Below, one piece after another: positions 1-64,000 of a stretch of DNA of 64,000 bases. The DNA is from Streptomyces mirabilis. GTDB lineage: Bacteria; Actinomycetota; Actinomycetes; Streptomycetales; Streptomycetaceae. Each line of letters starts with the position of its first letter. The first letter of the stretch is position 1. A program made the translations under genes and the position numbers. Under the pieces are notes generated by a model, which ran no database searches, was not told the origin of the DNA, and worked only from the letters and a program-made list of their open reading frames with translations. The DNA lies in assembly GCF_039503195.1 (NCBI RefSeq), contig NZ_JBCJKP010000001.1:7254001-7318000 (forward strand). The letters run 5' to 3'.

Positions 1-684
1 GCCAAGGAGGCGGGCGACAAGCCGCTGGGCTCGTACATCCTCTCCAGCATGAGCCGCCAGATGATCCACCTCGGCCGGCCCGACGACGCGCTCGAACTCA
101 TCCATCTGGCGCAGTACGGAAGCCGTGACTGCGCGAGCCCGCGCACCCAGGCCATGCTGTATGCGATGGAGGCCCGCGCCTACGCGAACATGGGCCAGCC
201 CGGAAAGTGCAAGCGGGCCGTCCGGATGGCCGAGGACAGCTTCGAGGACGTTCACGAGTGGGACGATCCGGACCCCGACTGGATCCGCTTCTTCTCGCTG
301 GCCGAGCTGCACGGCGAGAACTCGCACTCCTACCGCGACCTGGCCTACGTCGCGGGCCGCAGCCCCACGTACGCCTCGCTCGCCGAGCCCCTGATGCAGC
401 AGGCCGTCGACCTCTTCGCCAAGGACGGCGAGCACCAGCGTTCGTACGCACTCAATCTCATCGGCATGGCCACCGTGCACCTGCTGCGGCGCGAGCCCGA
501 GCAGAGTGCGGTATTGGCCAAGGACGCGATGGCGATCGCCAAGAAGGTGCGCTCCGAGCGCGTCAACACTCGTATCCGAAAGACGGTCGACACGGCCGTC
601 CGCGACTTCGGTGACCTCGCCGAGGTCGTGGACCTCACCGAGCAGCTCGCCGCCGACCTTCCCGAGACCGCGGAAGCGGTCTGA
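1..684 (+). CDS. nsdA: NsdA-like TPR regulator, C-terminal part (gene starts before the window)
   Basis: The frame is open from base 1, so only the last 227 residues are present. The visible part is helical and TPR-like (paired Ala/Leu-rich helices, for example around LELIHLAQYGSRDC and LNLIGMATVHLLRR), with no enzyme motif. In S. coelicolor the gene next to amtB is nsdA, a negative regulator of sporulation and antibiotic production. The identification rests on that synteny plus the TPR character, so it is an inference. A DNA-binding domain, if there is one, would lie upstream of the window. A 337-bp gap follows before amtB, so it is probably not co-transcribed with the nitrogen operon. Confidence 0.7.
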   Translation, partial: AKEAGDKPLGSYILSSMSRQMIHLGRPDDALELIHLAQYGSRDCASPRTQAMLYAMEARAYANMGQPGKCKRAVRMAEDSFEDVHEWDDPDPDWIRFFSLAELHGENSHSYRDLAYVAGRSPTYASLAEPLMQQAVDLFAKDGEHQRSYALNLIGMATVHLLRREPEQSAVLAKDAMAIAKKVRSERVNTRIRKTVDTAVRDFGDLAEVVDLTEQLAADLPETAEAV

Positions 685-2694
<2,010 letters not shown>

Positions 2695-2721
2695 ACAGAA
2701 GATCAGAACAGGAGCCACTGG

Positions 2722-5172
2722 GTGACGAGTACGGAGATGCGTACGGAAGCAGAGGACTCGGGACCCAGCGGCTATGCGGCGGCCCGGCTGCGCCTCCTCC
2801 AGGAGGGGGCGCAGTCCGGGCCGCCGCGCCGTGCCGCCCTCGCCGACCTCACGGACGAATGGCTGACGGGCCTGTTCGGCGCGGGTGCCGACGGACTGCG
2901 CGGCGTCTCGCTCGTCGCCGTCGGCGGCTACGGCCGCGGAGAACTCTCGCCACGCAGCGATCTCGACCTGCTGCTCCTGCACGACGGCGCCGACTCCGGC
3001 ACGGTCGCCGCGCTCGCCGACCGCATCTGGTACCCCATCTGGGACCTGGGCCTGGCCCTCGACCACTCGGTGCGTACGCCCGGCGAGGCACGCAAGACCG
3101 CGGGCGGGGACCTCAAGGTGCAGCTCGGCCTGCTGGACGCCCGCCACATCGCGGGCGACCTCGGCCTCACCGCCGGATTGCGTACGGCCGTCCTCGCCGA
3201 CTGGCGCAACCAGGCGCCGAAACGCCTCCCCGAACTCCAGGAGCTGTGCGCCGAGCGCGCCGAGCGTCAGGGCGAGCTGCAGTACCTCCTGGAACCGGAC
3301 CTGAAGGAGGCTCGCGGCGGCCTGCGCGACGCCACCGCCCTGCGTGCCGTCGCCGCCTCCTGGCTCGCTGACGCGCCCCGTGAGGGCCTCGCGGACGCCC
3401 GTCGCAGGCTCCTGGACGTCCGCGACGCCCTCCACCTCACCACCGGCCGTGCCACCGACCGCCTCGCGCTCCAGGAGCAGGACCAGGTCGCCGCCGAACT
3501 CGGACTCCTGGACGCCGACACCCTGCTGCGCCAGGTGTACGAGGCCGCGCGCGTCGTGTCGTACGCCAGTGACGTCACCTGGCGCGAGGTGGGGCGCGTG
3601 CTCAAGTCGCGCGCTGTGCGGCCACGGCTGCGCGCCATGCTCGGCGGCGGTGCCAAGCCCGCCGTGGAGCGCTCACCGCTCGCCGAGGGTGTGGTCGAGA
3701 TGGACGGCGAGGTGGTACTCGCCCGCGCCGCACGCCCCGAGCGCGACCCCGTACTCCCGCTGCGTGCCGCGGCCGCCGCCGCACAGGCCGGGCTTCCGCT
3801 CTCCCTGCACGCCGTACGGCGCATGGCCGCCGTCGCGCGCCCACTGCCCACGCCCTGGCCGGCCGAGGCCCGGGAACAGCTCGTCACGCTGCTCGGCTCG
3901 GGCCGCCCGACCATCGAGGTCTGGGAGGCACTGGAGGCCGAGGGCCTGATCACCCGGCTCCTGCCCGACTGGGAGCGGGTGCGCTGCCGCCCGCAGCGCA
4001 ACGCCGTGCACATCTGGACCGTCGACCGCCACCTCATCGAGACGGCCGTCCGCGCCTCCGAGCTGGCCCGCCGTGTGGGCCGCCCCGACCTCCTCCTCGT
4101 CTCCGCCCTGCTGCACGACATCGGCAAGGGCTGGCCCGGCGACCACTCCGTGGCCGGCGAGATCATCGCCCGGGACGTGGCCGCCCGCATCGGCTTCGAC
4201 CGCGCCGACGTGGCGGTGCTCGCCACCCTCGTACGCCATCACCTGCTGCTCATCGACACCGCGACCCGACGCGACCTGGAGGACCCGGCGACCGTCCGCT
4301 CGGTCGCCGAGGCCGTCGGATCGCAGAGCACCCTCGAACTGCTGCACGCCCTCACCGAGGCGGACGCGCTGGCCACCGGGCCCGCGGCCTGGTCCTCCTG
4401 GCGCGGATCCCTCGTCGCCGACCTGGTCAAACGGGTCGCCGCCGTGCTCGCCGGAGACGCCCCCGAGGAGCCCGAGGCCGCCGCGCCCACGGCCGAGCAG
4501 GAGCGGCTCGCCATCGAGGCGTTCCGCACCGGAGGCCCCGTACTGGCACTGCGCGCGCAGACCGAACCGCCCACCGAGGAGGAGCCCACCGGCGATCCCG
4601 AGCCCCTGGGCGTGGAACTGCTCATCGCCGTGCCCGACCAGCCCGGAGTGCTCCCCGCGGTCGCCGGTGTCCTCGCGATGCACCGCCTGACCGTGCGCAC
4701 GGCCGAGCTGCGCGCCCTGGACCTGCCCGACGGCGTCGAGGGCTCGGTGCTGCTGCTCAACTGGCGGGTCGCCGCGGAGTACGGCTCCCTGCCGCAGGCC
4801 GCCCGACTGCGCGCCGACCTGGTGCGCTCCCTGGACGGCTCCCTGGACATCGCGGCCCGACTCGCCGAGCGCGACGCCGCCTATCCGCGCCGCCGGGGCA
4901 CGATCGCGCCGCCGCCCCGGGTGACGGTCGCCTCCGCCGCCTCCCGCCACGCGACGGTCATCGAGGTCCGCGCCCACGACGCTCCCGGCCTGCTGCACCG
5001 CATCGGGCGGGCCCTGGAGGACGCGAGCGTATGGGTGCGTAGCATGCATGTCTCCACCCTCGGCGCCAACGCCGTGGACGCCTTCTACGTGACCGGCCCC
5101 AAGGGCGCGCCCCTGCCGGCGGAGGAGGCGGTTTCGGTGGCGCGTGGGCTGGAGGAGATGCTGCGGGGATGA
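2722..5172 (+). CDS. glnD: PII adenylyltransferase / nucleotidyltransferase GlnD
   Basis: This enzyme modifies and demodifies GlnK on Tyr51. In 816 residues the domains run in order: nucleotidyltransferase (GGYGRGELSPRSDLD at residues 68-82, with the metal-binding DxD), a linker, an HD hydrolase domain around residue 465 (ALLHDIGKGWPGDHS), then two C-terminal ACT domains (from about residues 630 and 740) that would bind glutamine. It starts at GTG with an AGGAG site 6 nt upstream, and the 27-nt gap after glnK supports one operon. In Streptomyces the GlnD orthologue works as an adenylyltransferase; that activity is family knowledge, not visible in the sequence. Confidence 0.94.
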   Translation: MTSTEMRTEAEDSGPSGYAAARLRLLQEGAQSGPPRRAALADLTDEWLTGLFGAGADGLRGVSLVAVGGYGRGELSPRSDLDLLLLHDGADSGTVAALADRIWYPIWDLGLALDHSVRTPGEARKTAGGDLKVQLGLLDARHIAGDLGLTAGLRTAVLADWRNQAPKRLPELQELCAERAERQGELQYLLEPDLKEARGGLRDATALRAVAASWLADAPREGLADARRRLLDVRDALHLTTGRATDRLALQEQDQVAAELGLLDADTLLRQVYEAARVVSYASDVTWREVGRVLKSRAVRPRLRAMLGGGAKPAVERSPLAEGVVEMDGEVVLARAARPERDPVLPLRAAAAAAQAGLPLSLHAVRRMAAVARPLPTPWPAEAREQLVTLLGSGRPTIEVWEALEAEGLITRLLPDWERVRCRPQRNAVHIWTVDRHLIETAVRASELARRVGRPDLLLVSALLHDIGKGWPGDHSVAGEIIARDVAARIGFDRADVAVLATLVRHHLLLIDTATRRDLEDPATVRSVAEAVGSQSTLELLHALTEADALATGPAAWSSWRGSLVADLVKRVAAVLAGDAPEEPEAAAPTAEQERLAIEAFRTGGPVLALRAQTEPPTEEEPTGDPEPLGVELLIAVPDQPGVLPAVAGVLAMHRLTVRTAELRALDLPDGVEGSVLLLNWRVAAEYGSLPQAARLRADLVRSLDGSLDIAARLAERDAAYPRRRGTIAPPPRVTVASAASRHATVIEVRAHDAPGLLHRIGRALEDASVWVRSMHVSTLGANAVDAFYVTGPKGAPLPAEEAVSVARGLEEMLRG

Positions 5173-5333
5173 CCTCGTGGCAGATGCTGCGGGAGTGACC
5201 TCGCGGTCCTTTCTCCGTCCATCGACCGTGGTCCCTGTCGGGTATTCGCACCGGGCAGGGGACACCAACCCTTTTCGGGCAGATACCCTGGAGGGCAACC
5301 CAACCGCCCCCGACTCCGAGGACCGACGCCACC

Positions 5334-6887
5334 GTGTTCGATACCCTCTCAGACCGCCTGAGCGCGACTTTCAAAAACCTCCGCGGGAAAGGCCGGCTCT
5401 CCGAGGCGGACATCGACGCCACGGCCCGCGAGATCCGTATCGCGCTCCTCGAAGCCGATGTGGCCCTGCCGGTCGTGCGGACCTTCATCAAGAACGTCAA
5501 GGAGCGCGCCCTCGGCTCCGAGGTCTCCAAGGCGCTGAACCCGGCCCAGCAGGTCCTGAAGATCGTGAACGACGAGCTCGTCACGATCCTCGGTGGCGAG
5601 ACCCGCCGCCTGCGGTTCGCCAAGAACCCGCCCACCGTGATCATGCTCGCGGGTCTTCAGGGTGCCGGTAAGACCACGCTCGCCGGAAAGCTCGGCAAGT
5701 GGCTCAAGGACCAGGGCCACTCCCCGCTGCTGGTCGCCGCCGACCTCCAGCGCCCGAACGCCGTGAACCAGCTGAGCGTCGTCGCCGAGCGCGCCGGTGT
5801 GGCCGTCTACGCCCCCGAGCCGGGCAACGGCGTCGGTGACCCGGTCAAGGTCGCCAAGGACTCCATGGAGTTCGCGAAGACCAAGGTCCACGACATCGTG
5901 ATCGTGGACACCGCTGGCCGCCTCGGCATCGACCAGGAGATGATGAAGCAGGCCGCGGACATCCGCGACGTCGTCTCCCCGGACGAGATCCTCTTCGTCG
6001 TCGACGCGATGATCGGTCAGGACGCGGTCAACACCGCCGAGGCCTTCCGCGACGGCGTCGGCTTCGACGGCGTCGTCCTGTCGAAGCTCGACGGTGACGC
6101 CCGCGGTGGTGCCGCGCTCTCCATCGCCTCGGTCACCGGCAAGCCGATCATGTTCGCGTCGAACGGCGAGAAGCTCGACGACTTCGACGCCTTCCACCCG
6201 GACCGGATGGCCTCCCGCATCCTCGACATGGGTGACCTGCTCACCCTGATCGAGCAGGCGGAGAAGACGTTCAGCCAAGAAGAGGCCGAGAAGATGGCCT
6301 CCAAGCTGGCGTCCAAGAAGGGCCAGGACTTCACCCTGGACGACTTCCTGGCCCAGATGGAGCAGGTCAGGAAGATGGGCAGCATCAGCAAGCTGCTCGG
6401 CATGCTCCCGGGCATGGGCCAGATCAAGGACCAGATCAACAACCTCGACGAGCGCGACGTCGACCGCACGGCCGCCATCATCAAGTCGATGACGCCGGGC
6501 GAGCGCCAGGAGCCGACGATCATCAACGGCTCGCGCCGCGCCCGTATCGCCAAGGGCTCGGGTGTCGAGGTCAGCGCGGTCAAGAACCTGGTCGAGCGCT
6601 TCTTCGAGGCCCGCAAGATGATGTCCCGCATGGCCCAGGGCGGCGGCATGCCCGGAATGCCCGGAATCCCGGGCATGGGCGGCGGCCCCGGCCGGGCCAA
6701 GAAGAAGCAGAAGGTGGCCAAGGGCAAGCAGCGCTCCGGCAACCCGATGAAGCGCAAGCAGCAGGAGGAAGAGGCCGCGGCCCGCCGTGAGGCCGGTGCC
6801 CAGCCGGGCGGCGCCTTCGGCCTGCCGGCCGGCCAGCAGGCTCAGGACTTCGAGCTGCCGGACGAGTTCAAGAAGTTCATGGGCTGA
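5334..6887 (+). CDS. ffh: signal recognition particle GTPase Ffh
   Basis: This is the protein subunit of the signal recognition particle; it binds 4.5S-type RNA and signal sequences and docks on FtsY. It has an N-terminal helical bundle, then a GTPase domain with GLQGAGKTTL, DTAGRLG and SKLDGDARGG. A methionine-rich M domain follows (KLLGMLPGMGQIKD, then ARKMMSRMAQGGGMPGMP). The tail is a basic, lysine-rich extension typical of actinobacteria; total length is 517. It starts at GTG. A strong terminator follows at 6953-6998, so this is likely a single-gene unit. Confidence 0.95.
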   Translation: MFDTLSDRLSATFKNLRGKGRLSEADIDATAREIRIALLEADVALPVVRTFIKNVKERALGSEVSKALNPAQQVLKIVNDELVTILGGETRRLRFAKNPPTVIMLAGLQGAGKTTLAGKLGKWLKDQGHSPLLVAADLQRPNAVNQLSVVAERAGVAVYAPEPGNGVGDPVKVAKDSMEFAKTKVHDIVIVDTAGRLGIDQEMMKQAADIRDVVSPDEILFVVDAMIGQDAVNTAEAFRDGVGFDGVVLSKLDGDARGGAALSIASVTGKPIMFASNGEKLDDFDAFHPDRMASRILDMGDLLTLIEQAEKTFSQEEAEKMASKLASKKGQDFTLDDFLAQMEQVRKMGSISKLLGMLPGMGQIKDQINNLDERDVDRTAAIIKSMTPGERQEPTIINGSRRARIAKGSGVEVSAVKNLVERFFEARKMMSRMAQGGGMPGMPGIPGMGGGPGRAKKKQKVAKGKQRSGNPMKRKQQEEEAAARREAGAQPGGAFGLPAGQQAQDFELPDEFKKFMG

Positions 6888-6952
6888 CGATTCGTTTCCG
6901 TACCGGGGCTTCCGTACGGCTTCCTCGGTACGGGGGTCGTTCTCGTACGTCA

Positions 6953-6998
6953 CTGGGGGCACCCCTCGTCGGAGGGGTGCCCCCAGCGGCAGTTTTTT
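6953..6998 (+). terminator. rho-independent terminator after ffh
   Basis: A perfect 15-bp stem (6953-6967 pairing with 6972-6986), a 4-nt loop GTCG, and a run of six T at 6993-6998. It is the clearest intrinsic terminator in the window. Confidence 0.93.
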
Positions 6999-7037
6999 GC
7001 GCATGCTGGCGAGTATTTCGTGTCGTAACGTCCTCAT

Positions 7038-8975
7038 ATGAGTAACCCTGTGCCGCCGCGCAAGGACCCTGACCAGCCGTGGCGTACCGAGGGAACGCCA
7101 GCGGACTCGACCGGTCCGCCCTCCGGGAGAAGGAAGATGCCCGGGGGCTGGATCGGCCTCGTCGTCGCCGTCCTGGTCGTGTTCGTGATCGCCCTCCTGG
7201 TGCTGTCCTTCTTCAACGAGGGCACCGAGCCGACGATCTCGTACACGGAGTTCAGCAAGCAGGTCGACAACGACAACGTCACCAAGATCTACTCCAAGGG
7301 CGACGCGATCCAGGGCCAGCTCAAGACAGCCCAGGCCAATCCGGACGGCGGCGCGAAGTACACCAAGTTCAAGACCCAGCGCCCGTCCTTCGCGGACGAC
7401 AAACTCTGGCAGAACCTGGAGAAACACCAGGTCACGGTGACCGCCTCACCAGTGGTCCAGCAGCGCAGCTTCCTCTCCAACCTGCTGATCTCCCTGGCCC
7501 CGATCGTGCTCCTGGTAGTGCTGTGGATGTTCTTCGCCCGGCGGCTGCGGACGGGCCTCGGAGGCCCGGGCGGCATGCTCGGCCGCAAGGCACCCCCGAA
7601 ACCGGTCGAACTGCAGCCCGGCGCCCAGCGCACGACCTTCGCCGACGTGGCCGGAATCGACGAGGTCGAGGGCGAACTGAACGACATCGTCGACTTCCTC
7701 AAGAATCCGGACGAGTACCGCAAGATGGGTGCGAAGATGCCGCGCGGTGTGCTCCTCGCGGGTGCGCCCGGCACGGGAAAGACCCTTCTCGCGCGCGCCG
7801 TGGCGGGGGAGGCGGGCGTTCCGTTCTTCTCGGCCTCGGCATCGGAGTTCATCGAGATGATCGTGGGCGTGGGCGCGTCCCGGGTCCGGGAACTCTTCGC
7901 CGAGGCCCGAAAAGTGGCCCCTTCGATCATCTTCATCGACGAGATCGACACCATCGGGCGGTCCCGGGCCGGCGGCTCGGCGATGGGCGGGCACGACGAG
8001 CGCGAGCAGACCCTGAACCAGATCCTCACCGAGATGGACGGCTTCTCGGGCTTCGAGGGCGTCATCGTCATCGCGGCGACGAACCGTGCGGACATCCTGG
8101 ACCCGGCGCTGACCCGCCCCGGCCGCTTCGACCGGATCGTCAACGTCGCGCCCCCCGACCGCCGTGGCCGTGAGGCGATCCTGCGGATCCACACCCGCGA
8201 GATCCCGCTGTCCCCGGAAGTGGACCTGGCCCAGGTGGCCCGCACGACGCCGGGCATGACGGGTGCGGATCTGGCCAACCTCGCCAACGAGGCGGCGCTG
8301 CTCGCCGTCAAGCGCAAGCAGGCCGAGGTGGCGCCGCCGGACCTCTCCGAGGCGCTGGAGAAGGTGCAGCTCGGTGCGGAGCGTTCCCTGGTGATGCCCT
8401 ACGAGGAGCGCCGCCGGACCGCGTACCACGAGAGCGGCCACGCCCTTCTCGGCATGCTGCAGCCGGGTGCCGACCCGGTTCGCAAGATCACCATCGTCCC
8501 GCGCGGGCGCGCGCTGGGCGTCACGCTCTCGACACCGGACACCGACCGGTACTCGTACACCGAGGAGTACCTGCGCGGCCGGATCATCGGTGCCCTGGGG
8601 GGCATGGCCGCCGAACACGTCGTCTACGGAGTCGTCACGACCGGCTCCGAGAACGACCTCGAACAGGTCACCAACGTCGTTCGCGGCATGGTCGCCCGCT
8701 GGGGCATGAGCGAACGGGTCGGCCGCCTCTCCGCCCTCCCGAGCGACGCCCAGCAGGCCTACGGCCTCGCCGCCGCGCCGGCCACGCTCGACTCCATCGA
8801 CCACGAGATGCGGCGCATCGTCGACGAGTGCTACGAGGAGGCGTGCCAGAAGCTCCGCGACCACCGGGACCAACTGAACGCCCTCGCGGAGGCCCTCCTC
8901 GCGAACGAGACGCTGGAGGAGGCACAGGCGTACCGGATCGCGGGCGTGACACGCGTGAAGAAGGAGGAGGTGTGA
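7038..8975 (+). CDS. ftsH: ATP-dependent zinc metalloprotease FtsH
   Basis: A membrane-anchored AAA+ protease of 645 residues. A transmembrane segment near the N-terminus ([20 protein letters not shown]) is followed by an outer domain and a second membrane segment ([19 protein letters not shown]). The AAA domain has Walker A GAPGTGKT near residue 241, Walker B IIFIDEID, and the second region of homology (RPGRFDR). The protease domain carries the zinc motif HESGH near residue 463. It would degrade misfolded membrane proteins and selected regulators. It is flanked on both sides by strong terminators, so it appears monocistronic. Confidence 0.95.
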
Positions 8976-9021
8976 GACTCCGTCCCGAAACTGTTCGGCC
9001 GCGGGTGGGCGGGGGTTGCTC

Positions 9022-9074
9022 GCGCAGTTCCCCGGCACCCCTTCTTAGGGGCCCGGGGAACTGCGCAATCTTTT
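9022..9074. terminator. bidirectional terminator between ftsH and the convergent methyltransferase gene
   Basis: A 14-bp stem (9022-9035 with 9053-9066) with arms reading GCGCAGTTCCCCGG, followed by AATCTTTT. A second GC-rich inverted repeat lies just after it, near 9083-9098. This arm sequence is a common Streptomyces intergenic terminator-repeat type (from memory). It lies tail-to-tail between two genes and could serve both. Confidence 0.75.
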
Positions 9075-9144
9075 GGCGGGGTCCGGGGGCGGAGCCCCGA
9101 GGGATGGGACGGGCAGGGGCGGCGGGGGCGTGCATCCGACGACC

Positions 9145-9972
9145 TCAGCCCGTGCGCGCGATCAAGTACCTGAAGACGTTCGGCATCCACACCGTGCCGT
9201 CCCCGCGCTGATACGGATGCAGTGCCTCCGTCAGCTCCTTGCCGACCTGCACCACATCCGTCGCACCGACCGCCGCGTCGAACAGCCCGGTCGACAACAA
9301 CCCCCGCACCGCGCTCTCCACGTCCGCGTACCCGAACGGACACGCCACCCGCCCGGACCCGTCCGGCCGGAGCCCGGCCCGCTGGGCCACCTCCTCCAGG
9401 TCGTCCCGGCGAGGAGCCTGCCCGCACCCCTCGCCCGGCAGCACCGCGGACGTGGCACACCGCTCCGGCGGCCCCCATCCGACCAGCACCACGGCCGCCC
9501 CCCGCTCGGCGAGCGGAGTCGCCGCCGACAGCAACTCCCCGAGTTCCTCGGCGTCCCCCGGCGCGCACCCGATCGGCTCGAACGCGGTCACCAGGGTGTA
9601 CGCGGCCGCCGTCGGGTCGGCGAGGTCCGAGGGGGACCCCTCCACGATCCGGGCGTCGCCACGCGCGCGTGTGCCCCACCCGTCCGGCAGTAACCGTTCC
9701 CGCGCGAGCGCCACCCGTTCGGGCGAAGAGGAGTCGACGCCGGTCACCGCCGCTCCCCGGGAGGCCGCCATCAGAAGGGCCAGCCCCGTACCGCAGCGCA
9801 GGCCGAGGACCCGCGTCCCGGCGCCCACTTCGAGCCGCTCGTACACGGCTTCGTAGAGCGGCACCAGCATCCGCTCCTGGATCTCGGCCCAGTCACGCGC
9901 GCGTGCACACGGATCCACCCGGGGCGGCGCAGCCGCGTGAGGTAGGTGATGCCGCACGAGCGTAGGTGTCAT
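9145..9972 (-). CDS. SAM-dependent methyltransferase with a TTA codon
   Basis: A 275-residue class I methyltransferase. The SAM-binding motif I reads VLGLRCGTGLALLMA (residues 55-69), followed by an acidic residue after the next strand (VTGVDSSS). Substrate unknown. The start at MTPTLV was chosen because a longer frame begins with an unconserved basic stretch; the ribosome binding site is weak. Leu94 is encoded by TTA (complement of 9691-9693), the rare codon read by bldA tRNA, so expression is probably linked to development. It is convergent with ftsH and divergent from proS. Confidence 0.75.
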   Translation of the reverse strand: MTPTLVRHHLPHAAAPPRVDPCARARDWAEIQERMLVPLYEAVYERLEVGAGTRVLGLRCGTGLALLMAASRGAAVTGVDSSSPERVALARERLLPDGWGTRARGDARIVEGSPSDLADPTAAAYTLVTAFEPIGCAPGDAEELGELLSAATPLAERGAAVVLVGWGPPERCATSAVLPGEGCGQAPRRDDLEEVAQRAGLRPDGSGRVACPFGYADVESAVRGLLSTGLFDAAVGATDVVQVGKELTEALHPYQRGDGTVWMPNVFRYLIARTG

Positions 9973-10170
9973 CGAAAGCGCCCCAATCCGCCGAGAGTTG
10001 CCGCTGCGCCCCGTTTTCCTTGCCCCCGTGCAGTGCGCTCGCTCTTCCCCGTATGTCAGGTAACTCCGCACTCGTCGCGCCGTCCAGGGGTTGTGGCGCG
10101 CTGCTTGCGCGCTGTCCGCGCGCGGCACAAGAATTCACATGCCGGCAACGTGTGCCCGTACCATCGCGCC

Positions 10171-11586
10171 ATGGCAAAGGCACCCGTTCTCACGCCCCAG
10201 GCGGACGACTTCCCGCGCTGGTACCAGGATCTGATCGCCAAGGCCGAACTGGCCGACAACGGACCGGTGCGCGGCTCCATGGTCATCCGACCGTACGGGT
10301 ACGGGCTGTGGGAGCGGATGCAGGCGGAGATGGACGCCCGCATCAAGGAGACGGGTACCCAGAACGCGTACTTCCCGTTGCTGATCCCGCAGTCGTACTT
10401 CACCAAGGAGGCCGACCACGTCGAGGGCTTCGCACCGGAGCTCGCGGTGGTCACGCACGGCGGCGGCAAGGAGCTCGAGGAGCCCGCGGTCGTCCGACCC
10501 ACCTCCGAGATGATCATCAACGACTACTTCTCGAAGTGGGTGCAGAGCTACCGCGACCTGCCGCTGCTGATCAACCAGTGGGCGAACGTGGTCCGTTGGG
10601 AGCTGCGGCCCCGCCTCTTCCTGCGTACGTCCGAGTTCCTCTGGCAGGAGGGCCACACCGCGCACGCCACGTACGAGGACGCCCGCGACTTCGCCGCGCA
10701 CATCCACCGCCAGGTGTACGAGGACTTCATGCTGAACGTCCTCGGCATGGATGTCGTCCCCGGCCGCAAGACGGTCAAGGAGCGTTTCGCGGGCGCCATC
10801 AACACCCTCACGCTCGAAGGCATGATGGGCGACGGCAAGGCCCTTCAGATGGCCACCAGCCACGAGCTGGGCCAGAACTTCGCCAAGGTCTTCAACACCC
10901 GGTACCTGTCGAAGGAAGGCAAGCAGGAGCTGGTCTGGCAGACCTCCTGGGGCTCGACGACCCGCATGATCGGCGCCCTGGTGATGATGCACGGCGACGA
11001 CAACGGACTGCGCGTCCCGCCGCGGCTCGCCCAGATCCAGGCCGTCGTCCTCGCGATCAAGGGCGACGAGGCGGTTCTGGCCAAGGTCCGCGAAATCGGT
11101 GACCGGTTGAAGGCGGCGGGTGTACGCGTCCACGTGGACGACCGCACCGACGTCCCGTTCGGGCGGCGCGCCGTCGACTGGGAACTCAAGGGCGTCCCCG
11201 TCCGTGTCGAGGTCGGTCCCCGTGACCTGGAGAACGGCACCGCGATGCTGGCCCGCCGTATCCCCGGCGGCAAGGAACCGGTCGCCATCGACGCTCTGGT
11301 GGAACTGCTCCCCACCGTCCTCGAAGAGGACCAGGCGCTGCTTCTGAAGCAGTCGCGTGAGCGCAGGGAGTCCCGCACCGCGGAGGTGTCGACGATCCGG
11401 GAGGCCGTCGAGACGGCCACCGCCGGCGGCTGGGCGCGCATTCCGTGGGCCGACCTCGGAGAAGAGGGCGAGGCCGAACTCGCCGAGCACTCCGTGACCG
11501 TACGGTGTCTGGTCGCCGAGGACGGGTCGGTGCCCGACACCGACGACGCACCCGGTAACGTCGCGGTCGTCGCGCGCGCTTACTGA
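10171..11586 (+). CDS. proS: prolyl-tRNA synthetase, archaeal/eukaryotic type
   Basis: Charges tRNA-Pro with proline. It is 471 residues, shorter than the usual bacterial enzyme (about 560-570) because it lacks the editing insertion between motifs 2 and 3. Class II motifs are visible: VVRPTSEMII, the WELRPRLFLRTSEFLWQEGH region typical of the archaeal/eukaryotic form, and a C-terminal anticodon domain (VHVDDRTDVPFGRRAVDWEL). A C-terminal zinc-type extension is present only in reduced form. The start is ATG at MAKAPVL; the frame extends upstream without support. Streptomyces genomes usually also carry a bacterial-type ProRS elsewhere, so this may be a second copy. Confidence 0.92.
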   Translation: MAKAPVLTPQADDFPRWYQDLIAKAELADNGPVRGSMVIRPYGYGLWERMQAEMDARIKETGTQNAYFPLLIPQSYFTKEADHVEGFAPELAVVTHGGGKELEEPAVVRPTSEMIINDYFSKWVQSYRDLPLLINQWANVVRWELRPRLFLRTSEFLWQEGHTAHATYEDARDFAAHIHRQVYEDFMLNVLGMDVVPGRKTVKERFAGAINTLTLEGMMGDGKALQMATSHELGQNFAKVFNTRYLSKEGKQELVWQTSWGSTTRMIGALVMMHGDDNGLRVPPRLAQIQAVVLAIKGDEAVLAKVREIGDRLKAAGVRVHVDDRTDVPFGRRAVDWELKGVPVRVEVGPRDLENGTAMLARRIPGGKEPVAIDALVELLPTVLEEDQALLLKQSRERRESRTAEVSTIREAVETATAGGWARIPWADLGEEGEAELAEHSVTVRCLVAEDGSVPDTDDAPGNVAVVARAY

Positions 11587-11638
11587 GTAGGCCCGCAGGG
11601 AGGCCGAAACGCCTCTTGCGCATCTGATGACCACAGGG

Positions 11639-11673
11639 GCCCCGGCGCGCGGACACCCTCTACGCGCCGGGGC
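11639..11673 (+). terminator. GC-rich hairpin after proS
   Basis: An 11-bp perfect stem (11639-11649 with 11663-11673) and a 13-nt loop, about 50 nt after the proS stop. There is no T run, which is common for Streptomyces terminators. Confidence 0.6.
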
Positions 11674-11837
11674 GTACGCGTTACTACGTACCGGCTTGGT
11701 GCGAGCTGTGAGGCTTCTCCGCAGATCAGCGCACCCGCCCTCGTCCGGACGCATCAGCGGCAACTGACGGGTACGTGCAAATTATTTGGGATGCCCCGGA
11801 ATAGGAACACAGAGGCCCCCCGGCTCGTTGTCATTAC

Positions 11838-12434
11838 GTGAGCACGACACCACCTGTTCTCGCCGCAGAGCTGGCAGGGGCGTGGGCCGACATTCAGCGG
11901 CACCACCCCGAACTGCCCGATCTTGCCGCGCCAGAGTCCCTGATCGGAGAGTCGTCGTCCGCCTGCGGGCACGAACTCTCCTTCGAACGACTGCTGCATG
12001 AGGCAGTCCATGGCATCGCCGCCGCCCGCGGAGTCCGCGACACTTCGCGCGCCGGCCGGTACCACAACCGCAGATTCCTCGCCATCGCCGAAGAGCTGGG
12101 CCTCGACCACCCGGAGGAGCCGCACCCCAGCAGTGGCTTCTCCCTGGTCACGCTCAACCCCGAGGCGAAGCGGCGCTACCGCCCGACGATCGAGCGGCTG
12201 CAACGCGCCCTCAAGGCACACACCGCCGCGACCGCCGCGGACACGGCCCGCTCGTTCCGGGGCCCAGCTGCCCGGCACGGCTCCTCCGGGGGAGGCGTCC
12301 GCGTCAAGGCGGTGTGCGACTGCGGCCGCAACGTACGGGTGGTCCCATCCGTGCTGGCGCAGGCGCCGATCGTGTGCGGAGGATGCGGGAAGCCGTTCCG
12401 CATTCCCGAGGTCGTGGGCGCCGCGGCGAGCTGA
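11838..12434 (+). CDS. SprT-like/zincin-like protein with a C-terminal zinc ribbon
   Basis: 198 residues of unknown function. Residues 54-58 read HEAVH, an HExxH zinc metallopeptidase signature inside a predicted helix (RLLHEAVHGIAAARG). A C-terminal cysteine set (C160, C162, C180, C183 in VCDCGRN and CGGCGKPF) looks like a zinc ribbon. This layout recalls SprT-like proteins, which pair an HExxH core with a zinc ribbon, but the match is only at motif level. It starts at GTG. It is bounded by hairpins on both sides and so likely stands alone, just before the rpsP operon. Confidence 0.7.
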   Translation: MSTTPPVLAAELAGAWADIQRHHPELPDLAAPESLIGESSSACGHELSFERLLHEAVHGIAAARGVRDTSRAGRYHNRRFLAIAEELGLDHPEEPHPSSGFSLVTLNPEAKRRYRPTIERLQRALKAHTAATAADTARSFRGPAARHGSSGGGVRVKAVCDCGRNVRVVPSVLAQAPIVCGGCGKPFRIPEVVGAAAS

Positions 12435-12742
12435 GCGGACGGCTGCTCGTGGCAGCCGTACTCAGTCGGAGTCAGCCCCGCGCGGCGGCACCCGGTCCGA
12501 GCCGGGTGCGCTGCCGACCTCGGCGGTGACCCCCGGTGCCGGGCATCCGGCGCCGGGGGTCACCGCACGCTGCCCCGTGAAGGCGACCCGCCAGGGTGTG
12601 GCACAATGGCTAGCTGTACTCGACAGCCGCACAGGACCCCTCTCTCCTCCGGCTGACGCGTCCATCGGGCACTCGGGTACCGCAACCCCACGCGGCCATC
12701 TCGCCGTGCCCAACCACGTCAAGACCAGGAGACACCACTTCC
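12435..12742. other. intergenic region before rpsP (308 bp, no gene)
   Basis: This holds a small 8-bp hairpin (12488-12495 with 12502-12509), the strong terminator at 12523-12566, then presumably the rpsP operon promoter; a CACAAT at 12602-12607 could be its -10 element, but no good -35 accompanies it. Confidence 0.5.
12523..12566 (+). terminator. strong hairpin terminator before the rpsP operon
   Basis: A 14-bp perfect stem (12523-12536 with 12553-12566) extended by four more pairs inside, leaving an 8-nt loop. No T run. It separates the HExxH gene from rpsP. Confidence 0.75.
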
Positions 12743-13171
12743 GTGGCAGTCAAGATCAAGCTGAAGCGTCTGGGCAAGATCCGTTCGCCTCACTACCGCA
12801 TCGTCGTCGCCGACTCCCGTACCCGCCGTGATGGTCGGGCCATCGAGGAGATCGGTCTGTACCACCCGGTGCAGAACCCCTCGCGCATCGAGGTCGACTC
12901 GGACCGCGCGCAGTACTGGCTGGGTGTCGGCGCGCAGCCGACCGAGCCCGTGCTCGCCATCCTGAAGCTGACCGGCGACTGGCAGAAGTTCAAGGGCGAG
13001 CCCGCCCCTGCTCCGCTGCTCGTGGCCGAGCCGAAGGCGACGCGCCCGTCGTTCGACGCCCTGGGCGGCGACGACGCGGGCAAGGGTGAGGCCATCACCC
13101 AGAAGAAGAAGGCTGAGAAGAAGGACGAGGCCCCGGCCGCGTCTTCTTCGTCTGAGTCGACCGAGGCCTGA
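12743..13171 (+). CDS. rpsP: 30S ribosomal protein S16
   Basis: A 142-residue S16. The conserved N-terminal core ([34 protein letters not shown]) is followed by an extended Lys/Glu/Ala/Ser-rich tail of about 50 residues typical of actinobacteria. GTG start. It begins the ribosomal/RNA-maturation operon and is followed after 2 nt by the KH-domain gene. Confidence 0.96.
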
Positions 13172-13173
13172 GC

Positions 13174-13413
13174 ATGCTCGAGGAGGCTCTCGAGCACCTC
13201 GTGAAGGGCATTGTCGACAACCCCGACGATGTGCAGGTCGCCTCGCGCGACCTGCGCCGTGGGCGCGTTCTCGAGGTCCGGGTGCACCCCGACGACCTCG
13301 GTAAGGTGATCGGCCGCAACGGCCGTACCGCCCGCGCTCTGCGGACCGTCGTGGGTGCCATCGGCGGCCGAGGTGTCCGCGTCGATCTCGTCGACGTGGA
13401 CCACGTCCGCTGA
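13174..13413 (+). CDS. khpA: KH-domain RNA-binding protein KhpA
   Basis: 79 residues forming a single KH domain with the GxxG loop in KVIGRNGRTARALRTVV. KhpA-type proteins bind RNA and, in Gram-positive bacteria, partner with KhpB/Jag. It lies immediately downstream of rpsP (2-nt gap) and upstream of rimM, the position conserved in actinobacteria. Formerly annotated UPF0109. Confidence 0.92.
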   Translation: MLEEALEHLVKGIVDNPDDVQVASRDLRRGRVLEVRVHPDDLGKVIGRNGRTARALRTVVGAIGGRGVRVDLVDVDHVR

Positions 13414-13433
13414 CGTAACAGGCAGCACCGGCT

Positions 13434-13469
13434 CGGGCCGGGGAGGGCTTTCGAGCCGTCCCCGGCCCG
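13434..13469 (+). terminator. hairpin between khpA and rimM
   Basis: An 11-bp perfect outer stem (13434-13444 with 13459-13469) plus an inner GGC/GCC pairing. No T run. It could be an attenuator or RNA-processing site that separates rpsP-khpA expression from rimM-trmD. Confidence 0.55.
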
Positions 13470-13521
13470 TAGTCGTCCCCGAACCCCATGCCGTAGGTAC
13501 ATCGACAGGAGATCAAGCACA

Positions 13522-14109
13522 GTGCAGCTGGTAGTCGCTCGCGTCGGCCGCGCCCACGGCATCAAGGGCGAGGTCACGGTGGAGGTCCGTACGGACGAGC
13601 CGGAACTCAGGCTCGGGCCCGGCGCCGTCCTGCTCACCGATCCGGCCTCCGCCGGACCGCTGACCATCGAGACCGGCCGCGTGCACAGCGGCCGTCTGCT
13701 GCTGCGCTTCGCAGGCGTACGCGACCGGAACGCCGCCGAGGCGCTGCGCAACACCCTCCTGATCGCCGAGGTGGACCCGGACCAGCAGCCCGAGGACCCG
13801 GACGAGTACTACGACCACCAGCTGATGGACCTGGACGTGGTCACCAAGGACGGGACGGAGGTCGGACGGATCACGGAGATCTCCCATCTGCCCTCGCAGG
13901 ACCTGTTCATCGTCGAGCGGCCCGACGGGACCGAGGTCTTGATCCCCTTCGTCGAGGAGATCGTCACCGAGATCGACCTGGAGGAGCAGCGGGCCGTCAT
14001 CGACCCGCCGCCGGGCCTGATCGACGACCAGGCGGAAATCGTCTCCTCCAGGGACACGGAAAACGCCTCCGCCAAGGACGACGAGGACTCCTCGGGAGCC
14101 GACGCCTGA
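13522..14109 (+). CDS. rimM: ribosome maturation factor RimM
   Basis: Assists 30S maturation near the S19 region. 195 residues. It has an N-terminal RimM beta-barrel ([20 protein letters not shown]), then a PRC-barrel domain ([31 protein letters not shown]). The tail is acidic and Ser-rich and longer than in E. coli. GTG start. Its stop overlaps the trmD start (TGATG), indicating coupled translation. Confidence 0.95.
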
Positions 14110-14930
14110 TGCGGCTCGACGTCGTCACGATCTTCCCCGAGTACCTGGAACCCCTCAACGTCTCGCTCGTCGGCAAGGCACGCGCGCGCGGGCAGCTGAA
14201 GGTGCACGTGCACGACCTTCGGGACTGGACGTACGACCGCCACAACACGGTCGACGACACCCCGTACGGCGGCGGCCCCGGCATGGTCATGAAGACCGGG
14301 CCCTGGGGCGACGCCCTGGACTCCGTCCTGGCCGACGGCTACGAGACCGGCTCCCACGGGCCCGTCCTGGTCGTGCCCACGCCGAGCGGACGCCCCTTCA
14401 CCCAGGAACTCGCCGTCGAGCTCTCCGAGCGCCCCTGGCTGGTCTTCACGCCCGCCCGCTACGAGGGCATCGACCGCAGGGTCATCGACGAATACGCGAC
14501 CCGGATGCCCGTCTACGAGGTGTCCATCGGCGACTACGTACTCGCCGGCGGAGAGGCGGCCGTACTCGTCGTCACGGAGGCCGTGGCGCGGCTGCTGCCG
14601 GGTGTTCTCGGCAACGCCGAGTCCCACCGTGACGACTCGTTCGCCCCCGGCGCCATGGCCAACCTCCTGGAGGGGCCCGTCTACACCAAGCCCCCGGAGT
14701 GGCGCGGCCGCGAGATCCCCGACGTGCTGGTCAGCGGTCACCACGGGAAGATCGCCCGCTGGCGCCGCGACGAGGCCCTGCGCCGTACGGCGGCGAACCG
14801 GCCCGACCTCATCGAGCGCTGCGACCCTTCCGTCTTCGACAAGAAGGACCGCGAAATGCTCTCGATCCTGGGCTGGCAGCCGGAACCCGACGGTCGATTT
14901 TGGCGCAGACCAGAGGCCGTGGAAGAATAG
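14109..14930 (+). CDS. trmD: tRNA (guanine-N1-)-methyltransferase TrmD
   Basis: Makes m1G37 in tRNAs with G36G37, preventing frameshifting. 273 residues. It belongs to the SPOUT knot family with motifs [16 protein letters not shown] at the start, PYGGGPGMVMK, ARYEGIDRRV and SIGDYVLAGGE (SAM-binding knot). A conserved C-terminal helical domain (VLVSGHHGKIARWRRDEALR) follows. Overlaps rimM by one base. Confidence 0.96.
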   Translation: MRLDVVTIFPEYLEPLNVSLVGKARARGQLKVHVHDLRDWTYDRHNTVDDTPYGGGPGMVMKTGPWGDALDSVLADGYETGSHGPVLVVPTPSGRPFTQELAVELSERPWLVFTPARYEGIDRRVIDEYATRMPVYEVSIGDYVLAGGEAAVLVVTEAVARLLPGVLGNAESHRDDSFAPGAMANLLEGPVYTKPPEWRGREIPDVLVSGHHGKIARWRRDEALRRTAANRPDLIERCDPSVFDKKDREMLSILGWQPEPDGRFWRRPEAVEE

Positions 14931-15061
14931 GCCGCTGTTGTCTGCGTAGACCGGGCGCCCCTGCCACAGGGGGACACGACGCCCGTCCCGACGCGGCGGC
15001 ACCCTCTTGGAAAACTAGCTCCCGTTGATGACCTGTGGCATCAGCGAAGAAAGCAGACGAA

Positions 15062-15412
15062 ATGTCTCACCTGCTCGACTCCGTCGACAGCGCGTCGCTG
15101 CGCAGCGACATCCCGGCCTTCCGCCCGGGTGACACCGTCAACGTCCACGTCCGCGTCATCGAGGGCAACCGCTCCCGTGTGCAGCAGTTCAAGGGCGTAG
15201 TCATCCGCCGCCAGGGCGCCGGTGTCCGCGAGACCTTCACGGTCCGCAAGGTCTCCTTCTCGGTCGGCGTCGAGCGTACCTTCCCGGTGCACACCCCGAT
15301 CGTCGAGAAGATCGAGCTCGTCACCCGTGGTGACGTGCGTCGCGCGAAGCTGTACTACCTGCGTGACCTGCGCGGCAAGGCCGCGAAGATCAAGGAGAAG
15401 CGCGACAACTGA
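15062..15412 (+). CDS. rplS: 50S ribosomal protein L19
   Basis: A 116-residue L19 with [39 protein letters not shown] and a C-terminal [18 protein letters not shown]. The start at MSHLLDSVD matches the family length; an in-frame ATG nine codons earlier would add an unusual extension. A 131-bp gap from trmD may hold its own promoter. The signal peptidase cluster follows 45 nt downstream. Confidence 0.95.
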
Positions 15413-15457
15413 GCTCGCGAAGGGGTTCACATGGACGCCGGATAACATCTGGCTCCG

Positions 15458-16174
15458 ATGGACACCGAAGCACAGCACACGGAGCGCGACCGCTCCTCCC
15501 GCCCCACCGACTCCGAGGACATCTCGGACGACGAGGGGCCGGAGGGACGGTCGCGTTTCGCGTTGGTGGACCGGGCCGCCGACTGGCTCCCAGGTGGGCG
15601 GATCACTCTGACCGTGCTGGTCTGCCTGCTGTTCCTGGTGCTGTTCAGCAACTTCGTGATGCAGCCGTTCGAGATTCCCAGCAGCTCGATGGAGCGCGGA
15701 TTGAGGATCGGAGACCGCGTTCTCGTAAACAAGTTGGCGTACCGTTTTGGTGCTGAGCCGCGGCGCGGCGATGTCGTCGTGTTCGACGGCACCGGGTATT
15801 TCGGGAACGCCGACTACGTCAAACGCGTCGTCGGTGTGGGGGGAGACCACGTGGTCTGCTGCGACAAGGAGGGGAGGCTCGAGGTGAACGGCCGGTCGGT
15901 CGACGAGTCGACGTTTCTGTACCCGGGGGACAGCCCGTCCGACGTCTCCTTCGACGTCGTGGTGCCCACCGGCAGCCTGTTCCTCCTCGGAGACCACCGC
16001 AGCGACTCGAGCGACTCCCGCGACCACCTGGGGTCTCCTGGCGGCGGCATGGTCCCCGTCGGTGATGTGATCGGCAGGGCCGACTGGATCGCCTGGCCCG
16101 CGGGCCACTGGACCCGGCTGCAGCGTGCCGCCGCCTACGCGCGTGTGCCCACCGCGGACGGCGTCCATGGGTAA
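15458..16174 (+). CDS. sipW: type I signal peptidase (SipW-like)
   Basis: Cleaves secretory signal peptides at the outer membrane face. 238 residues. It has an acidic N-terminus, one membrane anchor (residues about 48-67), catalytic Ser77 in FEIPSSSMERG and catalytic Lys122 in DYVKRVVGVGGD. A conserved GDHRSDSSDSR box lies near residue 178. Unlike its next two neighbours it has no second membrane segment at the C-terminus. It is the first of four consecutive signal peptidase genes, and its stop lies inside the next gene (8-nt overlap). Confidence 0.92.
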   Translation: MDTEAQHTERDRSSRPTDSEDISDDEGPEGRSRFALVDRAADWLPGGRITLTVLVCLLFLVLFSNFVMQPFEIPSSSMERGLRIGDRVLVNKLAYRFGAEPRRGDVVVFDGTGYFGNADYVKRVVGVGGDHVVCCDKEGRLEVNGRSVDESTFLYPGDSPSDVSFDVVVPTGSLFLLGDHRSDSSDSRDHLGSPGGGMVPVGDVIGRADWIAWPAGHWTRLQRAAAYARVPTADGVHG

Positions 16175-17249
16175 CCGCGGCAGGCCACGTGGGGTCTCCG
16201 ACCACGCCGCCGACAACCTGCTGCCCACCGGCACCCGGCGCGCCGCCGGCGGCGCCGTACGACCCGGCCGTGCCGAACGCCGCAAGCTCCAGCGCAAGGT
16301 CAAGCGGCGCCGACGGCGCTCCGCCATCAAGGAGATACCCCTCCTCGTGGGCGTCGCGGTGCTCATAGCCCTGGTCCTCAAGACCTTCCTCGTCCAGGCC
16401 TTCGTGATCCCGTCGGGTTCCATGGAGAACACGATCCAGATCGGCGACCGTGTGCTCGTCGACAAGTTCACGCCATGGTTCGGCTCCAAGCCCCAGCGTG
16501 GCGACGTCGTCGTCTTCAAGGACCCCGGCAACTGGCTGGCAGGGGAGAAGACCACCAAGAAGAACGACCCCGTCGTCGTCAAGCAGGTCAAAGAGGGCCT
16601 GACGGCCATCGGTCTGCTGCCCTCCGACAACGACAAGGACCTCATCAAGCGGGTCGTCGCGGTCGGCGGCGACACCGTGAAGTGCTGCGACACCCAAGGG
16701 CGCGTGACCGTCAACGGCATGCCGCTCAACGAGCCGTACATCCAGGCAGGGAACAAGCCGTCGGACTTCCCCTTCGAGGAGACGGTGCCCAAGGGCCGTC
16801 TCTGGGTGATGGGCGACCACCGAGCCAACTCGGCCGACTCCCGCTACCACCGCACCGAGAAATACGGCGGTACCGTCTCCGAGAGTTCGGTCGTCGGCAG
16901 AGCCATGGTCATCGCCTGGCCCTTCGGGCACTGGACCCGTCTGAAGGAACCGGACACGTTCGCGTCCGTACCGAGCGGGTCGGCAACCGCCCTCGGCCCG
17001 TCGCATAGGGTGGCGTCCGCGGATCTCAATCGATTGATCCCGCTCCCGAGCCCTGCGGAACTCCCGCTCGTTATGGGAGTGGTGGGCCTGCGCCGGATCC
17101 GGCGCAGGCGGCGGCACGGAGTGAGGAGTGGATGTGGGGGATTTGGCGGTCGGCGCACGATCCGGACACGATGGCCCCGAGGAGCAGCCGGAGCGACCCG
17201 ACGGATCGGCCACCCCGGCCACGACCGACGTCACGGGCTCCGGGAGTGA
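16167..17249 (+). CDS. sipX: type I signal peptidase (SipX-like)
   Basis: 360 residues, the longest of the four. A basic N-terminus (RKVKRRRRRSAIKE) precedes the anchor at residues 57-76; catalytic Ser85 lies in VIPSGSMENT and Lys161 in DLIKRVVAVGGD. GDHRANSADSR is present. A hydrophobic stretch around PAELPLVMGVVGL is followed by an odd Arg/Gly-rich tail of about 50 residues that runs through the start region of the next gene (116-nt overlap with sipY). That tail may reflect an overlapping stop rather than functional protein. The start is the ATG inside the end of sipW. Confidence 0.9.
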   Translation: MGNRGRPRGVSDHAADNLLPTGTRRAAGGAVRPGRAERRKLQRKVKRRRRRSAIKEIPLLVGVAVLIALVLKTFLVQAFVIPSGSMENTIQIGDRVLVDKFTPWFGSKPQRGDVVVFKDPGNWLAGEKTTKKNDPVVVKQVKEGLTAIGLLPSDNDKDLIKRVVAVGGDTVKCCDTQGRVTVNGMPLNEPYIQAGNKPSDFPFEETVPKGRLWVMGDHRANSADSRYHRTEKYGGTVSESSVVGRAMVIAWPFGHWTRLKEPDTFASVPSGSATALGPSHRVASADLNRLIPLPSPAELPLVMGVVGLRRIRRRRRHGVRSGCGGFGGRRTIRTRWPRGAAGATRRIGHPGHDRRHGLRE

Positions 17250-18084
17250 CTCGGGGGACGGCGGCGGCAGTACGAAGGAGCAGGGCGAGCAGGAGCCGAA
17301 GCCCAAGAAGCCACGTTCCTTCTGGAAGGAACTCCCGCTCCTCATCGGTATCGCGCTCGTTCTCGCGCTGCTGATCAAGACCTTCCTGGTCCAGGCGTTC
17401 TCGATTCCCTCGGACTCGATGCAGAACACCCTCCAGCAGGGCGACCGGGTCCTGGTCGACAAGCTCACCCCGTGGTTCGGTTCGGAGCCCTCGCGCGGCG
17501 AGGTCGTCGTCTTCCACGACCCCGACAACTGGCTGGCGGGCGAGCCCACGCCCAACCCGAACGCCGTGCAGACGTTCCTCAGCAAGATCGGCCTGATGCC
17601 GTCCGCCAACGAGAAGGACCTCATCAAGCGGGTCATCGGCGTCGCCGGTGACACGATCGAGTGCAAGGGCACCGGCCCGGTGACGGTCAACGGCAAGGCA
17701 CTGAACGAGGACTCGTACGTCTACGCCGGGAACACCCCGTGCAGCGTCGACGACCAGGGCGGCCAGTTCAAGGTGACGGTACCCAAGGGCAAAATCTGGG
17801 TCATGGGTGACCACCGGCAGAACTCGCTGGACTCGCGCTATCACCAGCAGGACGACCACCAGGGCTTCGTGCCGGTGGGCAATGTCGTCGGCCGCGCCAT
17901 CGTGATCGCCTGGCCGCCCACCCGCTGGGACACGCTGCCGATTCCCGACACCTTCGACCAGAACCTCAGCGCGGCCGCTCCGGGTGCGCTCGGGCTGGCC
18001 GGCGCGGTGCCGCTGGTGCTGTGGCGCAGGCGTCGCCTTACCGCCGGAAACCCGAGGGTTTCTGGTCGGGGTACCGCCGGGTAG
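17134..18084 (+). CDS. sipY: type I signal peptidase (SipY-like)
   Basis: 316 residues. A long disordered N-terminus rich in Asp, Gly and Ser precedes the anchor at residues 66-84. Catalytic Ser95 lies in SIPSDSMQNT and Lys165 in DLIKRVIGVAGD; GDHRQNSLDSR is conserved. A C-terminal hydrophobic segment (GALGLAGAVPLVLW) ends in RRRR. I prefer GTG at 17134 because GAGGA lies 6 nt upstream; the GTG at 17128 directly abuts that Shine-Dalgarno. It overlaps the sipX tail. Confidence 0.9.
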   Translation: MGDLAVGARSGHDGPEEQPERPDGSATPATTDVTGSGSDSGDGGGSTKEQGEQEPKPKKPRSFWKELPLLIGIALVLALLIKTFLVQAFSIPSDSMQNTLQQGDRVLVDKLTPWFGSEPSRGEVVVFHDPDNWLAGEPTPNPNAVQTFLSKIGLMPSANEKDLIKRVIGVAGDTIECKGTGPVTVNGKALNEDSYVYAGNTPCSVDDQGGQFKVTVPKGKIWVMGDHRQNSLDSRYHQQDDHQGFVPVGNVVGRAIVIAWPPTRWDTLPIPDTFDQNLSAAAPGALGLAGAVPLVLWRRRRLTAGNPRVSGRGTAG

Positions 18085-18164
18085 GGTGCCGTCCCAGATC
18101 GCCGATCTTCCGCGGCCCGCAGGTGGGGCCGTGGGATCGATTCTCCGAGTTGGGGAGCACTGGG

Positions 18165-18908
18165 ATGAGCAGGACGTCAGGTCGTACGGACGAGGGCCGC
18201 GGGCGGCTCGGCAGTGTGCTGTCGGGGTTGGCCGTGGCCCTCGGCTGTGTGCTCTTCCTCGGCGGCTTCGCCTGGGGTGCGATCGAATACCAGCCGTACA
18301 CCGTGCCGACCGAGTCGATGGTGCCGACCATCAAGGCGGGCGATCGCATTCTGGCCCAGCGGATCGACGGCGGTGACGTCAAGCGTGGCGATGTCATCGT
18401 CTTCAAGCAGAAGAGCTGGGGCGACATGCTCCTCGTCAAGCGGGTCGTCGCGGTCGGTGGTGACACGGTCGCGTGCTGCACGAACGGCAAGCTGACCGTC
18501 AACGGCAAGCAGATCGACGAGCCGTATCTCGCCAAGGGCCAGGCGGCGGAGTCGACCCAGATCCCGACCGTCGAGGTGCCCAAGGGCCGGCTCTTCCTGC
18601 TCGGCGACGAGCGCAGCGGCTCACTGGACTCCACGGCCCACCTCACCGAGGCCTTCAACGGCACCGTCGCGCGCAGCGCGGTGAAGGGCCGGGTGGACGC
18701 CATCGCCTGGCCCATGGACGGCATGCTGGCGCGCCCCACGGGCTTCGAGACGCTGGGCGGGATCTCGTCGCCCGGGCCGCTGCGGCTGGTCCTGACCGCC
18801 ATCGTGGTCGGCGCGGTGCTGGTGCTGGGCGGAGCGGCGTACGGGCCGATCGCCACGCGACTGAGGCGGCGCGGCCGGACGCGTACGGAGCTCGCCGGTG
18901 CCGCCTGA
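18165..18908 (+). CDS. sipZ: type I signal peptidase (SipZ-like)
   Basis: 247 residues. The N-terminal anchor lies at residues 18-39; catalytic Ser51 sits in TVPTESMVPT and Lys92 in LLVKRVVAVGGD. The box-E equivalent reads GDERSGSLDS, with Glu replacing the usual His. A C-terminal membrane segment (LVLTAIVVGAVLVLGGAAYG) ends in a basic tail. The start has GGGGAG upstream. It diverges most from the other three, which suggests different substrates. It overlaps the Nudix gene start by 11 nt. Confidence 0.9.
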   Translation: MSRTSGRTDEGRGRLGSVLSGLAVALGCVLFLGGFAWGAIEYQPYTVPTESMVPTIKAGDRILAQRIDGGDVKRGDVIVFKQKSWGDMLLVKRVVAVGGDTVACCTNGKLTVNGKQIDEPYLAKGQAAESTQIPTVEVPKGRLFLLGDERSGSLDSTAHLTEAFNGTVARSAVKGRVDAIAWPMDGMLARPTGFETLGGISSPGPLRLVLTAIVVGAVLVLGGAAYGPIATRLRRRGRTRTELAGAA

Positions 18909-19425
18909 GGCGTCGTACGGGGGTCCGCTCGAGGACTCCGCCGGCGGGCCCCGGAAGGTGGCCAGGATCGTGCTGCTCGACGAGCAGGACCGCATTCTGC
19001 TGCTGCACGGTCACGAGCCGGACGATCCGGCGGACGACTGGTGGTTCACACCCGGCGGAGGCCTCGAGGGCGACGAGACGCGGGAGCAGGCCGCGCTGCG
19101 GGAACTCGTGGAGGAGACCGGCATCACCGAGGTCGAGCTGGGCCCGGTGCTGTGGCGGCGGAGCTGTTCGTTCCCCTTCGCGGGGCGGCGCTGGGACCAG
19201 GACGAGTGGTACTTCCTGGCCCGTACGAGCCAGAAGGGAACCGTCGCCGCCGGGCTGACGGAGCTGGAACGGCGCAGTGTCGCCGGAGCACGCTGGTGGA
19301 CGTGCCGGGAACTGACCGAGGCACATGAGACGGTGTATCCGACCAGACTCGCCGGGCTGCTGCGCAGGCTGCTCGACGAGGGTCCTCCGGCCAGGCCCGA
19401 GATCCTCGACACCGAAATCGTCTAG
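18898..19425 (+). CDS. Nudix hydrolase
   Basis: 175 residues with an intact Nudix box, from GGGLEGDETREQAALREL through VEETGI, preceded by DWWFTPGG. The family hydrolyses nucleoside diphosphates linked to another group; the substrate is not predictable. GTG start inside the end of sipZ, so it is coupled to the signal peptidase operon, a placement conserved in Streptomyces. Confidence 0.9.
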   Translation: MPPEASYGGPLEDSAGGPRKVARIVLLDEQDRILLLHGHEPDDPADDWWFTPGGGLEGDETREQAALRELVEETGITEVELGPVLWRRSCSFPFAGRRWDQDEWYFLARTSQKGTVAAGLTELERRSVAGARWWTCRELTEAHETVYPTRLAGLLRRLLDEGPPARPEILDTEIV

Positions 19426-19480
19426 AGGCTCGCGGGGCTGGCGCACAATAGGGGGACGCACGGCTGAAGGGGAACATGCC

Positions 19481-19789
19481 ATGAGCGCCGAGGACCTCGA
19501 GAAGTACGAGACCGAGATGGAGCTGAAGCTCTATCGGGAGTACCGCGATGTCGTCGGTCTGTTCAAATATGTGATCGAGACCGAACGGCGCTTTTACCTC
19601 ACCAACGACTACGAGATGCAGGTGCACTCGGTCCAGGGCGAGGTGTTCTTTGAGGTGTCCATGGCGGATGCCTGGGTGTGGGACATGTACCGACCTGCTC
19701 GTTTCGTGAAGCAGGTGCGTGTCCTTACGTTCAAGGACGTGAATATCGAGGAGCTGAACAAGAGCGATCTGGAACTGCCGGGCGGTTGA
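19481..19789 (+). CDS. DUF2469 family protein
   Basis: 102 residues, highly conserved in actinobacteria, no known function. It starts MSAEDLEKYETEMELKLYRE and is rich in aromatic residues (FKYVIETERRFYLTND, ADAWVWDMYRPARF). The ATG has an AAGGGGAA-type site upstream; the longer upstream frame is not supported. It sits between a Nudix hydrolase and YraN, its usual place. Confidence 0.9.
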   Translation: MSAEDLEKYETEMELKLYREYRDVVGLFKYVIETERRFYLTNDYEMQVHSVQGEVFFEVSMADAWVWDMYRPARFVKQVRVLTFKDVNIEELNKSDLELPGG

Positions 19790-19946
19790 TGACGGGCGGT
19801 TGACGGCGGGCGGCCGGTCGGGCGACCGATAGCGGGCCAGGAACCCTCGTGTGGGTGAGGGAGCTGTCCACAGTCGGCCGTTTGTCCACCAAGATCCAAT
19901 AGCCGGTCGAAGTGGCCTCAGTGTTGGCGCCGGAGGTGGTGCCGAC

Positions 19947-20318
19947 ATGAACACACCCGAGGCACGCAACGCACTGGGCAAGTACGGCGAGGATCTGGCC
20001 GCACGACGGCTGACCGAGACCGGGATGACGGTCCTGGCGCGCAACTGGCGCGGCGGCAGGACCGGCGAGATCGACATCGTGGCCCGGGACGGCGACGCGC
20101 TCGTCGTCTGCGAGGTCAAGACGCGCAAGGCGGGAGCCTTCGAGCACCCGATGGAGGCCGTCACGCCGGCCAAGGCACAGCGCCTGCGCGGCTTGGCCGA
20201 ACGCTGGCTCCAGGAACACGGCGGGGCACCACCCGGCGGCGTCCGCATCGATCTGATCGGCGTCGTCCTCCCCGATCGCGGCGCGCCCGTGGTCGAGCAC
20301 GCGCGGGGGGTGGCCTGA
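19947..20318 (+). CDS. YraN family (UPF0102) endonuclease-like protein
   Basis: 123 residues. The restriction-endonuclease-like fold is indicated by [12 protein letters not shown], then [20 protein letters not shown], carrying the E-x-D...E-x-K nuclease pattern. The role is unproven, possibly Holliday-junction or recombination related. The start has GGAGGT upstream. Its stop overlaps the next start (TGATG), linking it to the ComM-like gene and dprA. Confidence 0.9.
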
Positions 20319-21943
20319 TGGGATTCGCGCGTACCTGTGCGGTGGCCCTCGTGGGCGTCGAGGGCGTGGTCGTCGAGGTCCAGGCGGACCTGGAGCCGGG
20401 CGTCGCGGCCTTCACCCTGGTCGGCCTGCCCGACAAGAGCCTGACCGAGAGCAAGGACCGGGTCCGGGCGGCGGTGGTGAACTCCGGCTCGGCGTGGCCT
20501 CAGAAGAAGCTCACGGTCGGCCTGAGCCCGGCATCCGTACCCAAGGGCGGCAGCGGCTTCGACCTGGCCGTCGCCTGCGCGGTGCTGGGAGCCGCCGAGC
20601 GCATCGATCCCCGGGTGCTCTCCGACATCGTGATGATCGGCGAGCTGGGCCTGGACGGACGTGTACGGCCGGTGCGGGGCGTGCTGCCGGCGGTCCTGGC
20701 CGCAGCGGACGCCGGGTACGAGCAGGTGGTGGTGCCCGAGTGCGCGGCCGCCGAGGCCTCGCTCGTACCGGGGATCTCGGTGCTCGGGGTGCGCAGTCTG
20801 CGCCAGCTGATCGCGGTGCTCACGGACGAGCCGGTGCCCGAGGAGGATCCGGACGAGCAGGGGCGACCGGATCCGCTGATGGCGGGACTGCGGATGCCGG
20901 GCACGGGCGCCGCCACCGGCATGCACGGGATGGGCGCGGCCCAGCACGACCACGGTCACGACCTCGCCGACGTCGTGGGCCAGCACTCGGCACGGACCGC
21001 CGTGGAGGTCGCGGCGGCGGGCGGTCACCACCTCTTCCTGGAGGGTCCCCCGGGAGCCGGCAAGACGATGCTCGCCGAGCGGCTGCCGGCCGTCCTGCCG
21101 CGGCTCACCAAGGGTGAATCCCTGGAGGTCACCGCCGTCCACTCGGTCGCCGGCCTGCTGCCACCGGGCAAACCCCTGGTCGACATCGCTCCCTACTGCG
21201 CCCCGCACCACTCGGCGACCATGCAGGCCCTCGTCGGCGGCGGCCAGGGAATCGCACGGCCGGGCGCGGTGTCCCTGGCTCACCGCGGGGTGCTCTTTCT
21301 GGACGAAACGCCCGAATTCAGCAGCCAGGCCCTCGACGCGCTGCGCCAGCCCCTGGAGGCGGGGCATGTGGTGATCGCGCGCAGTGCGGGGGTGGTGCGG
21401 TTTCCGGCGCGGTTCCTGATGGTGCTGGCGGCGAACCCCTGTCCCTGCGGCCGTTTCTCGCGGCGGGACGACCTGTGCGAGTGCCCGCCCTCCATGATCC
21501 GCCGCTACCAGGCCAGGCTCTCCGGGCCGCTGCTCGACCGCGTCGACCTGCGGGTCGAGGTGGACCGCGTCACCAGGTCCGAGCTGACCGAGCGCGGTGC
21601 GCGGGGCGAATCCACCGAGACGGTCGCCGACCGGGTGCGGGCGGCCAGGGAGCGGGCCGCCGTGCGGCTGGCGGGCACGCCCTGGCGGACGAACAGCGAA
21701 GTGCCGGGCCGGGAGCTGCGCAGCCGCTGGTACGCGTCCCTGGGCGCGATGGACGAGGCGGAGCGGAGCCTTGAGCGAGGTGCCCTGACCGCCCGCGGCC
21801 TCGACCGGGTGCTGCGTGTCGCCTGGAGCGTCGCGGACCTCGTGGGACACGACCGACCCGGCGCGACGGACGTCGCCCTCGCCCTGCAACTGCGCACCGG
21901 GGTCCCCCGTGGGGTACCGATGGCGATCGGCGCGCTCTCGTGA
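20318..21943 (+). CDS. comM: YifB/ComM-family AAA+ ATPase (Mg-chelatase-like)
   Basis: 541 residues. An N-terminal Lon-protease-like fold (residues about 1-160) is followed by an AAA+ Mg-chelatase-type ATPase with Walker A GPPGAGKT and Walker B GVLFLDETPEF, and a C-terminal ComM domain. In Gram-negative bacteria ComM is a hexameric helicase that promotes branch migration of acquired DNA. The tight linkage here with YraN and DprA (4-nt ATGA-type overlap) fits a DNA-processing role. Confidence 0.9.
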   Translation: MGFARTCAVALVGVEGVVVEVQADLEPGVAAFTLVGLPDKSLTESKDRVRAAVVNSGSAWPQKKLTVGLSPASVPKGGSGFDLAVACAVLGAAERIDPRVLSDIVMIGELGLDGRVRPVRGVLPAVLAAADAGYEQVVVPECAAAEASLVPGISVLGVRSLRQLIAVLTDEPVPEEDPDEQGRPDPLMAGLRMPGTGAATGMHGMGAAQHDHGHDLADVVGQHSARTAVEVAAAGGHHLFLEGPPGAGKTMLAERLPAVLPRLTKGESLEVTAVHSVAGLLPPGKPLVDIAPYCAPHHSATMQALVGGGQGIARPGAVSLAHRGVLFLDETPEFSSQALDALRQPLEAGHVVIARSAGVVRFPARFLMVLAANPCPCGRFSRRDDLCECPPSMIRRYQARLSGPLLDRVDLRVEVDRVTRSELTERGARGESTETVADRVRAARERAAVRLAGTPWRTNSEVPGRELRSRWYASLGAMDEAERSLERGALTARGLDRVLRVAWSVADLVGHDRPGATDVALALQLRTGVPRGVPMAIGALS

Positions 21944-23088
21944 GCCAGGAGGACGAGAGGCTCCAGCGGGCCTTCCTCGCGCGGGTGATCGAACCGGGCG
22001 ACGAGGTCTTCGGGCGCTGGCTGCGGGCGGTCGGTGCCGCGGAGGCGGTCCGGCGGCTCGTCGTGGGCGGCGAGCAACCACGGGGAGTGACGGACAAGCG
22101 CTGGGCGGGACTGCGGGCCCGGGCGGAGCGAGCGGATCCGGAGCGGGACCTCGCGGTGGCGCGGGAGGCCGGAACCCGGTTCGTGTGCCCCGGGGACCCC
22201 GAGTGGCCGGCGCAACTCGACGATCTCGGCGACACACGTCCCACCGGCCTGTGGGTACGGGGGATGCCCAGCCTGCGGATATGGGCGCTGCGCTCGGTCG
22301 CCGTGGTCGGAGCCCGGGCCTGCACCGAGTACGGCGCCCATATGGCCGCCACGCTCGGCGCCGGGCTCGCCGAGCGGGGCTGGGTGGTGGTGTCGGGCGG
22401 TGCCTACGGGGTGGACGGCGCCGCGCACCGGGGCGCCCTCGGGGCGGGCGGCGCCACCGTCGCCGTGCTGGCCTGCGGAGTCGACCGGCCCTATCCGCGC
22501 GGACACACCGAGTTGATCAGCAGGATCGCCGAACAGGGGCTGGTCGTGGGGGAGTTGCCGCCAGGTGACCATCCCACGCCGAGCAGATTCATCCTCAGGA
22601 ACCGGGTCATCGCCGCGCTCACCCGGGGGACCGTGGTCGTCGAGGCCGCGTACCGCAGTGGCGCGCTGGTCACGGCGCGGGCGGCGCAGCGGCTGGGGCG
22701 GTTCGCGATGGGGGTGCCGGGCCCCGTCACCAGCGGGCTGTCGGCCGGGGTGCACGAGCTGCTGCGCGGGGAGGCGGTCCTGGTCACGGACGCCGCGGAG
22801 GTCGCGGAACTGGTGGGCGACATCGGTGAGCTGGCCCCGGACCGGCGCGGGCCCGTGCTGCCGCGTGACCTGCTGGATCCAGGCGCCGGACGTGTGCTGG
22901 CCGCGTTGCCGGCGCGCGGTCTGGCGGGAGCGGAGGACATCGCCCGCGGGGCGGGGACCACCACGGACGACGCGGTCGGGAGGCTGTACGAACTCCGATC
23001 ACTTGGTTTCGTCGAACGACACGGCGACGGCTGGAAGTTGACACGCCAGGCAATGATCTCGGTCCGCGGCGATCGTCACGGGTGTTGA
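21940..23088 (+). CDS. dprA: DNA-processing protein DprA
   Basis: 382 residues. It has the DprA Rossmann-like core with VVGARACTEYGAH, VVSGGAYGVDGAAHRGAL and CGVDRPYPRGHTEL, followed by GALVTARAA. A C-terminal winged-helix region (EDIARGAGTTTDDAVGRL) is present. DprA loads RecA on single-stranded DNA in transformable bacteria; in Streptomyces its role is unclear. GTG start overlapping the ComM gene. Confidence 0.92.
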   Translation: MSQEDERLQRAFLARVIEPGDEVFGRWLRAVGAAEAVRRLVVGGEQPRGVTDKRWAGLRARAERADPERDLAVAREAGTRFVCPGDPEWPAQLDDLGDTRPTGLWVRGMPSLRIWALRSVAVVGARACTEYGAHMAATLGAGLAERGWVVVSGGAYGVDGAAHRGALGAGGATVAVLACGVDRPYPRGHTELISRIAEQGLVVGELPPGDHPTPSRFILRNRVIAALTRGTVVVEAAYRSGALVTARAAQRLGRFAMGVPGPVTSGLSAGVHELLRGEAVLVTDAAEVAELVGDIGELAPDRRGPVLPRDLLDPGAGRVLAALPARGLAGAEDIARGAGTTTDDAVGRLYELRSLGFVERHGDGWKLTRQAMISVRGDRHGC

Positions 23089-23360
23089 CCGAGCGTGTTC
23101 GGCCGTCCGGGCGAACGCCGACAGCCTTGGCAATTCCCGCAGTTGATGTCTCTCGGCGATCACGGAGGGCGACGAACGTGCCCCCGAGGGACGCACAGCG
23201 GAACGTATCTGCGCACGGTTGATCCGCTCCCCTTCGCGCACTGCGACGCTCCAGTCACGCTACGCTCACGTGGATTCCGACGCAGGACAGGCAACTCGAC
23301 ATCAGCGCGACAGCTCACTCAGGTACCCCCAGTTCACGGCAGAACGGCACAAGGCGACGA

Positions 23361-24203
23361 ATGCCCCAGCACACCTCCGGGTCCGATCGGGCGGCGATCC
23401 CCCCAGCCGCCCGCGACGGCGGTAGCGTGCGGCCGCCCGCTCCCTCGACGCTCGACGAGTTGTGGCGGTCGTACAAGGCGACGGGGGACGAGCGGCTGCG
23501 CGAGCAGTTGATCCTGCACTACTCGCCGCTGGTGAAGTACGTCGCCGGGCGGGTGAGCGTGGGTCTGCCGGCCAATGTGGAGCAGGCCGACTTCGTCTCG
23601 TCGGGGGTGTTCGGGCTGATCGACGCGATCGAGAAGTTCGACATCGAGCGGGAGATCAAGTTCGAGACGTACGCGATCACGCGGATCCGGGGCGCGATGA
23701 TCGACGAGTTGCGGGCGCTGGACTGGATCCCACGGTCGGTGCGGCAGAAGGCGCGCAATGTGGAGCGTGCGTACGCGACGCTCGAGGCGCGGCTGCGGCG
23801 GACGCCGTCGGAGGGTGAGGTGGCCTCCGAGATGGGGATCGGGGTGGAGGAACTCCACGCGGTCTTCAGCCAGTTGTCGCTGGCCAACGTGGTGGCGCTG
23901 GAGGAGCTGTTGCACGTCGGCGGTGAGGGCGGTGGCCGGCTGAGTCTGATGGACACGCTGGAGGACACCGCGGCGGACAATCCGGTGGAGATCGCCGAGG
24001 ACCGGGAGCTGCGGAGGTTTCTGGCACGGGCGATCAACACGTTGCCGGAGCGGGAGAAGACCGTGGTCACGCTCTACTACTACGAGGGCCTGACGCTCGC
24101 GGAGATCGGGAACGTGCTGGGAGTGACGGAGAGCCGGGTGAGCCAGATCCACACCAAGTCGGTGCTCCAGTTGCGCGCCAAGCTGGCGAGTTTCGGGCGC
24201 TGA
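23361..24203 (+). CDS. whiG: sporulation sigma factor WhiG
   Basis: An RNA polymerase sigma factor of the FliA/WhiG group that starts the switch from aerial growth to sporulation. 280 residues. Regions 1.2-2 ([40 protein letters not shown]), region 3 ([15 protein letters not shown]) and region 4 with the helix-turn-helix ([20 protein letters not shown]) are all present and intact. ATG start with weak AAGGCGA upstream. It is separated from dprA by 272 bp that hold no gene. Confidence 0.96.
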
Positions 24204-24313
24204 GCTCGAGCGGGGCAAGCTGCTGAATCGTCCCTGCCCGGTCGCCACCCCTCGATGGCGCGTTCCCGTCGGGTGGTGGGAGTGACTGCCGTCCGGGGCG
24301 GTCCGTCCGTAAA

Positions 24314-24904
24314 GTGGAGGACGTGCCAAGGATTCGAGCGGCCTCCGTGGCCGAGCACCGGTCGATGCAGCGAGCCGCCCTGCTGGACGCGGCCCGGTCC
24401 CTGCTGTCCGAGGGCGGGACGGAGGCGCTGACCTTCCCGGCCCTCGCCGAGCGCACGGGGCTCGCGCGGTCCTCCGTGTACGAGTACTTCCGGTCCCGGG
24501 CGGCCGTGGTCGAAGAGCTGTGCGAGGTGGACTTTCCGGTCTGGGCCGCGGAGGTCTCGGCGGCGATGGCGGCGGCGGACGGGCCCGAGGGCAAGGTCGA
24601 GGCGTACGTTCGGCAGCAGTTGGCCCTGGTCGGGGACCGGCGGCACCGGGCTGTCGTGGCGATCTCCGCGAGTGAGCTCGACGCCGGGGCCCGGGAGAAG
24701 ATCCGCGCGGCGCACGGCGGACTGGTGGCGATGATCGTCGACGCGCTGCGGCAGATGGGCCACGCCGAGCCCCGGCTGGCCGCGATGCTCCTTCAGGGCG
24801 TGGTCGACGCGGCGGTCCGGAGGATCGAACTGGGGGCCGCGGAGGAGCCCGGCGTGATCACGGACGCCGCGGTGGGTATGGCACTACGGGGCGTACGCGG
24901 CTGA
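24314..24904 (+). CDS. TetR family transcriptional regulator
   Basis: 196 residues with an N-terminal TetR helix-turn-helix (ALTFPALAERTGLARSSVYE then YFRSRAAVVEEL) and an Ala-rich ligand/dimer domain. The ligand is unknown. The start is uncertain: GTG at 24314 is the longest; GTG at 24323 has GGAGG only 2 nt away, or could be leaderless behind TAAAGT at 24310-24315. It lies downstream of whiG in the same direction, a conserved placement. Confidence 0.88.
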   Translation: MEDVPRIRAASVAEHRSMQRAALLDAARSLLSEGGTEALTFPALAERTGLARSSVYEYFRSRAAVVEELCEVDFPVWAAEVSAAMAAADGPEGKVEAYVRQQLALVGDRRHRAVVAISASELDAGAREKIRAAHGGLVAMIVDALRQMGHAEPRLAAMLLQGVVDAAVRRIELGAAEEPGVITDAAVGMALRGVRG

Positions 24905-25009
24905 GCCCCTGCGCACCGGGTGCCCGCCGACGGGGCGACGGCGCGGACGGCCAGGCCCGGTCGGCGGGCTCTGTCCGAAGGCGTTGCTCCCCCGTGCGGA
25001 TGGAGATGA

Positions 25010-25064
25010 CTCTCCTGCCGCGGATGGATGCGCCTCTCCTGCCGCGGGTGGATGCGCCTCTCCT
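25010..25064. repeat. 24-bp tandem repeat, about 2.3 copies
   Basis: The motif TCTCCTGCCGCGG recurs with a 24-bp period starting at 25011, 25035 and 25059 (the last truncated). It lies in the 247-bp gap between two convergent genes, which otherwise shows nothing recognisable. A weaker related unit (GCGGATGGAGATG) precedes it. Confidence 0.8.
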
Positions 25065-25151
25065 GGCCCCACACATGTCCTGGCCCCCCACCTGTGTGTC
25101 CTGACCAAGCCAGGCCTGAAGCGTGGCCGCGGCCCGTGGTTCTCGCGTTTT

Positions 25152-25787
25152 TCACGGCAGCACGCTCGTCACCGGGAGCAGGCGGGACGGGTCCCTGTGC
25201 AGGAGCCAGGGCGGGAGCAGGGACAGGGGGTTCAAGTACGTTCTCTCTCTTCGCAGGCCCCAGTGCAGGCATGGCGTTCCGCAGTGGGCGTCGCCCGGTT
25301 CGAGCGTGCCCAGTACCTCGCCCGCGGTCACCTCGTCACCCTGGTGCACGGTTGCCCGTACCGGGGTGAAAGTCGTGCGCAGGGGCGGAGCGCCCGTGCC
25401 CGTCAGTTCGACGGCGACCGCTCCACGCCCCGCGACCCGCCCAGCGAAGGAGACGCGGCCGGCCGCGACGGAGCGGACCGGGACGCCCGGGGGTGCCGCG
25501 AGGTCCACTCCACGATGGCCGCGGGCATACGGCGTCGCAGGCGGGTCCCAACCCCGCAGGACCGAGGGGCGCAGACCCACCGGCCAGAGGCGGGCGACCG
25601 GCGGAACCGTAGCGTCGGGCGCCGGTGGACCGGCGGCGGACGGCGGCGCCGGACCGTTCGCCCGGGCCAGGGCTGAGGGGGTCAGCGCACCCAGCACGGT
25701 CACCGTCATTCCCAACAGCAACCCCAGCCACGTACGCACACATCGTTTCGCTCGCATGCGAGAACGGTCCCGCATCTGACGGATCAT
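25152..25787 (-). CDS. secreted M23/LytM-type peptidase-like protein
   Basis: 211 residues with an N-terminal signal peptide (basic start, hydrophobic [19 protein letters not shown], cleavage near ALA). The LytM fold is indicated by [10 protein letters not shown], with the zinc ligands His91 and Asp95, and by CLHWGLRRE, with the third zinc ligand His175. The usual catalytic HxH is CxH here (Cys173). If active it would cut peptidoglycan cross-links; the change suggests it may be a non-hydrolytic regulator. It is divergent from rpsB. Confidence 0.88.
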
Positions 25788-26027
25788 GGCCGGGATCTGT
25801 GGACCACCGGCCGGTTGTGGACAGCGGCGTCACCCTGCACCTTCCGGGTCCCGTACACTTCTCGTGGCGATCCGGGTCACCGGGTCGACTTCGCACGCCC
25901 CGACATCCGGCCATCAAAAGCCGGTGTCAGCGCCCCTCGGTCCCTCGTGGCAAGGCGCATCGCGGGCGTCAGGCGCGAGTGCCGTCCGGCACGCGCGGCA
26001 CAACCGAGAACACCAAGGAGAACGGCC

Positions 26028-26957
26028 ATGGCCGTCGTCACGATGCGGGAGCTGCTGGAAAGCGGCGTCCACTTCGGTCACCAGACCCGTCGCTGGAACC
26101 CGAAGATGAAGCGCTTCATCTTCACGGAGCGCAACGGCATCTACATCATCGACCTGCTCCAGTCGCTGTCGTACATCGACCGCGCCTACGAGTTCGTCAA
26201 GGAGACCGTCGCCCACGGCGGCACGGTCATGTTCGTCGGCACGAAGAAGCAGGCGCAGGAGGCCATCGCCGAGCAGGCCACCCGCGTCGGCATGCCCTAC
26301 GTCAACCAGCGCTGGCTGGGCGGCATGCTCACCAACTTCTCCACCGTCTACAAGCGTCTGCAGCGCCTCAAGGAGCTCGAGCAGATCGACTTCGAGGACG
26401 TCGCCGCTTCCGGTCTGACCAAGAAGGAGCTTCTCGTGCTCTCGCGCGAGAAGGCCAAGCTGGAGAAGACCCTCGGTGGTATCCGCGAGATGCAGAAGGT
26501 GCCCAGCGCCGTCTGGATCGTGGACACCAAGAAGGAGCACATCGCGGTCGGTGAGGCCCGGAAGCTCAACATCCCGGTCGTCGCCATCCTCGACACCAAC
26601 TGTGACCCCGACGAGGTCGACTACAAGATCCCGGGCAACGACGACGCGATCCGCTCCGTCACCCTGCTCACCCGCGTGATCGCCGACGCCGTCGCCGAGG
26701 GCCTCATCTCCCGCTCCGGTGCCGGCAAGGCCGAGGGTGACAAGGCCGCGGGCGAGCCGCTCGCCGCGTGGGAGCGCGACCTGCTCGAGGGCGAGAAGAA
26801 GGCCGACGACGCCGAGGTCCAGACCTCCGCCGAGACGGAGAAGGTCGCCGACGCCGAGCAGGCCGAGGTTGTCGCCGAGGCCGAGGCCGTTGTCGAGGCC
26901 CCGGCCGCCGAGGCCCCCGTCGCCGAGGCCCCGGCCGCGGACGCCGAGCAGGCCTGA
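26028..26957 (+). CDS. rpsB: 30S ribosomal protein S2
   Basis: 309 residues, longer than the roughly 240 of E. coli because of a C-terminal Ala/Glu/Val-rich tail (about 60 residues of [15 protein letters not shown] repeats). The core shows [36 protein letters not shown] and [21 protein letters not shown] ribosome binding site. A TACACT at 25854-25859 may be its promoter -10. It begins the rpsB-tsf unit. Confidence 0.96.
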
Positions 26958-26978
26958 CCCCTCACCCCTTCGGGTCAC

Positions 26979-27012
26979 GAACGGCGGGGGCACACCGAAG
27001 CCCCCGCCGTTC
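26979..27012 (+). terminator. rpsB-tsf intergenic hairpin (attenuator candidate)
   Basis: A 13-bp perfect stem (26979-26991 with 27000-27012) and an 8-nt loop, without a T run. Its position between rpsB and tsf fits partial termination that would set the S2 to EF-Ts ratio. That role is inferred. Confidence 0.7.
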
Positions 27013-27053
27013 GGCCCGTAGATCTTCAGACTTCGAGAGAGATTCCAGGAATC

Positions 27054-27890
27054 ATGGCGAACTACACCGCCGCCGACGTCAAGAAGCTCCGTGAGCTCAC
27101 CGGCGCCGGCATGATGGACTGCAAGAAGGCGCTGGACGAGGCCGACGGCAACGTCGACAAGGCCGTCGAGGCGCTGCGCATCAAGGGCCAGAAGGGCGTC
27201 GCCAAGCGCGAAGGCCGCTCCGCCGAGAACGGCGCCGTGGTCTCCATCATCGCTGACGACAACTCCTCCGGTGTCCTGGTCGAGCTGAAGTGCGAGACGG
27301 ACTTCGTCGCCAAGGGTGAGAAGTTCCAGACCGTCGCCAACGAGATCGCCCAGCACGTCGTCAAGACGTCGCCGGCCGACATCGAGGCGCTGCTCGGCTC
27401 CGAGATCGAGCCCGGCAAGACGGTTCAGGCGTTCGTCGACGAGGCCAACGCCAACCTGGGCGAGAAGATCGTCCTGGACCGCTTCGCCCAGTTCTCCGGT
27501 GCCTACGTGACCGCGTACATGCACCGCACCATGCCCGACCTGCCCCCGCAGATCGGTGTCCTGGTCGAGCTGGACAAGGCCGATGCCGACCTCGCCAAGG
27601 GTGTCGCGCAGCACATCGCCGCCTTCGCGCCGAAGTACCTCTCCAAGGAGGACGTCCCGGCCGAGGTCGTCGAGTCCGAGCGCCGCGTCGCCGAGGAGAC
27701 CACCCGCGCCGAGGGCAAGCCCGAGGCCGCCCTCCCGAAGATCGTCGAGGGTCGCGTCAACGGCTTCTTCAAGGAGGCCACCCTCCTCGGTCAGCCGTAC
27801 GCGCTCGACAACAAGAAGTCCGTCCAGAAGGTCCTGGACGAGGCCGGTGTCACCCTGAAGCGCTTCGTGCGCATCAAGGTCGGCATCTGA
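27054..27890 (+). CDS. tsf: translation elongation factor Ts
   Basis: Nucleotide exchange factor for EF-Tu. 278 residues. It starts MANYTAADVKKLRELTGAGM with the UBA-like N-domain (MDCKKALDEADGNVDKAVE), then the conserved CETDFVAKGEKF core that contacts EF-Tu, and a coiled C-terminal region. It sits 96 nt after rpsB with a hairpin between them. Confidence 0.96.
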   Translation: MANYTAADVKKLRELTGAGMMDCKKALDEADGNVDKAVEALRIKGQKGVAKREGRSAENGAVVSIIADDNSSGVLVELKCETDFVAKGEKFQTVANEIAQHVVKTSPADIEALLGSEIEPGKTVQAFVDEANANLGEKIVLDRFAQFSGAYVTAYMHRTMPDLPPQIGVLVELDKADADLAKGVAQHIAAFAPKYLSKEDVPAEVVESERRVAEETTRAEGKPEAALPKIVEGRVNGFFKEATLLGQPYALDNKKSVQKVLDEAGVTLKRFVRIKVGI

Positions 27891-27993
27891 GTCCGTACCG
27901 CGATCGACGCGCGGCCCCTATAGGGTCGGCAGCAGTCGTCCGCGTACGCCGACACGCGCGCGTGCGTGACGGACGACAGCAGATCTGACGAGG

Positions 27994-28039
27994 AGGCCAT
28001 TGCCGCGTATGGGAGACAACACCCCACCGGCAATGGCCT
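27994..28039 (+). promoter_or_regulatory. inverted repeat in the pyrH leader (attenuator candidate)
   Basis: A 12-bp perfect inverted repeat (27994-28005 with 28028-28039, arms AGGCCATTGCCG and its complement) around a 22-nt loop, followed by TCTTCG. It lies between tsf and pyrH, 30 nt before the pyrH start. It could end tsf transcripts or regulate pyrH by transcript folding. Confidence 0.65.
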
Positions 28040-28069
28040 TCTTCGTATGTGCACCATGAGGAGATCTCC

Positions 28070-28840
28070 ATGACCACCACCCAGGCCGACAAGGGCGAGA
28101 AGACCGACGACGGCAAAGGCGCGGGCCGCTTTCTGCTGAAGCTTTCCGGCGAGGCGTTCGCCGGAGGCGGCGGACTGGGCGTCGACCCCGACGTGGTGCA
28201 CAAGATCGCCCGCGAGATCGCGGCCGTCGTGCGCGGCGGCGCCCAGATCGCCGTCGTCATCGGCGGCGGCAACTTCTTCCGCGGCGCCGAGCTCCAGCAG
28301 CGCGGCATGGACCGGGCCCGGTCCGACTACATGGGCATGCTCGGCACGGTCATGAACTGCCTCGCCCTCCAGGACTTCCTGGAGAAGGAAGGCATCGACA
28401 GTCGGGTGCAGACCGCCATCACCATGGGCCAGGTCGCCGAGCCGTACATCCCGCTGCGCGCCGTACGGCACCTGGAGAAGGGCCGTGTGGTCATCTTCGG
28501 CGCCGGTATGGGCATGCCGTACTTCTCCACCGACACCACCGCCGCCCAGCGCGCCCTGGAGATCGACGCCGAGGCCCTGCTGATGGGCAAGAACGGCGTG
28601 GACGGGGTCTACGACTCCGACCCCAAGACCAACCCCGAGGCCGTCAAGTTCGACTCGCTCGGCTACGGCGAGGTCATCACGCGCGACCTCAAGGTCGCCG
28701 ACATGACCGCCATCACGCTGTGCCGCGACAACAAGCTGCCGATCCTGGTCTTCGAGCTCCTGGCGGAGGGCAATATCGCTCGGGCGGTCAAGGGTGAGAA
28801 GATCGGCACACTCGTGGGTGACCAAAGCGGCCGGGCCTGA
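28070..28840 (+). CDS. pyrH: UMP kinase
   Basis: Phosphorylates UMP to UDP for pyrimidine and RNA synthesis. 256 residues of the amino-acid-kinase fold: [50 protein letters not shown] and [16 protein letters not shown] with GAGGAG upstream; the GTG seven codons earlier would include that site. It heads the pyrH-frr-cdsA run. Confidence 0.96.
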
Positions 28841-28850
28841 CCGGGACCGA

Positions 28851-28879
28851 CCTCGGCCGGGGACAAGTCCGGGCCGAGG
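28851..28879 (+). terminator. hairpin between pyrH and frr
   Basis: A 10-bp stem with one bulged G (28851-28860 with 28869-28879) just after the pyrH stop. No T run; weak evidence for attenuation. Confidence 0.4.
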
Positions 28880-29010
28880 ATGGACCCTGACCGGGGGATG
28901 GACAATGTCCTGCCGGTCCGGAACCGTGCAGGAATAAGACGCGACGCAGCCGGCCGCCACCCCGACGAGGAGCAGCTGCCGGGCCTACTCAAGACACGCA
29001 GGAGCAAGTG

Positions 29011-29568
29011 GTGATCGAAGAGACCCTCCTCGAGGCCGAGGAGAAGATGGAGAAGGCCGTCGTGGTCGCCAAGGAGGACTTCGCCGCGATTCGCACCGGC
29101 CGTGCGCACCCGGCGATGTTCAACAAGATCGTGGCCGACTACTACGGCGCGCTGACGCCGATCAACCAGCTGGCCTCGTTCTCGGTGCCGGAGCCGCGCA
29201 TGGCCGTGGTGACCCCGTTCGACAAGAGCGCGATGCGCAACATCGAGCAGGCGATCCGTGACTCCGACCTGGGCGTCAACCCGAGCAACGACGGCAACAT
29301 CATCCGGGTGGTGTTCCCCGAGCTGACCGAGGAGCGCCGCAAGGACTACATCAAGGTCGCCAAGACCAAGGGCGAGGACGCCAAGGTGTCCATCCGCTCG
29401 GTCCGCCGCAAGGCCAAGGACGCCATCGACAAGCTGATCAAGGACGGCGAGGTCGGCGAGGACGAGGGCCGTCGCGCGGAGAAGGAGCTCGACGACACCA
29501 CCGCGAAGTACGTCGCTCAGGTGGACGAGCTTCTGAAGCACAAGGAAGCGGAGCTGCTCGAGGTCTGA
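29011..29568 (+). CDS. frr: ribosome recycling factor
   Basis: Releases ribosomes from mRNA after termination together with EF-G. 185 residues with the conserved [31 protein letters not shown] and the C-terminal helical stretch [18 protein letters not shown]. Two adjacent GTG codons could start it; the second (29011) has better spacing from GGAG and gives the usual family length. Its stop overlaps cdsA (TGATG). Confidence 0.95.
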
Positions 29569-30698
29569 TGAACGACTCTTCCTGGGGGGCGCCGCCACAA
29601 GCCGGGTACTGGGGGCCGTCCGAGCAGGGGCCTGCCCAGGGGGCAGCCCCGGCGGGTCCCGCATACGATGCGCATAGCGCGCAGCAGACTCGCCCCGTGC
29701 CCATCGTGCCCGACGTACCCGCACACGGCGGAGACCAGGATGACGACCGGGGGGCCGCTCGGCTGAGCGGCCCCCTGTTCCGCGACGACACCCCGTCGGC
29801 GGGATCCCTCGGGACCCCGTCGCAGAAGCCGCAGGAGCCCATGCCCAGCCCCGTCCCACAGCCCGCGCCCGCACCGCAGAAGAAGAGTGCGGGACGCGAT
29901 CTGGGTGCCGCGATAGGGGTCGGCGTCGGGCTCGGCGCGGTGATCGTCGCGTCGTTGTTCGTCGTCAAGGCCGTGTTCGTCGGGGTCATAGCGGTCGCCG
30001 TGGTGGTGGGCCTGTGGGAGCTCACGTCACGGCTCGAGGAGCGCAAGGGCATCAAGGCGCCGCTCGTCCCGCTCGCGGTGGGCGGTGCGGCGATGGTCGT
30101 TTCCGGCTACGTCCGGGGCGCCGAGGGCGCGTGGGTGGCGATGGCGCTCACCGCGCTGGCGGTCCTGGTCTGGCGGATGACGGAACCGCCCGAGGGCTAT
30201 CTGAAGGACGTCACGGCCGGCGTCTTCGCGGCCTTCTACGTGCCGTTCCTGGCGACGTTCGTGGCCATGATGCTGACCGCCGACGACGGTCCGCGCCGCG
30301 TCCTGACGTTCCTGCTGCTGACGGTCGTCAGCGACACGGGCGCGTACGCGATCGGCTGGCGCTTCGGCAAGCACAAGCTGGCGCCGCGCATCAGCCCGGG
30401 CAAGACCCGTGAGGGCCTGTTCGGTGCGGTCACCTTCGCGATGGCCGGGGGCGCGCTGTGCATGCAGTACCTGATCGAGGACGGCACGTGGTGGCAGGGG
30501 CTGATCCTGGGCTTCGCGGTCGCGGCCACCGCCACGCTCGGCGACCTCGGCGAATCCATGATCAAGCGGGACCTGGGCATCAAGGACATGGGCACCCTGT
30601 TGCCGGGCCACGGCGGGATCATGGACCGGCTGGACTCGCTCCTGCCGACGGCGCCGGTGGTCTGGCTGCTGCTGGTGCTCTTCGTGGGATCCGGCTGA
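29568..30698 (+). CDS. cdsA: phosphatidate cytidylyltransferase
   Basis: Makes CDP-diacylglycerol for phospholipid synthesis. 376 residues. A Pro/Gln-rich cytoplasmic N-terminus of about 100 residues is specific to actinobacteria. It is followed by about eight membrane segments and the CdsA signature near the C-terminus (SMIKRDLGIKDMGTLLPGHG, then DRLDS). Start overlaps frr, so it is the last gene of the operon, closed by the terminator at 30717. Confidence 0.95.
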   Translation: MNDSSWGAPPQAGYWGPSEQGPAQGAAPAGPAYDAHSAQQTRPVPIVPDVPAHGGDQDDDRGAARLSGPLFRDDTPSAGSLGTPSQKPQEPMPSPVPQPAPAPQKKSAGRDLGAAIGVGVGLGAVIVASLFVVKAVFVGVIAVAVVVGLWELTSRLEERKGIKAPLVPLAVGGAAMVVSGYVRGAEGAWVAMALTALAVLVWRMTEPPEGYLKDVTAGVFAAFYVPFLATFVAMMLTADDGPRRVLTFLLLTVVSDTGAYAIGWRFGKHKLAPRISPGKTREGLFGAVTFAMAGGALCMQYLIEDGTWWQGLILGFAVAATATLGDLGESMIKRDLGIKDMGTLLPGHGGIMDRLDSLLPTAPVVWLLLVLFVGSG

Positions 30699-30716
30699 CC
30701 TGCGCGCATGCTACTG

Positions 30717-30752
30717 AGGGGCTCGTCGTCCACAGGACGGCGGGCCCCTTTT
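30717..30752 (+). terminator. rho-independent terminator after cdsA
   Basis: A 15-bp stem with two G-U pairs (30717-30731 with 30735-30749), a 3-nt loop and TTTT at 30749-30752. Confidence 0.85.
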
Positions 30753-30798
30753 CGTCGGGCAGCCGACGGCTTCTCGTCGGGCGGCCGGCGGCCCGGGG

Positions 30799-31164
30799 TC
30801 AGTGGTGACCCAGTCCGCCGCTGCCGAACGAGCCGCTGCCGCCGTCGTGCCAGCGCTCGCGCTTCTGCGACGGGCTGGTGCGGGTCGACATATGGGTCAG
30901 CTCGTACGGGGTGAGAGCGTGCTGGCCCTTGGCCACCTTGGGTACCTCGGCGGGCTCCCGGACCTCCCGCATCTCGCGGACCGGACCACCCTGCGGTATG
31001 TGCGGCTGTTCCTCGGCGCGTGGCAGACGCGGTGCGCGGGTCCGCATACGGCAGCTCAGCCAGAAGCTGCCGCCCAGGAGTGTGATGAGCGCCACGGCGA
31101 TCAAGAACAGCGCGAGGCTGATCAGACCGCTGGGCTCCGCCAAATACATCGATGCAGTACTCAT
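30799..31164 (-). CDS. small membrane protein, DUF6479-like
   Basis: 121 residues. One N-terminal membrane segment ([19 protein letters not shown]) is followed by a Pro/Arg/Glu-rich cytoplasmic tail with [20 protein letters not shown], then a Gly/Ser-rich end ([12 protein letters not shown]). This matches my memory of the Streptomyces DUF6479 family, function unknown. The start is taken at ATG 31164; three codons upstream is a TTG. It is divergent from rlmN. Confidence 0.75.
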
Positions 31165-31360
31165 ATCAGGCAAATACCCTCAAATTCCCCAACGAACCGA
31201 CCGCCCCTCCAGCTGCCCCGACCACGCCGGACGCCTGGTCGAACGCGTGATCAGACGAAAGCTTCCGTCCTCGGCGGAATGTGGATCTGGTAGCAAGGGC
31301 GGCGCCCTGCACGGCTCGCGGCCCAGGTCACGCGATTCGATCTGCGACACTGGTATGGCC

Positions 31361-32467
31361 ATGCCTAAGCCCGGAGAACTCACATTCGTCGCCCCCCGCG
31401 GAGCCAAGAAGCCGCCGCGGCACCTCGCCGACCTCACGCCCGCCGAGCGCAAAGAGGCGGTTGCCGCGATCGGTGAGAAGCCGTTTCGCGCCAAGCAGCT
31501 CTCGCAGCACTACTTCGCGCGGTACGCGCACGACCCGGCGGAGTGGACTGACATCCCGGCCGCCGCGCGCGGCAAGCTCCAGGAGGCGCTGCTTCCCGAG
31601 CTGATGACGGTCGTGCGGCATCTGTCGACCGACCAGGACACCACGCGCAAGACTCTGTGGCGCCTGTTCGACGGCACACTCGTCGAGTCCGTGCTGATGC
31701 GCTACCCGGACCGCGTGACCATGTGCATCAGCTCGCAGGCGGGCTGCGGGATGAACTGCCCGTTCTGTGCCACCGGACAGGCCGGCCTGGACCGGAACCT
31801 GTCCACGGGCGAGATCGTGCACCAGATCGTGGACGGGATGCGGGCTCTCAGGGACGGCGAGATCCCGGGCGGCCCGGCGCGGCTGAGCAACATCGTCTTC
31901 ATGGGCATGGGCGAGCCGCTCGCCAACTACAAGCGGGTCGTGGGTGCCATCCGCGCGCTCACCGACCCCGAGCCGGACGGACTCGGGCTCTCGCAGCGCG
32001 GGATCACCGTGTCGACGGTCGGGCTGGTGCCCGCCATCCACCGGTTCTCCGACGAGGGCTTCAAGTGCCGCCTCGCCATCTCGCTGCACGCCCCGGACGA
32101 CGAGCTGCGCGACACCCTCGTCCCCGTCAACACGCGGTGGAAGGTGCGCGAGGTGCTGGACGCCGGCTGGGAGTACGCGGCCAAGTCCGGGCGCCGTCTG
32201 TCCATCGAGTACGCCCTCATCCGGGACATCAACGACCAGGCATGGCGTGGTGACCGGCTCGGGCGGCTGCTCAGGGGCAAGCCCGTGCACGTCAACCTCA
32301 TCCCGCTGAACCCGACACCGGGTTCGAAGTGGACCGCCTCGCGGCCCGAGGACGAGAAGGCGTTCGTCGAGGCGATCGCGGCTCACGGGGTGCCGGTGAC
32401 CGTCCGGGACACCCGGGGCCAGGAGATCGACGGAGCCTGTGGTCAGCTCGCCGCCACCGAGCGGTAA
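31361..32467 (+). CDS. rlmN: 23S rRNA/tRNA adenine-C2 methyltransferase RlmN
   Basis: A radical-SAM enzyme that methylates A2503 of 23S rRNA and A37 of some tRNAs. 368 residues. The iron-sulfur cluster motif [12 protein letters not shown] (CxxxCxxC) is followed by [10 protein letters not shown] and the catalytic-cysteine region near the C-terminus ([10 protein letters not shown]). The second of two nearby in-frame ATGs gives the usual family start MPKPGELTF. It is followed by a TPP riboswitch belonging to the next operon. Confidence 0.95.
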
Positions 32468-32501
32468 TCTGGCGAGGTCCACCCACATCTTCATATTCCG
32501 A

Positions 32502-32600
32502 CAGGGGAGCGCCACAGCGCTGAGAGTGCGGTAGCCGGAGCACCGGTGGGCCGCAGACCCTCTGAACCTTGCCCAGGTCATTCTGGGTAGGAAGTTCGGG
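32502..32600 (+). promoter_or_regulatory. TPP riboswitch (THI element) upstream of thiB
   Basis: The conserved THI-box blocks appear in order: CAGGGGAGC, CTGAGAGTGCGG, GACCCTCTGAACCT and TCATTCTGGGTAGGAAG. The pairing between the first and last blocks is also present. TPP binding is expected to lower expression of the thiamine transporter downstream. Confidence 0.95.
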
Positions 32601-32618
32601 CATCACTCAAGCTGTTGC

Positions 32619-32656
32619 GCCCTGCCCGGGAACCTTCCGAGGATCCCGGGCAGGGC
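32619..32656 (+). promoter_or_regulatory. riboswitch expression-platform hairpin
   Basis: A 13-bp perfect stem (32619-32631 with 32644-32656) downstream of the TPP aptamer. It has no T run, so it may be a switching stem rather than a plain terminator. Confidence 0.6.
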
Positions 32657-32665
32657 CGCGTCTCT

Positions 32666-32685
32666 TCCTGGTCACCCCAGGAGGA
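32666..32685 (+). promoter_or_regulatory. hairpin masking the thiB ribosome binding site
   Basis: TCCTGG (32666-32671) pairs with CCAGGA (32677-32682), so it covers part of the AGGAGGA Shine-Dalgarno at 32679-32685, six bases before the GTG start. This suggests control at translation. Confidence 0.6.
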
Positions 32686-32690
32686 ATTCA

Positions 32691-33767
32691 GTGATCACCA
32701 AGAGGACGACCACGGCCGTCGCCATCGGACTGGGCCTCGTCACGCTGTCCGCGTGCGGGTCCTCCGACAGCGCCGGTGCCGGGGACTCCAAGACCGTCAC
32801 GCTCGTCAGCCACGACTCGTGGGCCGTGTCGAAGAGCGTGCTGGAGGACTTCGAGAAGCAGTCCGGGTACAAGGTCAGGGTCCTCAAGGACGGCGACGCC
32901 GGGCAGGCCGTCAACAAGGCCATCCTCACCAAGGACAACCCGCAGGGCGACGTCTTCTTCGGCGTCGACAACACCCTGCTGTCCCGCGCGCTCGACAACG
33001 GGCTGTTCCAGTCGTACGAGGCCAAGGGCTCCGACCAGATCGTCCAGCAGTACCGGATCGACCAGGACAGGCACCGGGTCACGCCCATCGACTCCGGTGA
33101 CATCTGCGTCAACTACGACAAGGCCTACTTCAGCAAGCACAAGCTGGCCCCGCCGGCCTCCTTCGACGACCTGATCAAGCCCGCGTACAAGAACCTCCTC
33201 GTCACCGAGAACGCGGCCACGTCCTCGCCCGGCCTCGGCTTCCTGCTCGGGACCGCCGCGAGGTACGGGGACGACGGCTGGCCGGACTACTGGAAGAAGC
33301 TCAAGGCCAACGGCGTGAAGGTGGTCGACGGCTGGGAGCAGGCCTACAACGACGAGTTCTCCGGGTCCGCGGGCGGCAAGAAGGCCAAGGCCGACCGGCC
33401 GCTGGTCGTCTCGTACGCCTCCTCCCCGCCCGCCGAGGTGATCTACGCGGACCCGAAGCCGAAGACCGCGCCGACCGGGGTCGCGAGCGGCACCTGCTTC
33501 CGCCAGGTCGAGTACGCGGGGCTGCTGAGCAACGCGAAGAACACGAAGGGCGGCAAGGCGCTTCTCGACTTCCTCATCGGCGTCAAGTTCCAGGACGACA
33601 TGCCGCTGAACATGTTCGTGTACCCGGTCCGCACGGCCGCCCACGTGCCCGAGGAGTTCGTGAAGTTCGGCCCGCAGGCCAAGGACCCCGAGACCCTGGC
33701 GCCCGCCAAGATCGCCGACAACCGTGACCAGTGGGTCAAGTCGTGGACCTCGCTCGTACTGAAGTAG
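32691..33767 (+). CDS. thiB: thiamine ABC transporter substrate-binding lipoprotein
   Basis: Captures thiamine or its phosphates outside the cell. 358 residues. It has a lipoprotein signal peptide with lipobox LSAC (Cys22), then a type-2 periplasmic-binding fold with VTLVSHDSWAVSKSVLEDFE, DVFFGVDNTLLSRAL and the ThiB-typical PIDSGDICVNYD. The TPP riboswitch upstream supports the thiamine assignment. GTG start with AGGAGG. Confidence 0.93.
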   Translation: MITKRTTTAVAIGLGLVTLSACGSSDSAGAGDSKTVTLVSHDSWAVSKSVLEDFEKQSGYKVRVLKDGDAGQAVNKAILTKDNPQGDVFFGVDNTLLSRALDNGLFQSYEAKGSDQIVQQYRIDQDRHRVTPIDSGDICVNYDKAYFSKHKLAPPASFDDLIKPAYKNLLVTENAATSSPGLGFLLGTAARYGDDGWPDYWKKLKANGVKVVDGWEQAYNDEFSGSAGGKKAKADRPLVVSYASSPPAEVIYADPKPKTAPTGVASGTCFRQVEYAGLLSNAKNTKGGKALLDFLIGVKFQDDMPLNMFVYPVRTAAHVPEEFVKFGPQAKDPETLAPAKIADNRDQWVKSWTSLVLK

Positions 33768-35455
33768 CGCCTCGAAGGAGCCGCAAGGAGAGCGCGACGC
33801 GGATGGGGCTGATGGCCCTGCCCGTCGCGTTCTTCGCCGTCTTCTTCGCCTATCCCGTCACCGCGATCGTCACCCGTGGCCTCAAGATCGACGGGGCCTG
33901 GCGGTTCGGACGGATCGGTGAGGTGCTCGCTCAGTCCGACATCCGGCACGTCCTGTGGTTCACCACCTGGCAGGCGCTCGCCTCCACGGCGCTCACGCTA
34001 CTGATCGCACTCCCCGGCGCGTATGTCTTCGCGCGCTTCGACTTCAGGGGCAAGCAGGTGCTGCGGGCGGTGGTGACCGTCCCGTTCGTACTGCCGACGG
34101 TCGTGGTCGGTACGGCGTTCCTGGCCCTGGTGGGCCGGGGCGGACTCCTCGACCAGCTGTGGGGCGTACGGCTGGACACCACCGTCTGGGCGATTCTGCT
34201 CGCGCACGTCTTCTTCAACTACGCGGTGGTCGTACGGACCGTCGGCGGGCTCTGGTCGCAGCTCGACCCGCGTCAGGAGGAGGCCGCGCGGATGCTGGGT
34301 GCCTCGCGGTTCGCGGCCTGGCGCAAGGTGACGCTGCCGGCGCTGAGCCCGGCCGTGGCCGCCGCCGCGCTGATGGTCTTCCTGTTCACCTTCACCTCGT
34401 TCGGTGTGGTGCAGATCCTCGGCGGGCCGACCTTCTCCACCCTCGAGGTCGAGATCTACCGGCAGACCTCGGAGATCTTCGACCTCGCGACCGCGGCGGT
34501 GCTGACGATCGTCCAGTTCGTGGCGGTCGGCGCGATCCTCGCCGTGCACGCCTGGACCGTACGCCGCCGGGAGACCGCCCTGCGCCTGGTGGCCCCGGAG
34601 GTGACCGTACGCAGGCCGCGCGGCGCCGGCCAGTGGGCGCTGCTGGGCGGGGTCCTGGCGAGCATCCTCGTTCTTCTCGTCCTGCCGCTCGGGGTACTGG
34701 TCCAGCGGTCCCTGGACGCACCCGGCGGCTACGGATTCGCGTACTACAGGGCGTTGACCTCGGCCGACAGCGGCATCTTCCTGGTGGCGCCGATCGCGGC
34801 GATCGGCAACTCGCTGGAGTACGCGCTGGCCGCCACCGCCATCGCCGTCGTGATCGGCGGTCTGGCGGCCGCCGCGCTCACCCTCCCCCAGTCTCGGCTT
34901 CGCCCGACCGGGGGGACCTCCATGACCGGGCGTCTCGTACGGGGTTTCGACGCGCTGCTGATGCTGCCGCTCGGCGTGTCCGCCGTGACCGTCGGGTTCG
35001 GCTTCCTGATCGCGCTCGACGAACCGCCGCTGGACCTGCGCTCCTCCTGGATCCTGGTGCCGCTCGCGCAGGCTCTGGTGGGCGTCCCCTTCGTCGTACG
35101 CACCATGCTGCCGGTGCTGCGGGCGGTGGACGGACGGCTCCGGGAGGCGGCCGCCGTCCTGGGAGCCTCGCCCTGGCGGGTGTGGCGGGAGGTCGATCTG
35201 CCGATGGTGCGGCGGGCGCTGCTGATCGCGGCGGGGTTCGCCTTCGCCGTGTCGCTGGGCGAGTTCGGGGCGACGGTCTTCATCGCGCGGCCCGACAACC
35301 CGACCCTGCCGGTCGCCGTGGCCCGGCTGCTCGGGCGCGCGGGTGACCTCAACTACGGCCAGGCGATGGCCCTTTCGACGATCTTGATGGTGGTGTGCGC
35401 GGCGGCCCTGCTGCTGTTGGAACGCATCCGCACCGACCGGACGGGGGAGTTCTGA
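33731..35455 (+). CDS. thiP: thiamine ABC transporter permease
   Basis: A double-length permease (up to 574 residues) with about twelve membrane segments and two binding-protein-dependent transport signatures (EEAARMLGASRFAAWRKV and REAAAVLGASPWRVWREV), as in ThiP, where two permease units are fused. The longest start overlaps thiB by 37 nt; GTG at 33743 or ATG at 33803 are alternatives, and none has an ideal ribosome binding site. Overlaps thiQ by one base (TGATG). Confidence 0.92.
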   Translation: MGQVVDLARTEVAPRRSRKESATRMGLMALPVAFFAVFFAYPVTAIVTRGLKIDGAWRFGRIGEVLAQSDIRHVLWFTTWQALASTALTLLIALPGAYVFARFDFRGKQVLRAVVTVPFVLPTVVVGTAFLALVGRGGLLDQLWGVRLDTTVWAILLAHVFFNYAVVVRTVGGLWSQLDPRQEEAARMLGASRFAAWRKVTLPALSPAVAAAALMVFLFTFTSFGVVQILGGPTFSTLEVEIYRQTSEIFDLATAAVLTIVQFVAVGAILAVHAWTVRRRETALRLVAPEVTVRRPRGAGQWALLGGVLASILVLLVLPLGVLVQRSLDAPGGYGFAYYRALTSADSGIFLVAPIAAIGNSLEYALAATAIAVVIGGLAAAALTLPQSRLRPTGGTSMTGRLVRGFDALLMLPLGVSAVTVGFGFLIALDEPPLDLRSSWILVPLAQALVGVPFVVRTMLPVLRAVDGRLREAAAVLGASPWRVWREVDLPMVRRALLIAAGFAFAVSLGEFGATVFIARPDNPTLPVAVARLLGRAGDLNYGQAMALSTILMVVCAAALLLLERIRTDRTGEF

Positions 35456-36627
35456 TGGCGCGATTCGCGAAGCAGGCGACGCAGGCGACGGAGGAGACGG
35501 AGGAGACGGAGGAGGGGACGACGGAGCATCACCGCACCCGGACCCGTACCTGGACCGAGACCCAGACCCAGACCCGGACCCGGACGCACGACGCCCTGCT
35601 GAGGGTCGAGGCCGCGACCGTACGCTTCGGCGGCCGGCCGGTGCTCGACGCCGTCGGCCTCGACGTCGCCGAGCACGAGATCGTGTGTGTGCTCGGACCG
35701 AGCGGCAGCGGCAAGTCCACGCTGCTGCGGGCGGTGGCCGGACTGCAGTCGCTCGACACGGGCCGCGTGCTACTGGCGGGACGCGACCAGGCCGGGGTAC
35801 CCGCGCACAAGCGGGGTGTCGGGCTGATGTTCCAGGACCACCAGCTCTTCCCGCAGCGGGACGTGGGCGGCAATGTCGCCTTCGGGCTGCGGATGCATGG
35901 CGCGTCGAAGCGGCAACAGGGCGCACGCGTCGAGGAGTTGCTGGAGCTGGTGGGGCTGCCCGGAGCCCGGGCACGCGCCGTCGCCGCCCTCTCCGGCGGT
36001 GAGCAGCAGCGGGTCGCGCTGGCCCGTGCGCTCGCCCCGCGCCCCCGGCTGCTGATGCTCGACGAGCCGCTCGGCCAGCTGGACCGTTCGCTGCGGGAAC
36101 GGCTGGTCGTCGAACTCCGGCAGCTCTTCGGCGAGTTGGGCACGACGGTGCTCGCCGTCACCCACGACCAGGGCGAGGCCTTCGCGCTCGCCGACCGGGT
36201 CGTGGTGATGCGCGAGGGACGGATCGCCCAGTCCGGCACGCCACTTGAGGTCTGGCAGTACCCGGCGGACGAGTTCGTGGCCCGTTTCCTCGGCTTCGAC
36301 AACGTGGTCGCGGCGACGGTGCGCGATCGGCTCGCGGACACCCCGTGGGGGAAGGTCCCGGTGCCGCAGGGCACCGCGCAGGGCCCCGGCACGCTTCTCG
36401 TACGGCCCGCTGGGGTGCGGCTGGTCGACCCCGCGGACGGGCTGCGCTGCACCGTCGCCGCACGCACCTTCCGGGGCACCCACGTCGCCGTACAGCTGAA
36501 GCCGGAAGGCGCGCCGCTCATCGAGGCGGCGTGCGCGCTGCGGGAGGCGCCCGCCCCCGGTGACGAGGTCGGCGTGGCGTTCGAGGCAGCCGAAATCGTG
36601 GTGCTCGGGGAGCCGTCGGCGCCATAG
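35455..36627 (+). CDS. thiQ: thiamine ABC transporter ATPase with a repetitive N-terminus
   Basis: 390 residues. Residues 50-280 form the ABC ATPase: Walker A GPSGSGKST, signature LSGGEQQR, Walker B LLMLDEP, H-loop VTHD. A C-terminal TOBE-like regulatory part follows. The first 48 residues are unusual: Thr/Glu and Thr/Arg/Gln runs encoded by short tandem repeats, absent from typical ThiQ. The start is the ATG overlapping the thiP stop. It completes the thiB-thiP-thiQ operon. Confidence 0.9.
   Translation: MARFAKQATQATEETEETEEGTTEHHRTRTRTWTETQTQTRTRTHDALLRVEAATVRFGGRPVLDAVGLDVAEHEIVCVLGPSGSGKSTLLRAVAGLQSLDTGRVLLAGRDQAGVPAHKRGVGLMFQDHQLFPQRDVGGNVAFGLRMHGASKRQQGARVEELLELVGLPGARARAVAALSGGEQQRVALARALAPRPRLLMLDEPLGQLDRSLRERLVVELRQLFGELGTTVLAVTHDQGEAFALADRVVVMREGRIAQSGTPLEVWQYPADEFVARFLGFDNVVAATVRDRLADTPWGKVPVPQGTAQGPGTLLVRPAGVRLVDPADGLRCTVAARTFRGTHVAVQLKPEGAPLIEAACALREAPAPGDEVGVAFEAAEIVVLGEPSAP
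35479..35586 (+). repeat. short tandem repeats encoding Thr-rich runs in thiQ
   Basis: Two adjacent blocks: GAGGAGACG-type units (residues 9-24) and ACCCAG/ACCCGG-type hexamers (residues 28-44). Periods are multiples of three, so length changes would keep the frame. Confidence 0.8.
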
Positions 36628-36637
36628 GGTGCGGATC

Positions 36638-37438
36638 ATGACGCTACTCGCACATGACCGCTACTGCGACGCGATCGAGCTGGAGGTGCGGCGGCTGAGG
36701 GACGTGGTGACGTCCGGGGCCGACCTGTCCGCGACCGTGCCGACCTGCCCGGACTGGTCGCTGGAGCGGCTCGTGCGGCACACGGGCGGGGCGCTGCGCT
36801 GGGTCGAGCTCATCGTCCGCACGAAGGCGCAGGAGAACGTCCGCGACGAGCAGGTGCCGCTCCTTGAGGGACCCGCCGCCGAGGGCGACCCCGCCGCGCT
36901 GGACGCCTGGCTCGCCGAGACCGGCGAGATGCTCGTCGCCGCGCTGCGCGAGGCGGGGCCCGACACCGAGGTGTGGGCCTGGGCCGGGGACCTCAGCTCC
37001 GGCTTCTGGGCCCGCCGGATGACGCACGAGCTGGTGATCCACCGAGCCGACGCGACGCTGGCGGCCGGGCTGCCGTACGAGGTGGCGCCCGATGTGGCCG
37101 CGGACGCGATCGACGAGTGGCTGGGGATCATCGAGTTCGTGCAGCGGACGCGGCCGCACGACGCCGCCGCGGCCGAACTGCGCGGCCCGGGCCGCAGCAT
37201 CCACCTGCATGCCACCGACACCCCGCCCGAACTCGACGCCGAGTGGGTCGTCGAACTCACCGAGGAGGGTGTCGTCTGGCGCCGGGACCACGAGAAGGCG
37301 ACCGTTGCGCTGCGCGGCCCGCTCACCGACATCCTGCTCGCCTTCTACCGCCGACTGCCGCTGGACGACGGGCGGTTGGAGGTGCTGGGGGAGCGGGAGC
37401 TGCTGGACTTCTGGCTGGAGCGGGCGACCTTCGGCTAG
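36638..37438 (+). CDS. maleylpyruvate-isomerase-family (mycothiol-dependent-like) protein
   Basis: 266 residues of the MDMPI/DinB-like four-helix family: VPTCPDWSLERLVRHTGGAL near the N-terminus, MTHELVIHRADATLAAG in the middle and a C-terminal domain ending in a Leu-rich helix. Members include mycothiol-dependent maleylpyruvate isomerase, but most are uncharacterised. The metal-binding His positions (RHTGG, THELVIHRAD) are visible. ATG just after thiQ, in the same direction, so it may be read through from the thiamine operon. Confidence 0.85.
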   Translation: MTLLAHDRYCDAIELEVRRLRDVVTSGADLSATVPTCPDWSLERLVRHTGGALRWVELIVRTKAQENVRDEQVPLLEGPAAEGDPAALDAWLAETGEMLVAALREAGPDTEVWAWAGDLSSGFWARRMTHELVIHRADATLAAGLPYEVAPDVAADAIDEWLGIIEFVQRTRPHDAAAAELRGPGRSIHLHATDTPPELDAEWVVELTEEGVVWRRDHEKATVALRGPLTDILLAFYRRLPLDDGRLEVLGERELLDFWLERATFG

Positions 37439-37455
37439 CCGGCGTCCCCCGACAG

Positions 37456-37495
37456 GCGTGTGGCCCGCCCCCTTCGAGAGGGACGGGCCACACGC
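37456..37495. terminator. bidirectional terminator between convergent genes
   Basis: A 12-bp perfect stem (37456-37467 with 37484-37495) with further inner pairing around TTCG. It lies between the isomerase-family gene and the LAETG gene and can serve both strands. Confidence 0.8.
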
Positions 37496-37520
37496 TTCAC
37501 GCGGACGTACGGTGTGCGGT

Positions 37521-38216
37521 TCAGCTCGACTTCGAGGCGCCGCGGCGACGCATGCCGAAGAACACGGCTCCGCCGCCGACCACCACGAGGGCACCGGCGA
37601 TACCGGCGATCATCGGGGTGTTGGAGTTCGCACCGGTCTCGGCGAGGTTGGAGCTACCGGCCGCGGGGGACGGGGCGTTGTCGCCCGGCGTCGCGGGCGC
37701 GGCGCTGCTCTCCGACTCCGACGGGTTCGCGGAAGGCGTCCCCGAGGAGGCGGGCGAGGAGGGGGTCTCGGAGGGCTTCGGAGTCCCCGAGGCCGAGGGC
37801 GACGGCGACCCGGAGGTCTTGCACGCCGTGGACGGCGTGGTCAGCTGCGGCGCGATGTCCTTGTCGAAGATGTTCCCGGCCTTGATGCGCACGCGGTACG
37901 TGGCGTTGGCGGCCCAGTCCTCGGAGAAGGTGACGATGGCACCCTTCTTGGTGCCCTTGACCGTCTCGGAGCCCACCATGCGGGCGTCCGCTCCGTTGGA
38001 CTCCAGGTACACGCTGACCGTGGCCTCGACGCCCGAGGCGTCGGTGTCGGTCACGGTGATGATGCCCTTCCCGTTGTCGTCGCAGGAGGCGACGGCCGAG
38101 AAGTCACGAAGGGTGCAGGCAAGGGCGTTGCCGGCGACGCCGAGCGCGAGCGCGGCCGTGGCGGAGGCAACACCGAGGATTCGCACGGAACGTGCGGTAC
38201 GGCGAGATATGGACAC
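37521..38216 (-). CDS. LAETG sortase-anchored surface protein
   Basis: 231 residues. A signal peptide (basic start, cleavage near ALA at residue 33) is followed by a beta-rich outer domain of about 100 residues with two cysteines (ACTLRDF, ASCDD) that may form a disulfide. A Pro/Ser/Thr linker follows, then the sorting signal LAETG (residues 191-195), a membrane segment and the basic tail MRRRGASKSS. LAxTG is the recognition motif of Streptomyces class E sortases. No sortase lies beside it. GTG start with GAAGGG. Confidence 0.9.
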   Translation of the reverse strand: MSISRRTARSVRILGVASATAALALGVAGNALACTLRDFSAVASCDDNGKGIITVTDTDASGVEATVSVYLESNGADARMVGSETVKGTKKGAIVTFSEDWAANATYRVRIKAGNIFDKDIAPQLTTPSTACKTSGSPSPSASGTPKPSETPSSPASSGTPSANPSESESSAAPATPGDNAPSPAAGSSNLAETGANSNTPMIAGIAGALVVVGGGAVFFGMRRRGASKSS

Positions 38217-38365
38217 GATTGCCCTTCACAGAATGCGCAACTGCGGGGGGTTTAAGGGGGGTTCTGCTGTGTCAACAGGGCCCCCTCGGGCCTCACAGGT
38301 TTATAAGTGCCACCTAAGGGCTGTCAATGCATATGCCCAGCCGTGTCACCGGCTTTGCCTTGTCA

Positions 38366-39481
38366 TTAACCGCCGAGGCGTTTGAGCGCCTCCGGGGCCT
38401 CCTCGATCCGGTCCACCAGTGCGATCCGGGACGCCATCGACCGTTCGTGGGCAAGGGATTGGAGAAGGGGCCAAGTGGGGTGCTTCTCGGTCCAATGCGC
38501 ATGGTTCACGAGAACCATGGGGGTGGGCTCACCGCGCGACTCGTAGTAGTTCGGGGTCGCGTTGTCGAAGATCTCCTGTACGGTCCCGGCGGCGCCCGGC
38601 AGGAAGACGACACCCGCGTTCGAACGGGCCAACAGACCGTCCTCCCGGGTCGCGTTGGCGAAGTACTTGGCGATGTGGGCGGCGAAGGCGTTCGGCGGCT
38701 CGTGGCCGTAGAACCAGGTCGGGATGCCGACGGAGGGGCCGCCGTCCGGCCAGCGCTCGCGCACGGCGAAGGCGGCGCGCGCCCAGTCGCCGATGGAGGG
38801 GGTGAACGACGGTGCCTCGGCGAGGAGCCGGAGCGCCTCGGTGAGCATCTCGTCGTCGAACGGGGCGGCGTACGCGCCGAGGTTCGCCGCCTCCATCGCG
38901 CCGGGGCCGCCGCCGGTGGCGACCGTGAGTCCGGCACGCGCCAGTTCGCGCCCCAGGCGGGCGGCGCCCTCGTACGCCTCCGTGCCGCGTGCCATCGCGT
39001 GACCGCCCATCACGCCCACCACTCGGGTGCCGACGAGGAGTTCGTCGAGTGCGTCCGACACCGAGTCGTCGTGGATCGCGCGCAGCATCGACGCGTACAC
39101 GTCGCCGTCGGCCTTGGTCTGCCGGAACCAGGCGTACGCGCGGGCGTCCGGGGTCGCCTCGTAGCCGTCGTCGAGCGACGCGAAGAGCTCGTCCGGGGAG
39201 TAGAGCAGCCCTCGGTAGGGGTCGAAGGGCAGTCCGGGTATGGGCGGGAAGACGAGCGCGCCGGTGACCCGTACCCGTGCCGCCGCCTCGGATTCCATCG
39301 GGCAGCCGAGGAAGACGGCACCCGTGGTGTCCACGGCGAGCAGGTTGTCCGTACGGTCCGTCAGATCCACGGCCTGGACGCGGAATCGGGCCAGCGAGCC
39401 GTGCTCCGAGACGACCTTGTCGAACTCGGCGAGGGACTCGATCTCGCGGTCATGGGCGGCGTGAAGGGGAGTTGGCTGCAC
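38366..39481 (-). CDS. LOG-family Rossmann-fold protein
   Basis: 371 residues. The LOG/lysine-decarboxylase-like motif is intact: VGVMGGHAM, then VATGGGPGAMEAANLGAYAA and LPGAAGTVQEIFDN, matching the PGGxGTxxE pattern. Family enzymes are phosphoribohydrolases acting on cytokinin-type or related nucleotides; this long form has an extra N-terminal region (about 130 residues) of unknown role. GTG start. Confidence 0.88.
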   Translation of the reverse strand: MQPTPLHAAHDREIESLAEFDKVVSEHGSLARFRVQAVDLTDRTDNLLAVDTTGAVFLGCPMESEAAARVRVTGALVFPPIPGLPFDPYRGLLYSPDELFASLDDGYEATPDARAYAWFRQTKADGDVYASMLRAIHDDSVSDALDELLVGTRVVGVMGGHAMARGTEAYEGAARLGRELARAGLTVATGGGPGAMEAANLGAYAAPFDDEMLTEALRLLAEAPSFTPSIGDWARAAFAVRERWPDGGPSVGIPTWFYGHEPPNAFAAHIAKYFANATREDGLLARSNAGVVFLPGAAGTVQEIFDNATPNYYESRGEPTPMVLVNHAHWTEKHPTWPLLQSLAHERSMASRIALVDRIEEAPEALKRLGG

Positions 39482-39617
39482 GCGGCCATGCTAGGGGTGT
39501 GTCCTTCGGCGGCGGGCGGCGGGCGGCGGTCTCCTGCTCCGGAGAAGGGCTGTCGCTCCGGAGTGGGGCTCCCCCCTTTGAGGGGGACACGCACGTAGGT
39601 CCCCCCCCCGGGGGTGC

Positions 39618-40025
39618 TCAGCTCTGGACCGCGGCCGGGTCCATCCACATGACCTCCCACGTGTGGCCGTCCAGGTCGTCGAAGGTGCGGCCGTACATGA
39701 AGCCGTGGTCCTGGGCCTCCCGAGTCCCCGAGCCGCCCGCCGCGAGGGCCTTGTCGCAGAGCTCGTCGACCTTCTCGCGGCTCTCGGCGCTCAGACACAG
39801 CAGCACCTCGCTGGTCTTCGTCGGGTCCGCGATCTCCTTCTTCGTGAAGTCCGCGTAGCGCTGCTTGCTCAGCAGCATCGCGATGATCGTGTCGCTGATG
39901 ACGACACAGGCGCAGTCGTCCGTCGTGAACTGCGGGTTGATCGTGTAGCCGAGCTCGGTGAAGAACTTCTTCGAGGTGTCGACGTCGTTCACGGCGAGGT
40001 TCACGAAGATCATCTGCTGGTACAT
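39618..40025 (-). CDS. VOC (glyoxalase/bleomycin-resistance fold) protein
   Basis: 135 residues with the VOC two-repeat fold: IFVNLAVNDVDTSKKFFTEL at the start, FTKKEIADPTKTSEVLLCLS, and GRTFDDLDGHTWEVMWMDP at the end, where the Glu is a typical metal ligand. This type resembles YaeR/PhnB-like members of unknown function. The ATG has GGAGAG-like sequence upstream. Confidence 0.87.
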   Translation of the reverse strand: MYQQMIFVNLAVNDVDTSKKFFTELGYTINPQFTTDDCACVVISDTIIAMLLSKQRYADFTKKEIADPTKTSEVLLCLSAESREKVDELCDKALAAGGSGTREAQDHGFMYGRTFDDLDGHTWEVMWMDPAAVQS

Positions 40026-40134
40026 GAGGGGTCTCTCCCGGTGAGGGTGCAGTGATGTGGTGCCGTTCGCAGAGGTAGACCGCCACTCCGCGCGGAACTC
40101 ATCGCCCGGCGGGAAGAAACAGGAAAGAAAAGAA

Positions 40135-40180
40135 GCGGGAAGGAAGCAAGGAGAAGCAAGGAGAAGCAAGGAGAAGCGAG
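40135..40180. repeat. A-rich 10-bp tandem repeat upstream of the VOC gene
   Basis: About four copies of a 10-bp unit (AAGCAAGGAG). It is purine-rich on the plus strand and notably AT-rich for this genome. The 175-bp gap holds no gene. Confidence 0.75.
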
Positions 40181-40200
40181 GAGGAAGCGGGTACGCGTGC

Positions 40201-41447
40201 TCAGCGCACCAGCGGCACCGCCGCCAGTTCCGCGACCACCCAGGTCAGCGGGCCGAACGCGGCGAGCAGCGCGCCCGCGCGGAGCAGCGCGGCGCCTCGC
40301 AGCACCGTGGTCGGTGCCCCCATGCGCAGCAGCGCCGCCGTGGTGTCGGCGCGCGCGTGCTTGGCCTCGACCGCCGCCGTCAGCAGGGTCGCGACGGTGC
40401 ACCCGGCCACGAGCAGCGCCCCGAGCGTGCTGAGCGGACCGAACGAGGGCCGCGCCCCCGAGTACACGGTCGCCACGGCGTACGCGCCGGACGCGACCGC
40501 GCACACCACGCCGAGCGGGCGCCCGATGCGCCGGGCCTCCTCCTGCAGGACGCGCCCGGCGAGCAGCCGCAGCACGCCGGGGCGTACGGCCTGGAGCAGC
40601 CGCCCGCACAGGTGCGTGATCGCGGGGGCGGCCAGCATCAGCCCGAGCGCGGTCAGGGACCAGCCGCCGAACACCCGGGCGGGGCCGCCCGTGAAACGGC
40701 CCGGCAGCACAAGGCCGGGTCCCGAACGGCTCGCGTACGCCTCCACGGCAAGGCCCGCCGCGAGGACGGCGGTGCCCCAGGGCAGTCCCCCGGGGTGGGC
40801 AGCGGAGGGGCGGGTTGCTGCGGATCCAGCGGGCGCCCCGCCTGGTCGGCGTACGGGCCGGACTCGGCGCGCCTACCCGACCGCTCACGGGGGGAGTCCC
40901 CGTCGGCGCCCGGCCGTCGGGGGCGGCTCGGCCGGGCGCCCCGCGGTCGCAGCGCCACCGCGCTCGCCGCGGAGGCGGCCAGCGGGACCAGGAGCAGCAG
41001 TGTCAGGGCCGCGGGCAGGGGCAGCGGGTGGTCGGAGGCGAGGAAGGCCGCCGGGTCGCCGTCGAAGGGCCTGCCGGGGAGATCGCCGCGCAGGTGCAGG
41101 AAGACGAGCAGCGCGAGCACCGAGCCGAGCGTGGTCGACAGGGCGGTGGTGACCGCCGAGATCGCCATCAGCTGGCCGGGGCCGAGTCCGACCGCCGAGA
41201 GCCCGGGGCGCGGCCGGGTCCCCGGGTCCGTACGGGCGACCGCGACCGCGAAGTACACGGTGGCGGCGGCGGGCGCGAGGCACCACAGGAGCCGGAGCAG
41301 CGCGCCGGCCGAGGGATCCGGGTGTGCCAGCGCGAACCCCAGCGTGCACAGCAGCAGGAAGCCGGTGCCCGCCGAGGCGGCGGCGACCAGGAGTCTGCGC
41401 AGCTGGACGAGGGAGTGGGCCCCGCGGGCTAGACGGAGAGCGAGCAC
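40201..41447 (-). pseudogene. ABC transporter permease, frameshifted
   Basis: The first part (GTG at 41447) encodes membrane segments (LLVAAASAGTGFLLLCTLGF, AISAVTTALSTTLGSVLAL) and a Pro-rich linker, then shifts frame. The second part, in another frame from about 40796 down to 40201, continues with GLPWGTAVLAAGLAVEAYAS and more membrane segments. The join falls at a G run (five G where six would restore a 415-residue protein; plus-strand C at 40787-40791). Either a recent mutation or a sequencing error. It overlaps the ATPase gene end. Confidence 0.8.
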
Positions 41448-42166
41448 GCGGCCCGGCCTTCCGCCTCGACGACCGGGGGCAGGTGGAGGGTGTTCACGCG
41501 CCGTCCGTCGAGCAGCGACACGGTGCGGTCGGCGAGGGCCGCGGTGTCCGCGTAGTGCGTGGCGAGGACGACCGTGATGCCGTGGGAGCGGGCCGCCGAG
41601 GTGAGGGTGCGCAGGACGTGGGCGCCGTCGGCGCGGTGCAGCGGGGCGGACGGTTCGTCGGCGAAGAGCACCTTGGGGGAGAGGGCGAGCGCCCGGGCGA
41701 TGGCGACGCGCTGCCGCTCGGTCTGGAGCAGGGCGTGCGGGCGTTTGCGGGCGCAGTCGCGGATGTCGAGGCGTTCCAGCCACTCGAGGGCGGCGGTCTT
41801 GGCGGCCCGGCGGCCACAGCCGCGCAGCATCAGGGGCAGCGCCGCGTTCTCCCAGGCGTTCAGTTCCGGTACGAGGACCGGCGTGGGGTCGATCCAGCCG
41901 AAGCGGTCGCGCCGCAGCCGTTCGCGGGTGACGGGGTCCATGGTGTGCACCGGTGTGCTGTTGAACCAGACCTCGCCCTGCTGGGGCAGCAGCTGCCCCG
42001 ACAGACACCGGAGCAGGGTCGTCTTGCCGCTGCCGCGCGGGCCGCCGACGGCGAGGATCTCGCCGTCGCGGATGCCGAGCGAGACACCGCTGAGCGCGGG
42101 CGAGCCGTTGTGCTTGACGTGCAGGGCGCGTGCCCAGAGCACGTCGTTGTCCGGCGGGGCCACCAT
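41429..42166 (-). CDS. ABC transporter ATPase
   Basis: 245 residues. Walker A GGPRGSGKTT (residues 41-50) and Walker B VLFADEP are intact, with H-loop THYAD. The signature, normally LSGGQ, reads LLQTERQR and is therefore degenerate. The type resembles the LolD/MacB export group. ATG at 42166 has GAGGT upstream; a GTG three codons earlier is also possible. It is paired with the frameshifted permease downstream, so the system may be inactive. Confidence 0.85.
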   Translation of the reverse strand: MVAPPDNDVLWARALHVKHNGSPALSGVSLGIRDGEILAVGGPRGSGKTTLLRCLSGQLLPQQGEVWFNSTPVHTMDPVTRERLRRDRFGWIDPTPVLVPELNAWENAALPLMLRGCGRRAAKTAALEWLERLDIRDCARKRPHALLQTERQRVAIARALALSPKVLFADEPSAPLHRADGAHVLRTLTSAARSHGITVVLATHYADTAALADRTVSLLDGRRVNTLHLPPVVEAEGRAACSLSV

Positions 42167-42286
42167 CGCGTACACCTCGGTTCAGATCTGATTTGCGCTG
42201 CCGATCCTCCGGACGAGGGAACGAAGGCAGGGCCGATCGGTCACTGGGCACGCTAGGGAGTCGGGGCCGGGAGGCCGGACAGCACG

Positions 42287-42333
42287 CGGCCCCGGGGCGC
42301 CCATTCTCACTCGAACGGGCGCCACCGGGGCCG
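42287..42333. terminator. long hairpin after the aminotransferase gene
   Basis: A 16-bp stem with one bulged A (42287-42302 with 42317-42333). It sits just past the aminotransferase stop, reading leftward, and before the ABC ATPase gene. No T run. Confidence 0.75.
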
Positions 42334-42356
42334 TTGTTGATCATCCCGGAGGAAGA

Positions 42357-43721
42357 TCAGAGCTTCGTCCACGCCTCCGTCAGTACCTGACGGATGATCC
42401 CCTCGATCTCGTCGAAGGTCGACTGGTCGGCGATCAGCGGCGGCGACAGCTGGATGACCGGGTCACCGCGGTCGTCGGCGCGGCAGTAGAGGCCGTACTC
42501 GAAGAGCTTCTTGGAGACGAAGCCGTAGAGCACGCGCTCCGACTCCTCGTCCGTGAAGGTCTCCTTGGTGACCTTGTCCTTCACGAGCTCGATGCCGTAG
42601 AAGAAGCCGTTGCCGCGGACGTCGCCGACGATCGGCAGGTCGTGCAGCTTCTGCAGGGTCTGCAGGAAGTTGGCCTCGTTGTCCAGCACGTGCTGGTTGA
42701 GGCCCTCGCGCTCGAAGATGTCGAGGTTGGTGAGCGCCACGGCCGCGGAGACCGGGTGACCACCGAAGGTGTAGCCGTGCAGGAAGGTGTTGTCGCCCTT
42801 GTAGAACGGCTCGGCGATCCGGTCCGAGACGATGGTGGCACCGATCGGGGAGTAGCCCGAGGTCATGCCCTTGGCGCAGGTGATGATGTCCGGGATGTAG
42901 TCGAACTTGTCACACGCGAACATCGTGCCGAGGCGGCCGAAGGCGCAGATGACCTCGTCCGAGACGAGCAGCACGTTGTACTGGTCGCAGATCTCGCGCA
43001 CGCGCTGGAAGTAGCCGGGCGGCGGCGGGAAGCAGCCACCGGCGTTCTGCACCGGCTCCAGGAAGACCGCGGCGACGGTCTCGGGGCCCTCGAAGAGGAT
43101 CTCCTGCTCGATCTGGTCGGCGGCCCAGCGGCCGAAGGCCTCCGGGTCGTCGCCGTGGATCGGGGCGCGGTAGATGTTGGTGTTCGGCACCTTGTGCGCA
43201 CCCGGGACGAGCGGCTCGAAGGGGGCCTTCAGGGCCGGCAGGCCGGTGATGGACAGGGCGCCCTGCGGGGTGCCGTGGTAGGCGACCGCACGCGAGATGA
43301 CCTTGTACTTCGTGTGGTTGCCGGTGAGCTTGTGGTACTGCTTCGCCAGCTTCCACGCGGTCTCGACGGCCTCGCCGCCGCCCGTGGAGAAGAACACCTT
43401 GTTCAGGTCGCCCGGGGCGTAGTGCGCGAGGCGCTCGGCGAGTTCGACGGCCTTCGGGTGGGCGTAGGACCAGATCGGGAAGAAGGCCAGCTCCTGCGCC
43501 TGCTTGAAGGCGGTCTCGGCCAGCTCCACGCGGCCGTGGCCCGCCTGGACCACGAACAGGCCCGCAAGACCGTCGAGGTAGCGCTTGCCCTTGTCGTCGT
43601 AGATGTAGGTGCCCTCACCACGGACGATGGTGGGAACGGGCGCGTTCTCGTACGAGGACATGCGGGTGAAGTGCATCCACAAGTGGTCGTACGCGGTCTT
43701 GCTCAGGTCCTGTGTGCTCAC
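42357..43721 (-). CDS. class III aminotransferase, probably polyamine/omega-amino acid
   Basis: 454 residues, PLP-dependent. GEAVETAWKLAKQYH and ISRAVAYHGTPQG form the cofactor site, SDEVICAFGR contains the Asp that holds PLP, and the catalytic lysine is in TCAKGMTSGYSP. Neighbouring gamma-aminobutyraldehyde-type dehydrogenase and polyamine binding proteins suggest it converts putrescine or a similar diamine to the aldehyde; the substrate is inferred. GTG at 43721 (VSTQDL) lies 2 nt after the regulator stop and is preferred over GTG 43739, which is inside the regulator gene. Confidence 0.88.
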   Translation of the reverse strand: MSTQDLSKTAYDHLWMHFTRMSSYENAPVPTIVRGEGTYIYDDKGKRYLDGLAGLFVVQAGHGRVELAETAFKQAQELAFFPIWSYAHPKAVELAERLAHYAPGDLNKVFFSTGGGEAVETAWKLAKQYHKLTGNHTKYKVISRAVAYHGTPQGALSITGLPALKAPFEPLVPGAHKVPNTNIYRAPIHGDDPEAFGRWAADQIEQEILFEGPETVAAVFLEPVQNAGGCFPPPPGYFQRVREICDQYNVLLVSDEVICAFGRLGTMFACDKFDYIPDIITCAKGMTSGYSPIGATIVSDRIAEPFYKGDNTFLHGYTFGGHPVSAAVALTNLDIFEREGLNQHVLDNEANFLQTLQKLHDLPIVGDVRGNGFFYGIELVKDKVTKETFTDEESERVLYGFVSKKLFEYGLYCRADDRGDPVIQLSPPLIADQSTFDEIEGIIRQVLTEAWTKL

Positions 43722-43723
43722 GG

Positions 43724-44242
43724 CTATCGGGTTCCCCACATGTAGGTCTGCTTCTTGAGCTTCAGATAGACGAAGCTCTCGGTGGAGCGCACCCCGGGCA
43801 GGGCCCGGATGCGTTTGTTGATGACGTCCAGCAGGTGGTCGTCGTCCTCGCAGACGATCTCGGCGAGGATGTCGAACGAGCCCGCGGTCATCACCACGTA
43901 CTCGACTTCCGACATGGCTGTCAGCGCGTCCGCCACTGGATCGAGGTCGCCCTCGACATTGACGCCGACCATCGCCTGCCGGCGGAAGCCCACGGTGAGC
44001 GGGTCCGTGACGGCGACGATCTGCATCACGCCCTGGTCGAGCAGCTTCTGGACGCGCTGGCGCACGGCCGCCTCCGACAGGCCTACGGCCTTGCCGATCG
44101 CGGCGTACGGACGGCGTCCGTCCTGCTGGAGCTGCTCGATGATGGCGAGGGATACGGAGTCCAGCTGGGGACTGCCGTTCCTGGACTCGCGGGTGGAGTC
44201 CCTGGGGTCTGCGCTTCGACTGGCCACGAGCTCACTGTGCAC
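43724..44242 (-). CDS. Lrp/AsnC family regulator of the polyamine locus
   Basis: 172 residues with an N-terminal AsnC helix-turn-helix (QQDGRRPYAAIGKAVGLSEA then AVRQRVQKLLDQG) and a C-terminal RAM ligand domain (SFDILAEIVCEDDDHLL). The start is uncertain among TTG 44263, GTG 44242 and GTG 44227. It is transcribed with the aminotransferase and divergent from the aldehyde dehydrogenase; the 165-bp gap holds palindromes that could be its operators. Confidence 0.9.
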   Translation of the reverse strand: MHSELVASRSADPRDSTRESRNGSPQLDSVSLAIIEQLQQDGRRPYAAIGKAVGLSEAAVRQRVQKLLDQGVMQIVAVTDPLTVGFRRQAMVGVNVEGDLDPVADALTAMSEVEYVVMTAGSFDILAEIVCEDDDHLLDVINKRIRALPGVRSTESFVYLKLKKQTYMWGTR

Positions 44243-44344
44243 GAGGTCTCGACGGTTCCGCAAGGCTGTAGCGATGAAATTCGTTGTTTACGAGGACGTA
44301 GCTTGCGGATTTCGCAGTCAAGGGGTGACTAGGGGTGTTGAAAA

Positions 44345-44388
44345 CGTGGGCCCACGGATTAGGGTGGGTGTCTCAGCGATTGGACACC
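44345..44388. promoter_or_regulatory. two inverted repeats between the AsnC and dehydrogenase genes
   Basis: A perfect 12-bp palindrome CGTGGGCCCACG (44345-44356) and GGTGTC-n10-GACACC (44367-44388) lie just upstream of the aldehyde dehydrogenase gene. They are candidate operators for the divergent AsnC-type regulator. Confidence 0.55.
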
Positions 44389-44407
44389 TGAACTTGGAGG
44401 GCCGGCA

Positions 44408-45847
44408 GTGAGCACCGAGCTGCGTCGTCTGCGCAATTACATCGACGGTGAGTTCCGGGACGCCGCCGACGGGCGGACCACCGAGGTCGTCAATCCCGCG
44501 ACCGGCGAGGCGTACGCGACCGCGCCGCTGTCCGGTCAGGCCGACGTGGACGCCGCCATGGCGGCCGCCGCCGCGGCCTTCCCGGCCTGGCGCGACCAGA
44601 CCCCCGCCGAGCGCCAGAAGGCCCTCCTGAAGATCGCGGACGCGTTCGAGGAGCGGGCCGAGGAACTGATCGCCGCCGAGGTCGAGAACACCGGCAAGCC
44701 GATCGGGCTGACCCGGTCCGAGGAAATCCCGCCCATGGTCGACCAGATCCGCTTCTTCGCGGGCGCGGCGCGGATGCTCGAGGGCCGCTCGGCCGGCGAG
44801 TACATGGAGGGGATGACCTCCATCATCCGCCGCGAGCCGATCGGCGTCTGCGCGCAGGTCGCGCCGTGGAACTACCCGATGATGATGGCGGTGTGGAAGT
44901 TCGCCCCGGCGCTCGCGGCCGGCAACACGGTCGTCCTGAAGCCGTCGGACACCACCCCCGCCTCCACCGTCCTGATCGCCGACATCATCGGCGGCATCCT
45001 GCCCAAGGGCGTCTTCAACGTCATCTGCGGCGACCGGGAGACCGGCCGCGCGATGGTCGAGCACCCGACCCCGGCGATGGCCTCCATCACCGGCTCCGTC
45101 CGCGCGGGCATGTCCGTCGCCGAGTCGGCGTCCAAGGACCTCAAGCGGGTCCACCTGGAGCTGGGCGGCAAGGCCCCGGTCGTCGTCTTCGAGGACACCG
45201 ACATCGCCAAGGCCGTCGAGGACATCTCGGTCGCGGGCTTCTTCAACGCGGGCCAGGACTGTACGGCCGCCACCCGCGTCCTCGTCCAGGAGTCCATCCA
45301 CGACGAGTTCGTCGCCGCGCTCGCCAAGGCCGCCGCCGAGACGAAGACCGGTCAGCCGGATGACGAGGACGTGCTCTACGGCCCGCTGAACAACCCGAAT
45401 CAGCTCAAGCAGGTCGCCGGGTTCATCGAGCGCCTGCCCGCGCACGCCAAGGTCGAGGCGGGCGGCCAGCAGGTCGGCGACAAGGGCTACTTCTACGCCG
45501 CGACCGTCGTCTCCGGCCTCAAGCAGGACGACGAGATCATCCAGAACGAGGTCTTCGGGCCGGTCATCACCGTCCAGTCCTTCACGGACGAGGCCCAGGC
45601 CATCGAGTGGGCCAACGGCGTCGACTACGCCCTGGCCTCCTCGGTCTGGACGAAGGACCACGGCCGCGCGATGCGTCTGTCGAAGTCCCTCGACTTCGGC
45701 TGCGTGTGGATCAACACCCACATCCCGCTGGTCGCCGAGATGCCGCACGGCGGCTTCAAGAAGTCCGGCTACGGCAAGGACCTGTCGGCGTACGGCTTCG
45801 ACGACTACACGCGGATCAAGCACGTGATGACGTCGCTGGACGCGTAG
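44408..45847 (+). CDS. gamma-aminobutyraldehyde-type aldehyde dehydrogenase
   Basis: 479 residues of the NAD(P)-dependent ALDH family: catalytic Cys in [12 protein letters not shown], catalytic Glu in [12 protein letters not shown], and [13 protein letters not shown] in the cofactor region. The QDCTAAT sequence is typical of gamma-aminobutyraldehyde dehydrogenases, so it probably oxidises the aminotransferase product toward GABA. GTG start with GGAGGG. It is a paralogue of the ALDH at 60629. Confidence 0.9.
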
Positions 45848-45865
45848 TGCGTACGGTGTGAACCG

Positions 45866-45903
45866 CGCGGCCCCGGACGGGAGTTGATCCGTCCGGGGCC
45901 GCG
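45866..45903 (+). terminator. terminator after the aldehyde dehydrogenase gene
   Basis: A 15-bp perfect stem (45866-45880 with 45889-45903), an 8-nt loop GAGTTGAT, no T run. Confidence 0.82.
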
Positions 45904-46020
45904 GTGTCCCCCTCGTGGGACTCGGACGTGCCTGATACCGCTGGTCGTGAGTGACGGAAGGCCCGGTTCACGGGGGGGCGGGCTCGATGTGCAGGGACAT
46001 ACCAGGGCCCGGGCCCGCGC

Positions 46021-46164
46021 CCCCTTGCCCGGCTCGGGCACCGGCGGCAGGCCGGAGGGGTCCGGGAAGGTGATGCCGGCCTTCTTCAGGATCGGCGCGC
46101 AGGTGTCCAGGGCCCGCCTGTAGGCATCCGGCGTGGGGTCGAACGCCTTGCCGGTCACCTTCAC
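46021..46164 (-). pseudogene. relic of a small secreted or lipoprotein-type gene
   Basis: The reverse strand encodes VTGKAFDPTPDAYRRALDTC followed by APILKKAGITFPDP. This looks like the C-terminal half of the small Cys-containing lipoproteins found beside Streptomyces two-component and efflux genes. No start, signal peptide or lipobox is attached. The assignment is by resemblance only. Confidence 0.45.
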
Positions 46165-46415
46165 GTCCCGTCGTGCGTGTCGTGCTCGGGGATCCGCAGC
46201 TCATGGGGCGTCTGGTGGCCAACCTCGTCGACAACGCCGTACGCCACAACCACCGGGACGGGGCGGGGAGTTGGATCCGGCTGCGGACCGGACTGGACGG
46301 CGGGCGACCGGTCCTGCGGATAGCCAACAGCGGGCGGGTGATCCCGCCGGACCGGGTGACCGAGTTGTTCCAGCCGTCGCCGGCTCGGCGTCGAACGTGT
46401 ACGGGGGTGCGACGG
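46161..46415 (+). pseudogene. relic of a histidine kinase ATPase domain
   Basis: The forward strand encodes GDPQLMGRLVANLVDNAVRH (kinase N-box) followed by a strand ending VLRIANSGRVIPPDRVTELF. The expected continuation (QPFRRLGVERV) is present only after a frame change near 46371-46377, consistent with a 2-nt loss. The DHp domain, the G-boxes and both ends are missing. Confidence 0.7.
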
Positions 46416-46542
46416 TCCCGGTCCCGTCCTGCCCGAGGTGACCGCCCGGAAATGAGGCGATCGACACGGTGTCGGGCCGGCGCGCGACCGCTCGACGCAG
46501 CGTCCATTGTTCGCGCCGAGTCGCAGCAGGCATGCTGCCGGG

Positions 46543-47733
46543 GTGCCAGAGATTCGGAAGACCTCGCCGCTGTCCCGCCGGTCCCTGCTGCGCTCCTTGG
46601 GCGGGGGTACGGCGCTCGGGGCGCTCGCGGGCTGCGGGGTGCCCGCCGCGTACGTGTCACCCGGCGACCGCGCCGGAGCCGACCTCTCGGCCCGCGACAA
46701 GAAGCTGACCTGGGCGAACTGGCCGCTCTACATAGACACCGACGACAAGGACCACACGAAGCGGCCCACGCTGGACGCGTTCCGCGAGCGCACCGGGATC
46801 TCCGTCGACTACATCGAGGAGATCAACGACAACGACGAGTTCTTCGGCAAGATCAGCCCGTCCCTGATGAACCACCAGCAGACCGGCCGCGACCTGATCG
46901 TCATCAGCGACTGGATGTGCGCGCGCTTCGTCCGGCTCGGCTGGGTGCAGGAGATGGACCGCGCGGGGCAGCCGAACGTCGCCAAGTACCTCGACCCGCT
47001 GCTGAGTCGGCCCGCGTTCGACCCGGGCCGCAAGTCCACCGTGCCGTGGCAGTCCGGTATCACCGGCATCGCGTACAACCGCCACAAGCTCGGCCGCGAG
47101 ATCAACCACGTCTCGGACCTGTGGGCCCCCGACCTCAAGGGCAGGGTCACCCTGCTCTCCGGCCTCGACGAGGCGTTCGCGCTGCTCATGCAGGGCAACG
47201 GCGTCGACATCACCCGGTGGAAGGCCGACGACTTCCACAAGATCTGCGACCAGGTCGAGAAGTACGTGCACAGCGGCCAGATCCGCCGCTTCACGGGCAA
47301 CGACTACACCAAGGACCTGGTCAGCGGTGACGTACTGGCCTGTCAGGCCTACTCGGGCGACGTGATCCAGCTTCAGGCGGACAACCCGGACATCCGCTTC
47401 GTCGTCCCCGAGGAGGGCGCCGAGCTGTGGTCCGACTCGCTGATGATCCCCAACCTGGCCCGTCACAAGGCCAACGCCGAGAAGCTCGTCGACTACTACT
47501 ACGAGCCCGAGGTCGCCGCCGAACTGGCGTCCTGGGTCAACTACGTCTGCCCGGTCCCGGCCGCCCAGCACGTCCTCGCCTCCGCCAAGGACGAGGACAC
47601 CGCCGCCCTCGCCGAGAACCCGCTGATCTTCCCCGACGCCACCATGCGCAAGCGGCTGGCGATCGCGCGCGACATCACGTCCACGGAACGCACGGAGTTC
47701 GCCAAGCGCTGGAACGCGATCGCGGGACTCTGA
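46543..47733 (+). CDS. polyamine ABC transporter substrate-binding protein (orphan)
   Basis: 396 residues. A twin-arginine lipoprotein signal (SRRSLLRSLGG, lipobox LAGC) precedes a PotD/PotF-like fold: WANWPLYIDTDDKDHTKRPT, INDNDEFFGKI, VISDWMCARFVRLGWV, FTGNDYTKDLVSGDV. It shares many motifs with the binding protein at 62253. It has no ABC permease or ATPase beside it. GTG at 46543 is chosen just before the signal peptide; the upstream TTG-started frame enters relic DNA. Confidence 0.88.
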   Translation: MPEIRKTSPLSRRSLLRSLGGGTALGALAGCGVPAAYVSPGDRAGADLSARDKKLTWANWPLYIDTDDKDHTKRPTLDAFRERTGISVDYIEEINDNDEFFGKISPSLMNHQQTGRDLIVISDWMCARFVRLGWVQEMDRAGQPNVAKYLDPLLSRPAFDPGRKSTVPWQSGITGIAYNRHKLGREINHVSDLWAPDLKGRVTLLSGLDEAFALLMQGNGVDITRWKADDFHKICDQVEKYVHSGQIRRFTGNDYTKDLVSGDVLACQAYSGDVIQLQADNPDIRFVVPEEGAELWSDSLMIPNLARHKANAEKLVDYYYEPEVAAELASWVNYVCPVPAAQHVLASAKDEDTAALAENPLIFPDATMRKRLAIARDITSTERTEFAKRWNAIAGL

Positions 47734-47845
47734 CGGCTTTGCCATCTCTTTACAACCCGGTCTCCCGCTGCCTCGTCTCTTCGCACGATCCGTAACTCAG
47801 CCCGCCGGGTCACCGGGCGGGCGGACCGACGAAAGAGAGCGATTC

Positions 47846-48265
47846 ATGCGCCGAACTGTCCTCAGCACCATGGCACTCGCGTGTACCGCCGTGCTGGCGA
47901 GCACGGTGCCCGCCTTCGCCAGTGGGGCGAGCCCGGTCCCGACGGTCCGTCCGACCGCCACCGCCGCCCCGTCCCAGGCGCCGACCGGCAGCGCCACCCC
48001 GAGTGCCGCCCCGAGCGCGGTGCCGACCACCCGTCCGGTCTCCGGCACCCCGTCCCCGGTTCCGAGCGTCGGCAGGCCGACCCGGGCGCCGTCCCCGGCG
48101 CAGGTCGCCGTCGTGCCGAAGGGAGCGCCCGACACCGGTGTGGCGCCGACGGCGTCGAAGTCCGGAGGCCAGGGCGGCCTGATCGGCGCGGGTGCCGCCG
48201 CGGCGTTCGCCATGGGTGGCGCGGCGGTCTTCGTCGTACGTCGCCGGCGGGCGACCGGGGAATGA
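47846..48265 (+). CDS. secreted Pro/Ala/Thr-rich protein with a sortase-type C-terminus
   Basis: 139 residues. A signal peptide (cleavage near AFA at residue 25) is followed by a low-complexity Pro/Ser/Thr/Ala stalk, then APDTG (residues 94-98), a membrane segment (111-131) and the tail RRRRATGE. This is the layout of a sortase substrate, although the motif differs from LAxTG. It overlaps the sortase gene by 4 nt (ATGA), so the two are likely substrate and enzyme. Confidence 0.85.
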   Translation: MRRTVLSTMALACTAVLASTVPAFASGASPVPTVRPTATAAPSQAPTGSATPSAAPSAVPTTRPVSGTPSPVPSVGRPTRAPSPAQVAVVPKGAPDTGVAPTASKSGGQGGLIGAGAAAAFAMGGAAVFVVRRRRATGE

Positions 48266-48873
48266 CCTCGCTCTCCAGGCGCGCGTTCGTCACCGCGGTG
48301 ATGGCCTCGCTGCTCGTGAGCTGCGGCGGCCACGGGACCGACTCGACCGCACCCGAACACCCCGGGAGTACGCCGGTGCCCTCGCGGACCTCCGCGAAGG
48401 CCGCGCACGTTCTCGGGCGTTCGGTCCCGGTGGGGTTGCGGATCCCGGCCATCGGGGTCGACACCCCGGTCATGCAACTGGGGCTGGCCGCGGACGGCAG
48501 CGTCCAGGTGCCCCCGATCACGGCGCACGACCGGGCGGGCTGGTACCGGAACTCGCCGACGCCGGGTCAGACCGGTCCGTCGGTGATCCTCGGCCATGTC
48601 ACGGTCGGTTCCTACGGGGACGGGGTCTTCCGCCGTCTCGCACAGTTGCGGAAGGGCGACCGGATCGTGGCGCGCCTGGAGAACGGCAGGACGGCGGAGT
48701 TCACGGTCGACGCCGTACGGACGGTCGCCAAGGCCGATTTCCCCTCGGACGAGGTGTACGGAGACGTGGACCGTCCCGAGCTACGGCTCATCACGTGCGG
48801 TGGGGCCCGTACCGGTACGGGCTACCTCGACAACGTGATCGTCTTCGCCGCGCTGAGCTCGGCGACGCCCTGA
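48262..48873 (+). CDS. class F-type sortase
   Basis: 203 residues. A Tat-like N-terminus (SRRAFVTAVMASLLVSCGG) contains a lipobox-like LVSC. The sortase core has VILGHVTVG with His112, the catalytic Cys179 in RLITCGG, and a nearby Arg183. Class F sortases are common in actinobacteria, and their substrates are largely unknown; the overlapping upstream gene is an obvious candidate. Confidence 0.88.
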   Translation: MTSLSRRAFVTAVMASLLVSCGGHGTDSTAPEHPGSTPVPSRTSAKAAHVLGRSVPVGLRIPAIGVDTPVMQLGLAADGSVQVPPITAHDRAGWYRNSPTPGQTGPSVILGHVTVGSYGDGVFRRLAQLRKGDRIVARLENGRTAEFTVDAVRTVAKADFPSDEVYGDVDRPELRLITCGGARTGTGYLDNVIVFAALSSATP

Positions 48874-48967
48874 CCCGCCGGGTCCGATCCCGGGCCGATG
48901 GAACGCACGCCGTCGGCCCGGGCTCTTTCCCACGAGTGCCCGCACGACGTCACGACCATGGAGAGCT

Positions 48968-49459
48968 TTGAAACGGTCCCGCGAGAAGGCCGCGTCCGAG
49001 CTGTTCGCCGCCCTCTATCCGCGCCTCGCCGGTTGGTGCCGCCGTCTCGTCGACGACGACGAGACGGCCCACGAGATCGCCTCGGAGGCGTTCACCCGGC
49101 TCTGGGCCCGCTGGACCTCCGTGGCGGAGCCCCGGGGGTTCCTCTACGTCACCGCGGCCAATCTCGTCCGGGACCACTGGCGCAAGCTGGAGCGCGAACG
49201 CAGAGCCGTATACCGTGCCACCGCCGAGGCCGCCGTCCGCCCGCACACCGAACAGTCCGACCCGTCCGTACGCCTGCTCGTGCAGTCGCTGCCGGAACGA
49301 CTGCGCGTCCCGATCCTCCTGCACTACTACGCTGACATGCCGATCCGGGAGGTGTCCGTGCTGACCGGACGCAAGGAAGGAACCATCAAGGCCGACCTCC
49401 ACGCGGCCCGCGAACTGCTCCGCGCCCACCTGAGGAGAAGTCTTGATCACACACTCTGA
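48968..49459 (+). CDS. ECF/sigma-70 family RNA polymerase sigma factor
   Basis: 163 residues. Region 2 (ASELFAALYPRLAGWCRRLV, ETAHEIASEAFTRLWARW) and region 4 with a helix-turn-helix (MPIREVSVLTGRKEGTIKAD) are present. The best start is TTG at 48968 with GGAGAG five bases upstream. It overlaps the next gene, a membrane protein, by 17 nt, as sigma factors often do with their anti-sigma partners. Confidence 0.88.
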   Translation: MKRSREKAASELFAALYPRLAGWCRRLVDDDETAHEIASEAFTRLWARWTSVAEPRGFLYVTAANLVRDHWRKLERERRAVYRATAEAAVRPHTEQSDPSVRLLVQSLPERLRVPILLHYYADMPIREVSVLTGRKEGTIKADLHAARELLRAHLRRSLDHTL

Positions 49460-49949
49460 CGAGGGTCCGGACTTCGAGCCCGACGATCCGCTCGCCGTCA
49501 TCCTGCGGCCCACCTCCGACTACCTCGGCCCACCGCCCGGACACTACGAGGCGATCCGCCGCGGCGCGGCCCGCCGCCGGCTGCTGCGCACCGCGGTCGG
49601 GGTCGGGTCGGTGTGCGCCGTCGCCGCCCTCGTCGCGCTGCCGATCGGCCTGTCGACGTCCCAGGCACCCGTGTCCCCGACGGTCCCGCTCGCCCCGCCC
49701 TCCGAGGGCCGTCCTTCGTCCGTGCCCCCCAGTCCGTCGGCGTCCCCCGCGCCCGCCGACCCCAGCCGCACCCCGGAGCATCGGACGACCATTCCCACCC
49801 AGGCGCCCCGGACGACCGGCCGCGCCACGACCCGGCCGGCCGTCCCCACCCCGGCACCGTCGTCGACGCCGTCGTCGACACCGTCGTCGACACCGACCAC
49901 GCCCGTCGCCCAGCCGTCGATCGCGCCGAGCAGCTCTCCCCGCCGCTGA
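49443..49949 (+). CDS. single-pass membrane protein, possible anti-sigma partner
   Basis: 168 residues. A cytoplasmic N-terminus of about 48 residues ends in ARRRLLRTA, one membrane segment follows (VGVGSVCAVAALVALPIGLS), then an outer low-complexity tail rich in Pro/Ser/Thr. The tail contains a 12-bp DNA repeat encoding SSTP units (about 49858-49893). No zinc motif. The TTG start has GAGGAG and lies inside the sigma gene. An anti-sigma role is inferred from position. Confidence 0.75.
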   Translation: MITHSDEGPDFEPDDPLAVILRPTSDYLGPPPGHYEAIRRGAARRRLLRTAVGVGSVCAVAALVALPIGLSTSQAPVSPTVPLAPPSEGRPSSVPPSPSASPAPADPSRTPEHRTTIPTQAPRTTGRATTRPAVPTPAPSSTPSSTPSSTPTTPVAQPSIAPSSSPRR

Positions 49950-49962
49950 CCGGACGACCTTC

Positions 49963-49986
49963 ACTCCGTTGACTAATCAATGGAGT
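49963..49986. promoter_or_regulatory. palindrome over the padR promoter, candidate PadR operator
   Basis: Arms ACTCCGTTGA and TCAATGGAGT (one mismatch) with a 4-nt spacer CTAA. The left arm contains a -35-like TTGACT (49969-49974); a TACAGG lies 17 bp downstream, and TAATTT at 50002-50007 could serve a leaderless start. Position fits autorepression. Confidence 0.65.
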
Positions 49987-50013
49987 GTGGATACAGGGTG
50001 TTAATTTGGGGAA

Positions 50014-50595
50014 ATGGCTCTGCGCAACGCGGTGATGGCCGCGCTTCTGGAGGGCGAGGCGTCCGGATACGACCTCGCGAAGGGGTTCGAGGCCTCGGTC
50101 GCCAACTTCTGGATGGCCACCCCTCAGCAGATCTACCGCGAGCTGGAGCGCATGGAGAACGAAGGGCTCGTCTCCGCCCGCGTCGTCCAGCAGGAACGTC
50201 GGCCCAACAAGCGGCTCTTCTCGCTCACCGAGGCCGGACTCGACGCGATGCGCGCCTACACGGCCGAAGTCCCCAGCAGGCCGACGGCGATCCGGGACGA
50301 GCTGATGGTCAAGGTGAGTTGCGTCGACATCGGAGACGCCGAAGCCGTACGGGCCGGGGTCGTCGAGCGTGTGGAGCGGGCGGGCGTCAAACTGGCCCGC
50401 TACCGGCGCGCACAGGAACGCATGCTGGCCGGCCGCAGCGAGGAGGAGTACCTCGTCACCGTCGAACGCGTGGGCCCCTACCTCACCCTGCTCGGCGGCA
50501 TGGCCCTGGAGGAGGCGAACCTCCAGTGGGGCGAGACGGTCCTCAGGAGGCTCGACCAGCGGGCCGAGGCCCTCGGCGCCACGGCTCGCGGCTGA
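50014..50595 (+). CDS. PadR family transcriptional regulator
   Basis: 193 residues. An N-terminal PadR winged helix (MALRNAVMAALLEGEASGYD, ATPQQIYRELERMENEGLVS, PNKRLFSLTEAG) is followed by a C-terminal helical dimerisation domain (Vir_C-like). PadR proteins often control pumps; the nearest is the MFS gene at 51781-53400. Little or no leader exists between the promoter-like sequence and the ATG. A palindrome just upstream is a likely binding site. Confidence 0.9.
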   Translation: MALRNAVMAALLEGEASGYDLAKGFEASVANFWMATPQQIYRELERMENEGLVSARVVQQERRPNKRLFSLTEAGLDAMRAYTAEVPSRPTAIRDELMVKVSCVDIGDAEAVRAGVVERVERAGVKLARYRRAQERMLAGRSEEEYLVTVERVGPYLTLLGGMALEEANLQWGETVLRRLDQRAEALGATARG

Positions 50596-50629
50596 CGCTC
50601 CGGGTACCCCGTGCCCGTCCTGGGCGAAG

Positions 50630-51628
50630 TCAGCGGCCCGGGTCGTAGGCGAGTTGCTTGACCAGGCGCAGGGTCAGGGCGGTCTCGACGGCCTGGACGC
50701 CGTCGAGAGCGCCGATCTTCTCGCTCAGATACGTGTACAGCTCCTCGCTGTTGCGGTAGACGGTCGCGGCGACGATGCCGGCCTGGCCGGTGATCGCCGC
50801 GGCGAAACGCACCTCGGGATGCGCGGCGAGTGCCCGTCCGACGTCGGCGAGGGCGGCCGGGGCCACGGTGAGCCACAGCATGGCCTCCACCTCGTGACCG
50901 AGGGGTTCCTGGTCGAACTGGACGTCGAAGTAGAGCACCCCGGTGGTCCGCATGCGCTCCAGACGCCGTTTGACCACGGACTCCGACTGGCCGGTGGCCG
51001 CCTGGAGTTCGGTGAGCGTGGCGCGCCCGTCCCGGACGAGTACGGCCAGCAGCGCCTCGTCGGCCGCCTCCAGCGTGAGGGGGCCGGTGACCGGCTCGAC
51101 CGGCGGTGGGCGCAGGGCCGCCTGCTGGTCGGGGGTGAGCCCGTTGGCCTTGTTGAGCCAGTCCAGCTGTCCGCCGTAGAACGAGTGCAGCACGCAGTGG
51201 GCGCTGACCGAGACGACACGGGGGGTGCGCTGCAACCGGTCGAAGAGCAGTTCGTCCCGGGCCTGCCGGCTGCGCGGCTTCATCGCGCACATCACCTCGG
51301 TGCCGCCGGATATCAGCGAGACGTACGAGGTGTCGGGGCGCCGGGCGAGCGCGCCCGCCAGCTGTTCGGCCACGTCCGGGGTGCAGCGCAGCCGGACGAT
51401 CCAGTTGGTGCGGCCGAGCCGGCTTTCGTCGATCACGCCGAGCACCCGCAGCCGTGCCGTGGTGCGCAACCGCCGCAGCCGCCGGGCGACGGTCTGGTCG
51501 GAGACCCCGAGCACCTCCGCGATCCGGGAGAGCGGTGCCCGTCCGTCGATCTGGAGGCACTGGAGCAGTCTCAGGTCGAGTGCGTCGAGCGCGCGGGACG
51601 GCATCGGCTCCGCCTCCTCTCGCTCCAT
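50630..51628 (-). CDS. double-length Lrp/AsnC regulator
   Basis: 332 residues, twice the usual length, as if two AsnC proteins were fused: one helix-turn-helix near residues 15-60 (LLQCLQIDGRAPLSRIAEVL) with a first RAM-like part, and a second near residues 195-240 (VRDGRATLTELQAATGQSES) followed by a second RAM domain (EVEAMLWLTVAPAALADVG). ATG at 51628 with GGGAG; a later in-frame ATG at 51604 is possible. A palindrome GACTCCCGGAGTC (51632-51644) overlaps its ribosome binding site. Ligand unknown. Confidence 0.88.
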   Translation of the reverse strand: MEREEAEPMPSRALDALDLRLLQCLQIDGRAPLSRIAEVLGVSDQTVARRLRRLRTTARLRVLGVIDESRLGRTNWIVRLRCTPDVAEQLAGALARRPDTSYVSLISGGTEVMCAMKPRSRQARDELLFDRLQRTPRVVSVSAHCVLHSFYGGQLDWLNKANGLTPDQQAALRPPPVEPVTGPLTLEAADEALLAVLVRDGRATLTELQAATGQSESVVKRRLERMRTTGVLYFDVQFDQEPLGHEVEAMLWLTVAPAALADVGRALAAHPEVRFAAAITGQAGIVAATVYRNSEELYTYLSEKIGALDGVQAVETALTLRLVKQLAYDPGR

Positions 51629-51780
51629 GCGGACTCCCGGAGTCAATGATCGAGCATGACGGTGAGGCCCGGGACCAGTGTGGTCCCGGGCCTCGTACGG
51701 GCGCCCGTTCCGTCCCCACGAAAGGGCGTCCCCAGGGCCTGTCCGGCGGACCGTGCCGCAGACGCGCCCTGGCGCCGGGG

Positions 51781-53400
51781 TCAGCCGCGCTGCCCCAGCC
51801 GGGGCTCCGCCGCCCCGGTCTCCTGCGGCGCCGCCGGGGCGGCGCCGGATCCGGCCACCGGCCCGGTGGCCGGCTGCCGCGGGCTGCGCAGCAGGACGGC
51901 ACCGACCGCCGCGGCGACCAGCGTCAGTGCCGCGGCGATGATCAGGCACAGGTGGAGGCCGTCGAGGAAGGCCTCGGACAGGGCGCCCAGGGCACGGCCC
52001 CGGTCGGCGCCCAGGTTCATGCCCGCGACCGCGCCCAGGCCGTTCGCGTCCACCACGGAGGTGACGCTCCGTATCGTCGCCGCCGGCAGGCCGACGTCGG
52101 TGAGGTGGCCCGGCAGGGTGTGCCCGGCCTTGGTGGACAGCACGGCGCCGAGGACGGCCGGGCCGAGCGCGCCGCCGACCTGCCGGAACGCGCTGTTCCC
52201 GGCAGCCGCCATACCGGCCTGGCGGAACGGTACGGAGGCGACGGCCGCGGCCGTCATCGGCGTGATGACGAAGCCCAGGCCGAGGCCCAGCAGGGCCAGC
52301 CGCCAGGCCAGCGAACCGAACGACGTACCGGCGTCGACGGACGTCAGCGACAGCAGCGAGGCCGCGGTCACCAGCAGCCCGCCGGTGATCAGGACGCGGG
52401 GCGACACCTTGTGCATCAGCCGCCCGGCCGGTGCCCCGACGAGGATGCACATCAGCGTGACCACCAGCATCCGGGCCGCCGCCTCCAGGGTGCTGAGCTG
52501 CTGCACCATGCCGAAGTAGAGGCTGAGGGCGAAGAAGAAGCCGATCAGGCCCAGGAAGCTGATCATGGCGACGAGCGTCGTGGCGGTGAAGGCGGGGCTG
52601 CGGAAGAGCGTCAGGTCCAGCATCGGGCTGTCACTGCGCCGCTCCGCCAGGACGAACGCGACGGCCGCGACCGCCGCCGCCACCAGGGCCACGATCACCT
52701 TCCCGTCGGTGAAGGAGCCGGCGCCGCCCTCGATGACGCCGTAGACCAGCGCGGTGATCGCCACCGCTGCGGTGATCTGGCCGGGCCAGTCCAGACGTCG
52801 TGAGCCGGGGGCGCGCGAGTCGGTCACCAGCCGGGCCGCGAAGGCCATCGCGAGGAGCGAGGCGGGGACGGGCAGCAGGTATATCCAGCGCCAGGAGAAG
52901 TGCTCCAGGATCAGTCCCGCGATCACCGGGCCGACGGCCAGCGCCGCCATCAGGGCGGTGGCCCACAGCCCGACGAACTTGCCGCGCTCGCGGTGGTCGG
53001 GCACGGCGTGGCTGATCAGCGCCAGCGTCGTGGGCAGCAGCGCGGCGGCGCCCAGTCCGGCGAACGCCTGGCCCACCCACAGGACCTCGATCGACCGCGC
53101 GCACAGCGCGATGGCCGCCCCCACCGCGCTGAACGCGAGGCCCGCCTGGAAGACCTTCTTGCGGCCGTGGACGTCGCCGAAGACACCGGCGGTCAGGATC
53201 AGCGCGGCCATGGGCAGCACGAACGCGTCCGAGACCCACGACAGTTGGGCGGTCGACGCGTTCAGCGCCCGCTGGATGGCCGGCAGGCTCACCGAGACGG
53301 TGGTCACCGGCAGATACGCGACGAACACGCCCACGCAGGCCATGACGAGCGTGGCCGCCCGCCGTTCCCGCGGCTCGTGCGCCGTTGTCGTGACGTTCAC
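51781..53400 (-). CDS. MFS drug/multidrug efflux transporter (DHA2-type, 14 TM)
   Basis: 539 residues with about fourteen membrane segments. MFS motif A reads GVFGDVHGRKKVF; motif C-like Gly/Pro-rich sequence lies in ALMAALAVGPVIAGLILEHF, typical of proton antiporters. The substrate is unknown. GTG start with GGGAG upstream; the longer frame upstream is not supported. It is divergent from the methyltransferase at 53609, and a PadR regulator is nearby. Confidence 0.9.
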   Translation of the reverse strand: MNVTTTAHEPRERRAATLVMACVGVFVAYLPVTTVSVSLPAIQRALNASTAQLSWVSDAFVLPMAALILTAGVFGDVHGRKKVFQAGLAFSAVGAAIALCARSIEVLWVGQAFAGLGAAALLPTTLALISHAVPDHRERGKFVGLWATALMAALAVGPVIAGLILEHFSWRWIYLLPVPASLLAMAFAARLVTDSRAPGSRRLDWPGQITAAVAITALVYGVIEGGAGSFTDGKVIVALVAAAVAAVAFVLAERRSDSPMLDLTLFRSPAFTATTLVAMISFLGLIGFFFALSLYFGMVQQLSTLEAAARMLVVTLMCILVGAPAGRLMHKVSPRVLITGGLLVTAASLLSLTSVDAGTSFGSLAWRLALLGLGLGFVITPMTAAAVASVPFRQAGMAAAGNSAFRQVGGALGPAVLGAVLSTKAGHTLPGHLTDVGLPAATIRSVTSVVDANGLGAVAGMNLGADRGRALGALSEAFLDGLHLCLIIAAALTLVAAAVGAVLLRSPRQPATGPVAGSGAAPAAPQETGAAEPRLGQRG

Positions 53401-53494
53401 GGAACTCCCTCTCCCCTGCGGCGCACCGCACCGCGATCGCTCGATACGGCGCTCACCTTCGGGGCCGCCTGCGGGCCGGAGCCAGCCACGGCGG

Positions 53495-53533
53495 GGGAAA
53501 CCTGGAAATTCGACATTCCGCACCCGGTTTCCC
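53495..53533. promoter_or_regulatory. inverted repeat between the MFS and methyltransferase genes
   Basis: GGGAAACC (53495-53502) and GGTTTCCC (53526-53533) form an 8-bp perfect inverted repeat around 23 nt. Inside it GGAA and TTCC form a smaller one. Candidate operator for the divergent pair; no regulator is assigned. Confidence 0.45.
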
Positions 53534-53608
53534 GGGATTTCCGTGATTGCTCTCAGGAGGTGTGAGGCCACCGACCTGGAGACCCGCGCGGCGGATAGGT
53601 TCGCGGGT

Positions 53609-54553
53609 ATGACGACGACATCGCAAGAAGCCTTCCTGCGGGCCTTCCACGCCGAACGGCCGGCGGTGACGACGGACGCGTTCGCCGGTGCCCGCGCCGC
53701 GGACGGCCGGTCCAGCTACGAGATCTTGCGCGACCGGGTCGCCGGACACGGGCGGGTACTGGATCTCGGCTGCGGCGACGGCCTGTTGCTCGAACTGCTC
53801 GCCCGGACCGAGGGATGCCGGCCGGCCGGGGTGGACCTCTCCCCGGAAGCCCTGGCGCTGGCGCGACGCCGACCGCTGCCCGCGGGGACGACGCTGTCGG
53901 AGAGCCGGGCCCAGCACCTTCCCTTCGCCGACGACACCTTCGACGCCTGTGTCTCCCACATGGCGTTGATGCTGATGGGCGAGGTGGAACAGGTGGCCGC
54001 GGAAGTGGCCCGGGTGCTGCGCCCCGGCGGCATGCTGGCCTGCGTGATCGGCGGCGGAGCCGTGGGTGGTGAGGCGTACGAGCTGTTCGTCGGGCTGTTG
54101 CGGTCCGCGATCGGGACGGCTCCCGTCGAGCAGCGCATCCCCGCTCTCGGGGACCGGAGGACCCGCAGCCGTACGGGGCTCGACAGTGTTCTCGCGCCGG
54201 CGGGATTCGCTCCGGTCGACTGGGAGACCGTCCCCATCGACCTGAGCGGACCGGTCGAGCAGGTGTGGGCCGCCCTGGCGGGTGTCTATGACGTCGGCCC
54301 CCTCGACGCGGCCACCGTGGAGTCCCTGCGTGTGGACTTCCTCACCGGGGCGAAGAAGCTCACGGCGCCGAACGGGATCGTCCCGTGCGGTATGAACGTG
54401 CATCTCGTGACGACGAATCTGACGACGAATCTGACGGCGAATCCGGCAGCGAGTCCGGCAGCGAGTCCCAAGACGCGTCCGACGGTGAACGCGGCAGCGA
54501 GTCCGGAAGTGCATCCAGGGGCGCATCCGGTGGCCGGAACCGCTACTGCTTGA
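53609..54553 (+). CDS. class I SAM-dependent methyltransferase with a repetitive tail
   Basis: 314 residues. SAM-binding motif I RVLDLGCGDGLLLELLA, acidic residue in PAGVDLSPEAL, motif ALMLMGEVEQVAAEVARVLR and LRPGGMLACVIGG. Methyl acceptor unknown. The last 45 or so residues are low complexity (TTNLTTNLTANP type), encoded by 12-bp DNA repeats, and probably not part of the enzyme fold. Its end overlaps a serine-hydrolase relic on the other strand by 11 nt. Confidence 0.85.
   Translation: MTTTSQEAFLRAFHAERPAVTTDAFAGARAADGRSSYEILRDRVAGHGRVLDLGCGDGLLLELLARTEGCRPAGVDLSPEALALARRRPLPAGTTLSESRAQHLPFADDTFDACVSHMALMLMGEVEQVAAEVARVLRPGGMLACVIGGGAVGGEAYELFVGLLRSAIGTAPVEQRIPALGDRRTRSRTGLDSVLAPAGFAPVDWETVPIDLSGPVEQVWAALAGVYDVGPLDAATVESLRVDFLTGAKKLTAPNGIVPCGMNVHLVTTNLTTNLTANPAASPAASPKTRPTVNAAASPEVHPGAHPVAGTATA
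54410..54466 (+). repeat. 12-bp repeats in the methyltransferase tail
   Basis: Two copies of ACGACGAATCTG (54410-54433), a variant, then two copies of CCGGCAGCGAGT (54443-54466). They encode Thr-Thr-Asn-Leu and Pro-Ala-Ala-Ser units. Confidence 0.85.
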
Positions 54554-54986
54554 GTGCCGCCATCGCGATGCGCCGGGCGACCGGGTTCATCTCCTCGCCC
54601 TTCGCGTCCGTGGCGTTGACCGAGTAGACGAGCGTGCGGGAGAGATCGCGGGTGGCCGCCATGACCGTGGTGTATCCGTACCGCCCGCCCGACTTGAGCC
54701 AGTAGACCCGCCCGCCGTACTCGAAGCGCTCGAGCCCGGCGCTCATGGTGGCCCCGTCGATGCCCGACGGAACCGTGAACATCTCCTTCAGTTGCGGCTC
54801 CGGGACCAGCTCGCCACGGAAGAGGTGGAGGGGCAGCCGCTCCAGGTCCGCCGTCGTGGAGATCATGTCGCCCGCCGCCCAGCGGTCCGCCTGGTTCCAC
54901 TCGGTGACGTCGACGAACTCCGTCGTGCCGTCGCCCGCTTCCTCCTGGTGTGGACGGGACGGTGAGATCATCCTGCGGTCGCCCAC
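54543..54986 (-). pseudogene. serine hydrolase / beta-lactamase-fold relic (C-terminal part)
   Basis: Residues read as the C-terminal half of a D-Ala-D-Ala carboxypeptidase or class C beta-lactamase-like enzyme: RWAAGDMISTTADLERLPLH, LKEMFTVPSG, the KTG-box equivalent WLKSGGRYGYTTVMAATRDL and a C-terminal helix. The N-terminal catalytic SxxK and YxN regions are missing; upstream sequence (54987 onward) shows no continuation in any frame. Confidence 0.75.
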
Positions 54987-55291
54987 CCGAGGGCGGATCC
55001 TCCCCGAGGACGGCCCGCTCCCTGGCGCTGACCCGGATCAACTGCCTTGCTGCGTAAGGGTGGTGTGGGGGATCGCCCTTAGGTGGGGCGTGGTGGAAGT
55101 TTCGAAGGCCGGGAAGGGCAAAAAACTGTTATCGCGGAGGGCGGCTCTCCGTCTCCTGTGTGTCAGGACCGACGAACGGCTGTGATCCGCGACATAGCGC
55201 GCGGACAGGCTCGCCGGGGTGGGGGATCCTGCACTCCCGCCCGTGTGTGCTCAATGACACGGGCGGTCACCGTGGCATCGGAGGGACGTAC
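54987..55291. other. intergenic region before the fused sigma factor gene (305 bp)
   Basis: I see no gene or missing part of the hydrolase relic. It presumably holds the promoter of the gene at 55292. A TTATCGCGG-containing AT-richer patch near 55120-55140 is the only notable feature. Confidence 0.4.
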
Positions 55292-56995
55292 GTGGACGGG
55301 CGGCAGTGGCGCTCCATCATCGAGGGCGCGCAGGCCGGCGACCGACGCGCCCTCGACGAACTCGTCGCGGGCTGGCTGCCGCTCGTCTACAACATCGTCG
55401 GCCGCGCCCTGAACGGGCACGCGGACGTCGACGACGTCGTGCAGGAGACCATGCTGCGCGCCGTCGACAACCTCGGCTCGCTGCGCGACCCGGACAGCTT
55501 CCGGTCCTGGCTGGTCGCCATCACGATGCGGCAGATACGGGAGCGCTCGCGCCGCCGGACGGCCGAGCCGCTGGCCGACGGCGCCGGTGAGCAGGCCGCC
55601 GACTTCGCCGAACTGACCGTGTTGCGGCTCCAGTTGGAGGGGCAGCGCCGAGAGGTCGCGGAGGCGGTGCGCTGGCTCGACGACGAGGACCGCCAACTGC
55701 TCTCGCTGTGGTGGCTGGAGGTCGCGGGCGAACTCACCCGGCGCGAGCTGGCGGCGGCGGTCGGGATCAGCAGGCAGCACGCGGCGGTGCGGGTGCAGCG
55801 GATGAAGCAGCGGCTGGAGATCGCGCGGGACATCGTGCGGGCGCTCGACGGCCACCACCCCGGCGCGGGCAACTCGCCCTGCCCCGACCTGCGGTTGGTG
55901 ACCGCCCGCTGGGACGGGCGGCCCGACTCGGTGTGGCGCAAGCGGCTGGCCCGGCACATCCGGGGCTGCGCGTACTGTTCGGGCGCCCGCGAGGCCGTCG
56001 TACCGGCCGAACGCCTCCTCGTCGGGATCACCCTCGTTCCGCTGCCGGTCGGCTTCACGCTGTCGCTCGCGCTCGGCGGCAAGACGGCGGTCGCCGCCAC
56101 CTCCGTCGGCTGGTCCGCCAAGGTCCTCGGCCTGCTCACCAAGCCCGCCGTCGCCGTCACGGCCGGCGCCACCCTCGCGGCGGGCGGCCTGTACGTCGTC
56201 ACCCGGGCGCCCGACGGCCCGCCCCCGGTCCTCGCCGCGCCCACGGCGGCGAGCACCGCACGTCCACCGTCGGGACGTACGGGAGCGCCGTCCGCCTCCG
56301 CGACCCCCTCACCGTCCCCCTCCGCCTCCCCGTCGCCCTCGCCTTCGAAGACCCGCGTCCAGCTGTACGGCACCGTCGTCGACGCCGTCGACAGCGCGCC
56401 CGCCGCGAGCGCGCTCCCGGCCGCGCTGCCCCGGCGCGCCGAGAAGGGCGTCACCGCCACCGGGGCGCCCGCCACCGGCCTCACCCACCGCGGGGAGACG
56501 GTCACCCTCAGCGGGCAGGGCTACTTCCGGGTCCGCTGGCAGGTCCTGCCCCAGCAGCGCACCGGCGCCCTGCTCATGCCGACCTGGACCGGGCTGAGCG
56601 GCAAGCTCTTCCACGTCGCCTCGGGCGGCGGTCACCGCATGGACGACGTGCAGTCGGGCTCGACGGACGGCACGACCTGGATGGGCGGCCCGTCCGTGGG
56701 CTACGCCGTCCTGCCCTCCGGCACCCAACAGATGTGGCAGAACGAGTACTTCTGGATCGACGGCACCGTCACCCTCCATCAGAACGAGGGCCCCGCCGAC
56801 TACAACCTCTTCGTCCAGCCCTCGACCTGGGACAAGGTGACCGAGGACGTCCGCACCGGTCCCGCCCAGGGAGTGATCCGCTACGGCCTCGTCCGCGACA
56901 ACGGCGAGGACACCGCCCCGGTGCCGCAGTACCTGACCCGCTCGACCCCCACCGACCCGGCGACGGTGAGCGCGCGCTCGCAGGTCACCTCCTGA
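55292..56995 (+). CDS. ECF sigma factor fused to a zinc anti-sigma domain, membrane segments and an outer domain
   Basis: 567 residues. Region 2 spans about 10-85 (DVDDVVQETMLRAVDNLGSL), region 4 about 125-180 (ELAAAVGISRQHAAVRVQRM). Next comes a ZAS-like zinc motif: Cys197, then His222, Cys226 and Cys229 in HIRGCAYC, with the first ligand exactly 25 residues before HxxxCxxC. Hydrophobic segments follow at about 241-262 and 285-304, then a Pro/Ser linker (about 318-353) and a 210-residue outer domain with many Trp/Tyr. GTG start with GGAGGGA. The layout suggests a one-protein signalling device; activity is unproven. Confidence 0.85.
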   Translation: MDGRQWRSIIEGAQAGDRRALDELVAGWLPLVYNIVGRALNGHADVDDVVQETMLRAVDNLGSLRDPDSFRSWLVAITMRQIRERSRRRTAEPLADGAGEQAADFAELTVLRLQLEGQRREVAEAVRWLDDEDRQLLSLWWLEVAGELTRRELAAAVGISRQHAAVRVQRMKQRLEIARDIVRALDGHHPGAGNSPCPDLRLVTARWDGRPDSVWRKRLARHIRGCAYCSGAREAVVPAERLLVGITLVPLPVGFTLSLALGGKTAVAATSVGWSAKVLGLLTKPAVAVTAGATLAAGGLYVVTRAPDGPPPVLAAPTAASTARPPSGRTGAPSASATPSPSPSASPSPSPSKTRVQLYGTVVDAVDSAPAASALPAALPRRAEKGVTATGAPATGLTHRGETVTLSGQGYFRVRWQVLPQQRTGALLMPTWTGLSGKLFHVASGGGHRMDDVQSGSTDGTTWMGGPSVGYAVLPSGTQQMWQNEYFWIDGTVTLHQNEGPADYNLFVQPSTWDKVTEDVRTGPAQGVIRYGLVRDNGEDTAPVPQYLTRSTPTDPATVSARSQVTS

Positions 56996-57038
56996 CCGTG
57001 CCGCCCGCGTCTCCCCCTCAGGCCTCGCGCGGCGCGCA

Positions 57039-57722
57039 TCAGGCCTTGCGCAGCGCGCACAGCGCGTCGATGCGGTTCGTGGTGATCGAATCCACGCCCA
57101 TGTCCAGCAGCCGGCGCATGGAACGGCGGGTGTCGGGTGTCCAGACGGAGAGCAGATGGCCGCCGCGGTGGACGCGGGCTGTGAGGGCGCGGTCGACCAG
57201 GCTGAAACGGTAGTTGAGCCAGCGCGGCCGTACGGCTTCGAGGAGCGCCGGGCGTGGCGGTGCGACGCTCGTCCAGGTCAGCGCGATCTCGGCGGCGGGG
57301 TCGGCGGCGCGCACGGCCAGCATGGCCGGGGCGCCCGCGCAGTAGTACACCCGGTCCTGGGCTCCGCACTCACGGATGACCTCGACAATCCGGCGTACGG
57401 CCGGGCCGTCGGGCTCTCCCGGCAGGTCGACCAGGACCCGGCTGTCCTTGGTCGCATGGAGGACCTCCGCGAGCGTCGGCACCCCGCCGCCCGTGAGCCC
57501 GCGCACCTCGTCCGAGGAGAGTGACCCGAGCGGCCGCTCCAGCTCCCACAGCCGCTTCAGTGTCTCGTCGTGCAACAGCACGGGCACCTTGTCGCGGGTG
57601 AGCCGTACGTCGATCTCGACCGCGTCCGCGCCCAGTTGGAGCGCGGAACGCAGCGAGTCGATGGTGTTCTCGCGGACGCGATAGGGGTCGCCGCGGTGGG
57701 CCACGGCAGTCACGGTGCGCAT
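57039..57722 (-). CDS. glycerophosphodiester phosphodiesterase
   Basis: 227 residues of the GDPD TIM-barrel: VAHRGDPYRVRENTIDSLRS at the start, with the catalytic His of AHRG, then GADAVEIDVRLTRDKVPVL and LHDETLKRLW, giving the ExD metal ligands and second catalytic His. It would hydrolyse glycerophosphodiesters to glycerol-3-phosphate and an alcohol. No signal peptide, so cytoplasmic. ATG at 57722 fits the family start. Confidence 0.9.
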   Translation of the reverse strand: MRTVTAVAHRGDPYRVRENTIDSLRSALQLGADAVEIDVRLTRDKVPVLLHDETLKRLWELERPLGSLSSDEVRGLTGGGVPTLAEVLHATKDSRVLVDLPGEPDGPAVRRIVEVIRECGAQDRVYYCAGAPAMLAVRAADPAAEIALTWTSVAPPRPALLEAVRPRWLNYRFSLVDRALTARVHRGGHLLSVWTPDTRRSMRRLLDMGVDSITTNRIDALCALRKA

Positions 57723-57742
57723 GGGCCCATTGTGCTGGTCGC

Positions 57743-58804
57743 TCAGAGCGTGAGCCACGCCGAGGCGTAGGTGTCGATCTCCTCGGCGAGGCGCGTCCTG
57801 CCGGCCGGGTCGAGGAAGGACGCCTCCACCGCGTTCTTGGCGAGCGCGGCGAGGCCGAGTTCGTCGAGGTCGAGAAGCCGGGCGGCGACCGCGTACTCGT
57901 TGTTGAGGTCGGTGCCGAACATCGGCGGGTCGTCGGAGTTGATCGTGACGAGGACCCCGGCCCGGGTGAACTCCTTTATCGGGTGGTCGTCGAGGGTGCG
58001 GACCGCGCGGGTGGCGATGTTGGAGGTCGGGCAGACCTCCAGCGCGATGCGGTTCTCGGCGAGGTGGGCGAGCAGCTTCGGGTCCCGCACGGAGCTGGTG
58101 CCGTGTCCGATGCGCTCGGCGCGCAGCTCGTTCAGCGCGTCCCAGACGGTCTCCGGCCCGGTGGTCTCACCCGCGTGCGGCACCGAGCGCAGTCCGGCCG
58201 CGATCGCCTGGTCGAAGTAGGGCTTGAACTGCGGCCGCGGTACGCCGATTTCGGGGCCGCCGAGTCCGAAGGAGACCAGACCCTCCGGACGCAGCCGGTC
58301 GTCGGTCGCGAGCCGCAGGGTCTCCTCGGCCGCCTCGAGCCCCGCCTCGCCGGGGATGTCGAAGCACCAGCGCAGGACGACGCCGAACTCGGCCTCCGCC
58401 GCCTTGCGGGCGTCCTCGATGGCATCCATGAAGGCGCGCTCGTCGATGCCGCGGCGGGTGGAGGACCACGGGGTGATGGTCAGCTCGGCGTAACGGACCT
58501 GCTGCCGGGCCATGTCTCGGGCGACCTCGTACGTCAGCAGCCGTACGTCCTCGGGGGTGCGGATCAGGTCGACGACGGACAGGTACACCTGGATGAAGTG
58601 GGCGAAGTCGGTGAACGTGAAGTAGTCCGCGAGGGCCTCGGGGTCCGTCGGCACCTGGGAGTCGGGGTGGCGGGCGGCGAGGGTGGAGACGATGCGGGGG
58701 GAGGCGGATCCGACGTGGTGCACGTGCAGTTCGGCCTTGGGCAGTCCGGCGATGAAGGCGTGCAGGTCGCGGACGCCCTCGCGGGTACTGAGCTGGTCGG
58801 TCAA
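57743..58804 (-). CDS. mqnX: adenosine deaminase-family enzyme, probably 6-aminodeoxyfutalosine deaminase
   Basis: 353 residues of the adenosine deaminase fold. The metal-binding motif near the start reads ELHVHHVGSA rather than the classical HLHLDGS; the downstream ligands are in SVPHAGETTGPETVWDAL, RIGHGTS and NSDDPPMF. From memory, a S. avermitilis homologue (Sav2595) was shown to deaminate 6-aminodeoxyfutalosine in menaquinone synthesis, and its gene position fits this locus. TTG start with a clear GGGAGG five bases upstream; a longer frame upstream has no support. Confidence 0.85.
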   Translation of the reverse strand: MTDQLSTREGVRDLHAFIAGLPKAELHVHHVGSASPRIVSTLAARHPDSQVPTDPEALADYFTFTDFAHFIQVYLSVVDLIRTPEDVRLLTYEVARDMARQQVRYAELTITPWSSTRRGIDERAFMDAIEDARKAAEAEFGVVLRWCFDIPGEAGLEAAEETLRLATDDRLRPEGLVSFGLGGPEIGVPRPQFKPYFDQAIAAGLRSVPHAGETTGPETVWDALNELRAERIGHGTSSVRDPKLLAHLAENRIALEVCPTSNIATRAVRTLDDHPIKEFTRAGVLVTINSDDPPMFGTDLNNEYAVAARLLDLDELGLAALAKNAVEASFLDPAGRTRLAEEIDTYASAWLTL

Positions 58805-58958
58805 GGATTCCTCCCGGAACGGCGTCCCCGGACCGTGATCGGGCGACGCGGGTGATCGGCTGATCGGTGATTCGGGGATCATCGTAGGCCGCCGCTCACG
58901 GGGTGAAGCCCCGGGCCGTAGCATGACGGCAGGTACGACAGAGGAGGGGACCTCACGC

Positions 58959-59834
58959 ATGTCCGACGACGCGCAGGCGCCACAGGTGCCGCAGGACGCC
59001 GCCGCGACCCCGTGGGCATCCCCGGACCAGTCGGCTCCGCCGCCGACCCAGATCGACATGCCGTCGGCCGCCGGTCCCGAGGACGCGATACCCGGCGGGA
59101 ACCCCCAGCCGGGTTCCCCGCCCGGCGGCTCCCCGGACAACGGCGCCGCCGGACCGCGACCCGAGCCGAACCCCTGGGCACCGCCCGCGGACCAGGCACC
59201 CTCCCACGCGCCCGGTGCCCCCACACCCCCCTCGGTGCACAGCCAGCCGACGGTCGTCGCCCTCCCCGGAACCGGCACCCAGCCCCATCCCCAGTCCCCG
59301 CCCCAGTCCTGGGACAACCCCTTCGCGTCTCCCGCCGCCGCACCCGCGCCCCACCCCCGGCCCGGGCCCGGAGAGCCGGTTCCCCCGCCGCCCATCGCTC
59401 CCGAGGGCCCCGGCCAGGTCCCGTACGGCTACGGATACGGCTACCCGGCCTACCCCATGCCGGGACCCGGATACCCGGGCAGCGCCGGCTACGGCTGGCC
59501 GATGATGCCCCCGGAGCCGAGCAACGGCATGGGCACCGCCGGGCTGGTGCTCGGCATCATCTCGGCCGTCGTGTTCTGTCTGTGGCCGATCGCGATCATC
59601 CTGGGGATCCTCGCGGTGATCTTCGGGGTGCTGGGGCGACGCAGGGCGCACCGCGGGGAGGCGAACAACCCCGGTCAGGCGCTGGCCGGGATCATCTGCG
59701 GAGCGGTCGGCATCGCGCTCGGCATCGCGATGATCGTGGTCTTCTTCGTCCTCCCGGACAACAGCGGCAACAGCGACCCGTTCAACGGAGACGACGGCTA
59801 CTCCACTTCACTCGTCGTGCCGCACCTCGGCTAG
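58959..59834 (+). CDS. DUF4190 membrane protein with a Pro-rich N-terminus
   Basis: 291 residues. About 190 residues of Pro/Gln/Ala/Gly-rich disordered sequence, ending in Tyr/Gly/Pro repeats (YGYGYGYPAYPMPGPGYPG), precede two membrane segments: GTAGLVLGIISAVVFCLWPI with its extension, and IICGAVGIALGIAMIVVFFV. Between them is GVLGRRRAHRGEANNPGQA, characteristic of DUF4190. Function unknown. ATG with GAGGAGGGG. It is divergent from the deaminase. Confidence 0.85.
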   Translation: MSDDAQAPQVPQDAAATPWASPDQSAPPPTQIDMPSAAGPEDAIPGGNPQPGSPPGGSPDNGAAGPRPEPNPWAPPADQAPSHAPGAPTPPSVHSQPTVVALPGTGTQPHPQSPPQSWDNPFASPAAAPAPHPRPGPGEPVPPPPIAPEGPGQVPYGYGYGYPAYPMPGPGYPGSAGYGWPMMPPEPSNGMGTAGLVLGIISAVVFCLWPIAIILGILAVIFGVLGRRRAHRGEANNPGQALAGIICGAVGIALGIAMIVVFFVLPDNSGNSDPFNGDDGYSTSLVVPHLG

Positions 59835-59859
59835 ACCGCCAACCGCTCCCGCGCCTCGA

Positions 59860-60420
59860 CTAGTCGTCCCCCAGGAGTCGCTCCCGCGCCTCCATCAAGG
59901 CGAATCCCAGCAGGTTCGGCCCCCGCCACCGCTCGGGATCCGCCGCCCGCTCGTCGTCCGCCGCGAGTCCTATGCCCCAGACCCGGTCCATGGGGCTGGC
60001 CTCGACCAGCACCCGCGTGCCCGTGCCGAGCAGGAACGCGCGCAGCTCGGGATGGGCGGCGAACTTGTGCACGCTGCCCTCGACGACGATCCCGAAGCGC
60101 TCGCGCTCCCAGGTCGCCTCGTCGAAGCCGCGCACGAGCCGCCCCACCTTCTTGGCGAGCGCGGGGCTGGACGCCTCGATCGCGCGCCGCTGCGCCTCCG
60201 CGTCGCCGAAGAGCCGCGCCTTGCCCGCCATCATCCAGTGCTCGGCGGTCGCGTAGGAGACACCGTCCACCACGAACGGTGACGGCCACCACTGGCTCAG
60301 GCAGCTCGCACTCACCTGACCGTCCGGTCGCGGACGGTGCCCCCAGAAGTGCAGGTACTTGACCCTTGCCCCCGAGCGGACCGCGCTGACCAGCGCTTCC
60401 CAAGAATCGATCTTCGCCAT
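59860..60420 (-). CDS. NADAR (YbiA-like) family protein
   Basis: 186 residues. The NADAR fold is indicated by FWGHRPRPDG, then LSQWWPSPFVVDGVSYATAE, HWMMAGKARLFGD and DRVWGIGLAADD. Members hydrolyse N-glycosidic bonds: YbiA-type enzymes act on riboflavin-pathway intermediates, and others remove ADP-ribose. Which applies here is unknown. The start is the ATG before AKIDSWEAL. It is divergent from the second polyamine operon. Confidence 0.87.
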   Translation of the reverse strand: MAKIDSWEALVSAVRSGARVKYLHFWGHRPRPDGQVSASCLSQWWPSPFVVDGVSYATAEHWMMAGKARLFGDAEAQRRAIEASSPALAKKVGRLVRGFDEATWERERFGIVVEGSVHKFAAHPELRAFLLGTGTRVLVEASPMDRVWGIGLAADDERAADPERWRGPNLLGFALMEARERLLGDD

Positions 60421-60503
60421 GCACGCCACTGTGGCACGCACCACTGACATTCCGTCCCGCCTTTTCCATGGGGACTCGACACCTGGTCGACAGATTCCGT
60501 CGC

Positions 60504-60541
60504 GTAACCAAAAGGCAACAACGGAATCACTTGTTGGAGTC
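60504..60541 (+). promoter_or_regulatory. GlnR-like spaced motif and inverted repeat before the polyamine operon
   Basis: GTAAC-n6-GCAAC-n6-ATCAC-n6-GAGTC follows the GlnR box spacing, with matches of 5/5, 4/5, 4/5 and 3/5. It overlaps an inverted repeat CAACAA-n9-TTGTTG (60516-60536), an alternative operator for another regulator. It lies about 90 bp upstream of the aldehyde dehydrogenase start in an unusually AT-rich patch. Confidence 0.5.
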
Positions 60542-60628
60542 CCTTCGCTCTGTCAGGATCGGCACTCAAATCGAGCTGGAGCTACGCCCACCCCTGCGGC
60601 AGCGGGGAGAACGGCGGAGGAGAGCGAC

Positions 60629-62152
60629 ATGCACAATCCGGGCCATCGCTTCCAGGCGCAGGACCGCTTCGCGGACGGCGCGCAGTACATCGCGGGCCGG
60701 TTGACCAAGGGCACATCGGGCCGTACGCACGCGGTCGTCGACCCCGCCACCGGCGACGAGGTCTACACATACGAGCTGGCGAGCACCGTCGACGTGGACG
60801 CGGCCGTCGCCGCCGCCCTCGACGCGTTCCCCGGCTGGGCGGGCGTCACCCCCGGCGAGCGCTCCGACGCCCTGCACCGCTTCGCCGCCGTGCTCGCCGA
60901 CCGCGCCGAGGAGTTCGCCCGGGCGGAGTCGCTCCAGTGCGGAAAGCCCCTCAAGCTGACCCGCGAGTTCGACGTGCCCGGCACCATCGACAACATCGCC
61001 TTCTTCGCGGGCGCGGCCCGGCATCTGCAAGGGCAGTCCGCGGGCGAGTACTCCGGCGACCACACCTCGTACGTACGCCGTGAGCCCATCGGTGTCGTCG
61101 GCTCCATCGCGCCCTGGAACTACCCCCTCCAGATGGCCGCCTGGAAGATCCTCCCGGCGATCGCCGCGGGCAACACGATCGTGCTGAAGCCCGCCGAGCT
61201 GACCCCGTTGACCTCGCTCCTCTTCGCCGAGGCCGCCACCGCGGCGGGCATCCCGGACGGCGTGATCAACATAGTGACGGGGGCCGGGAGGGACGCCGGC
61301 GAGCACCTCGTCGGCCACCCCGACGTGGCGATGACCTCCTTCACCGGGTCCACCGCGGTCGGCAAGCGCGTCGCCGAGATCGCCACCTCGACCGTCAAGC
61401 GACTCCATCTGGAACTGGGCGGCAAGGCCCCCTTCGTGGTCTTCGACGACGCGGACCTGGACGCGGCCGTGAACGGCGCGGTCGCGGGATCGCTCATCAA
61501 CAGTGGGCAGGACTGCACCGCCGCCACGCGCGCGTACGTACAAAGGCCCCTCTATGAAGAGTTCGTCGCCAGGACGGCCGCCCTGATGGCGAGCGTCCGC
61601 CTCGGCGACCCGTTCGCCTCCGGCACCGACCTCGGCCCGCTGATCTCGCACGCCCAGCGCGACCGCGTGGCCGGATTCGTCGACCGGGCCCGCGGCTACG
61701 CACGTGTGGTGACCGGCGGAGAGATCCCCGAAGAGCTCAAGGACGGCGCCTACTACCGGCCCACGCTCGTCGCCGACGCTCCCCAGGACAGCGAGATCGT
61801 CCAGTCCGAGATCTTCGGTCCCGTCCTGGTGGTGCTCCCCTTCGACAGCGACGACGAGGGAATCCGGCTCGCCAACGACACTCCGTACGGTCTCGCCGCC
61901 TCCGCGTGGAGCCGGGACGTGTACCGGGCCAACCGTGCGACCCGCGAGATCAAGGCGGGCTGCGTGTGGGTCAACGACCACATTCCGATCATCAGTGAGA
62001 TGCCGCACGGCGGCTACAAGGCGTCCGGCTTCGGCAAGGACATGTCGGCGTACTCGTTCGAGGAGTACACCCAGATCAAGCACGTCATGTTCGACAACAC
62101 CGCGGTCGCCAGGAAGGACTGGCACCGCACGATCTTCGGGGATCGGCCCTAG
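60629..62152 (+). CDS. gamma-aminobutyraldehyde-type aldehyde dehydrogenase (second copy)
   Basis: 507 residues, ALDH family. Catalytic Cys in [15 protein letters not shown], catalytic Glu in [12 protein letters not shown], and IAPWNYPLQMAAWK in the cofactor region. It probably oxidises aminobutyraldehyde or a similar polyamine breakdown product. ATG with GGAGGAG. It heads a rightward operon with a polyamine binding protein and PotA, and it is a paralogue of the dehydrogenase at 44408. Confidence 0.9.
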   Translation: MHNPGHRFQAQDRFADGAQYIAGRLTKGTSGRTHAVVDPATGDEVYTYELASTVDVDAAVAAALDAFPGWAGVTPGERSDALHRFAAVLADRAEEFARAESLQCGKPLKLTREFDVPGTIDNIAFFAGAARHLQGQSAGEYSGDHTSYVRREPIGVVGSIAPWNYPLQMAAWKILPAIAAGNTIVLKPAELTPLTSLLFAEAATAAGIPDGVINIVTGAGRDAGEHLVGHPDVAMTSFTGSTAVGKRVAEIATSTVKRLHLELGGKAPFVVFDDADLDAAVNGAVAGSLINSGQDCTAATRAYVQRPLYEEFVARTAALMASVRLGDPFASGTDLGPLISHAQRDRVAGFVDRARGYARVVTGGEIPEELKDGAYYRPTLVADAPQDSEIVQSEIFGPVLVVLPFDSDDEGIRLANDTPYGLAASAWSRDVYRANRATREIKAGCVWVNDHIPIISEMPHGGYKASGFGKDMSAYSFEEYTQIKHVMFDNTAVARKDWHRTIFGDRP

Positions 62153-62252
62153 TCGATCCGGAGCCGGCCGCGCGTCGGCTTCCGACTATCGCCGAGTGGC
62201 AGACCAGGCCGCCAGACCACGGCCGCGACCCTTCCGAAAGGGCATCACGAGC

Positions 62253-63500
62253 ATGGAGCAGTACGAGCCGGACCGCCTCTCCCCGGCCCAAGTGGCCGCC
62301 ATGCGGCGCAGTTTCACGAATGGCAGGGCCGCGCTCAGCCGCCGCTCGCTGCTGCGCGCCTCCGCGGGCGGCGCGCTCGCCGTCGGCGGGCTCGGCGCGC
62401 TGAGCGGCTGCGGGATCCCGGCCGCGGGCAAGACCCAGGGCGGCGTCTCCGCCGACGACCACTCGGCCAAGGAGAAGGTCATCGACTTCTCCAACTGGCC
62501 CGAGTACATCGACGTGGACGACAGCGGCAAGCACCGTCCCACGCTCGACGCCTTTGCCAAGCGGACCGGTATCCAGGTCAAGTACACCGAGGACATCAAC
62601 GACAACGACGAGTTCTTCGGCAAGGTCCAGCCGCAGCTCGCCGCGGGTCAGGACACCGGCCGCGACCTCATAGTGGTCACCGACTGGCTGGCCGCCCGCA
62701 TGATCCGTCTGGGCTACGTCCAGAAACTGGACGCGTCCAACCTGCCGCACGCCTTCGCCAACCTGTCGGACCAGTTCCGCAGCCCCGACTGGGATCCCGG
62801 CCGGGCGTACTCGTACCCGTGGCAGGGCATCTCGACCGTCATCGCATACAACAAGAAAGCGCTCGACGGCGTCGAAGTGAAGTCGGTCTCCGACCTGCTC
62901 GACAACCCCAAACTCAAGGGCCGCGTCGGCTTCCTGACCGAGATGCGCGACAGCATCGGCATGACCATGCTCGACATGGGCAAGGACCCGGCGAAGTTCA
63001 CCGACGACGACTACGACGCGGTGATCGCCCGCCTCCAGAAGGCCGTCGACAAGGGCCAGATCCGCCGCTTCACGGGCAACGACTACACGTCGGACCTCAC
63101 CAAGGGCGACTTCGCCGCATGCGTCGCCTGGGCCGGTGACATCGTCCAGCTCCAGGCGGACAGCCCTGACGTCGGTTATGTGATCCCGGACAGCGGCTAC
63201 ATGACGTCGACCGACAACATGCTGATCCCCAACAAGGCGCGCCACAAGACGAACGCCGAGCGGCTCATCGACTACTACTACGAGCTCGAACCGGCCGCCG
63301 AACTCGCCGCCTACATCAACTACGTGAGCCCGGTCGCGGGAGTGCAGCCCTATCTCGCCAAGATCGACAAGTCGGCGGCGGACAACCCGCTGATCATTCC
63401 CGACAAGGCCATGCAGGCCAAGTCCCACGCCTTCCGCTCACTGAGCTCGAAGGAAGAGACGGCCTACCAGCAGAAGTTCGCGAAGCTCACAGGGGCGTGA
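62253..63500 (+). CDS. potD: spermidine/putrescine ABC transporter substrate-binding protein
   Basis: 415 residues. A twin-arginine lipoprotein signal (SRRSLLRASAGGALAVGG, lipobox LSGC) follows a cytoplasmic 25-residue lead. The PotD/PotF fold shows FSNWPEYIDVDDSGKHRPT, EDINDNDEFFGKV, VVTDWLAARMIRLGYV and RRFTGNDYTSDLTKGDF. Neighbours (ALDH upstream, PotA downstream) place it in a polyamine uptake and breakdown operon. It closely resembles the orphan at 46543. Confidence 0.92.
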   Translation: MEQYEPDRLSPAQVAAMRRSFTNGRAALSRRSLLRASAGGALAVGGLGALSGCGIPAAGKTQGGVSADDHSAKEKVIDFSNWPEYIDVDDSGKHRPTLDAFAKRTGIQVKYTEDINDNDEFFGKVQPQLAAGQDTGRDLIVVTDWLAARMIRLGYVQKLDASNLPHAFANLSDQFRSPDWDPGRAYSYPWQGISTVIAYNKKALDGVEVKSVSDLLDNPKLKGRVGFLTEMRDSIGMTMLDMGKDPAKFTDDDYDAVIARLQKAVDKGQIRRFTGNDYTSDLTKGDFAACVAWAGDIVQLQADSPDVGYVIPDSGYMTSTDNMLIPNKARHKTNAERLIDYYYELEPAAELAAYINYVSPVAGVQPYLAKIDKSAADNPLIIPDKAMQAKSHAFRSLSSKEETAYQQKFAKLTGA

Positions 63501-63589
63501 CGCCTCCGGCGGCCGAGCGGTCGCGACTCGCGCGGCGACCGCGTCCTCGCCTGGAACCAAAGACGACCCCGACATCCAGGGACCACACC

Positions 63590-64000
63590 ATGACGACAGA
63601 CAACGGCGGCGACGTCCGCCTCTCCGGGATCAGCAAGACGTACGGCTCCTTCACGGCCGTCCACCCCCTCGACCTGACCGTCCCCGAAGGCTCCTTCTTC
63701 GCCCTTCTCGGGGCGTCGGGCTGCGGCAAGACCACCACCCTGCGGATGATCGCGGGTCTGGAGGAACCCTCCTCCGGCACCGTCTTCCTCGGCGACCAGG
63801 AAGTGACCCACCTGCCCCCGTACAAGCGGCCGGTGAACACCGTCTTCCAGTCCTACGCCCTCTTCCCGCACCTCGACATCTTCGAGAACGTCGCCTTCGG
63901 TCTGCGCCGGCGCGGCATCAAGTCGGTGAAGAAGCAGGTCGAGGACATGCTGGAGCTCGTCCAGCTCGGCGAGCAGGCCCGCAAGAAACCGCACCAGCTC
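63590..64000 (+). CDS. potA: polyamine ABC transporter ATPase PotA (cut by the window end)
   Basis: The first 137 residues only. ABC ATPase start: VRLSGISKTYGSFTAVHPLD, Walker A GASGCGKTT, Q-loop VFQSYALFPHLDIFENVAFG; the signature and Walker B lie past the edge. The ATG lies 89 nt after potD. Permease genes are expected beyond 64000. Confidence 0.92.
   Translation, partial: MTTDNGGDVRLSGISKTYGSFTAVHPLDLTVPEGSFFALLGASGCGKTTTLRMIAGLEEPSSGTVFLGDQEVTHLPPYKRPVNTVFQSYALFPHLDIFENVAFGLRRRGIKSVKKQVEDMLELVQLGEQARKKPHQL

Follow-up and report, generated by a model that had tools for sequence, protein, structure and literature searches.

One-protein signalling systems in which an ECF sigma factor is fused to an anti-sigma domain have already been described, namely the groups ECF48, ECF52 and ECF53 and, within ECF52, the Streptomyces coelicolor protein SCO4117. 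According to the available part of a review (PMC8999054), members of ECF53 and ECF48 consist of a sigma factor, a zinc anti-sigma domain, one or two membrane helices and an extension of up to 400 residues, a layout that the protein described here appears to share; neither a promoter nor a regulon for ECF53 was seen in that review text. Some ECF52 and ECF53 members are predicted to bear carbohydrate-related domains, without experimental validation as far as the available text states (PMC10766802). SCO4117 resembles our protein in layout, having a sigma factor, a zinc finger, a membrane region, a Pro-rich part and an outer carbohydrate module, and the available text of its description (PMC5826349) proposes positive autoregulation and release by a protease, calls its promoter motif theoretical and regards its post-translational control as not yet understood. 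In IutY of Pseudomonas putida (ECF243), a sigma factor and a membrane anti-sigma are likewise fused and the sigma part is released by proteolysis, but IutY belongs to a Gram-negative bacterium, where the siderophore aerobactin is the cue for its cell-surface signalling (PMC8999054, available text). A more remote parallel is SigI/RsgI of Clostridium thermocellum, where substrate-sensing anti-sigmas control cellulosome genes and RseP cleaves RsgI within its membrane helix (PMC12203970, available text). There, unlike here, sigma and anti-sigma are two separate proteins. SigI, moreover, is not an ECF sigma factor, and the outer domains of RsgI are other ones.

The gene examined here occupies positions 55292..56995 on the + strand of the window (the whole stretch of 64,000 nucleotides that was analysed) and encodes 567 amino acids followed by a stop codon. 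Its GTG start lies 6 nt 3' of a ribosome-binding site, GGAGGG (55280..55285, +), and coincides in an alignment with the start position in many relatives. The N-terminal part is an ECF sigma factor, with regions 2 and 4 present and regions 1 and 3 absent: region 2 spans residues 24-90 (55361..55561, +; Pfam Sigma70_r2, E=1.5e-13), and region 4 spans about residues 118-180 (55643..55831, +), as judged from helices in the structural model and from the extent of the NCBIfam sigma70-ECF match TIGR02937 (residues 20-176, E=2.8e-22). About 380 residues trail the sigma part, which fits the extension of up to 400 residues given for ECF48/52/53-like proteins in the available review text (PMC8999054). 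They include a Pro/Ser/Thr-rich linker (residues 306-357; 56207..56362, +), which varies among relatives, and a C-terminal domain of 210 residues. A preliminary description of this DNA had proposed that a single chain combines a sigma factor with a zinc anti-sigma and an additional domain at the C-terminus, the last two separated by membrane segments and a Pro/Ser linker, and these domains and the linker are borne out. Because the full layout is retained in the best 120 homologs listed (one of which, P0014, is a partial record; protein homolog counts here are the best 120 matches per search), it is not a product of chance. Nor is it unprecedented, given ECF48, ECF52, ECF53 and SCO4117 (PMC8999054 and PMC5826349, available texts), so that of the earlier suggestion of a poorly described system the part that stands concerns the unrecognised C-terminal domain and not the all-in-one design. 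The model of the full-length protein is of low confidence (pLDDT 72.7, pTM 0.44, with residues 247-338 below 50), and we therefore make no claim about how the sigma and anti-sigma parts pack.

The zinc anti-sigma core comprises C197, H222, C226 and C229 (55880..55978, +), four columns that are invariant in 34 aligned sequences. In the translation the expected C-x24-H-x3-C-x2-C reads C197-x24-H222-x3-C226-x2-C229, that is, the Hx3Cx2C motif and upstream Cys of class I zinc anti-sigmas. Poor conservation of these ligands had been named beforehand as grounds for abandoning the fused-switch idea; the pattern (C, 20-34 residues, HxxxCxxC) is kept in 120/120 close homologs and in 113/118 further relatives of the sigma module, the five without it (P0279, P0280, P0281, P0286 and P0288) covering 62-78% of the query. 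From its sequence, this domain would be expected to bind zinc through the four residues. Seven weaker sigma matches elsewhere in the same genome (L082-L088) yielded six sigma frames, none with HxxxCxxC, the frame of L084 not being found.

The outer domain (residues 358-567; 56363..56992, +), delimited by AlphaFold2 and by relatives without the sigma part, had been singled out for structure prediction, and AlphaFold2 returns a confident beta-sandwich (pLDDT 94.9 for 217 residues from 351 on). Its description as unrecognised holds: residues 358-567 have no match in Pfam up to E=1, carbohydrate-binding families included, and the outer-domain relatives P0222 and P0203 have none up to E=0.01. Among the best 25 of 70 NCBIfam families, all are sigma models at the N-terminus and none falls in the outer domain. 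A PDB sequence search with the outer-domain profile gave no match up to E=1, no significant match emerged among solved structures, and the viral structure library gave none at E<=0.001. The outer domain thus defines a family without a Pfam name. The likeness of our protein to ECF53 and ECF48 is one of layout, with an outer domain that matches no Pfam family.

The search for the outer domain in other proteins that had been suggested at the outset turns it up unattached to a sigma part as well, in proteins from other actinomycetes that look exported and in one named as Fusarium. Among 120 outer-domain matches listed, we set aside 95 (domain only, no start, or N-terminus too short) and 5 with sigma or zinc residues; of the remaining 20, P0127, P0131, P0135, P0138 and P0142 resemble, by eye, pieces of the fused protein. 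Fourteen of the 15 proteins that could thus be judged have a hydrophobic stretch (at least 1.6) within their first 75 residues, the exception being P0197. P0233 of Kribbella, one of the 95 set aside, has a start that by eye resembles a signal peptide. Two records, P0222 and P0211, carry the names Fusarium solani and Pestalotiopsis and come from contigs measuring 1.44 Mb and 0.79 Mb; unless these records are contaminated, the distribution points to transfer of the outer domain between actinomycetes and fungi. In 296 sampled genomes of the phylum the domain was matched in 5, four of them belonging to the same genus (the own genome included); the fifth match (G268, E=2.9e-4), which lies inside a long membrane-protein frame, was not accepted.

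What precedes the outer domain has a wider distribution. Searched with residues 1-309, the relatives at about 55-60% identity over about 80% of the query have other C-termini: AbfB in 23 of the 120 module relatives listed, mainly from Streptomyces, and CAP in 22 of the 120, mainly from Kitasatospora (one of each checked against Pfam, P0304 and P0299, respectively). These two proteins have the same sigma/zinc module as ours and differ in the outer domain, and since one module bears AbfB, CAP or the present domain, it constitutes a platform with exchangeable outer domains. Collagen-like matches (Pfam PF01391) occur in some family members (P0263, P0268 and P0276), and long Gly-rich repeats separate the zinc domain of P0263 from its second hydrophobic segment.

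Two hydrophobic segments were expected between the zinc domain and the linker, and both exist: one at residues 239-262 (56006..56077, +) and one at residues 284-305 (56141..56206, +), with Kyte-Doolittle maxima of 2.0 (about 241-262) and 1.6 (about 284-305) in a 19-residue window. Two membrane spans would, however, return the last domain to the cytoplasm, so that "two spans" and "outer domain" are mutually exclusive and the preliminary description cannot be right on both. Several features suggest that the first segment is not a span. Its core, PAE-x-LL-x-G-x-ALVP-x-P, is common to CAP- and AbfB-type relatives, with a conserved Val-Pro-x-Pro inside the hydrophobic stretch; the model places a helix (residues 239-247) directly behind the zinc core; the spacing between the two segments varies from 36 to 98 residues across the three groups; and among CAP-type relatives the first segment reaches 1.6 in 12/22 and the second in 20/22 (the CAP- and AbfB-type lists used for hydropathy were compiled by hand). 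In class I anti-sigmas, according to the available text of PMC7406223, helix 4 is attached via a flexible linker and binds sigma region 2. From these points together we infer that the first segment is the anti-sigma helix 4 rather than a span and that the second, where model confidence is low and hydropathy is the guide, is the single membrane span that remains. The AbfB-type relatives, in which the first segment passes 1.6 in 23/23 and the second in 10/23, speak against the helix-4 reading, and both segments reach 1.6 or more in 78/121 family members, so that the topology given here is provisional.

Those 78 members, and the greater hydrophobicity of the first segment, are what would favor a protein that crosses the membrane twice and whose C-terminal domain senses a ligand inside the cell. 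We consider such an arrangement very improbable, considering that most outer-domain relatives devoid of a sigma part have the look of exported or anchored proteins, that AbfB and CAP occupy the same position in the chain, and that the first segment carries the conserved Val-Pro-x-Pro and is the weaker one in the CAP type. AbfB and CAP domains are typical of secreted proteins.

Downstream of the sigma gene, 64 to 76 of 80 loci retain the block at 57039-62152, whose genes are by eye glycerophosphodiesterase-, adenosine deaminase-, DUF4190-, NADAR- and aldehyde dehydrogenase-like. A beta-lactamase-like gene (by eye) is present upstream in 50/80 relatives' loci, facing the other way, and the window has at 54543-54986 (-) a remnant of such a gene, by eye its C-terminal part. 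Beyond this remnant lie methyltransferase-, MFS- and regulator-like genes that are found in 0 to 5 of the 80 loci, which suggests an insertion or rearrangement there. The flanks of the sigma gene are therefore the beta-lactamase-like fragment and the glycerophosphodiesterase-like gene and not atrA, which in most species adjoins the gene for SCO4117, whose outer module is classed as smart00776 (PMC5826349, available text); adjacency to atrA is a weak criterion for ECF52, however, as S. avermitilis departs from it too (same source).

Aligning the upstream DNA of 79 relatives with the window reveals one strongly conserved element, A-rich bases followed by TGTTATC, 16 nt and CGTCTCC, which we take to be an ECF-like promoter by its spacing and its CGTC -10. 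In the window the predicted promoter covers 55120..55156 (+), with AAAAAAC, TGTTATC (55127-55133), the 16-nt spacer and CGTCTCC (55150-55156). The motif lies upstream in 80/80 sequences, that is, 79 loci and the window (L062, with too little upstream DNA, was left out of the count). It is directly upstream in 71/80, with a spacer of 16 in 67, 15 in 3 and 12 in 1; L039 and L073 have it with one mismatch, and in L053 it lies 434 nt upstream of the sigma gene. In the other six (L004, L010, L036, L077, L079 and L080) the sigma gene has a lyase gene as its immediate upstream neighbor in the same orientation, and the motif stands in front of that lyase gene. The motif proposed for SCO4117, CSGYN-17bp-SRHA, is unlike this one (PMC5826349, available text).

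Throughout the own genome, TGTTATC-N15-19-CGTC occurs at 3 sites and its reversed pattern at 0; the sites precede, one each, the sigma gene, the gene for the lyase P0360 and the gene for a beta-helix-like protein, P0361, the latter two with a spacer of 15. A chance origin of these sites was considered and rejected, the L096 site pointing to the beta-helix gene and not to the divergent gene beside it, which by eye encodes (+ strand from about 1640 of that locus) a GH43-like protein with a ricin-type C-terminal part. Allowing one mismatch gave 5 sites against 3 for reversed controls, and no further targets were called. Three motif-bearing loci in a genome differ from the pleiotropic effects described for SCO4117 (PMC5826349, available text).

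Across 150 Streptomyces genomes, TGTTATC-N16-CGTC[CT]C gives 63 sites, which are spread over 35 of the genomes, compared with 2 for the reversed pattern, and all 63 sites precede the same three families: the sigma gene (28), a PF05426-type lyase (19, among them one remnant) and a beta-helix-like protein (16, one of them a frame-broken gene). Families were assigned via short sequence signatures, with L098, L109, L122, L134, L139 and L146 assigned by hand and two lyases (P0360 and L126) and one beta-helix protein scanned with Pfam. The promoter motif is still intact before both the lyase remnant (L122, 1500-1570) and the broken beta-helix gene (L098, 1500-1940). The sigma promoter itself supplied the motif, so only the 35 sites before other genes are independent. 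The motif core is identical in the three sets, and the bases preceding it are AAAA before the sigma gene and mostly TTTC before the targets; hence the sites were not simply copied from one another. In each of the 12 beta-helix genes that a script classified, 6-7 nt separate the site from the predicted start, which would suit a leaderless message. In G360, G394, G416 and G433 the outer domain follows a lyase site of like orientation at a distance of 2.4-2.9 kb, which fits adjoining lyase and sigma genes.

The sites also track the protein. We found the outer domain in 35/150 of these genomes (the scan comprised 101 + 51 genomes, two in common, and its coverage of the 150 follows from listing order), and a motif site is present in 33 of these 35 genomes versus 2 of the 115 others (Fisher 2e-28); for sites not before the sigma gene the figures are 24/35 and 1/115 (Fisher 2e-18), although both values are too strong, as the genomes are related and not independent. 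The table linking loci to genomes was compiled by hand. The two exceptions among the 115 are G426, in which a contig end interrupts the sigma gene, and G377, where a lyase site is present and the outer domain absent; conversely, an exact site is missing from G246 and G407 despite their outer domain, of which G407 has only fragments. Assignment of the motif to this sigma factor comes from upstream position and co-occurrence, and another sigma factor might read it and govern all three genes, our protein being a mere member of the regulon. Such an arrangement seems quite improbable to us in view of the co-occurrence, of the lyase gene directly 5' of the sigma gene in the six loci mentioned above and of the frequency of autoregulation among ECF sigma factors (PMC5826349, available text), all of which argue for recognition of the motif by the fused protein.

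As to the targets, P0360 matches Pfam PF05426 (Alginate_lyase; E=3.7e-11, 43.5 bits versus a gathering threshold of 22.2) and has a Tat signal above the cut-off, and L126, the one lyase checked among the 19, matches PF05426 at 38.8 bits. Residues 445-484 of P0360 (L094/L127) contain LAATG, a hydrophobic stretch and arginines and resemble an LAXTG sortase anchor, with the NCBIfam LAXTG match below cut-off (21 vs 27 bits). P0361, known from its first 688 residues (its end was not reached), begins with what by eye resembles a signal peptide; its NCBIfam matches to fusolisin and autotransporter repeats and its Pfam match to PATR (24.7 vs 27 bits) are below cut-off, and we call it only beta-helix-like. 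Lyase and beta-helix-like protein are thus both apparently exported. PDB sequence searches gave no match for the lyase up to E=0.01 or for the beta-helix protein up to E=0.1. We found no literature joining an ECF sigma factor and a polysaccharide lyase in Streptomyces; publications that join an ECF sigma factor, alginate lyase and an anti-sigma concern other bacteria, as far as their available text goes.

The computed architecture, zinc-pattern conservation, promoter motif, target families and co-occurrence are probably best explained by a one-polypeptide sigma/anti-sigma switch with a small lyase regulon. In the resting state, sigma regions 2 and 4 would be held by the zinc anti-sigma domain of their own chain together with the helix that follows it (residues about 197-247), while the single membrane span (about 284-305) would place the C-terminal beta-sandwich outside. 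The signal met there would most likely be a polysaccharide outside the cell or some condition of its surface, polysaccharide being suggested by the lyase target and by AbfB in the sister proteins. Upon the signal the sigma part would be released, probably via regulated intramembrane proteolysis, and the freed sigma factor would transcribe from TGTTATC-N16-CGTCTCC promoters its own gene, as positive feedback, and the genes for the lyase and the beta-helix-like protein.

The release step could take another form, with the ligand pulling the anti-sigma part off and the sigma factor acting in its membrane-bound form or once the redox state of the zinc site has changed, the switch and regulon being otherwise the same. 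Conformational activation is described for ECF41 and ECF238, whose members bear C-terminal extensions (PMC8999054), and the conserved zinc pattern would suit it; since the groups of the same layout, ECF48/52/53, are expected to use proteolysis and IutY is shown to do so (PMC8999054), and the zinc motif of class I anti-sigmas bound to the membrane may have a structural role (PMC7406223; both in their available texts), we regard this form as unlikely and retain proteolytic release.

A complete circuit for sensing and degrading polysaccharide, in which the beta-sandwich binds an acidic polysaccharide and the sigma factor drives its own gene, the lyase and the beta-helix gene, is a tentative extension of the switch to which we give somewhat less than an even chance. 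Alternatively, the outer domain may sense the producer's own envelope or matrix, and the lyase and beta-helix protein may remodel its surface, for example, in development. The LAXTG-like end of P0360, although below cut-off, would allow the lyase to stay on the wall, SCO4117 as a fused sigma of ECF52 affects development (PMC5826349, available text), and the beta-lactamase-like gene upstream points the same way. Nevertheless, a role confined to the own surface appears rather unlikely given that the lyase family, judged by its name, acts on uronate polysaccharides and that the outer domain is also found in a protein named as Fusarium.

While the architecture itself is known, what is new here is the outer domain occurring without a sigma part, the conserved promoter, the predicted three-gene regulon and the helix-4 reading of the first hydrophobic segment. 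In the available texts, the signal and direct targets of actinobacterial fused ECF sigma factors are open, and the effects of SCO4117 are broad (PMC5826349). The strict motif and its three target families supply a reporter and narrow the candidate inducers to a few, which makes the switch directly testable. Finally, the occurrence of AbfB, CAP and the present domain on one module suggests that a shared one-protein switch is fitted with different sensors in turn.
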